Positions 1-32,886 of a DNA stretch of 32,886 nucleotides are shown in pieces. This DNA comes from Anaerolineae bacterium (lineage in GTDB: Bacteria; Chloroflexota; Anaerolineae; Aggregatilineales; Phototrophicaceae). The stretch's first letter is position 1; each line of letters opens with the position of its first letter. The stretch is taken from contig JALOOG010000038.1 of the NCBI GenBank assembly GCA_025454525.1, forward strand, positions 1 through 32,886, given 5' to 3'. The position numbers and the translations under genes were made by a program. The notes under the pieces are model-generated. The model was given only the letters and a program-made list of their open reading frames with translations. It had not been told where the DNA came from and searched no databases.

Positions 1-1086
1 GCGATTTTTAAGATCTTTTCGAGTGGAGTCAAGACCAATCGCGATGCGGTCGTTTATCAGTTTGATCGGGAACAGTTAATCGATGGTGTTCAAAAGATGG
101 GCGAGGCGTATAACATCGAAATTTTTCGCTATCAACGGGCGGGCAAGCCGAAAGATGTCGATAACTTTGTCCGTTATGAGCAGATCAAATGGAGTCGCGA
201 TCTTAAACTTGATCTGGTGCGTGGGAACTATGCCGAATTTTCGGAAGTGAAAGTTCGTAGCAGCGTTTACCGTCCCTTCTCAAAGCGCTTTTTGTTTTTT
301 GACCGGGTGTTAAATGAAGAAGTGTACGTTTTCCCGCGCATTTTCCCAACCGTGGCGACTGAACAAGAAAATCGGGTCATCTGTGTATCTGGGATCGGAA
401 GTAACAAACCCTTTCACACACTCATGAGCGATCTTATCCCATGCCTAGACATTTTGGAGAAAACACAATGTTTTCCGTTCTATACCTACAATGAAGACGG
501 ATCAAATCGCCGCGAAAACATCACCGATTGGGCCTTAAAACAATTCCAAGATCACTACCACGACTCGACGATCAGCAAGTGGGACATCTTCTATTATGTC
601 TACGGGGTCTTGCATCACCCCGCCTATCGCGAAAAATACGCCGATAACCTCAAACGCGATCTGCCTCGCATTCCATACTTATCCGACTTTCGACAGGTGA
701 GCGCGATTGGGTCACAATTAGCCGATCTGCATCTGAATTACGAGACGATCGCGCCGTATGATCTGCAATATGTGTGGAAACCAGATCGGCCCGCGTCGTA
801 TCGTGTGGAAAAACTCCGATTGAACAGCGATCGCGATGCGATCACGGTGAACGACAGCTTGACCTTACGCGGCATTCCGTCCGCCGCATTTGACTATCGC
901 TTAGGCAATCGCGCCGCGTTGGAATGGATCATCGATCAATACCAAGTGAAAAAAGATGATCGGAGCGGCATTGTGAGCGATCCGAATCGCTATAGCGACG
1001 ATCCGCAATACATCGTGAAATTGATCGGCCGTGTCACCCAAGTGAGCCTAGAGACCATGCGCTTGATTACCCAGCTACCCGAATGA
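1..1086 (+). CDS. Type ISP restriction-modification enzyme, C-terminal part (partial, runs off left edge)
   Basis: The reading frame is open from base 1, so the true start lies outside the window; 361 residues are visible. The first residues (IFKIFSSGVKTNRDAVVY) match the segment just after the methyltransferase NPPY region in single-chain type ISP enzymes of the LlaGI/LlaBIII kind. The following part resembles the C-terminal specificity domain: VYRPFSKRFLFFD, an aromatic-rich stretch around SKWDIFYYVYGVLHHPAYREKYA, and VWKPDRPASYRVEKLRLN. In the family one polypeptide carries nuclease, SF2 translocase, N6-adenine methyltransferase and target recognition; only the recognition end is present here. 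It stops at 1084-1086, followed by a hairpin repeat. Family assignment is confident, the site recognised is unknown. Confidence 0.82.
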   Translation, partial: AIFKIFSSGVKTNRDAVVYQFDREQLIDGVQKMGEAYNIEIFRYQRAGKPKDVDNFVRYEQIKWSRDLKLDLVRGNYAEFSEVKVRSSVYRPFSKRFLFFDRVLNEEVYVFPRIFPTVATEQENRVICVSGIGSNKPFHTLMSDLIPCLDILEKTQCFPFYTYNEDGSNRRENITDWALKQFQDHYHDSTISKWDIFYYVYGVLHHPAYREKYADNLKRDLPRIPYLSDFRQVSAIGSQLADLHLNYETIAPYDLQYVWKPDRPASYRVEKLRLNSDRDAITVNDSLTLRGIPSAAFDYRLGNRAALEWIIDQYQVKKDDRSGIVSDPNRYSDDPQYIVKLIGRVTQVSLETMRLITQLPE

Positions 1087-1099
1087 TAACATCCCCGTT

Positions 1100-1149
1100 G
1101 GGCCAATTCCCTCAGCCATCTATGGGCTGAGGGCTAGGGTGGGGTTGGA
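1100..1149. repeat. Dispersed hairpin repeat, copy 1
   Basis: About 50 bp lying 13 bp after the type ISP gene. It holds a perfect 9-bp stem (1109-1117 with 1125-1133) and a 7-nt loop, followed by GGGCTAGGGTGGGGTTGGA. The same element with an altered but still paired hairpin is at 15888-15934. It may serve here as a terminator, but no T tract follows the stem. Confidence 0.7.
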
Positions 1150-1223
1150 CAGGAGAAACTTTCCTAAGGTTACAAAGATCCATTTGTTTAGATTTTCCAA
1201 CCTCAACTTGAACAAGGGTTCGC

Positions 1224-1229
1224 TATAAT
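1224..1229 (+). promoter_or_regulatory. Candidate -10 box for the 228-aa protein gene
   Basis: A perfect TATAAT lies 19 bp upstream of the ATG at 1249. No good -35 hexamer is found at 16-18 bp, so this is a partial match only. Confidence 0.4.
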
Positions 1230-1248
1230 CAATGAAATTTAGGTGAGG

Positions 1249-1935
1249 ATGGATAGAGTGATGAACGATACTTGGGGCGCGATCATCGGGCGCTACGAAG
1301 AATTTCGCCAACATGAACATTGGTCAGAGCTGGCAAAAAATATGCTGTTGCTAATCAACGCGATCCAAGCGGATAAGACATTTCCTAAAACGCAACATAC
1401 GATTAGTCATGCGTGGTTGCGGGTGGGGCCGCGTTGCGCCGATCCGCGTTATCGTCCGAGTGTGTGGGTGGGATGGCGCAAGCCGAATTATTATTGGATG
1501 GGAATCGGTTCATTTGGCACACGTCGTCGGATCACCGTGTCAGCAGAGCGGGCCGTACCCATGCTAAAGCTCTACTTGCAACATCTGCATTTGATCGATG
1601 CCGAGTACGCTCCATTTCACCAAGGGGAGACCCCGATCGAAGCGGACGAACCGCTTCTGCCCGTATGGCCCGAAGCGTCGCTCAAAGCACAATATGAAAC
1701 CCTGCCATTAGCGCAAGTATTGCCCACCTTGACTCAAACGGTCATGGAACAAAGTGAGGATCTTCAGGCCTATACGGCACAATTACGCGAACTGCTCAAA
1801 GGGCGGGATCAACTAGAGATTGCGGAAAACGTTCTCGCCGAACTTTTAAAACGCGCTGAACGGATCAATATCGTCTTGACAGTAGCGCTAGAACGCTATC
1901 AGATTCGTCAATTAGAGACCGACCCGCTAAGCTAA
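1249..1935 (+). CDS. Hypothetical protein, 228 aa
   Basis: I do not recognise this family. It is a soluble protein with no signal peptide or membrane span. The N-terminal half holds an aromatic-rich beta-like stretch (PSVWVGWRKPNYYWMGIGSF). The C-terminal third, from about residue 150, is charged and probably helical or coiled coil (LQAYTAQLRELLKGRDQLE, then VLAELLKRAERINIV). In-frame GTG 1243, ATG 1249 and ATG 1261 compete; ATG 1249 has AGG five bases upstream. It sits between a type ISP enzyme and a convergent response regulator and has its own TATAAT, so it is probably monocistronic. A link to the restriction system is possible but unproven. Confidence 0.7.
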   Translation: MDRVMNDTWGAIIGRYEEFRQHEHWSELAKNMLLLINAIQADKTFPKTQHTISHAWLRVGPRCADPRYRPSVWVGWRKPNYYWMGIGSFGTRRRITVSAERAVPMLKLYLQHLHLIDAEYAPFHQGETPIEADEPLLPVWPEASLKAQYETLPLAQVLPTLTQTVMEQSEDLQAYTAQLRELLKGRDQLEIAENVLAELLKRAERINIVLTVALERYQIRQLETDPLS

Positions 1936-1952
1936 TCGTTCGTCTTATGGCT

Positions 1953-1989
1953 GTTTTCAGGAGGTACTTTCGGCGCGAAAGCTGAAAAC
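1953..1989. terminator. Bidirectional hairpin terminator
   Basis: An 8-bp outer stem (GTTTTCAG 1953-1960 with CTGAAAAC 1982-1989) and a 6-bp inner stem (CTTTCG/CGAAAG, 1967-1981) are separated by a 6-nt bulge on one side; the loop is GCG. The hairpin fills the gap between convergent genes ending at 1935 and 1990. Its arms supply a T-rich run in one direction and an A-rich run in the other. Confidence 0.65.
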
Positions 1990-2367
1990 TTAAGTGCTTT
2001 CCACTTGCGAAAGCATCTTTTTCACTTTGGTCACCAGATCATGGTGTAAGATCGGTTTGGGTAGATAATCGTTCGCCCCAGCCTCCATGCCCCGAATCAC
2101 GCTATCGGCATCCCGACGCGCTGATAAGATCAACACGGGCGTATCTAATTTTAATTGGGTGCGGATCATTCCGCATAAGGTGATCCCGTCCGTACCCGGC
2201 ATCATCACATCCAAGATGATCAGATCAGGGACATTCACCGATAAGACACTTAGCGCTTCTTGCGCGTCTTTGGCCTTGAGGACACTAAAGCCGCCGCGTT
2301 CTAACATGATCCCGATTAGGGTGAGCGCGCCGACTTCATCATCTACTACTAAAATTCGTTTTTTCAT
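1990..2367 (-). CDS. Single-domain response regulator (CheY-like receiver)
   Basis: This 125-aa protein is a receiver domain only, with no output domain. Acidic pocket residues are D9 and D10 (VVDDE), the phosphoacceptor is D53 in LIILDVMMPG, the switch residue is S82 in LILSARRD, and the conserved lysine is K104 in YLPKPI. It should act as a phosphorylation relay or bind a partner protein. The ATG at 2367 is chosen because a G-rich ribosome site lies just before it and the domain starts there; a GTG at 2415 would add 16 residues unlike the family. No histidine kinase is adjacent, so its partner is unknown. Confidence 0.88.
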   Translation of the reverse strand: MKKRILVVDDEVGALTLIGIMLERGGFSVLKAKDAQEALSVLSVNVPDLIILDVMMPGTDGITLCGMIRTQLKLDTPVLILSARRDADSVIRGMEAGANDYLPKPILHHDLVTKVKKMLSQVEST

Positions 2368-2527
2368 GTCCCCCCCGCTCCAACAGGGATTCAATTTATA
2401 ACCAGTTTCGGACACTTTAGAGTTTACATGACCTTAGAGCATCACGCAACAATTCAATAACAATTGTTTGCTAGTCACCTTTTTAAAAATTTTTGAGAGT
2501 TCAGCTACTTTTTAACGCCCCCTTACG

Positions 2528-2533
2528 TATAAT
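2528..2533 (+). promoter_or_regulatory. Candidate -10 box of the ABC exporter operon
   Basis: TATAAT lies 44 bp upstream of the ATPase start at 2578. No convincing -35 element is seen. The 2416-2527 stretch also has a small perfect palindrome AACAATTGTT at 2459-2468, of unknown role. Confidence 0.4.
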
Positions 2534-2577
2534 AATAGGGCAGTTTACCTTCAAATTGGCTTAAGAGAGGGGAAAAA

Positions 2578-3486
2578 ATGGTGAATGCAATCCATGTCGA
2601 TCACGTTTCAAAAACTTATGGCTCATTTCGTGCGGTGGATGATCTCAGCTTTGAGGTCAACCAAGGTGAGATCTTCGCGATGTTAGGGCCCAATGGCGCA
2701 GGCAAATCGACCACAATCCGTATGATCCTTGACATCCTCAAACCCGATGTCGGCACGATTAGCGTGTTTGGCGGCCCTTTAACCGATGCCAAAAAAGACC
2801 GGATCGGCTACCTTCCCGAAGAACGCGGCCTTTATCGCAATGTGAAAGTGCTGGAGATGATGACCTACCTCGGCACCCTCAAAGGCATGACCCAACGCAA
2901 CGCTCAATCCCGCAGTAAAGAATTGTTGGAACGCCTAGCGTTGATCGAACATCGCGACAAAAAAGTCAGCGAATTAAGCAAAGGGATGCAGCAAAAAGTC
3001 CAATTCGCCGTCACCGTGTTACATGACCCAGACTTGATTATTGTGGATGAGCCGTTTTCGGGCCTTGATCCGGTGAATACGTTGGTGATCAAAGACCTGA
3101 TGTTAGACATGAAACAACGCGGAAAAGCCGTCGTCATGAGTTCACATGAGATGCACCAAGTGGAAGAAATGGCCGATCGCCTGTTGATGATCAATCGTGG
3201 CCGTCAAGCGCTCTACGGCCCAGTGGATGAAGTCCGGCGACGTTACGCCATCCACGCGGTGATCGTAGAAGGTCAAGGCGCTTGGGAACAATTGTCCGGC
3301 GTGCAACGGGTTGAACCCCATAAAAACGGACGCAACGCCGCGATCTTACACCTTGCGCCCAACGTCACCTCAAATGACCTGTTAGCGACGATCGCCGCCG
3401 CGCCGAATGCCACGATTGAACGGTTTGAATTAGCCGTTCCCAGCTTGAATGACATCTTTATACAGGTGGCCGGCCGCGATGAATAA
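2578..3486 (+). CDS. ABC exporter ATP-binding protein, NatA-like
   Basis: A 302-aa cytoplasmic ATPase that would power the two membrane proteins encoded just downstream. Walker A is GPNGAGKST (residues 37-45), the signature is LSKGMQQK (133-140), and Walker B with the catalytic glutamate is LIIVDEPFSGLDP (153-165); SSHEMHQVEE gives the switch histidine. The region after about residue 215 is an accessory C-terminal domain like that of NatA/YhaQ-type ATPases (DUF4162-like). GAGAGGGG precedes the ATG at a good distance. The stop overlaps the next start by 8 bp. Related systems export sodium, antibiotics or peptides; the substrate cannot be read from sequence. Confidence 0.93.
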   Translation: MVNAIHVDHVSKTYGSFRAVDDLSFEVNQGEIFAMLGPNGAGKSTTIRMILDILKPDVGTISVFGGPLTDAKKDRIGYLPEERGLYRNVKVLEMMTYLGTLKGMTQRNAQSRSKELLERLALIEHRDKKVSELSKGMQQKVQFAVTVLHDPDLIIVDEPFSGLDPVNTLVIKDLMLDMKQRGKAVVMSSHEMHQVEEMADRLLMINRGRQALYGPVDEVRRRYAIHAVIVEGQGAWEQLSGVQRVEPHKNGRNAAILHLAPNVTSNDLLATIAAAPNATIERFELAVPSLNDIFIQVAGRDE

Positions 3487-4744
3487 AATGCTATTGGTGG
3501 CCAAGTACGAGTATCTGTATAACCTGAAGCGTCCGGCGTTTTTGTTCGCGGCCTTTGGAACACCGATCTTTTTTGTGATCATCATGGCCGTGGTGACACT
3601 CGCATCGGCCGGAACCGAGGTGGACCTCGCGACTTATGGGCCGGTGGGCTATGTGGATCAAGCGGATGTCTTGACCACCGGCCAAGCGCATCCAGATTAT
3701 CCGGCGCTGTTTCAATCATTCGAGTCGATCGAATCCGCCCGAACGGCCCTAGATGATGAGGCGATCATCGCGTATATCGAATTGCCAGCAACCTATTTAA
3801 GCACGGGACGGGTGAACCTATACACCTATCAGAGCAGCGTGCCGGAAAATCTGACCGCCGCGATCGAACTCTTCTTGTTGACCAACTTCACCACCGGGAT
3901 CGAATTGCCGTTCACCTTAGAGCGCTTGCAAGAAGGCGTTGATATTCGTGTACAGACCGTCGATGATGGCCGCACCTCCACGCAAGGCGGATTGTTTGTC
4001 ACGCTGTTTTTACCCGTCATCTTTGCGTTTTTGCTGATCACCGCTTCCTTGACCAATAGCGGCTTTTTGATGTCGGGTCTGGTGCAAGAGCGTACCAATC
4101 GCGTGATTGAGATCTTGGTGACCAGCGTCACCCCGCTTCAACTGTTGGCGGGTAAGATCATCGGACTCGGCTTGTTAGGCTTAACCCAAGTGGTGATTCT
4201 ACTCGGCACAACTTATCTAGGGTTAGCCTTGGGGCAAAGTCAAAACCTTGAATTTTTACAAGGTGTCAACTTACCCCCCGCTTTGATCGCCTTGGCATTG
4301 ATCTATTTCTTGGTGACATTCTTCTTTATGGCGGCGCTATTGGCAGGCATCGGCGCGGTGAGTTCCTCTGAACAAGAGAGTCGACAGATCTCCGGCTTTT
4401 TGACGATCCCGTTTATGATCCCGTACCTGTTCTTCATCACCTTCATCACAGAACCGAATGGCACAGTACCGACGATCTTGTCGTTGATCCCGTTTACTGC
4501 GCCGATGTCCGTCTTGATCCGCGTAGGACTCACCGATGTCCCCGCGTGGCAGATCGGGCTGAGTTTGTTGATTTTAGTGCTAACCACCGTGTTTAGCGTG
4601 TGGGCGGGGTCAAAAATGTTCCGGTGGGGGCTATTGCTTTACGGGAAAAAATTCGACTTGCGCGAAGTTGTGCGAGTCATCTTTGGGCGCGCACGTATGG
4701 AAACCAGCACGCCACAAAATATCACTTCACAGGAGTCGGTATGA
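3479..4744 (+). CDS. ABC exporter permease 1, NatB-like (ABC-2 type)
   Basis: A 421-aa membrane protein. One N-terminal span lies at about residues 20-41, then an extracytoplasmic domain of about 150 residues, then five or six spans in the C-terminal half. The typical ABC-2 sequence EERTNRVIEILVTS-like (QERTNRVIEILVTSVTPLQL) follows the second span. The ATG at 3479 overlaps the ATPase stop and has AGGTGG upstream; an earlier in-frame start at 3449 would lie inside the ATPase gene. It is paralogous to the next gene, suggesting a heterodimeric permease. Confidence 0.9.
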   Translation: MNKMLLVAKYEYLYNLKRPAFLFAAFGTPIFFVIIMAVVTLASAGTEVDLATYGPVGYVDQADVLTTGQAHPDYPALFQSFESIESARTALDDEAIIAYIELPATYLSTGRVNLYTYQSSVPENLTAAIELFLLTNFTTGIELPFTLERLQEGVDIRVQTVDDGRTSTQGGLFVTLFLPVIFAFLLITASLTNSGFLMSGLVQERTNRVIEILVTSVTPLQLLAGKIIGLGLLGLTQVVILLGTTYLGLALGQSQNLEFLQGVNLPPALIALALIYFLVTFFFMAALLAGIGAVSSSEQESRQISGFLTIPFMIPYLFFITFITEPNGTVPTILSLIPFTAPMSVLIRVGLTDVPAWQIGLSLLILVLTTVFSVWAGSKMFRWGLLLYGKKFDLREVVRVIFGRARMETSTPQNITSQESV

Positions 4745-5985
4745 ACGCGATATGGCAAGTGTTCCGTTATGAGATCCTCCGCAATGGGCGGCGGCGTGGG
4801 TATCTGTTTACCACGTTCGGTTTTCCGATCGTTGCGTTTCTATTTTTGTTGGTGATGCAAAACATCAATGCCGGTTCTGCCCCAGAACCGGAAGCCGCCG
4901 CCGAAGCGATCACCGAATTTGCGGATTTTGAAGGGATCGAACAAGCCGCTTACATCGATCAATCGGGCTTATTCACTGATGTGCCGGAAGAACCCAACTT
5001 GATCCGCTATACCGATCTTGAGGCCGCCCGGGCCGATCTGATCGCCGATGCGGTGGATGCGGTGTATGTGATCGATCCAGATTTTGCAGACACCGGAAAA
5101 GTAACCCTCATGGTGCGAGAGGTCTCGCTGAATGGGATCACCACCGCGCCCGTATATCACTTGATCTATACCGAGATCGGCGAGTTGATCACAGATCAGC
5201 GGATCTTAGCACGGATGCAAGATCCCGTGAACCTCAACACCATCAACTTGCAACGGGAAGGCACAGAACAGAATGAGGATACCAGCTTTGTGTTGGTATA
5301 TGGCTTTGCGATTTTGTTCGCGATCACCGTTTTTGGCACCAGTGGCTATCTAATGCAAAGTGTGATCGAAGAAAAAGAGAATCGCCTGGTGGAAATCTTG
5401 ATCACCTCGATCCGCCCCGGTCAACTGCTCACGGGCAAGATCTTAGCGTTAGGGACGTTGGGGCTGTTCCAATTGATCGCTTGGATCGGGATTAGCTATC
5501 TTTTGGTGAACTCCCAAGCCAACGGCGCGGCGTTGATCCCGTTTCTAGCGACGCTTCGCATCCCGACCGAACCGTTACCGATCTTGGCGATCTATTTTGT
5601 GTTGGGGTATTTGATGTTTTCGGCAGTGTTCGGGGGGATCGGTGCGATCTCTAATTCGATCTCAGAAGGGCCCCAGCTCTCGGTGATCTTTGTGCTACCG
5701 TCCATGGTGCCGTTTTACCTGTTCCCGATGTTTATCTCACAACCAGACGGCACATTGCCCGTGTTGTTTAGTTTGTTCCCATTGACAGCACCGCTATCGA
5801 TGACCATGCGCTTAGTATCCGCCCCGGTACCGGGTTGGCAGATCGTGATCAGCGTGATCCTCTTGGCATTGACCACGATCGCACTCTTTTGGGCGGCCGG
5901 TCGTTTATTCCGCGTACAATCGCTGTTAGCTGGCAAAGTCCCCAAGTTGCGCGATCTCCCGCGCCTAGTGTTTGAAAAGGCCTAA
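4741..5985 (+). CDS. ABC exporter permease 2, NatB-like (ABC-2 type)
   Basis: A 414-aa paralogue of the preceding permease with the same layout: one N-terminal span, a large outer domain rich in acidic residues, then C-terminal spans preceded by IEEKENRLVEILITSIRPGQ. It starts at the ATGA overlap with the upstream stop, with AGGAGT eight bases before. The longer open frame back to 4600 lies inside the upstream gene and is rejected. Together with 2578-4744 it forms a one-ATPase, two-permease exporter. Divergence between the two permeases makes a recent duplication unlikely. Confidence 0.9.
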   Translation: MNAIWQVFRYEILRNGRRRGYLFTTFGFPIVAFLFLLVMQNINAGSAPEPEAAAEAITEFADFEGIEQAAYIDQSGLFTDVPEEPNLIRYTDLEAARADLIADAVDAVYVIDPDFADTGKVTLMVREVSLNGITTAPVYHLIYTEIGELITDQRILARMQDPVNLNTINLQREGTEQNEDTSFVLVYGFAILFAITVFGTSGYLMQSVIEEKENRLVEILITSIRPGQLLTGKILALGTLGLFQLIAWIGISYLLVNSQANGAALIPFLATLRIPTEPLPILAIYFVLGYLMFSAVFGGIGAISNSISEGPQLSVIFVLPSMVPFYLFPMFISQPDGTLPVLFSLFPLTAPLSMTMRLVSAPVPGWQIVISVILLALTTIALFWAAGRLFRVQSLLAGKVPKLRDLPRLVFEKA

Positions 5986-6026
5986 GCGAGTCAGTGGGCG
6001 ATCACCCGATCACCCACTGACTTAGG
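5981..6026. terminator. Long bidirectional hairpin terminator
   Basis: GTCAGTGGG (5990-5998) pairs with CCCACTGAC (6013-6021). The stem can be extended inward by GATC/GATC and outward by CCTAA/TTAGG around a small bulge. It starts at the last codons of the second permease and ends 3 bp before the convergent nitroreductase stop. Confidence 0.7.
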
Positions 6027-6028
6027 AG

Positions 6029-6685
6029 CTACCACCCGTTCAGGTGGATCACCTCATCAATATTTTTGCGAGAGGTGGTTTTAAACTCCACGCCAATGGG
6101 ATAGGCCAAGGGCAATAAACAACATTGAGTCATCTTTTCATAAGGGATCTTTAACAAGCGGGCTGCTTCTTGTTCCAAAAACAGATGCGAGGTCGTCCAA
6201 GCGCATTCTAAACCGCGTGACCGAGCCGCTTGGATGAAATTCCAGACGGCCGGTAAGGACGCTCCATAAGGACTGGTCATCAACGTGTTCATGTTGCTAG
6301 ACGAGTCCACCCGGCCGGCATAACACGGGATCACTAAAACGGGCATTTGTTGCAGGTGATCGCGGAGATACTCTAAAGACTCGATCAATTGTTGTTGGGT
6401 GAGGCGCGCTTCTTCATTATCTGGGGTGTAGGTGTAGATCGAGTTCGGAAGGTTACGATAATGGTTATCCCATGCCCGCCGATACAGTTGGGCGAACTTG
6501 TCTTTTTTATCCGGATCGGTGATGACCACAAATTGCCAAGTGGGTAACGGCAAGTTGGACGGGGTGCTTAATGCGCTTTCGATACATTCACGGATGACCT
6601 CTAGATCGACCGGACGTTGAAAATCGAAGCGCTTACGGGCAGAACGTGAAGTCGTTAATAATTGTTCAGGAGTGAGATTAAGCAT
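6029..6685 (-). CDS. Nitroreductase-family flavoprotein
   Basis: A 218-aa cytoplasmic oxidoreductase expected to bind FMN and reduce nitro or other substrates with NAD(P)H. Family marks are the N-terminal RSARKRFDFQRPVD, the SPSAxNxQPW-like segment STPSNLPLPTWQFVVI, and a C-terminal region CAWTTSHLFLEQEAARLLKIP. The ATG at 6685 is preferred because AAAGGA lies about 10 bases upstream; a TTG at 6709 would add eight residues. It is monocistronic and convergent with the exporter operon, diverging from the YbjN gene. The physiological substrate is unknown. Confidence 0.87.
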   Translation of the reverse strand: MLNLTPEQLLTTSRSARKRFDFQRPVDLEVIRECIESALSTPSNLPLPTWQFVVITDPDKKDKFAQLYRRAWDNHYRNLPNSIYTYTPDNEEARLTQQQLIESLEYLRDHLQQMPVLVIPCYAGRVDSSSNMNTLMTSPYGASLPAVWNFIQAARSRGLECAWTTSHLFLEQEAARLLKIPYEKMTQCCLLPLAYPIGVEFKTTSRKNIDEVIHLNGW

Positions 6686-6822
6686 CAGGTTAGTGTCCTT
6701 TCGGAACAATGATGAGACGATACCTTAAAATATTAACATATCTGCCCCGTCTAGCAAATAGTAATCAGAGGAAAAACCTCAATGGGACTTATTCACCGGG
6801 CGAATCTCCTGCCGATTAAATC

Positions 6823-6831
6823 TGCTATAAT
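6823..6831 (+). promoter_or_regulatory. Extended -10 promoter for the YbjN gene
   Basis: TGC-TATAAT is an extended -10 element 36 bp before the ATG at 6868, and there is no recognisable -35, as is usual for this promoter class. A small GAGG-A5-CCTC hairpin lies upstream at 6768-6780. Confidence 0.5.
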
Positions 6832-6867
6832 CGATAGATCGCTACCCCAACAAACAAAGGAAGGGCT

Positions 6868-7338
6868 ATGTTATTTCGTCGTCAACCACCACAAAAGCAG
6901 GGCAAAAGCCGCACTTTAGCCGATCACGCCAAAATTGTAGAGTCAATTCTCGCTAAGCTAAACGTTGATCCCGCTCAAGCCAAGTTAAAAACGGTGGAAG
7001 GCTACGGGTGGAGTTTTCGACGGGGTTCGGCGATCATCGAAATTTATGTGACAGAACACGACGGAAAAGGGTATTTTCAGGTACTTGCGCCGATCTTGCA
7101 TTTGCCCACGATTGGCTTACTACAATTGTATCGCCACTTGTTAGAACTCAATTTACAGATGACCGCCGCCTCACTAGGGGTCTATCATGACGTGGTGTAT
7201 GTGTTTAGCGAACGTTTGATCGGCGGATTAGACTTCAACGAAGCCAACGACATCATCACCTTAGTCGCAGGTTACGCCGATACATTCGACAATCAATTGG
7301 TGACCGAGTTCGGCGGCCGCTTATATGGTCAAGCGTAA
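6868..7338 (+). CDS. YbjN domain protein
   Basis: A 156-aa soluble protein with the YbjN / type III secretion chaperone-like fold. Recognisable parts are GWSFRRGSAIIEIYV, GYFQVLAPILHLP, LLQLYRHLLELNLQ and VVYVFSERLIGGLDFNEA. YbjN proteins are small and poorly understood; E. coli YbjN affects stress and motility gene expression. The ATG has GGAAGGG seven bases upstream. The last 18 bp overlap the 3' end of the convergent thioesterase gene. It is alone in its transcription unit. Confidence 0.82.
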   Translation: MLFRRQPPQKQGKSRTLADHAKIVESILAKLNVDPAQAKLKTVEGYGWSFRRGSAIIEIYVTEHDGKGYFQVLAPILHLPTIGLLQLYRHLLELNLQMTAASLGVYHDVVYVFSERLIGGLDFNEANDIITLVAGYADTFDNQLVTEFGGRLYGQA

Positions 7339-8055
7339 TACGGCGCGGGTGATCAACTTTTGATCGCGGTGGATCACGCCGCAAACTTGATCCTCCGCTT
7401 GCCATACCTGCACCGTGAGCAGATCATCCTGTAAAGCGGCTTGTTTGTATTCGATTTGCAGTTTAACAAGGCGTTGATCCCCCCCGCCAGCCAAGCGATG
7501 CGCCTCTAACAGATAAGCGAGATAGGTGGCATTATTGACATGCCCCGCAGGGTCAAGATCGCGCCCTTCGACTCGCCGTGTCATCTGAAAAGCGGTGCTG
7601 GGGACTTCCGGAAATTTGGGAAAAGGTGGACGCGGTTCGCCCGCTGCAACAGGTTCCCCTAAGCTATATGCGCTGACAATTTCCGGTGGAATCGCACTCG
7701 GATAAAGCGTTTGAGCGTTGATAAACACCCAATCGGTAGAAGCCCGCGCCACCTCTATACCGTCCCGAAACACCTCATATTGTCGTAACGATCGCACCCG
7801 CCGAAAGTCATGCACCCACGTTCGCACAGTGAGCCGATCCCCATAATGGAGCGGCGCATGGAGTTCAACCTCCGTCTCATAAGCAAACCATTGAAACCCG
7901 ATCGCTTGATACCGGTGCGCGCTATAACCGACCGCGGCCGATCCGGCAAAGGCCGCCTCTTGCAGGTAGCCTAACAAGACCGGAGCATGTAACTGCCGAC
8001 GGGGATCGCATTCATAATGCCGGATCTGAAACTCAACCGTGTGAAGATAAGCCAT
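7321..8055 (-). CDS. Acyl-ACP thioesterase-like protein (double hotdog)
   Basis: A 244-aa protein of two 4HBT hotdog domains, residues about 3-130 and 155-244. It should hydrolyse acyl thioesters (acyl-ACP or acyl-CoA) in the cytoplasm. The second domain has the conserved GHVNNATYLAYLLE segment, whose asparagine and histidine belong to the active-site region of this family. The first domain has CDPRRQLHAPVLLGYLQEAA. ATG 8055 is chosen because TAAGAG lies upstream at better spacing than for ATG 8061. The 3' end overlaps the convergent YbjN gene by 18 bp. Which chain length it prefers cannot be told. Confidence 0.82.
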   Translation of the reverse strand: MAYLHTVEFQIRHYECDPRRQLHAPVLLGYLQEAAFAGSAAVGYSAHRYQAIGFQWFAYETEVELHAPLHYGDRLTVRTWVHDFRRVRSLRQYEVFRDGIEVARASTDWVFINAQTLYPSAIPPEIVSAYSLGEPVAAGEPRPPFPKFPEVPSTAFQMTRRVEGRDLDPAGHVNNATYLAYLLEAHRLAGGGDQRLVKLQIEYKQAALQDDLLTVQVWQAEDQVCGVIHRDQKLITRAVLRLTI

Positions 8056-8199
8056 GATCATCTCTTAGGTGTAGTACTGAAGACCGGCCTTGATTATGCC
8101 ACAAAATAGCGTCGGATTCCCGTAGGGTAAACGTAGGGGTAAACCGATCGCGATCGCGTTACGATCCCGTGGAAATAAGAGGTGATCGGAGCTTTCCCC

Positions 8200-9636
8200 A
8201 TGCGAAATTTAACGATGCGACTGGTGCTGGTGTTGTTGGTCTTATGTTCGGGGGTCTTGGCTCAAAGTGACCCGCCGATGCCGTCTCCCCTGATTCGCGG
8301 GTTGTCTTGGTCAGATCTACGCTTGTCCCCGGATGATTTACCCGTTTTCCCGATACCGTCCCCTCAATATGGACTTGAGCCGATCACTTGGGAGAATGCC
8401 GATCAAGTGCGTTTGTTAAAGGTGATCTCCGCCCGTCCGGGTTATGCTAATCGCTACGATGAGCCGATCATCAGTTCAGACAGCCGCTTTTTATATGTCA
8501 GCGAGGTAGCCCTTGACCCGAATCAACGGAAACCAATGTGGCATTTAACCCGCTTGCACACCCCGCGCACCTTTGGATCGGAACAAATCAGCGTCACCGG
8601 ACATGATCATGTGTTTGCTGGCATCACCGCTTACGGTGAGCGGATCAGCTTGATGAATGTGGAAACGGGCTTGATCACCGAAGGGACGACTCCTCGCTTA
8701 GACGGCGAACGGGTTAGCCTAGAGATCAACGCGGACACGATCTTAGCGATCGGTTGGCAACAGACCCACGTCTTGAATCGGGCCGATCTCGCGTTACGCT
8801 TTACCCTGCCTCATGCTATTGTCGCATTTTCACCCAACGGACGACAGATCATCGCACGCACCGCCAATGACCGCTTAACGGTCTATGATGCGTTCACGGG
8901 TGAGCCTTGCTTAGAATTGGTCATCCCCTTACCGAATCCCTATCAGCAGATCGCTGAATGGGCGATCGATCCGAACAATCAGATGATCGTCATCAGTGGC
9001 AATGGCCTCAGTCGGTGGGATCTGACTACCGGAGCAGCGTTACCTTTAGAAACCGATATGGGCGGTGTCAGTTCAATGCGCTTCAGTCCGGATGGCCGGT
9101 GGTTAGCCTTGATCAACGCCAATCGATTTAACCTCATCGATACGAGGGACGGTTCATTGTGGTTTTCGCTCTATTTTGAGGATGAGACTGATTATTTCAA
9201 CCAAAACCAGATCACCTTTAGCCCAAATGGCCGCCTGTTGTTGTTAAACAACCCGTTGCGCTTGCTCAATTTGCTTACGGGGGAAGTACAAGCGTTCGTT
9301 GGTTTGTACCGTAGCGCACGGGCGACTTTTTCGCCGGATAGCGCGACGATCGTCGCTTATGATCGCAACTTGGTGTTGATTTTCGGCGTTCCGAAAGGCA
9401 TTCGCCCCGCATGGCCCGGCGTAGACGCGCAAGTGATCCCGTCTAGTGTGAGCATCCGCCATTCGCCACGCCGATCCGCCTATGAAGTCGGTTTTGGGAT
9501 CGGCACGATTCGCATCATCGGGGCCTTTGACTCGTATTTTGTGCAAGTCTCTGATCCGGCGGGCTGGACATGGGCCGAATACCTTGATTTTGGCCCGGTC
9601 AAAGTGTCAGATCTACCGCGTGTGATGACCCCGTGA
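8200..9636 (+). CDS. Secreted WD40-like beta-propeller protein
   Basis: A 478-aa protein with an N-terminal signal peptide (MRLVLVLLVLCSGVLAQ, cleavage likely after LAQ), so exported. The body contains WD40/YVTN-like blades shown by recurrent FSPNGR/FSPDGRWLA motifs at about residues 210, 295, 345 and 385, each followed by a strand ending in a D-x-x-x-G turn. The C-terminal 80 residues (VSIRHSPRRSAYEVG through FVQVSDPAGWTWAEYL) look like an SH3-type cell-wall-binding module. The ATG at 8200 has GGAGC about seven bases upstream; the open frame from GTG 8182 adds nothing sensible. Likely an extracellular scaffold; the ligand is unknown. Confidence 0.78.
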   Translation: MRNLTMRLVLVLLVLCSGVLAQSDPPMPSPLIRGLSWSDLRLSPDDLPVFPIPSPQYGLEPITWENADQVRLLKVISARPGYANRYDEPIISSDSRFLYVSEVALDPNQRKPMWHLTRLHTPRTFGSEQISVTGHDHVFAGITAYGERISLMNVETGLITEGTTPRLDGERVSLEINADTILAIGWQQTHVLNRADLALRFTLPHAIVAFSPNGRQIIARTANDRLTVYDAFTGEPCLELVIPLPNPYQQIAEWAIDPNNQMIVISGNGLSRWDLTTGAALPLETDMGGVSSMRFSPDGRWLALINANRFNLIDTRDGSLWFSLYFEDETDYFNQNQITFSPNGRLLLLNNPLRLLNLLTGEVQAFVGLYRSARATFSPDSATIVAYDRNLVLIFGVPKGIRPAWPGVDAQVIPSSVSIRHSPRRSAYEVGFGIGTIRIIGAFDSYFVQVSDPAGWTWAEYLDFGPVKVSDLPRVMTP

Positions 9637-9653
9637 ACCTGATAAACACCAAT

Positions 9654-9682
9654 GGCGCGTAGTCTCATCATCGCTACGCGCC
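9654..9682 (+). terminator. Hairpin terminator after the WD40 gene
   Basis: GGCGCGTAG (9654-9662) and CTACGCGCC (9674-9682) form a perfect 9-bp GC-rich stem with an 11-nt loop, 17 bp after the stop codon. The right arm is also the start of the tandem repeat that follows. Confidence 0.55.
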
Positions 9683-9790
9683 GAGTGTGGATCCCTTATC
9701 ACTATCGCTACGCGCCGAGTGTGGATCCCTTATCACTACGCGCCGAGTGTGGATTCCTTATCGCTACGCGCCGAGTGGATCACTTATCGC
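9675..9790. repeat. Imperfect tandem repeat, four units of 26-34 bp
   Basis: Units start at 9675, 9709, 9737 and 9765 (34, 28, 28 and 26 bp). Each begins TACGCGCCGAGTG and ends with a CTTATC[AG]C-like tail. The last unit overlaps the 3' end of the permease gene on the other strand, giving its last few codons and stop. There are no distinct spacers, so this is not a CRISPR array. Confidence 0.85.
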
Positions 9791-10634
9791 TACGGCCGGT
9801 GAGATTAAACCCTTCAATGAAGTATTGTTGAAAACACAAATACACCAGCAACACCGGTAACATCACCACCAGACTCGCGGCCATGAGCCAATTCCACGCG
9901 GGTGATCCACCTGCGGCAAACTCAAATTGACGTAACCCTAACTGCAAAGTATACAGGTGTTCGCTTTGCAGATACAGCAGCGGCCCCATAAAGTCTTGCC
10001 ACACCCCTTGAAACGCAAAGATCGCCACGGTCGCTAACACCGGCCGACATAACGGCAAGATGATGCTCCACCAGATGCGTAACTCGGATGCGCCGTCGAT
10101 TTTTGCCGCTTCAGTCAGATCCGGAGAGATCCCACGCATAAATTGACGCAAGAGAAAGATGTAAAACGCATTACCCGTCCAGGCCGGCACGATCAACGGT
10201 AAAAACGTGTTGATCCATACGGGCGATCCTTGAAATCCGAACGCGGGCAACTTGGAGAACAAGATAAATTGAGGGATCAACGTCACCACACCCGGTAACA
10301 TCATCGTGGCCAGCACGATCCCGAACAAAAGATCCCGCCCCGGCCACCGCAAACGCGCAAACGAATACGCCACTAACGAGGATGATAACACCGTCCCGAT
10401 CACACTCATCAGCGTGATGATCACCGTGTTCAGCGTCCATTGGCCCCACATGCCAAAGCTAAAGGCGTATTGGTAATTTTCCCACGCGAATCGGCGCGGA
10501 ATCCAATTAAAGCCCATCAGATCGGTTGGCTCTTTTAGCGAGGTGCTGATCATCCACAGCAACGGGATCAAAAATAACAGTGAGATCCCCGCTAAGATCA
10601 GCCAAGCGCTGCCGCGTTTCATCGCGTCGATCAT
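9780..10634 (-). CDS. Sugar ABC transporter permease, MalG type
   Basis: A 284-aa inner-membrane permease with about six spans. The EAA loop that docks on the ATPase is at about residue 175 (LTEAAKIDGASELR), in the MalG/UgpE pattern of carbohydrate-uptake family CUT1. It starts in an ATGA overlap with the upstream permease, so the pair is translationally coupled. The final codons (GRSDK, stop) are encoded by the last unit of the tandem repeat at 9675-9790. No ATPase gene follows; CUT1 systems often share a common MsmK/MalK ATPase encoded elsewhere. Confidence 0.93.
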   Translation of the reverse strand: MIDAMKRGSAWLILAGISLLFLIPLLWMISTSLKEPTDLMGFNWIPRRFAWENYQYAFSFGMWGQWTLNTVIITLMSVIGTVLSSSLVAYSFARLRWPGRDLLFGIVLATMMLPGVVTLIPQFILFSKLPAFGFQGSPVWINTFLPLIVPAWTGNAFYIFLLRQFMRGISPDLTEAAKIDGASELRIWWSIILPLCRPVLATVAIFAFQGVWQDFMGPLLYLQSEHLYTLQLGLRQFEFAAGGSPAWNWLMAASLVVMLPVLLVYLCFQQYFIEGFNLTGRSDK

Positions 10635-11635
10635 GTCTGTTCCCTCTCGTTTTCATAATACACCCACCGTTTGGCTAAGCGCAGTTGGATCAAGGTGATC
10701 ACCAAGATGATCACGAATAAGATCCACGCTAAAGCGGAGGCATAGCCCATCTGAAAGCCGCCAACTCCCACTTTGCCAAAGGCACGGTTATACAGATACA
10801 ACACATAGAACAGCATCGATTGTCCCGGCCCCCCTAAGGCCACATTGCCGCCGGAACTGCCCGCGATGATGAACACACTCGCAAAAATCTGAAACGTGCC
10901 GATCAAGGTAGTCACGATCTGAAAGAAGATCGTCGGTGAGAGCAACGGCAAGGTGATGTAGCGGGTTTTAGCAAAGTCAGACGCGCCATCAATGGCGGCC
11001 GCCTCATACAATTCCTTAGGGATGCTCTTGAGTCCCGCCAGATACACCAAGACATTCCCGCCGATCCACCACATGCCCATCACCACTAACCCCGGCTTTG
11101 TCCAATGCGGATCGACAAACCACGCCGGCCCATCGATCCCCACTTGCCCTAATCCGGTGTTTAACAACCCGTTGGGCATCAAGATCCATTGCCATAAAAA
11201 CACCGTGGCCACACCGGAAAAGATGTTAGGCAAATAGATGATTGATCGAAACAGCTTGCTGCCGGGTAAACGCATATTCAACAAGAGCGCGATACTCAAC
11301 GCCACGATCATCACGATCGGCACTTTGAAACCGACCAACCAAAACGTATTTTCGATCGATTTCCAGAACATGCTATCGTTAAAGAAGATGTTCTCGTAAT
11401 TCTGCAACCCGACCCATTGCGGAGCGCGGATGATGTTATAACGGGTGAAGCTCACATAGAACGAATACACCATCGGCCCCGCGGTGAACAGGACAAAGCC
11501 GATTAACCACGGTAACACAAACAGCCAACCGAGGATCGTCTCCCGTTGACGTAAAGACAGCACGCGCAAGGACGAAGCGGCCTGGGCTTGAGGGCGAGTC
11601 TGACTCGCCACTTTCGGTTGTGTAAGGCCTTCCAC
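10631..11635 (-). CDS. Sugar ABC transporter permease, MalF type
   Basis: A 334-aa inner-membrane permease with six predicted spans and the EAA loop at about residue 211 (LYEAAAIDGASDFAKT). It is the MalF/UgpA-type partner of the next gene. The GTG at 11635 is preferred since TAGGAG lies eight bases upstream; a GTG at 11677 would extend the protein through a hairpin in the RNA and is less likely. The first 35 residues are polar and cytoplasmic. It follows the binding-protein gene by 52 bp. Confidence 0.92.
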   Translation of the reverse strand: MEGLTQPKVASQTRPQAQAASSLRVLSLRQRETILGWLFVLPWLIGFVLFTAGPMVYSFYVSFTRYNIIRAPQWVGLQNYENIFFNDSMFWKSIENTFWLVGFKVPIVMIVALSIALLLNMRLPGSKLFRSIIYLPNIFSGVATVFLWQWILMPNGLLNTGLGQVGIDGPAWFVDPHWTKPGLVVMGMWWIGGNVLVYLAGLKSIPKELYEAAAIDGASDFAKTRYITLPLLSPTIFFQIVTTLIGTFQIFASVFIIAGSSGGNVALGGPGQSMLFYVLYLYNRAFGKVGVGGFQMGYASALAWILFVIILVITLIQLRLAKRWVYYENEREQT

Positions 11636-11654
11636 AAAGTTTGCTCCTAGTTGC

Positions 11655-11674
11655 GAGGGGCCTACCGACCCCTC
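11655..11674 (-). promoter_or_regulatory. Intercistronic hairpin between binding-protein and permease genes
   Basis: GAGGGG and CCCCTC pair in a 6-bp stem with an 8-nt loop, just after the binding-protein stop and before the permease ribosome site. In sugar ABC operons hairpins at this place commonly protect the binding-protein mRNA and lower permease expression; that role is inferred here. Confidence 0.5.
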
Positions 11675-11687
11675 CACGGACGACAGA

Positions 11688-13043
11688 TTACGGGTTTTGT
11701 GCGCTGATCTCCTCTACCGCTTGTTGAGCTTCTTCAGCGGCCTGTTGCGGGCGGATCTCACCCGTCCAGATGCGCTCATACCGTTGATCCAATTGTTCGC
11801 GCCAATTAGGATATGGCGTAAAAAATGGCGTGGTGGAACTGGTTTCCATCGCTTGCACCAAGAACGCCCACTTGGGATCGGCCATCAACACCGGGTCGTT
11901 GGCCGCGCTAATGTCACTCGGCATCGAATAGGTATCGCGCGCCCAAGACACTTGTGCCACCGGACTCGTCGCACATTTGATAAATTCCCACGCCGCATCC
12001 GCTTGATCTGCACCCGTTGGGATCGAAAGTGTAAACCCACCACTCACCGAAGACGGGGCGACGTTATAGGGTAACAGCGCGATCCCCCAATCGATCTCCG
12101 CTTGTGAACCATCGTCTAAGGTGATGCGAGGACGGTAAAAATTGAGAATGGAGCTATAACCGCCGATGTCCGCGATCATGGCGACGCGGCCAGTCATAAA
12201 TTCATCGTTGGGCGCGGCCGCAAAATTAGCCCGAAATTCTTGGATCGCGCTCCAACCGCCATAACGCCCGATCCATTGATTCACCCAGTCCAGCGTCCCG
12301 ATAAATGCTTCCGTGTTGATCTGAGGACGACCGTCTTCACCGATCCATGTTTGTCCGTTGGTTTGCGCCCAAACATCCGGCCCCAACTTGATCAACGGGA
12401 AAAAGCCAATCCGCTCAATCGTGCCGTCCGCGTTAATCCGATCCAATTGATCCGCATATTGCCAGACTTCCTCCCAAGTTTCGGGCGGACGTTCGGGATC
12501 GAGGCCGGCTTGAGCAAACAGCGTCTTGTTATAGAACAGCACCCGCACATCGGTTTCAAACGGGATGCCATAACTTGCCCCGTCATAAAGCGTTTGATCC
12601 CAAGTGAACTCCCAGAACCGAGCCGGATCGATCCCATCGCGATCAATATATGGTTGTAAGTTGGTCTGAATACCTTCAGCGGCGATCCGGGCCAATTGGG
12701 GACGATCCTCCACGATCACATCGGGCATCCCTGCCCCCGCGGCGACAGCGGCGACATTGGCTGTCCAAATATCACCGAATGGCTTAAAGACTTCCGTAAC
12801 CACCACTTGCGGCAAGGCCTGTTGACACATCGCCACAATGCGGCGGATCGCCGTGCGACGCACGGGCGATGACCAAAAGTGCCAAAATTCCACATCACCC
12901 GAAATTTCGGGGTTTAACGGAACCCCCATATCCGGCGGCGTTTGTGCGCTACTGGTGTTAAAACTCCCAGTCAATAGGAGTAAGCTTCCAAGTACGAAAC
13001 AAAAAATGTAATACTTTGGATCTGAAAAGATACGATGGCGCAT
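11688..13043 (-). CDS. Extracellular sugar-binding protein (SBP family 1)
   Basis: A 451-aa substrate-binding component of the CUT1-type transporter. A signal peptide spans about residues 1-34 with cleavage likely after SSAQ. The mature part has the family-1 pattern: VEFWHFWSSP at the start, GMPDVIV, YGIPFETDVRVLFYNKTLFAQAGLDP, and GGFTLSIPTGADQADAAWEFIKC. The ATG is preceded by GAGGAG. Unlike most binding proteins of cells without an outer membrane, no lipobox cysteine is present at the cleavage site. First gene of the operon, downstream of a promoter with a LacI-type palindrome. The sugar is not identifiable from sequence. Confidence 0.92.
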   Translation of the reverse strand: MRHRIFSDPKYYIFCFVLGSLLLLTGSFNTSSAQTPPDMGVPLNPEISGDVEFWHFWSSPVRRTAIRRIVAMCQQALPQVVVTEVFKPFGDIWTANVAAVAAGAGMPDVIVEDRPQLARIAAEGIQTNLQPYIDRDGIDPARFWEFTWDQTLYDGASYGIPFETDVRVLFYNKTLFAQAGLDPERPPETWEEVWQYADQLDRINADGTIERIGFFPLIKLGPDVWAQTNGQTWIGEDGRPQINTEAFIGTLDWVNQWIGRYGGWSAIQEFRANFAAAPNDEFMTGRVAMIADIGGYSSILNFYRPRITLDDGSQAEIDWGIALLPYNVAPSSVSGGFTLSIPTGADQADAAWEFIKCATSPVAQVSWARDTYSMPSDISAANDPVLMADPKWAFLVQAMETSSTTPFFTPYPNWREQLDQRYERIWTGEIRPQQAAEEAQQAVEEISAQNP

Positions 13044-13135
13044 AGCGTCTCCTCAAAGTTAGTCAAGTTGGGACAATCGGATGTTGTCTTGGCGAATTGG
13101 GGTGGGGTGAGGCTACTTTATTCGCTGTAAGGTTT

Positions 13136-13164
13136 ATTTTAACGTTAAAAAATTAAAAACTCAA
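13136..13164 (-). promoter_or_regulatory. Sigma-70 type promoter of the sugar transporter operon
   Basis: Reading the minus strand, TTGAGT (13159-13164) is followed after exactly 17 bp by TAAAAT (13136-13141). Transcription would start about 85 bp before the binding-protein ATG. Confidence 0.6.
13137..13150. promoter_or_regulatory. LacI-family-like operator palindrome
   Basis: The 14-bp perfect palindrome TTTTAACGTTAAAA has the central CG typical of LacI/GalR-family sites. It covers the -10 box and part of the spacer of the promoter, where a bound repressor would block RNA polymerase. No LacI gene lies in the window. Confidence 0.55.
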
Positions 13165-13259
13165 TTTCGTTAGGCGTTTCTACATAAACATTCATCTACT
13201 CTCACTCTAGAACACCTAAAATAAAATGGGTTATAACAGCTGTAATCACAGGATGACGG

Positions 13260-14765
13260 ATGATCGATCTACGGGTGAAAGCGCAATTAGATCAGGCAGA
13301 CACAGAACTGGCCTTAAAAAATATCATCCGCGAAAACCTCGCTTTTCAGGCCATGGCCACCTTTACCGGGGGCGTGTTTATCGTCGCTTTTGCGAGTGAG
13401 TTAGGCGCGACCAACTTTTTTATCGGCTTGATCGCGGCGATCGGCCCTTTTGCCCAATTGTTGCAAATTCCGGCGATCTTTTTGGTGGATCGCTTGCAGA
13501 ATCGCCGTTTGATCTGTGTCGTGGCCACGATCATCGCCCGTTTGATGTGGCCGTTGATCGCGCTATTGCCCTTTGTCTTGATCGGGCCGGCCGCGTTGCC
13601 GTTTTTGTTAGTAGGCTTAGGTTTACATTCCGGTTTCGCGGCGATCTCAAATTGCAGTTGGGGATCATGGATGCGTGATGTGATCCCACAAGATCGCATG
13701 GGCGCGTTCTTTGCACGCCGGATGCTGTTATCCGCGATCGTGGGCATGATCCTGAACGTATTGGCCGGGGCCTATATTGATAGCTGGGAGCGGGTATTTC
13801 CGTCCGCGCCATTGATCGGTTATTCGTTGATGTTTACCGTGGGTGGGATCATCGGGATCTTGGGGGTATGTCTGTTTACCGCCCGTATCCCAGAGCCGCG
13901 CCTCACCCCGTCACAAGGCAAGGTGTTTAGCCTGTTAGCGCAACCCTTCCGAGACACCAACTTTCGCAACTTGATGATCTTTGAAGGCACATGGAATTTT
14001 GCGATGAACCTTGCCGGCCCATTTTTCACGGTGTATATGTTGCAATGGCTCAACTTTGACCTAACCTCGATCGTCTTGTTAGCCACTTTAAGCCAGATCA
14101 CCAACATCTTGTTTATCCGCACTTGGGGTCGCTTGGTCGATCAATACAGCAATAAGGCCGTGTTGAGCTTTTGCGCGGGCATCATGATCGCCTGTGTGTT
14201 TTTGTGGACATTTGCGACCTTACCAGAGCGTTACTTGTTAACTGTGCCGATCTTGGTGTTGATCCATGTGGCCAGCGGGATCGCTAGTGCGGGGGTGGGT
14301 TTAGCGTCTGGCAATATGGGTTTAAAACTCGCCCCGCGTGGCCAAGCGACCGCCTTTTTAGCCGCCCGCAGCTTGATCAATTCATTAGCGGCCACGGTTG
14401 CACCGATCCTCGGTGGCCATTTTGCGGATCTGTTTAAAGACGCGGAACTCGCTTTGACGCTCACTTGGACGAGTCCGGGCCAAAGTTTCGCCTTACAGAC
14501 CTTAGATTTTCAACACTGGGATTTTTTCTTCTTCTTGGCCTTTTTGATCGGCATGTATGCCCTCTTCCGCTTGACCTTAGTGCAAGAATCCGGCGATGTG
14601 ACCAATCGAGTCGTGGTCATGGAACTGATGACCGAGATGAAACGCGGGATGCGAAATTTCTCCACGATCAAGGGGTTGTATCAGATCATCTATTTCCCGT
14701 TTTCGCTCTTGCGTGATACCACCCGCGAAGATGAGAACAAACAACCTGAAATCCAACCGCCTTGA
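13260..14765 (+). CDS. MFS transporter
   Basis: A 501-aa integral membrane protein with about 12 hydrophobic segments and a central cytoplasmic loop near residues 215-235, as in the major facilitator superfamily. A typical segment between the second and third spans is VDRLQNRRLICVVATIIARL. The loop after the fourth span has SWMRDVIPQDRMGAFFARRM. The C-terminal tail of about 40 residues is charged. ATG 13260 has AGGA about seven bases upstream. It diverges from the sugar transporter promoter and ends 6 bp before the convergent PD40 gene. The substrate is unknown; a role in sugar or drug efflux would be a guess. Confidence 0.85.
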   Translation: MIDLRVKAQLDQADTELALKNIIRENLAFQAMATFTGGVFIVAFASELGATNFFIGLIAAIGPFAQLLQIPAIFLVDRLQNRRLICVVATIIARLMWPLIALLPFVLIGPAALPFLLVGLGLHSGFAAISNCSWGSWMRDVIPQDRMGAFFARRMLLSAIVGMILNVLAGAYIDSWERVFPSAPLIGYSLMFTVGGIIGILGVCLFTARIPEPRLTPSQGKVFSLLAQPFRDTNFRNLMIFEGTWNFAMNLAGPFFTVYMLQWLNFDLTSIVLLATLSQITNILFIRTWGRLVDQYSNKAVLSFCAGIMIACVFLWTFATLPERYLLTVPILVLIHVASGIASAGVGLASGNMGLKLAPRGQATAFLAARSLINSLAATVAPILGGHFADLFKDAELALTLTWTSPGQSFALQTLDFQHWDFFFFLAFLIGMYALFRLTLVQESGDVTNRVVVMELMTEMKRGMRNFSTIKGLYQIIYFPFSLLRDTTREDENKQPEIQPP

Positions 14766-14771
14766 TCACGT

Positions 14772-15773
14772 TTAGCGCCGCCAAGTGGCAAATTGATCGG
14801 CCGCGTCATTATTGGTCAAGCGGCGCAATTCCCCGCTTGCGATCGTCAACAAGTAGATCTCCCAATTGCCATCGCGATTCGTGCTAAACGCGATCTCTGT
14901 GCCGTTTGGTGACCAATCGTTCATGATGTTGTCACCCTCGCTTTCGACCAACAAACGCGCATCCGTCCCATTGGCATTCATCACCCACAGGTCATAACCG
15001 CTGCCATTGCGATTCGATGAAAATGCGATCTGTGTGCTGTCTGGCGACCATACCGGATGCCGATCCGAGTCTGCATCATCGGTTAAACGCCGCACATTTT
15101 CACCATTAGTATCGATCAGGTAAATCTCCTCGTTACCATCCCGTTTCGATGTAAACACGAGTCGATCTCCGTTGGGCGACCATGACGGATACGCATCATC
15201 CGACGGATGAAACGTCAAACGTTGGATCGACTCGGTGTCCAAGGTGATCACGTACAGATCCCAACTCGCATCCTGATATTGGGTATAGGCGATCTGTGTG
15301 CCATCCGGTGACCAAGCGGGCGCAAGCATTGATCCGGTTTGTTCATATTCACGCATCCCGTCCGCGCCGATCACGCCTAAGCGCCGATTGATCGTTTGAA
15401 ACGCCAATTGTCGCCCGTCCGGAGACCATGACGAATGCGCGGTATCGATCAACGTGAGATCGTTTAACCCGACAGTCTGTTCCCCATACGCATCGATCAG
15501 ATGAATTTGCCAAGCGTTTTGCCGATTGGTGCTAAACGCCAACACCCCGCGATCGCTCTGCACATCTGGCAACCGGACAACCGGAGGCGTGGGTAGGGGT
15601 GTCCTGATGACCGCCCTAGGAACGTTCTCAGGGACAGCGAACAGGAAGATCAACATCCCCAAACCGAATAAAAAAAAGAGGGAAACACTCGCACCGATCG
15701 AAAACCACAAGAGAGAACGGTCTGATGGCCTTCCACGCTTCGGTTTTTCTTCAGGATAAAACGGATCATTCAT
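14772..15773 (-). CDS. Membrane-anchored TolB/PD40-like beta-propeller protein
   Basis: A 333-aa protein with a short basic N-terminus, one membrane span at about residues 23-47 and an outer six-bladed propeller. Five or six PD40 blades are visible by the repeated WSPDG/WSPNG motif (HSSWSPDGRQLAF, PAWSPDGTQIAY, PSWSPNGDRLVF, PVWSPDSTQIAF, NDWSPNGTEIAF) with about 41-residue spacing, each followed by a W/Y-x-I/L-Y/W-strand. GAGGTG precedes ATG 15773; a GTG two codons earlier is the alternative. Propellers of this kind bind proteins or glycans; it lacks the Tol-Pal context of true TolB. Confidence 0.85.
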   Translation of the reverse strand: MNDPFYPEEKPKRGRPSDRSLLWFSIGASVSLFFLFGLGMLIFLFAVPENVPRAVIRTPLPTPPVVRLPDVQSDRGVLAFSTNRQNAWQIHLIDAYGEQTVGLNDLTLIDTAHSSWSPDGRQLAFQTINRRLGVIGADGMREYEQTGSMLAPAWSPDGTQIAYTQYQDASWDLYVITLDTESIQRLTFHPSDDAYPSWSPNGDRLVFTSKRDGNEEIYLIDTNGENVRRLTDDADSDRHPVWSPDSTQIAFSSNRNGSGYDLWVMNANGTDARLLVESEGDNIMNDWSPNGTEIAFSTNRDGNWEIYLLTIASGELRRLTNNDAADQFATWRR

Positions 15774-15887
15774 AATCACCTCATCGTAAACTTAAGGCTT
15801 GATTTTTTCGGTGTGTATTTTCATAGATAGATAAATAACCTCAGGAAAATACCCCCACTAATGGAGCCGGATCACTTCATCCTACGC

Positions 15888-15934
15888 GGGCCAGTTCCCT
15901 CCCCATGCATGGGCAGGGCTAGGGTGGGGTTGGA
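15888..15934. repeat. Dispersed hairpin repeat, copy 2
   Basis: A 47-bp element matching 1100-1149 at both ends (GGGCCAGTTCCCTC and GGGCTAGGGTGGGGTTGGA). The hairpin differs in sequence from copy 1: CCCT pairs with AGGG and an inner CCCATGCATGGG palindrome pairs with itself across one C-C mismatch. Confidence 0.7.
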
Positions 15935-16026
15935 TTGCACACAAAAAACTTTTCTTTACCTACCTAGATTGTAGCTAAAAATGCCGATTCTGCCCGTTGA
16001 AGCTTGTGACAAACTAGGGTTAAAAC

Positions 16027-16044
16027 TCGTAACATTTGTTACGA
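16027..16044. promoter_or_regulatory. Operator-like inverted repeat upstream of the cation ATPase
   Basis: TCGTAAC-ATTT-GTTACGA has perfect 7-bp arms around a 4-bp spacer, at about the -35 position relative to the -10 box at 16064. It is a candidate site for a dimeric regulator, perhaps a metal or stress sensor; the regulator is not in the window. Confidence 0.5.
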
Positions 16045-16060
16045 CTTTTTCGCTCATCTG

Positions 16061-16069
16061 TGCTATGAT
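16061..16069 (+). promoter_or_regulatory. Extended -10 promoter of the ATPase leader
   Basis: TGC-TATGAT, 39 bp upstream of the short leader ORF and about 270 bp upstream of the ATPase start. The -35 region is occupied by the inverted repeat at 16027-16044. Confidence 0.45.
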
Positions 16070-16108
16070 CGATCCAACACGACCAGAATCATCCTAAAGG
16101 AGGATCAG

Positions 16109-16189
16109 ATGAACACGCAGTTTTACCTTGTTTTTGGGGCGGGGTGTTTGCTTTTTGATGTTGAAAGCGCAATCTTACGATCTCCCTAA
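16109..16189 (+). CDS. Possible 26-aa leader peptide upstream of the P-type ATPase
   Basis: A short ORF with an ideal Shine-Dalgarno (AAAGGAGG, six bases before ATG) and sequence beginning MNTQFYLVFGAGCLLFDVES. It ends 149 bp before the ATPase start, and no other gene lies between. The hydrophobic first half could be a small membrane peptide. It may be a regulatory upstream ORF whose translation affects the downstream gene, or the stub of a decayed gene. No homologue is recognised. Confidence 0.4.
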   Translation: MNTQFYLVFGAGCLLFDVESAILRSP

Positions 16190-16338
16190 CCACGTTGCCG
16201 CGGTCGCCGAATCTTTTTTTGGGCTTTGCCGCTACCGCAGTCGCCGCAGGAGCAGACTTCAGCGCCTTGTTAGTTTTCAAGCGTTGGCCTTGTGTTACAA
16301 TGATGTTTACATTTAAGCCTGTTAGCAAGGAAAGCCTC

Positions 16339-19101
16339 ATGCAGCAAGTGACACCCGCCCAAAATCCACCCCAAGACAAAGCGATCTGGTGGACGGTAAC
16401 ACCCGAAGAAGCGATCGATCTGTTAAAAACTGATCCCCTTCAAGGCCTCTCACAAGCGGAGGTGAGCCGACTTCAAGGGCTTCATGGCCCCAATACGCTA
16501 CCCGAAAAAGAAAAAGAAACCCTCTTACAAAGCCTCTTAGACGCATTCAAAGACCCCTTAGGCTTGGTCTTGACCGGGGCAGCGATCCTAAGCGCGATCA
16601 TCGGCATCATTGAAGGCAGCCCGACCGAATTACAACAAGCGGGTTGGATCATGGCGATTGTCGTGTTTATGACGTTGGTGAGCTTTTACACCGATTACTT
16701 TGCCGATCGCGAAATGGACAAGCTCAAAAGCCTACAGGTCGATCAGGCGACCGCGATTCGGGGCGGTGAGCGTGTGGTGATCGAGTCCAAGGCGCTTGTC
16801 CCTGGTGATGTGATCGTGTTAGGGCAAGGGGATAAAGTGCCGTCGGATGCACGCATTATCGAAGCCAACAACGCCACGGCCAACGAACAATTATTCACCG
16901 GAGAACCTTACGGAGTCGAAAAATCAGCCGCGATCACACTCTCATCCGATACACCGCTCTCACAACGTGCGAATATGGTGTTTGGGGGCAGCTTTATCAC
17001 TTCCGGCACGATCACCGCAGTGATCACTTCAATCGGCGTGGACACCGAGTTAGGGCGGATCTGGGAGATCTTGGTCAACACCGAAGAAGCGCCCACCCCC
17101 TTACAACAGCAGTTAGAGCAATTGGGCAAATTTTTATTGTTGGGGACATTGGTCGTCTGTGTGTTGGTGGTGACGATCTACGTCTTGGTGCAACAATACC
17201 CGATCTTAGAGGCGTTGGTGGTAGCGGTGGCCTTAGCGATCGCCTTCATCCCAGAGGCGTTAGGCGCGATCATCGTGATCGCTTTGGCCTTGGGCGCACG
17301 CGAAATGGTGAAAAAACAGACCATCATCCGCGAAAATTACGCCGCAGAGGGACTCGGATCGGTGAGTGTGGTCTGCACCGATAAAACCGGCACGATCACC
17401 TATGGCAATATGTCGGTGACGCATTTATGGGGCTTGGGAATCGGGGAAGTTGACCTCAAACAGCACCTTTGGACAGCCTTGAACAGCGACATCCAACGTT
17501 TGATCCACATTGCCCGTTATAACAACAACCTCAAAGATCCCACCGATAAGGCCTTAGGGGAATTGGTCACGATCGCCGGCCAACCGATTCTACCCGAATT
17601 ACGCGCACATCGGCGCTCCGAAGTGCCATTTGACAGCACCCGTAAGCGCATGTCCACCTTAGACGCGATTGAGGATCGTTTGGTGTTACAGGTCAAAGGC
17701 GCGCCGCAAGTGGTGTTACCGCTGTGTCGTGAGGCCTTACAAAACGGCGCGGTGATCCGGTTCACCGAACGCGATCGGCAAGCGACCTTAGACGAATTGC
17801 ATCGTTTTGAGAGCGAAGGCTATCGCGTTTTGGCGCTATGCTATCGCGATTGGCAAGAGGAGACCCGCGATCTCAATGCCGATGATGAGCGCGATCTGGT
17901 GTTTGCGGGACTCGTGGCGATCTCCGATCCGGCCCGGCCAGAAGTCCGCACCACCTTAGAGACGTTGCATCAAGCGGGCATTCAGGCCAAAATGATCACT
18001 GGGGATAGTCCAGTGACGGCCTTATCGATCGCCCGGGATATTCGGCTCAATAACCCGCGCATCGATCCCGTATTGGATGAAAGCTTGGTGATCACGGGGA
18101 CGCAATTAGCAGAAATGGTGAAAGCGGCCCAAGCCCGTCATCCCCAAGTGAGCAACTCGATCGCCGATCAGCTCAATGAGCAGGATCTGCAACGGATCTC
18201 GAGGGCCTTGGTGTTTTCGCGGGTGACACCAGAGGACAAAGTGACGATCGTCGCTGCCTTGCAACGTGCAGGAAAATTAGTGGCGATGGTGGGCGATGGG
18301 ATCAACGATGCGCCTGCGATCAAACAATCCAACGTCGGGATCGCGATGGTGTCTGGGACGGATCTGGCTAAGGCGGTGAGTCGCGCCGTGTTGACGGGTA
18401 CGTATGAGGCGATCGCGAGTGCGGTAGAAGTCGGTCGCACGATCTTGTATCGCGCCCGCTTGTATATTCACGCGCTTTTGAGTACCAATGGCGCGGAAGT
18501 CGGTGCGTTTATCGTGGCCGCGTTAGCCGGATTGCCAACCCCTTTGACGGCCGTACAATTGTTGGTGATCAACCTGTTAGGCGACTCATGGTTAAGCATC
18601 GCCCTAGCCACCGAAAAGGCCGAACCGGATGTGATGCAAAAGCCTCCCCGTCCGAAAAACGAGTCGGTGATCACACCGTATATGTGGTTCAGCATCGGCT
18701 TACAGAGTGTGATCACCACGATCATCATGATGATCGCATTTTTAGCGGCACGCGATCTCGCGATCGGGCAAGGCTTGACGGCCGAGGATCCCTTAACGCT
18801 CTCGCTGCAACAAACCGCGGTGTTTATTACGTTTATGGTGCAGAAGATCCTACGGAGCGCGTTCACCGCCCGCAGCTTGCGCTATAGCATCTTCCAGATC
18901 GGCGTATTGAGCAATCGTTGGAGCTTGATCGCCGCGGGGATCACGATCGGGATCGCTTTGTTAGCGATCAACGTCTTACCAGTGGGCATGACCGCGCCGC
19001 CCGCAGACTTCTTACCGTTATTATTCGGGTTGGGGGTGATCCCGCCGATCGTGGAAGAAGCGGTCAAATGGATTTTGCGCCGCAATGCCCAACGTCAATA
19101 A
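16339..19101 (+). CDS. P-type cation-transporting ATPase (type II, Ca2+/Mn2+ or related)
   Basis: A 920-aa inner-membrane pump. Order: cation-ATPase N-domain (about 15-80), M1-M2, actuator loop with TGEP (187-190), M3-M4 with PEAL (305-308), phosphorylated D348 in CTDKTGT, nucleotide site KGAP (453-456), hinge GDGIND (652-657), M5-M10. Expected ion ligands are partly kept: E306 in M4, N717 and E720 in M5, N745 and D749 in M6. The M4 motif is PEALGA rather than PEGLPA, and M6 reads NLLGD rather than NxxTDG, so specificity may differ from a standard calcium pump. AAGGAAAG precedes ATG 16339; an open frame from TTG 16195 is rejected. Confidence 0.92.
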   Translation: MQQVTPAQNPPQDKAIWWTVTPEEAIDLLKTDPLQGLSQAEVSRLQGLHGPNTLPEKEKETLLQSLLDAFKDPLGLVLTGAAILSAIIGIIEGSPTELQQAGWIMAIVVFMTLVSFYTDYFADREMDKLKSLQVDQATAIRGGERVVIESKALVPGDVIVLGQGDKVPSDARIIEANNATANEQLFTGEPYGVEKSAAITLSSDTPLSQRANMVFGGSFITSGTITAVITSIGVDTELGRIWEILVNTEEAPTPLQQQLEQLGKFLLLGTLVVCVLVVTIYVLVQQYPILEALVVAVALAIAFIPEALGAIIVIALALGAREMVKKQTIIRENYAAEGLGSVSVVCTDKTGTITYGNMSVTHLWGLGIGEVDLKQHLWTALNSDIQRLIHIARYNNNLKDPTDKALGELVTIAGQPILPELRAHRRSEVPFDSTRKRMSTLDAIEDRLVLQVKGAPQVVLPLCREALQNGAVIRFTERDRQATLDELHRFESEGYRVLALCYRDWQEETRDLNADDERDLVFAGLVAISDPARPEVRTTLETLHQAGIQAKMITGDSPVTALSIARDIRLNNPRIDPVLDESLVITGTQLAEMVKAAQARHPQVSNSIADQLNEQDLQRISRALVFSRVTPEDKVTIVAALQRAGKLVAMVGDGINDAPAIKQSNVGIAMVSGTDLAKAVSRAVLTGTYEAIASAVEVGRTILYRARLYIHALLSTNGAEVGAFIVAALAGLPTPLTAVQLLVINLLGDSWLSIALATEKAEPDVMQKPPRPKNESVITPYMWFSIGLQSVITTIIMMIAFLAARDLAIGQGLTAEDPLTLSLQQTAVFITFMVQKILRSAFTARSLRYSIFQIGVLSNRWSLIAAGITIGIALLAINVLPVGMTAPPADFLPLLFGLGVIPPIVEEAVKWILRRNAQRQ

Positions 19102-19108
19102 CTGTAAC

Positions 19109-19127
19109 AGGGCGCTTGATGCGCCCT
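19109..19127. terminator. Hairpin terminator between convergent genes
   Basis: AGGGCGC and GCGCCCT form a perfect 7-bp stem with a TTGAT loop, 8 bp after the ATPase stop and 10 bp before the end of the convergent lipoprotein gene. A weak T-rich stretch follows. Confidence 0.65.
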
Positions 19128-19136
19128 ATATCTGAT

Positions 19137-19622
19137 TTATGGCAACACTTCAAGGTCAAAAAAGACCGCATCCCACGCGCTGATCTGTAAGCGATAGGTG
19201 CCGGGGGCGGTATCAGCGGGAATGGTGATCTGGAGATCACAAGTATAACCACAACGTACTCCCGGTAACGCGGTGTTATTCAGGCTGATGCGGACAAACC
19301 GAGTCATCGCTTCGGCCGTGGCGATATTCGGTGTCAGGATGATGCTCTCGCTTTCTCCGGCACAACGCCGTTCTTGTGCGTTTATCATCATGCCACCATT
19401 AAACGCCACGTTGATCACCTCTCCGGCTCTGGCTTGGGCCGGTGGGGGGGTGGTGACTTCGGTGTTGACCAACATCTCACCCGTTGGCAACGGGCTAAAG
19501 GTGCAATCTGGGGTAGGAGTCGCGGCCGCCCGACGCGGATCAGGTGCGGGCGCGGACGGCGTACAGGCGGTGAACACCACCCCGCATCCCAACAAGAGTA
19601 GCAGCCAAGTGATCGGTTTCAT
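19137..19622 (-). CDS. Small secreted lipoprotein of unknown function
   Basis: A 161-aa protein with a lipoprotein signal peptide: a hydrophobic run LLLLLGCGVVF then lipobox FTAC, giving acylated C20 or so. After a Pro/Ala-rich linker comes one beta-sandwich-like domain with paired cysteines (CTF, RRCAG, RCGYTC) and a C-terminal strand pattern APGTYRLQISAWDAVFFDLEVLP like an Ig/CARDB fold. GGAGG lies ten bases before ATG 19622; a TTG two codons earlier is too close to it. It is divergent from nothing and ends against the ATPase gene; function is unknown. Confidence 0.75.
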   Translation of the reverse strand: MKPITWLLLLLGCGVVFTACTPSAPAPDPRRAAATPTPDCTFSPLPTGEMLVNTEVTTPPPAQARAGEVINVAFNGGMMINAQERRCAGESESIILTPNIATAEAMTRFVRISLNNTALPGVRCGYTCDLQITIPADTAPGTYRLQISAWDAVFFDLEVLP

Positions 19623-19694
19623 CGTCAAGTTACCTCCAGGTCATGGTATATCCAAGTTTGACGCTGACTATAACACCGATCTCGCTCCCCTTGT

Positions 19695-21611
19695 TCAACG
19701 ATTTGCCAACGCGATCCCTACGTCCTCTACACGGGCGAAGCGATCTTGGGGGTTTTTAGCCAAACAGCGCATCACCGTATACACCGCTGCTTCTGAGAGA
19801 TCCGGCACACGATCCCGCGGATTCGGTGGTGGTTGATAGACATGGGCGAACAATACCTTAGCGATCCCGCCAGCAAAGGGCAATTCCCCCGTGAGCATCT
19901 CGTATAACACCACGCCAAGCGCGTAAATATCGGCGCGAGCATCGATCAAACCCGATTCTTGGATCTGTTCGGGGGACATATAATCGATGGTGCCGATTGC
20001 GCCGACTCCGGTGATCGTGGTCGCAGTGGTTTGCCGGGTGTTGAAAGCGATCCCAAAGTCCGTGAGGATCACCTGATAATGTTCGCCGTCGGGTTTGAGG
20101 CGTAACAAGATATTCGACGGCTTGATGTCACGATGCACAATGCCGCGCTCATGCAAGACCATTAACCCGGCACAGATCTGTTCTAGGATATTGAGCGCGT
20201 CCTCTAACGAAAGCCGGCCGCGCGTTCTAAGGAGCTTTTGTAAGGTCTCACCGCGCACATATTCTAAAGCCACATAAGCGATCCCGCTTTCCACCCCATA
20301 TCCATAACAGCGCACGATGTTTGGATGATCTAAGGACTGCACTAAATGTCCCTCTTGCAACAATCGGGAGGCGAGGTCATTGTCACTTAACGTTTTTTCC
20401 GGAGGCAGGAGCTTGATCGCGGCCTTGCGCTCCCCAATTTCACCCAGATAAACCTCGCCCATACCGCCTCGCCCGATCACCCCACCCAACGTAAAACCAC
20501 CCACCACGTATCCGGTATACAGGCCCGGATTAGCGATCTGGATCTCACGCGATCCTTGTAACAATTGGTTGAAGTCAAAACGAAATCCGTATAACTCGCG
20601 ATCCACCCACCGGATCACCGCATGACGCAAGGGGTTAAACAACAGGCCGATCAAGATCGAAGGCAACACCCAACTAAACGTCTGTGGCGCACTGAACACC
20701 AACCGTAACGCGCTATGCACGATCAACCATAACACCACAAACCCGCCTAGCGTTAAAATGCCTACAAGGGCATACACCAGCACCCGATGAATATAGGCGT
20801 TGATGTCATAGAGACGGTAACGGGTGATCGCCACAATCAACGATATAGCCAAGACGATCCCGCCGATCTCATCAATGCCTGCGGTGATCACAAACCAATC
20901 GGACGGCACGATCACATAGGCGATCTGCCCGATCAATAACGCGAGGATCGCGACCACCGCTCCGAATAACACCCATTTCATTTGATGTTGGTAGATCGAA
21001 TTGCCCCGCCGATACCGTTGATATTGTGCGATAAAACCGATCACCCACACCACAGTAAACGGGAAAAATAAGGCCAAGTGGTTGATGCCCTGACTTTGGA
21101 TATAAATGCGAGCGACCTCACACCCCAAATAGACAAACAACAACGCCGGACTCCAACGCGGGTAAAATTGCCCGTCCGGTAAGATAAATAACACCAACGC
21201 GGCCAATACCGAAGTAAGCAGTGCCAAAAGGATCACCGGCATTTGCAGATCGGGGCGTGCCGTCACCACCTCGATATATGCGCCGCTCAAATTTGCGCCT
21301 AACAACGCCCAGACCATGCCGACGATGATCGGCACAATATCCATTGAACGGATCACTAAGGTGATCGCTAACCCGATAAAACACAATTCCCCGAACCGTC
21401 GGATGAGCGATCGCACGATCGCTAACCCGTCTGGCGTAATGCCTAAATTGAGCAAAGTCGGGCTGTTTTGAACCCCATTGACCACAAACTGATAAAACAG
21501 CGGAATATTGATCGCGATTAACCAGAGACTCGCCACAATCACACCGAATCCGATCGCACGCATCACATATAGAAACAAGGGGTTGATGAATTGCGTTTGA
21601 GATGAGGACAT
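19695..21611 (-). CDS. Membrane sensor fused to Ser/Thr protein kinase
   Basis: A 638-aa protein. Residues 1-330 hold about nine membrane spans ending in the block RLYDINAYIHRVLVYALVG and FNPLRHAVIRWVDRELYGF, which closely resembles the membrane sensor of a class of actinobacterial and chloroflexal histidine kinases. Residues 371-638 are a Hanks-type kinase: GRGGMGEV glycine loop (380-387), K400 in AIK, HRDIKPSN (493-500) with catalytic D495, DFG (518-520), and MSPEQ. All key residues are present, so it should be active. ATG 21611 has AGGTGA seven bases upstream; an open frame to 21746 lacks domain content. The kinase lies at the C-terminus, opposite to the usual PknB order. Confidence 0.88.
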   Translation of the reverse strand: MSSSQTQFINPLFLYVMRAIGFGVIVASLWLIAINIPLFYQFVVNGVQNSPTLLNLGITPDGLAIVRSLIRRFGELCFIGLAITLVIRSMDIVPIIVGMVWALLGANLSGAYIEVVTARPDLQMPVILLALLTSVLAALVLFILPDGQFYPRWSPALLFVYLGCEVARIYIQSQGINHLALFFPFTVVWVIGFIAQYQRYRRGNSIYQHQMKWVLFGAVVAILALLIGQIAYVIVPSDWFVITAGIDEIGGIVLAISLIVAITRYRLYDINAYIHRVLVYALVGILTLGGFVVLWLIVHSALRLVFSAPQTFSWVLPSILIGLLFNPLRHAVIRWVDRELYGFRFDFNQLLQGSREIQIANPGLYTGYVVGGFTLGGVIGRGGMGEVYLGEIGERKAAIKLLPPEKTLSDNDLASRLLQEGHLVQSLDHPNIVRCYGYGVESGIAYVALEYVRGETLQKLLRTRGRLSLEDALNILEQICAGLMVLHERGIVHRDIKPSNILLRLKPDGEHYQVILTDFGIAFNTRQTTATTITGVGAIGTIDYMSPEQIQESGLIDARADIYALGVVLYEMLTGELPFAGGIAKVLFAHVYQPPPNPRDRVPDLSEAAVYTVMRCLAKNPQDRFARVEDVGIALANR

Positions 21612-21639
21612 CCGTGTGTCACCTGACCTATAAGAGCTG

Positions 21640-21656
21640 CTTATTTGAACAATAAG
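21640..21656. promoter_or_regulatory. Inverted repeat in the divergent kinase/DUF2892 promoter region
   Basis: CTTATT-TGAAC-AATAAG has perfect 6-bp arms in the 122-bp gap between divergent genes. A second short one, GGTGA-GA-TCACC, lies at 21708-21719 just before the DUF2892 ribosome site. Either could be an operator. Confidence 0.3.
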
Positions 21657-21733
21657 TAAAGCACATTCAGAGAATTTGGGCAAAGCGTTTACACTAGCAT
21701 TAACGCTGGTGAGATCACCTAGGAGAAAACAAC

Positions 21734-21955
21734 ATGGCATTCGCAAAATTTATGGCCGGCCCAATTGGACGCGGTGTACGGATTATCGCAGGTGTGTTCT
21801 TGATCGCATTCGGTTTATTGGGGGTCGGTGATGTGGCCGGGTGGTTATTGGCCGCAGTGGGCATCCTCCCGATCTTAGCAGGGGTATTGAATGTGTGTTT
21901 GATCGCACCGTTGATCGGCGCGCCATTTTCTGGACAACAAGCGCTGAAGCAATAA
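21734..21955 (+). CDS. DUF2892 small inner-membrane protein
   Basis: A 73-aa protein with two hydrophobic segments (about residues 16-33 and 36-60) and the DUF2892 pattern: GRGVRIIAGVFLIAFGLLG, a central W, then ILPILAGVLNVCLIAPLIG. Members occur alone or joined to rhodanese domains (E. coli YgaP C-terminus). The conserved Cys is C55. AGGAG lies nine bases upstream of ATG. It ends 4 bp before the convergent gene. Function is unknown, perhaps in sulfur or membrane stress biology. Confidence 0.82.
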   Translation: MAFAKFMAGPIGRGVRIIAGVFLIAFGLLGVGDVAGWLLAAVGILPILAGVLNVCLIAPLIGAPFSGQQALKQ

Positions 21956-21959
21956 TCGA

Positions 21960-22388
21960 TTAAGGTCGATAATTGCGGATCAAGTTGCTTAACTGCTCAA
22001 GTTCTTCAGCGGGGAAACTATACCCCGTGATCTGTAGGTATTCGGCGGGTGTGATCTGGGATTCTAACCGGGTTAATGCCCGCCAAAACACCTTACACAA
22101 GTCGAGTCGGGAAGTTTCGATGATACCCCACACATCCGATCCACTGGTTAAACGAAATTTGAGCGGGGAATCGCCTTCAAAGTGGAAGGTGTAAATGGTG
22201 GGGAGCAGATACCACACGACATGCAAATTAGAGTGTCCACGCATCATATTCACTAAAGCGCGGGTGAGATCACGAATTGAATCGTGCCAATGATGTGTCG
22301 GTGAAAAATACAGCCGTTGTTCCTCAAATTCGATCTCAACATACAAGCGCCATTCACGAATCGGAAAATTTGCGTTGAGGTTGGTCAT
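21960..22388 (-). CDS. Hypothetical protein, 142 aa
   Basis: A soluble 142-aa protein I cannot assign to a named family. It has a beta-rich first half (REWRLYVEIEFEEQRLYFSP, VVWYLLPTIYTFHFEG) and a helical C-terminus (PAEELEQLSNLIRNY). It has no signal peptide and no catalytic motif. Its ATG shares one base with the stop of the hydrolase gene upstream (TGATG), so the two are translationally coupled and probably work in the same process. Confidence 0.7.
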   Translation of the reverse strand: MTNLNANFPIREWRLYVEIEFEEQRLYFSPTHHWHDSIRDLTRALVNMMRGHSNLHVVWYLLPTIYTFHFEGDSPLKFRLTSGSDVWGIIETSRLDLCKVFWRALTRLESQITPAEYLQITGYSFPAEELEQLSNLIRNYRP

Positions 22389-23029
22389 CAGGTTTCCTCG
22401 TTGGTGTGTTGTAAGAGCCAGTCATAAAGGGCTGCGTCCGCATACACTTTGGCGCTATGCCCTTGATCGGGGTGGATTGTCAAGGATGCGTCTCCGCCAC
22501 ACTCGCTAAACAATGTCTCTAACTGATAGGCGTGACTGACCGGGATGATCGTGTCCTGTTCCCCATGAAAGATCCACACGGGCAGATCTTTCATACCACA
22601 CAGTTCGGCCTCAAATTCGGTTTCCGACGGGGTATACGCACAGACCGAAGCCATTGCCGCGAACCGGGCCGGGTGTCTGGAGGCGATCAACCATGCGCCC
22701 GCGCCGCCCATGCTAAAACCGGTTAAATATTGTCGAGCCGGATCTACGGGGTAAGTGGCGCAAATGTGGTCACAGAGCGCGATCACCGCATCAGTTTGCT
22801 CACCCCAATGGCTGTTGGCCGGACATTGCGGCGACAGCACGACAAACGGAAATTCAGGACGATCATCCAAGAATTTCGGCAAACCATGCTTTTTAACCCA
22901 CTCAGGATTATCTCCTGACTCGCCTCGACCGTGCAGGAACACGATGAAGGGATGCAAGGTCTGTTGATCGCCCGTGGGTGGTAAATGGAGCCAATAAGCG
23001 AGTGGAGGTGCTGGGTACATCTGTTGCAT
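22388..23029 (-). CDS. Alpha/beta hydrolase, phospholipase/carboxylesterase type
   Basis: A 213-aa cytoplasmic hydrolase with the nucleophile elbow GFSMGG (S106), acid D159 in HGEQDTIIP and histidine H191 in DQGHS. The oxyanion segment is FLHGRGESGD. It matches compact esterases (PlpD/YpfH or feruloyl-esterase-like). ATG 23029 is preceded by AAGGA at six bases; a GTG codon just before it is an alternative. It is first in a two-gene operon with the 142-aa unknown protein. The substrate is not predictable beyond an ester. Confidence 0.87.
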   Translation of the reverse strand: MQQMYPAPPLAYWLHLPPTGDQQTLHPFIVFLHGRGESGDNPEWVKKHGLPKFLDDRPEFPFVVLSPQCPANSHWGEQTDAVIALCDHICATYPVDPARQYLTGFSMGGAGAWLIASRHPARFAAMASVCAYTPSETEFEAELCGMKDLPVWIFHGEQDTIIPVSHAYQLETLFSECGGDASLTIHPDQGHSAKVYADAALYDWLLQHTNEET

Positions 23030-23067
23030 CACGAATCCTTAGGTATGATCGTGCAGCGTTGGTTAAG

Positions 23068-23096
23068 ATTATGAACACTTTTTCCTAAATAGGCAA
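23068..23096 (-). promoter_or_regulatory. Sigma-70 type promoter of the hydrolase operon
   Basis: On the minus strand TTGCCT (23091-23096), 17 bp, CATAAT (23068-23073); start of RNA about 32 bp before the hydrolase ATG. Confidence 0.5.
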
Positions 23097-23110
23097 ATAA
23101 ACCTGTGTTT

Positions 23111-23124
23111 TTAGGTTAACCTAA
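23111..23124. promoter_or_regulatory. 14-bp perfect palindrome
   Basis: TTAGGTTAACCTAA overlaps the stop codon of the TPR-like gene and lies just upstream of the hydrolase promoter. It could be an operator for the hydrolase operon or a weak terminator hairpin; no T tract follows. Confidence 0.35.
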
Positions 23125-23487
23125 CACACTAAAATAGGTAGACATCACCGCAAACAACACCCCAAAGATCAACAACCAAAGCGCGATAAAGGCCAGATCG
23201 CGATAAAATCGGTAGCGATTACGCCGCTGTTCCATCTGCATTTCCGACTCGCGCAAGCGATACAACGCCCCCGCCGCATGGGTATTGCGCGGATTCACAC
23301 GCAAGACATTATCTAAGCAAACCGAACTTTGATCGATCGAATCGACCGCCACGCTCATCCATAGCCACGCATCCTCAAAATCACCATCTTCTTGAATCAA
23401 TTGGCGTAAGAGGGATCGGGCTTCTTCGCGGCGGTCTAACTTGATCAATTCGATCGCGTCTAACAAGCGATCAATCCGGTCTTCCAT
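23116..23487 (-). CDS. TPR-like protein with C-terminal membrane anchor
   Basis: A 123-aa protein. Residues 5-75 form about two TPR-like helical hairpins (AIELIKLDRREEARSLLRQL, then EDAWLWMSVAV and CLDNVLRVNPRNTHAAGAL). A basic linker and one membrane span at about 95-117 follow, with the C-terminus short. It begins 8 bp after the ABC ATPase stop, so both are in one operon, and it may tether or regulate that ATPase. The ribosome site is weak, which suggests coupling to the upstream gene. Confidence 0.75.
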   Translation of the reverse strand: MEDRIDRLLDAIELIKLDRREEARSLLRQLIQEDGDFEDAWLWMSVAVDSIDQSSVCLDNVLRVNPRNTHAAGALYRLRESEMQMEQRRNRYRFYRDLAFIALWLLIFGVLFAVMSTYFSVLG

Positions 23488-23495
23488 GTTGGCGT

Positions 23496-24452
23496 TTAGC
23501 TCACGATCCCTTTGGTGACTTTCATGAAAACCGATTCAAGGTCTTTGATCTCCTCGGTGAACCCTAACACCGAGATCTGGGCCGTGCTAAGCGCCTGATT
23601 CAAGGCGGCCACCGCGTCATCATCCCCAGTAAAATCGATACGCACCCGTGAACGCCCACCTTTTGGCTCTAAGATCTCTACGCCGATCACATCCGTCATC
23701 GCCGAGACAACAGACTTGACCTTTTCGGCTGCCTCTTGATCTTTTACGGTGACGATCAGCTCACGATGCGGTTGGAATTGGGCTTTCATCTCGTTCATGC
23801 TGCCTTGCATCACCATTTTACCCGCTTCGACAATGCCGATGTGGGTGCAGATGTTTTCTACGTCCGGTAGGATATGGGTGGAGAAAAAGATCGTCTTGCC
23901 CATCTTGGAGAGTTCCACCATCAACTCGCGGATCTCAATGCGGGCGGCGGGATCTAACCCAGACGCGGGTTCATCTAAGATCAACACTTGCGGATCATGG
24001 GCTAAGGTGCGCGCTAGGGATAAGCGTTGTTTCATCCCGCGACTCAACTTATCGACCATATCTTCGCGCCGATGCGAGAGATTGACCAATTCCAGCAGAT
24101 CCCCGACCAAGCGTTTACGCTCATTTTCGGCGATGTCATAACAGGCGGCGAAAAAGTCCAAGTATTCCCACACGCGCAAATCGTCATAAACGCCAAATTC
24201 ATCGGGCATGTAACCAATCGCACGGCGTACCGCCCGTTGATCTTGTAACACCGAATGCCCACCCACCCAAGCTTGCCCCTCGCTGGGACGAGTGAGGGTG
24301 GTCAACATCCGCATCGTGGTGGTTTTGCCCGCGCCATTCGGGCCGACGAAGCCATAAATCGACCCGCTTGGCACTTCAAGCGATAGGCCATCAACAGCAG
24401 TAAACCGACCGAAGCGTTTGACCAAATCTCGTGTTTCAATAATGAAATCCAT
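23496..24452 (-). CDS. ABC transporter ATP-binding protein
   Basis: A 318-aa ATPase of the ABC-2 exporter type. Walker A GPNGAGKTT, signature LSRGMKQR, Walker B VLILDEPASGLDP and switch STHILPDVE are all intact. A C-terminal accessory domain of about 90 residues is present. ATG 24452 fits the family start, with AGGAC about 11 bases upstream; a TTG at 24473 is the longer alternative. No ABC permease is encoded beside it: the next gene is a TPR-like membrane protein and the upstream side is decayed sequence. The permease may be elsewhere or lost. Confidence 0.9.
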   Translation of the reverse strand: MDFIIETRDLVKRFGRFTAVDGLSLEVPSGSIYGFVGPNGAGKTTTMRMLTTLTRPSEGQAWVGGHSVLQDQRAVRRAIGYMPDEFGVYDDLRVWEYLDFFAACYDIAENERKRLVGDLLELVNLSHRREDMVDKLSRGMKQRLSLARTLAHDPQVLILDEPASGLDPAARIEIRELMVELSKMGKTIFFSTHILPDVENICTHIGIVEAGKMVMQGSMNEMKAQFQPHRELIVTVKDQEAAEKVKSVVSAMTDVIGVEILEPKGGRSRVRIDFTGDDDAVAALNQALSTAQISVLGFTEEIKDLESVFMKVTKGIVS

Positions 24453-24736
24453 AGGAAGGTTTGTCCTACACAACTTATTTTCTTTAAATATACACGAGAT
24501 TTAACCCAACATCTACCTAGATGAATCGGTAGGGCAAACGAATCAAAAATACGAAAGCAATCATATTTATATCTAATTCCGATGATCCAATGATTACCCC
24601 GCGCTTATAGATGACCTTAGAGCCAACATGGGTGGATTTGAATGATTTTTATCTTATGTTTAATGTGTCATTATTGCATAAACATTTAGACATATTTCAG
24701 TGGTTCATCTTAGAAATAGTTTAAGAAGTAGCTATC
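24453..24736. other. AT-rich non-coding stretch
   Basis: No ORF of note and no clear hairpin. It is clearly richer in A and T than its surroundings. It separates the ABC ATPase promoter from decayed coding sequence. Confidence 0.5.
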
Positions 24737-24934
24737 CTCAAACCGATCTTTGAAACCAACACCGTCGCCCGTTCCGATAGCAGCGTGGGTTTTAGTTATT
24801 TATCGGATCAACCATTCAGTGGTTTACAAATGACGCTCTGAAATTGATTTATCATTAATTCAAGCACTTAAAACACGTATGGGAGCATTGGCGCTTCAAA
24901 TCGCTCAAATCTTGACACAAATTACTCCGCCATA
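24737..24934 (+). pseudogene. Decayed coding fragments, possibly of a HEAT-like protein
   Basis: Two short coding-like stretches in different frames: one ending at the TGA at 24839 (FETNTVARSDSSVGFSYLSD and on), the other running to the TAA at 24932 (SLIQALKTRMGALALQIAQI). The second has HEAT-repeat-like spacing. Neither has a start. I read them as remains of one or two genes; the assignment is weak. Confidence 0.3.
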
Positions 24935-24945
24935 AGGAGGAGATT

Positions 24946-25212
24946 ATGGAATTGCTAATTGGTAAACCATCAAAATTATATTCTTGATATTGAAAAGGAA
25001 CCACAACGGGGTGATAAACAGGCGAAAGAACGGTATATTCATTGTGGCCAATTCAACAACATAGTGAGATCATTTTGCAAACTTTTGCAACTCTACTCCA
25101 ACATAAAAAGTGTGCTACCCGTGTTTATGCAGCTAAGGCGATCGAAAAATTTGATGATCCACAAGCTATAGAGTTATTGCGGGAATATCGTCAACAATAT
25201 CCCAACGATTAA
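24946..25212 (+). pseudogene. Frameshifted small HEAT-repeat-like gene
   Basis: An excellent ribosome site (AAGGAGG, five bases before ATG 24946) starts MELLIGKPSK, which soon meets stops. In the next frame the sequence continues (ILDIEKEPQRGDKQAKERYI), then returns to the first frame (IQQHSEIILQTF, VYAAKAIEKFDDPQAIELLR, ending QQYPND, stop 25210-25212). Two compensating frameshifts would restore a roughly 88-aa protein with a HEAT-like repeat. The stop overlaps the RT stop on the other strand. The frame-restored reading is my inference. Confidence 0.5.
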
Positions 25213-26390
25213 TCGGGAAGGCGATTCAATTGTTCACACAACGGACGCGCATGATCTGGGTTTGCCGCATGGATAAACGCGATCAATCCCCCCAGATAAG
25301 CACGAAAATCCGGATGACCGTCCCGATTTTGCGCTTGTAAACCCGTGGCTTGGGCCGCATGTAAAATGGCACGCACCCGCCGTCGCAATTCCCGTGGGGT
25401 ATTGGCACGATCATTCACAACGAGGCCTGTCACCATTTGCCGCGAGGATCGCCGATACACCCGCGTTTTCGCCGGATTCACCATGAACCCACAATCAGCA
25501 ATGATCCGCTCAATGCTACCACGCAAGCTTAACACTTTCGCCGCGTCATCCCCCGAAAAGGTCAGATCATCCGCGTAACGGGTATAGGTGAGATCGTGTT
25601 TTTCGGCCAAGCGACTCAAACGCTGATCTAAACGCCAAGCGACCAGATTGGCTAACATCGGACTGGTGGGCGCGCCTTGGATCAACATCCGACCGCCTAC
25701 ACTGACATGATAACGCTGATTACCTCGCTCAAACGGACGACGATCACGTTCGGTACAGAGCAAGGCCAAAATAGATCCACTGGTGAACCCATAGCCGAGT
25801 CGCATCAGCGCGGCCCGCACCCGTCGAAACGAGAGACTGGGGAAGAAATCTTTGAGGTCAAAATTGAGGACGATCGCCCGTCCAACATGCGGCGCGGCGT
25901 TGCTGTGAATATCACGCTCCCGGACAAACCCGTGCGCGTTAGGGTGAATCGGAGCGCGATCGAGGATCTCATGCAAGATCCGGCGTTGGAGCGCCTTTAG
26001 ATCGCGTTTAGGGGCAAGGATCACCCGTTTACCGCCGCTTTTTTTGCGGATCTCGAAGCGGTAATAGTGCCACGTCGCTTCCACCGGACGATCAAAACTA
26101 TACCAACGCAATTTTGCTAACGAGAGGCCCAACCATTGCGCGAGATCCGCCTCACTTTCAAACGTAGGCATCTGATAGCTTTTTAGCTGTTCGGGGTCAT
26201 CGTGCCTACGGCGATTTTGAGTCGTCCCCCACAAATCCGCGCCATAATAACGGCGATCCCGTTGACGACGCAATTCACGTTGTTGTTGACGCTCATCGCG
26301 TCGTTCTTCGAGCATGATCTCCGTGCGATTGCGCCAAGTCAGTTCCGACTCATGCCAAGTGATCCGCCAATTGTGGAGTGCGTCTGTCAT
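25209..26390 (-). CDS. Retron-type reverse transcriptase
   Basis: A 393-aa RT that should copy part of the adjacent ncRNA into msDNA. RT blocks: RKKSGGKRVILAPKRDLKAL (from 115), catalytic D178 in LNFDLKDFFPSL, GAPTSPMLANLVAWRLD (239-255), catalytic YADD (272-275), and GFMVNPAKTRVYRR. Retron hallmarks are both present: NAxxH as NAAPH (164-168) and VTG (320-322). There is no maturase or endonuclease domain, so it is not a group II intron RT. A charged Arg/Glu-rich stretch fills residues 28-50. ATG 26390 has GGGAG about ten bases upstream; a TTG at 26411 would enter the ncRNA. It lies 165 bp after the SWIM gene, with the msr-msd between. Confidence 0.93.
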   Translation of the reverse strand: MTDALHNWRITWHESELTWRNRTEIMLEERRDERQQQRELRRQRDRRYYGADLWGTTQNRRRHDDPEQLKSYQMPTFESEADLAQWLGLSLAKLRWYSFDRPVEATWHYYRFEIRKKSGGKRVILAPKRDLKALQRRILHEILDRAPIHPNAHGFVRERDIHSNAAPHVGRAIVLNFDLKDFFPSLSFRRVRAALMRLGYGFTSGSILALLCTERDRRPFERGNQRYHVSVGGRMLIQGAPTSPMLANLVAWRLDQRLSRLAEKHDLTYTRYADDLTFSGDDAAKVLSLRGSIERIIADCGFMVNPAKTRVYRRSSRQMVTGLVVNDRANTPRELRRRVRAILHAAQATGLQAQNRDGHPDFRAYLGGLIAFIHAANPDHARPLCEQLNRLPD

Positions 26391-26412
26391 CTGTGGTGAT
26401 CTCCCAAGCAAG

Positions 26413-26551
26413 TCAGATCGCCGCCCGTTACGAACTTCTCTGAAGTGGGTTCCCGCTTGTTCGAGCTGGGAACCACATGAAGTTGTGATCGAGTCTGTTT
26501 TCCGCCACGACGGAACATCGCAGCATTGCGGCTAACGGGACGGCAATCCGA
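26413..26551 (-). ncRNA. Retron msr-msd non-coding RNA
   Basis: Predicted by hand folding of the minus strand. a1 (26533-26551, core GCCGTCCCGTTA) pairs with a2 (26413-26430, core TAACGGGCGGC) over about 18 pairs with one bulged U and two G-U wobbles. G26532 follows the TTA end of a1 (TTAGC), the context of the branching G in the well-known Ec86 retron. The msr part has hairpins CGCA/TGCG (26519-26530) and TTCCG/CGGAA (26500-26515). The msd part is one long hairpin (26433-26484): AACTTC/GAAGTT, GTGG/CCAC, TTCCC/GGGAA, GCT/AGC. The order a1, branch G, msr, msd, a2, then RT is the standard retron layout. Confidence 0.85.
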
Positions 26552-26555
26552 ACAT

Positions 26556-28016
26556 TTATTCCATGATACTGACTCGATCTAAATTTGTCAAATACGGATC
26601 GGCGGCGAAGCGCGTAGCCAAAATATGCTCACATGGGCCGCGTGACATCAAATGCTCACGGAAGAAGTTACAATCACATTGGGCGAAGCGTACCCGCGAA
26701 TCGCGATCAACTGCGACCAGTGTCTCATGACCTGCGACCGATCCCAAAATGCGGATCTCATGTTTGCGCGTTTCGGACGGTGCGACGCTATGCAACGTCA
26801 CCGCGCCGCTTTGAGCCAATTGTTGACCCTGTTGGATGCGTAGATCCGGGGCCAGTAAGGTCTGCCAATCCAGTTTTTCGGCGAATAATTCACGGGAACG
26901 GTAGCGCCGTGAGACCGGATCGTACATGGCGCGCCCCTCACGACATAAACGGAATAAGGCCGCCTCACTTTGAGCAGCATTCAACAAGGTGTGCTGTTCA
27001 ACTTCGGCTGGTTTCAGCGCGTAGTGGGTGATCAAGGCATTGTAGACGCTGGCGATCGCCTCACCGTCGATCGGCGTTTGTGGGGCCAAGAGATCTAACG
27101 CGCTGGTGGATGACCAATCGTTTTTAGCCCACCCCGATAAGACCAAGGTGAATTTATAGGGACCACAGCGGCAAATATAGAAATGTGGCAGTCCGCGCCC
27201 TAATACGCCGATCGTCACCTTGTCCGCATAAGGCAAAACCCGCAATAACACCTCTAAGCGCCGCCGTCCCCAGACGCGCACTGTCCGGGCATAATCACCG
27301 GATGCCGTGTCTTTGAGGAAAAAGACCTTTTCCCAAGGTTCTAACACGACGCTGATCGCCTCGCCGGGCTTAAAGACATAACGCATCCCAGTCGGGGGTT
27401 TACGGACGCGGGTATCCATAAAATAGCGAATCACCGATAACAGATCCACCGGACGGACATGAAAGCTATACGCGGCCATGGTCAAGGCGCTTTGCACTTG
27501 CAGAAAGCCTTTGACCCATGAATCCGGAAGATCAACTTTCTGCTCAAAGTGTGAGGCCGTACCTAGATTCGTCGTGGTCTGCACCGCAAAACCGCTCCGG
27601 CCGATCGTAAAATGGGTGCGACGAGAAGATCGCATCGTCTCGATCGCGCTCCGCAAAGCAAATGTGAAATCGATGTTGGTTGTGCCGTATATCGACTCGC
27701 GTTCGATCTCGAAGGCCTCGTTAGCCGCCGATAAACGCACATAACTTGACCCGTCGGTGCTAAATGCTTCAAAAAACAACTCATCGGGATGTACTGTGAT
27801 CACCGGATCAAGCACAAAAGCACGCGGGGACTCGCGATAATCGCCGATGATCACCTCATGCGTGGCTAACATCAATTGGCGCATCAAGATCGGATCAACC
27901 ACCCGTCCACGAAACTGTACCGGTTGGCGCTGTACATTGGTCGCAAAGGCCATTGAGGACGAATTGAGATCGTTGATCACTTGCGTTTGAGTCTCATAAG
28001 CTAAGGCGACTTGCAT
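26556..28016 (-). CDS. SWIM zinc-finger protein, retron accessory component
   Basis: A 486-aa soluble protein. Near the C-terminus it carries a SWIM-type zinc site CxCx12CxH: C447, C449, C462 and H464 (AQCDCNFFREHLMSRGPCEH). SWIM motifs bind DNA or partner proteins. The rest is a large mixed domain I cannot name; a winged helix is plausible but not shown by eye. It starts inside the esterase gene (23-bp overlap) with AGGAGGAGG at good spacing before ATG 28016. Its last codons hold the ncRNA promoter. With the RT and the solenoid protein it matches what I recall as the WH-SWIM component of type XIII retrons; it probably binds the msDNA or serves in signalling. Confidence 0.85.
   Translation of the reverse strand: MQVALAYETQTQVINDLNSSSMAFATNVQRQPVQFRGRVVDPILMRQLMLATHEVIIGDYRESPRAFVLDPVITVHPDELFFEAFSTDGSSYVRLSAANEAFEIERESIYGTTNIDFTFALRSAIETMRSSRRTHFTIGRSGFAVQTTTNLGTASHFEQKVDLPDSWVKGFLQVQSALTMAAYSFHVRPVDLLSVIRYFMDTRVRKPPTGMRYVFKPGEAISVVLEPWEKVFFLKDTASGDYARTVRVWGRRRLEVLLRVLPYADKVTIGVLGRGLPHFYICRCGPYKFTLVLSGWAKNDWSSTSALDLLAPQTPIDGEAIASVYNALITHYALKPAEVEQHTLLNAAQSEAALFRLCREGRAMYDPVSRRYRSRELFAEKLDWQTLLAPDLRIQQGQQLAQSGAVTLHSVAPSETRKHEIRILGSVAGHETLVAVDRDSRVRFAQCDCNFFREHLMSRGPCEHILATRFAADPYLTNLDRVSIME
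26563..26591 (-). promoter_or_regulatory. Dedicated promoter of the retron ncRNA
   Basis: On the minus strand TTGACA (26586-26591), exactly 17 bp, TATCAT (26563-26568). RNA would start near 26556, about five bases before a1. It is embedded in the last codons of the SWIM gene (LTNLDRVSIM). Confidence 0.7.
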
Positions 28017-28917
28017 CTGATCCTCCTCCTGCTAAATGTTGACGGGCGAACACACCGATCGCTTGCATCGCTTGGCGCGTCTCTGGAAAATATGGGAAAA
28101 AGTGCCATGCGTGTAATAAGCCCGGCCAGACCTCTAATTTCACTGGGACACCGGCCGCTTGGGCGCGGTGGGCAAATTGTTCAGAGTCACTCAACAATAT
28201 TTCGGTATCCGTCACTTGGATCAAGATCGGCGGCAAACCTTTCAGATCGGCAAACAGCGGCGAAAGCAGGGGTTCACGTAGATCGTATTCGCCCGCATAA
28301 GCATCGGCATACCGCTGCAAGAGATCGGCCGTCACCAACACCTCGGACTCCGCGTTATGATCGATCGAGTCACCGCTTAGGGTGAGATCCAACCAAGGCG
28401 ATAACAAGACCGCAGCCGCCGGCATGGGATCACCCGCATCACGTAAGGCGATCAACAACGCCGCCGCTAATCCACCCCCGGCCGAGTCTCCAGCGATCAA
28501 GATCTGTTGTGGCGAAACGCCTACCGATAGAAGCCAACGGTAGATCGCCATAGCATCCACTAAGCCGTCTGGATACGGATTTTCGGGTGCAAGGCGATAA
28601 TGTGTGAACAGCGCCCGCCCGCCGATCGCTTGAGCGAAGCGAGCCGCGATCCCGTGGTGGACATGCGTCGCCCGCACACAATATCCCCCACCCGGTAAAT
28701 ACAACACCACCCGATCCGGTTCAGAGGCCGGCATATCGATCCAGTCCACCGGCACATGACCGACTTGAATCGGTTCGATCTGAATGCCACGCGGCAAGGG
28801 AATAAAGGTACGGTTGGTCTGTTCACGGATCTGTTCGATCGAATAGTCGTTATAATCCACCCCGCGCAACGAAAAACGCATCATCGCGATCACCGCACGA
28901 GTGAGTAAACTAGGCAT
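27994..28917 (-). CDS. HSL-family alpha/beta hydrolase (esterase) inside the retron operon
   Basis: A 307-aa hydrolase of the hormone-sensitive-lipase family. Nucleophile S145 is in AGDSAGGG, acid is likely D237 in VTDTEILLSDS, and base is H269 in LLHAWHFFP. The oxyanion motif is LPGGGY (74-79), where P replaces the usual H of HGGG but the glycines are kept. TLAPENPYP-like segment YRLAPENPYPDGL is typical of the family. ATG 28917 overlaps the solenoid gene by 8 bp with GGAGG six bases upstream; its 3' end overlaps the SWIM gene by 23 bp. Coupling on both sides suggests it is produced with the retron proteins. It could be a lipid-damaging effector or a passenger housekeeping esterase. Confidence 0.9.
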   Translation of the reverse strand: MPSLLTRAVIAMMRFSLRGVDYNDYSIEQIREQTNRTFIPLPRGIQIEPIQVGHVPVDWIDMPASEPDRVVLYLPGGGYCVRATHVHHGIAARFAQAIGGRALFTHYRLAPENPYPDGLVDAMAIYRWLLSVGVSPQQILIAGDSAGGGLAAALLIALRDAGDPMPAAAVLLSPWLDLTLSGDSIDHNAESEVLVTADLLQRYADAYAGEYDLREPLLSPLFADLKGLPPILIQVTDTEILLSDSEQFAHRAQAAGVPVKLEVWPGLLHAWHFFPYFPETRQAMQAIGVFARQHLAGGGSDASRLSL

Positions 28918-31900
28918 AATTGACCTCCAATTGCACATAGAGTTGAGCAATTTCATCGGGAATGGCTCGGCGGCCATAAAATTCGGCAGCCTCTTTTAAC
29001 AGGGGTAGGATCGACTCCGTGAGACTCGCATCGGCCAAGGCGGCCTGTTTGAGGACACTCAACACCTGTCGCTTGGTTGTTTTGCGGGTGCTGCTCAATA
29101 ACATCACCTTCAAGGCACGTAAATTCTCCTTGACTCGTTGCGCTGCATCAACGCCACCTTGCGTTAAAATCGTCAACGCCAACAATTGCGGATGGATGTT
29201 CAAGGACTCCAACAGACACGCAATCCCATATGGAGAGCGTGTCCAAGCTTCTAAATGGCGCGTGTGGAGGTGTTGCCAGATCGCATGTTTTTCAACATTG
29301 ATCCACCACTCCGACCATTCAAACGGGGCCAAATAACCTAAGATCGCGGCCGCATGTTGGACATAATGTTCGGGGGAGTCTTGATAGAGCTGATCGAACC
29401 AATCGATGATCAGCTGTTCATAGCCTGCCAGTTGCTTTTGAGCAGAAAGATCTGCTTTCTGCTTATACCAACGGCTAGTTGGTGGATAGGCTAGATGAAT
29501 CACGCGATTTAAGCCTAAGAGGGTGCGATACACCAAAACATCCATGAGGGTTTGATCGCCGCGTTCTAAGGCCAACTGCAAAGTACGGAGTTGGGGCAAG
29601 TCTCGTAAAAACCGCTCTAAGAACGCAGATGCAAGTGTCAGATAGCGCTCATAAAACAGATGTGCGATCGGCGGTTCAATCCCCCACCAAGAATGATCCG
29701 GTGCATGGCTGGCGAGGCTGATGAGGCGTGTTTGTACCGCTTCGATCGGTGCATTTGATTCGGCTAATTGTTTGATTTCGTGATTCCATGCCGCCTTATT
29801 TCGCCATAAAATGAGCAAACGATCATAGTTAGCGAGGGACAGATGCAAGCGTAATTCTGGATAAGCATCGACATTCTTGATCCGAAGCAGTAAATCAAGG
29901 TGGGGGCTTAAAAACGGCATCAACTCATCTTGATAATGGGCCAAAAGCTGAAAAAAGCTCACCGGAAGTGTAAAACTCCACTGATTTTGTTGCTGATCTA
30001 AAGTGGCCATTAAACGCGCATTCACATCCGATCCTGACGGTTTTTCGGCCAATAGCGTTTGGATCAACTTCTCCCAACGGCGCATCGGATTCAGACGAAA
30101 TTCGATTGCTTCAAGGAGTGAATGATCGCCACGTTTGCGCGCTAACTTCAAGAGTTTCGAGTACCCTTTTTGATGGTTGTAGCGCTCTTGACCCATGTGC
30201 ATCAGGATAAACGGCTCAAACAAAACCGGATCGCGTTGATATAACTTCACAGCAAGGTCATCTGTTATTGCGTGCCAAGCGTTGGCCCGACGCATCAAGC
30301 GTGCGTGTAAATCGGCATTATTGAGGGGACTATCGATCAAACGTTGCAGATCGGGCAGCCAAGTTTGCCAAGTGTTGGTGCGCCGATACAGCGCTTGAAA
30401 CAGATTTTCATGGCCGTCCGCTTCAGCGCGCTCTAATAACTTCATCAAAACGGGTTTCGATTGCCAGAGGTTGAGGTTTTGTGCGATAAACGCCCCAAAA
30501 AATTCGGGGCTGATCGCGTAAAGTCGTTCGGCCCAAATCTCGGCCCGTTCCGAAAATTCAGTGGGTTGACGGCGGGCGATCGCTTGTAATTCGCGCAATA
30601 AAACGGCGCGATCAAGCGGGAGATCCAATAACCGTTGTAAGCGTGTGGGATGCGTCCAGTCGATATAGCGCTCAAAAAACGGCAAGACCGCTTCCCCATA
30701 CCGATCGATAAACCGTTTCAAAATGGCGGGGTTGATTTGCGCGCTACGTGAGGGAAGGCGTGCTTCTAAGGCCGCCAAGATCTGATCGGCCGGCAGATCT
30801 TGCGTTAAGAGATGTTCCATTTCGGCGTGCCAATCCGCGGCGGTGGCCGTTTTACGGAAAATGCGATTAAACCATTCGATCACCGGGGACTCCTTCCAGG
30901 CCGCAATCAATAAGGGGTAATCGTGCCGTTCATCAAGGTACTGTTCGATAAATGGATAAAATAGAGTCGGATTGTGGCGATAGAGCGCTGCCGCATTTTG
31001 ATCGGTGATTATCGGGTAATGCTTCAAATAGATCCGCGTCGCCTGTACATCTAAGCGATTTAAGATGCGGGCTAAGGTTGAAGCGTCTGGCGCGGAGTCG
31101 ATGGCCATCCCGAGACGCAGATTCCAATCGCTGGAATTGCAAAGATGACGGGCGTAGATCGCCGCAAACACCTCATCTTCTCCGTCCTGTTCGGCGCGAT
31201 CTAACAGGTCTTGGGCAAGCGCATCCGGTTGCAAGTATTGGATAAAAAATTCTTTGAATAAGCCCGGATTTCGCTGATACCCGCGCAATGCCCAACTTTC
31301 GCGCAAGTGGATCATGCGCTCATAACCGCATTCGCGTGCGATCGTCCAGATTTCAGTGACCAACATTTCATCCGAACAGGACAAACTGAACAATGTATCA
31401 AACATGGCGCGGATAAACGCATGGGTCTTTTGTTTTAGATACGGCAAAAGATATTGGCCGAATTGTTCGATCAACGCTGTGAGTAAGGAGTCCGGTAGTT
31501 CACAGGTGAGATCATCGGGGTGGAGTCTGTTCAAGGCCACGGCAATGTTGGCGGGATGATGATCTTGTAACAACGCATTGACCCGTTTTTCCCATTCGGC
31601 GGAGCTGACAAAAGCGCGAAATGCCCGTTCTTTAAAGTTAGTGTTGGGATGATGTTGTTCGACGGTGGTGATAAATCGGTCTAAGGGAGGCGGAGGCGGC
31701 ATAAAATAACTGTAATGCTTGCTTAAGATCCCTTGAAAATACAGCTCAAAGTATGCCGGATCGATTAAATAGAGTTGGATCAACTGGTCTTCGGTGGGTT
31801 GCGCCCAATCGCCATACCGGAGCGCGAGTTTGATGGCGATCTTTTGGATGTCTCGGCTTTTTAAGAAACCGTCAAACTCACGTTTCCAACGATCTGGGGT

Positions 31901-32176
31901 GACTATTTGTTTATATAAGGCTAAAAACAGATCGTGATTCGTTTCTACCAAGGGCAAAAGGGCTTCGATCGCAGCGGTGGGTGCATTTTGCGAGAGATGC
32001 GTCAGGATCAGATCATTAAATAACTCACGATCGCGTTGATACACGGCTGGGGCCCATAACAATGCCGCTTGTCGAAATTCATCTGGAGATTGTTGTGCGA
32101 AATTTTCAAGTGCGTTTAACACTTGCAGATTGTCTCGGTTATTCAGGATGGTTTTAAGGTCTAACTGGAGTTTCAT
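28910..32176 (-). CDS. Large alpha-solenoid (ARM-like repeat) protein, retron component
   Basis: A 1088-aa, mostly helical soluble protein with no enzymatic motif visible. At least six internal repeats share LYxxxPxLFxxFI (tyrosines at about 46, 136, 300, 399, 553 and 646), each followed 50-59 residues later by a W then a helix ending LL (W97, W195, W351, W449, W606, W701). This is an ARM/HEAT-type superhelix, likely a binding scaffold for the RT-msDNA complex or a phage trigger. ATG 32176 fits the start of the first helix; a TTG at 32221 would lie before the predicted start of RNA structure. It is first in the operon and is followed by the esterase with an 8-bp overlap. Size and partners match the ARM protein of type XIII retrons, as I recall them. 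Confidence 0.85.
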   Translation of the reverse strand: MKLQLDLKTILNNRDNLQVLNALENFAQQSPDEFRQAALLWAPAVYQRDRELFNDLILTHLSQNAPTAAIEALLPLVETNHDLFLALYKQIVTPDRWKREFDGFLKSRDIQKIAIKLALRYGDWAQPTEDQLIQLYLIDPAYFELYFQGILSKHYSYFMPPPPPLDRFITTVEQHHPNTNFKERAFRAFVSSAEWEKRVNALLQDHHPANIAVALNRLHPDDLTCELPDSLLTALIEQFGQYLLPYLKQKTHAFIRAMFDTLFSLSCSDEMLVTEIWTIARECGYERMIHLRESWALRGYQRNPGLFKEFFIQYLQPDALAQDLLDRAEQDGEDEVFAAIYARHLCNSSDWNLRLGMAIDSAPDASTLARILNRLDVQATRIYLKHYPIITDQNAAALYRHNPTLFYPFIEQYLDERHDYPLLIAAWKESPVIEWFNRIFRKTATAADWHAEMEHLLTQDLPADQILAALEARLPSRSAQINPAILKRFIDRYGEAVLPFFERYIDWTHPTRLQRLLDLPLDRAVLLRELQAIARRQPTEFSERAEIWAERLYAISPEFFGAFIAQNLNLWQSKPVLMKLLERAEADGHENLFQALYRRTNTWQTWLPDLQRLIDSPLNNADLHARLMRRANAWHAITDDLAVKLYQRDPVLFEPFILMHMGQERYNHQKGYSKLLKLARKRGDHSLLEAIEFRLNPMRRWEKLIQTLLAEKPSGSDVNARLMATLDQQQNQWSFTLPVSFFQLLAHYQDELMPFLSPHLDLLLRIKNVDAYPELRLHLSLANYDRLLILWRNKAAWNHEIKQLAESNAPIEAVQTRLISLASHAPDHSWWGIEPPIAHLFYERYLTLASAFLERFLRDLPQLRTLQLALERGDQTLMDVLVYRTLLGLNRVIHLAYPPTSRWYKQKADLSAQKQLAGYEQLIIDWFDQLYQDSPEHYVQHAAAILGYLAPFEWSEWWINVEKHAIWQHLHTRHLEAWTRSPYGIACLLESLNIHPQLLALTILTQGGVDAAQRVKENLRALKVMLLSSTRKTTKRQVLSVLKQAALADASLTESILPLLKEAAEFYGRRAIPDEIAQLYVQLEVNYA

Positions 32177-32209
32177 CGGCGGCCTATCCCTGTCAACAAC
32201 GACACTTCT

Positions 32210-32238
32210 ATCATCGCACAAATTTTCGCTTTTGGCAA
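32210..32238 (-). promoter_or_regulatory. Promoter of the retron operon
   Basis: On the minus strand TTGCCA (32233-32238), 17 bp, GATGAT (32210-32215). RNA would start near 32203, giving a leader of about 27 nt before ATG 32176. Confidence 0.5.
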
Positions 32239-32321
32239 AATGGGACTTAAAAATTTACATTCTGCATGTGATCGGTGTCTAATCAATTAGAAATGAGATC
32301 ATCACTCAGGAACGGTAGGTT

Positions 32322-32372
32322 ATGAATAAGTTAACGGGAAAATTGACCTTGATTACTGAGGCCAGTAACTGA
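32322..32372 (+). pseudogene. Stub of a short-chain dehydrogenase gene
   Basis: Sixteen codons from ATG 32322, with AGGAACGGTAGG before it, read MNKLTGKLTLITEASN and then stop. This is like the N-terminus of SDR enzymes (LxGKxALITGASSG). Nothing SDR-like follows. A remnant left by deletion is the simplest reading. Confidence 0.45.
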
Positions 32373-32539
32373 CAGAAGTAATATCAGGAAAGTCTCCGTT
32401 AAAAGTTTGACACAGAATGTAGAGTCCTAAAAGTGTTTAGAAAACGATAGCTGCCAATCAGAGTCGAAAGCGTTGTGGGAAGCAATAAAATCGCACACAT
32501 TTTGAAGGAACTGGTCAAGATGGGTAGATCATCAACCGG
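32373..32539. other. Non-coding spacer with decayed sequence
   Basis: No intact ORF. It lies between the SDR stub and the kinase remnant and is probably deleted or mutated remains of the same genes. Confidence 0.4.
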
Positions 32540-32886
32540 AAACTTAAACCCAAGACACTAAACGATCTTGAGCTTTTGTTTAAAACTTTCCGCCAACATC
32601 ACCCGATCTATTTATTGACCGATCTTACTTGTTATCGACCCCTGTCGGCTGAAATACAAACCGAGATTTACTATTGGGTCAAACAAGTAACATCCAAGTT
32701 ACTTTGCGAGAAGATAAACAACAATTGATCCTAAAAATTCGGGATGATGGTGTCGGGTTTCCTACTCATCAGCATCTTGATGGAGGGTTAAAACGGATGC
32801 AAGAGCGCGTGAGTGACTTTAACGGCAACTTTATGCTTCATCAACTAGAGAGCAAAGGGTGTGAAATCCATATTGCGATTCCGCTC
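32540..32886 (+). pseudogene. Remnant of a NarL-type sensor histidine kinase, C-terminal end
   Basis: Frame one (32540-32728) reads LKPKTLNDLELLFKTFRQHH and RPLSAEIQTEIYYWVKQ, like the HisKA_3 to HATPase junction. From about 32686 a different frame reads SNIQVTLREDKQQLILKIRD, DGVGF (G1 box), GGLKRMQERV (G2 box) and runs off the window. About ten residues between WVKQ and SNIQ, including the N-box asparagine, are missing, together with a frameshift. The kinase cannot be functional as read. In-frame stops lie upstream of 32540. Confidence 0.6.

Follow-up and report, generated by a model that had tools for sequence, protein, structure and literature searches.

The window, as we call the whole 32,886-nt stretch of DNA analysed here, lies on contig C32 of a 5.2-Mb genome (G000) of an Anaerolineae bacterium. 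From 5' to 3', its minus strand carries a protein of about 1,090 aa (28910-32176), an alpha/beta hydrolase (27994-28977), a SWIM partner protein (26556-28016), a gap that holds an RNA, and a reverse transcriptase (RT; 25209-26390 from its probable ATG). The ORF tool began the RT at a TTG at 26411. We favour the ATG at 26390 because the nearest relatives, L109 and L111, begin there in the alignment. The best PADLOC match of the RT was RT_XIII at 450 bits, followed by RT_other at 365 bits, and the protein is related to 7v9u, the Ec86 RT (E = 6.2e-40). The retron RT motifs YADD, NAxxH and VTG, as defined in excerpts of PMC6868368, are present in this RT and invariant in 14 aligned RTs. Three more reverse-transcriptase matches occur in the same genome, on contigs C13, C207 and C192.

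SWIM_XIII (487 bits) was the only PADLOC match of the partner protein. The hydrolase, of the hormone-sensitive-lipase type (Pfam Abhydrolase_3, 182 bits), sits between the large protein and the SWIM protein. At the limits used, tblastn found no match to it in 103 loci or in the relatives' loci, and the gene probably lies outside the retron proper. Profile searches of PADLOC and Pfam returned nothing for the large third protein. Its relatives lie directly upstream of the SWIM gene, with no hydrolase, in L108, L109, L110 and L112, and also upstream in L128, L129 and L131; neither a SWIM nor a large-protein match was found within the 6-9 kb fetched for L113 and L114. In size and position the third protein resembles the WGR/HEAT-ARM product encoded at other type XIII loci. 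A wider homology to those proteins was considered and is not established, with no profile match to WGR_XIII or HEAT-ARM_XIII and hhalign probabilities of 0.2% and 10%.

The initial annotation, which was made from the letters of the window, had read the gap as the msr-msd of a retron. The closing stem that it described is there, on the minus strand, with 18 a1/a2 pairs and one bulged U: a1 spans 26533-26551, with the bulge at 26540, and a2 spans 26413-26430. The TTAGC branch context was likewise found, which makes G26532 the predicted branch (priming) guanosine, and the elements follow it in the order claimed, with msr, then msd, then a2. We take the TTAGC and a2 context to resemble that of Ec86. 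The predicted msd template occupies 26432-26499, between the msr hairpin and a2. A cDNA of about 60-70 nt is predicted, which would start opposite C26432 and end near the msr hairpin. This predicted start is set by comparison with Ec86 and lies within a base of the earlier estimate of about 26431.

The combination of elements had been judged very unlikely by chance, and for the RNA as a whole this was borne out. The whole stretch folds at -59.1 kcal/mol compared with -44.4 ± 3.8 kcal/mol for dinucleotide-shuffled sequences, better than all 200 shuffles (z = -3.85). A scan for a1/a2 pairing at the window's 82 TTAGC sites, both strands included, gave this site 39.6 and the runner-up 24.8; in 60 shuffled minus strands no score rose above 33.0. 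Among the 2,044 TTAGC sites of the loci that were fetched and pooled (2.5 Mb, both strands counted), three unrelated ones scored 39.8, 40.6 and 42.4, so the score is not proof on its own. The msd was also folded separately against 300 shuffles in eight of the 12 copies introduced below. The window's msd gave z = -2.3, with 5/300 shuffles as good; L109 (-3.4), L111 (-4.0), L113 (-5.8), L114 (-5.7) and L131 (-5.4) gave lower values, and L112 (-1.9, 15/300 as good) and L130 (-1.3, 34/300 as good) higher ones. The folds of L130 and L112 barely outdo those of shuffled sequences, which counts against the retron reading. Rfam yielded no match at gathering score across the window; two matches in the gap were discarded as far under their cut-offs (16.2 vs. 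33 bits and 15.5 vs. 95.4 bits).

Relatives of the RT were sought in 396 genomes of the class and in 69 loci from named genomes, and relatives of the SWIM protein in 154 genomes of the order and 350 of the phylum. A covariance model, R1, was seeded with seven RNAs of the same plan; L113 was left out of the seed and later found as a non-seed match. R1 matched five of the 396 class genomes. RT_XIII scores above 430 bits occur in six genomes, which include all five, and each R1 match sits just upstream of that RT_XIII gene. The sixth of those genomes, G161, has instead two copies of a longer RNA, the long class described below. Eight genomes were then picked for a type XIII RT or SWIM gene, one of them (G270) common to both scans; seven of these genomes were matched, and G161 was missed again. 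The window's own genome has one R1 copy. We aligned 12 copies from 11 genomes, including five rows that are not in the R1 seed. The RNA and its structure are conserved among these copies, and the RNA is associated with RT genes: nine of the 12 lie just upstream of one. Three copies are without an adjoining RT, which counts against the reading. Two stand alone on contigs with no RT (L152:3722-3870 and L153:5703-5850), and one is at a contig end in a genome that is 58% complete.

Across the 12 rows, 91.4% of 361 cells pair, and 21 of the 31 modelled pairs are doubly changed (62 such cells). None of 500 shuffles was as high on any measure, and sliding the partner by 1-3 columns left 34-52% of cells paired. 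Because the alignment had been fitted to the structural model, these values lean in its favour. As a structure-free counterpart, RNAalifold on a MAFFT alignment of the first six copies recovered a1/a2, the msr hairpin and two further pairs, with 10 of 24 pairs doubly changed; the msd stem was not recovered in that run. Doubly changed pairs in the 12-row alignment make up 10 of 13 in a1/a2, three of nine in the msr and eight of nine in the inner msd hairpin (26445-26476, pairing 26476-26468 with 26454-26445). The covariance check on gaps upstream of homologous RTs, which had been proposed along with the initial annotation, thus shows matching changes in both a1/a2 and msd. Homologues that kept neither had been set beforehand as the outcome that would speak against it; the opposite was seen, and both are kept. 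The branch G is kept in 12/12 copies, with TTAG and TAGC each in 11/12. In one stand-alone copy TTAG has become TGAG, and its a2 has changed to match.

The same alignment corrected the msr. The two hairpins drawn there at first belong to the minimum-energy fold of the window sequence only, and their pairs are kept in 27/46 and 56/72 cells of the 12 copies. We rejected them for a different, single hairpin at 26504-26524 (26524-26516 with 26512-26504), with nine pairs and a 3-nt loop (TTC), which pairs in 107/108 cells. The 52-nt msd hairpin was upheld in its inner stem. Its outer six pairs fell away, pairing in 25/72 cells, a count that comes from an alignment not fitted to the outer stem. With the msr redrawn, the identification of the gap RNA as an msr-msd is supported by covariation and by the RT_XIII match.

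A promoter-like site that could serve the RNA-RT unit, TTGACA-17-TATCAT, lies at 26563-26591 on the minus strand, inside the end of the SWIM gene, and agrees with the consensus at 11/12 positions. It was the best of 10 sites in a 6-kb scan in which 6.9 were expected. Since the site ends at 26563, transcription of the RNA would begin near the 5' end of a1. Sites of at least 9/12 were found in the 60 nt upstream of 10 of the 12 RNA copies, each score being reached by at most 11/500 random locus pieces. Weaker sites precede L152 (8/12, reached by 27/500 random pieces) and L112 (6/12, 186/500). The window's site ties with those of L113 and L153, among the best of the set. At L114 and L153 the promoter-like site is so near that the modelled a1 would begin slightly before the transcription start.

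Many type XIII loci of cyanobacteria, Myxococcota and other groups carry a longer RNA. In its plan, [TA][TA]GCA is followed by a hairpin of eight pairs and a 3-nt loop; TTGC commonly comes next, and a2 commonly has TTCG or TACG in front of it. In most measured copies 176-180 nt separate branch G from a2, whose first base lies 177-181 nt past the G; the spacing in L047, L049 and L051 is 217-218 nt (first base of a2 at 218-219 nt). These RNAs were found through an msr hairpin flanked by GCAA and TTG/TGC. A scan of 83 RT-bearing loci for an a1/a2 stem closing at TAG had missed them. RNAalifold on 17 of them gave 29 doubly changed pairs among 45 in the msr and msd, in a consensus without a1/a2 pairs from an alignment that took in about a dozen a1 bases. 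Their a1/a2 duplex energies range from -22 to -54 kcal/mol, each the best of several candidate sites and without a shuffled control.

A second covariance model, R2, gave 41 matches to the long-class RNA, spread over 37 of the 69 named loci, 17 of them seed loci. By hand comparison, the 37 include all 36 loci with a tblastn SWIM match, and the remaining one is L082. The other 32 loci gave no SWIM match and no recognised RNA; some of these loci are on short contigs. One SWIM-less locus, L044, has an RT that matches RT_XIII at 660 bits, so there may be a further subgroup. Two long-class copies per locus were seen in L132, L101, L076, L042 and L039. On the window RNA, R2 reached 5.7 bits (E = 0.12), on the msr hairpin alone. 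The window RNA is thus a separate, shorter variant, since R2 misses it. In the reverse search, the best R1 score among the named loci was 19.1 bits (E = 0.061, L037). A mechanical ORF pick placed a gene of 1,021-1,108 aa just upstream of SWIM in 22 of 35 long-class loci, and in the others the frames there were shorter, fused or antisense. The one such gene tested, from L061, matches both WGR_XIII and HEAT-ARM_XIII.

We modelled the SWIM protein with AlphaFold2 from 25 sequences. Mean pLDDT ranged from 78 down to 58 over five models, and the best model had a pTM of 0.79. Foldseek against the PDB listed 50 matches for it, all of them PCNA or 9-1-1 clamp entries, with a best E of 3.7e-11. A second structure aligner superposed 234 residues on PCNA with a Z of 22.0 and an rmsd of 3.0, over residues of about 34-298 in the model. 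In a viral structure library, the main named matches were viral PCNAs. A model of the long-class SWIM protein from L061 (pLDDT 73.6, pTM 0.60) also resembled clamps (Z 20.9, Foldseek E 7.7e-9); it was built from the same sequence set and is therefore not fully independent. At the sequence level the aligned rows share about 8-13% identity. PCNA was not among the matches listed in searches of 25 members against Pfam (25 of 31 families, E up to 1), nor among the nine PDB sequences matched by profile. The protein also differs from PCNA and 9-1-1 clamps in its extra SWIM end and its bacterial retron setting.

Pfam SWIM matches 25/25 members, the window copy at 18.3 bits, just under the cut-off of 19.6, and the motif CxC...CxH is invariant in the members. 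We therefore predict a PCNA-like clamp fold with a C-terminal SWIM zinc finger. In PCNA, helices line the central hole. R46, R251, R253 and R259 show no variation and position 169 very little; all lie in helices of the model, so these conserved basic residues would fit DNA contact. Single members gave weak helix-turn-helix matches, and no catalytic domain was seen.

Among known systems, the locus is most like the type XIII retrons of PADLOC-DB (RT_XIII, SWIM_XIII, WGR_XIII, HEAT-ARM_XIII). RT_XIII is its best RT match and SWIM_XIII the sole match of its partner, and the order third gene-SWIM-RNA-RT is shared. It differs in a third gene that goes unrecognised by the WGR and HEAT-ARM profiles. 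Compared with the long class, its type of RNA has a short msd (96-124 nt from branch G to a2 in eight copies), its RT has a shorter N-terminus, and the clamp region of its SWIM protein lacks a long helical insertion. Retron-Eco1 (Ec86) shares a related RT and the order a1, branch G, msr hairpin with a 3-nt loop, msd and a2, but has other partner proteins; the window also differs from it in having only one conserved msr hairpin and a shorter predicted cDNA. According to excerpts of PMC6868368, the stem bound by region Y of RT-Eco1 has 8 bp and a 3-nt loop, a geometry to which the window's msr hairpin is close, and TAGC is the commonest branch context in characterised retrons. The same excerpts describe the RTs of Mx162, Sa163 and Ne144 as grouping with cyanobacterial RTs and carrying N-terminal extensions. 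The long-class RTs here resemble these myxobacterial RTs in having such extensions; Mx162 and Sa163 differ in their CAGC branch context (PMC6868368). A long-class RNA from Nannocystis exedens (L085:7569-7772), in which a2 starts 178 nt after branch G, would allow a 144-nt cDNA. From that length alone, we guess that it is the Ne144 retron; no published sequence for the comparison was found in the literature searched.

In the one open library that we searched, the type XIII retron appeared only as a PADLOC match in a list, and no paper joined a retron to a SWIM zinc finger. Nothing there, as far as titles and the starts of abstracts go, tied a retron to a sliding clamp. A retron RNA is a known kind of element, and PADLOC itself models msr-msd elements by covariance. 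In that library we could not find in print the short variant, the divergent third gene or the clamp fold, and the novelty of the RNA type relative to published lists of type XIII RNAs is uncertain. The window nonetheless supplies a defined and testable template RNA, short and easily cloned, with a promoter-like site and a branch site, for a type for which we found no experiment. Alongside it stands a second, longer class spread across cyanobacteria, Myxococcota and others. To our knowledge, type XIII would be the first retron with a replication-clamp-like effector, if the predicted fold holds. Such an effector would be unexpected in bacterial defence and invites a direct experiment on the way in which a retron might sense or halt DNA replication.

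Retron RTs prime from a branch guanosine, and msDNA together with the RT restrains the partner. Against this background the gap RNA is very probably the msr-msd of a type XIII-like retron that works by the route proposed here, from promoter to effector. This reading is supported by the covariation, the RT association, the promoter-like sites, a long-class RNA of similar plan, the RT motifs and a clamp fold in two models. The 5.7 bits that R2 gives the window RNA, and the lack of a PCNA family among the sequence matches listed, weigh against it. Transcription of the RNA would start from a promoter of its own in the last part of the SWIM gene, and a1/a2 pairing would put the 2'-OH of G26532 beside the template. 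We propose that the 9-pair msr hairpin is bound by the RT, which would use the msd as template for a branched cDNA of about 60-70 nt with a hairpin under selection. The complex of RT, RNA and cDNA most likely takes up the SWIM partner, which ends in a C-terminus of DNA-binding type, together with the large third protein, and keeps the SWIM protein inactive. Were a phage to upset the cDNA or the complex, the SWIM protein would be freed, act on DNA and stop the infected cell.

The stem ends just before the RT start and is near an RT in nine of 12 copies, as would a leader or attenuator that controls RT translation and is no cDNA template. That reading is very improbable, since L152 and L153 carry this RNA on contigs that have no RT, the branch G and its context are conserved, and in loci such as L062, L065 and L072 other reading frames separate the long-class RNA from an RT that is far downstream. 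A genuine retron RNA whose window copy is decaying and no longer functional is also unlikely, if somewhat easier to imagine. The thought arises because the hydrolase gene interrupts the window's operon, splitting the third component from a SWIM gene that it adjoins in L108-L110 and L112, and the modest msd fold of the window copy agrees with it. The RT, SWIM and third-component frames are nevertheless all open, the RT motifs are intact, and the copy retains its 18 a1/a2 pairs and its 11/12 promoter-like site.

The SWIM protein might be a DNA-binding regulator or scaffold, the retron then acting through gene control or at replication forks and not through release of a toxin. The clamp fold, the invariant CxC and CxH and the weak helix-turn-helix matches all suggest DNA contact, and no catalytic domain was seen. 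We consider this possible, but it sits less well with excerpts of PMC12548924, in which retrons typically hold a toxic effector in an RT-RNA-DNA complex.

The action of type XIII retrons in defence can be put in a more specific form. The RT and msDNA would prevent the clamp-SWIM protein from closing on DNA, phage-disturbed msDNA would release it onto replicating DNA to block the replisome, and in some genomes the RNA would have turned into a separate gene acting in trans. We offer this version tentatively and would not expect it to hold in every part. Unlinked RNA copies raise the question of whether retron RNAs can act in trans at all. In G270 (L111 with L110) and G497 (L154 with L108), the RNA and RT are together while SWIM and the large protein are on another contig, and G541 has a second, stand-alone copy. 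The SWIM-RT junction of G713 (L129:5100-5620) has no RNA, the best R1 score being 16.0 bits for a 51-nt piece elsewhere, which counts against the retron reading; that genome has its RNA copy on another contig, without an RT. Ahead of the RT start, the L129 junction still has a CGTAACC stretch, which may be a remnant of a2 or the result of an assembly collapse.
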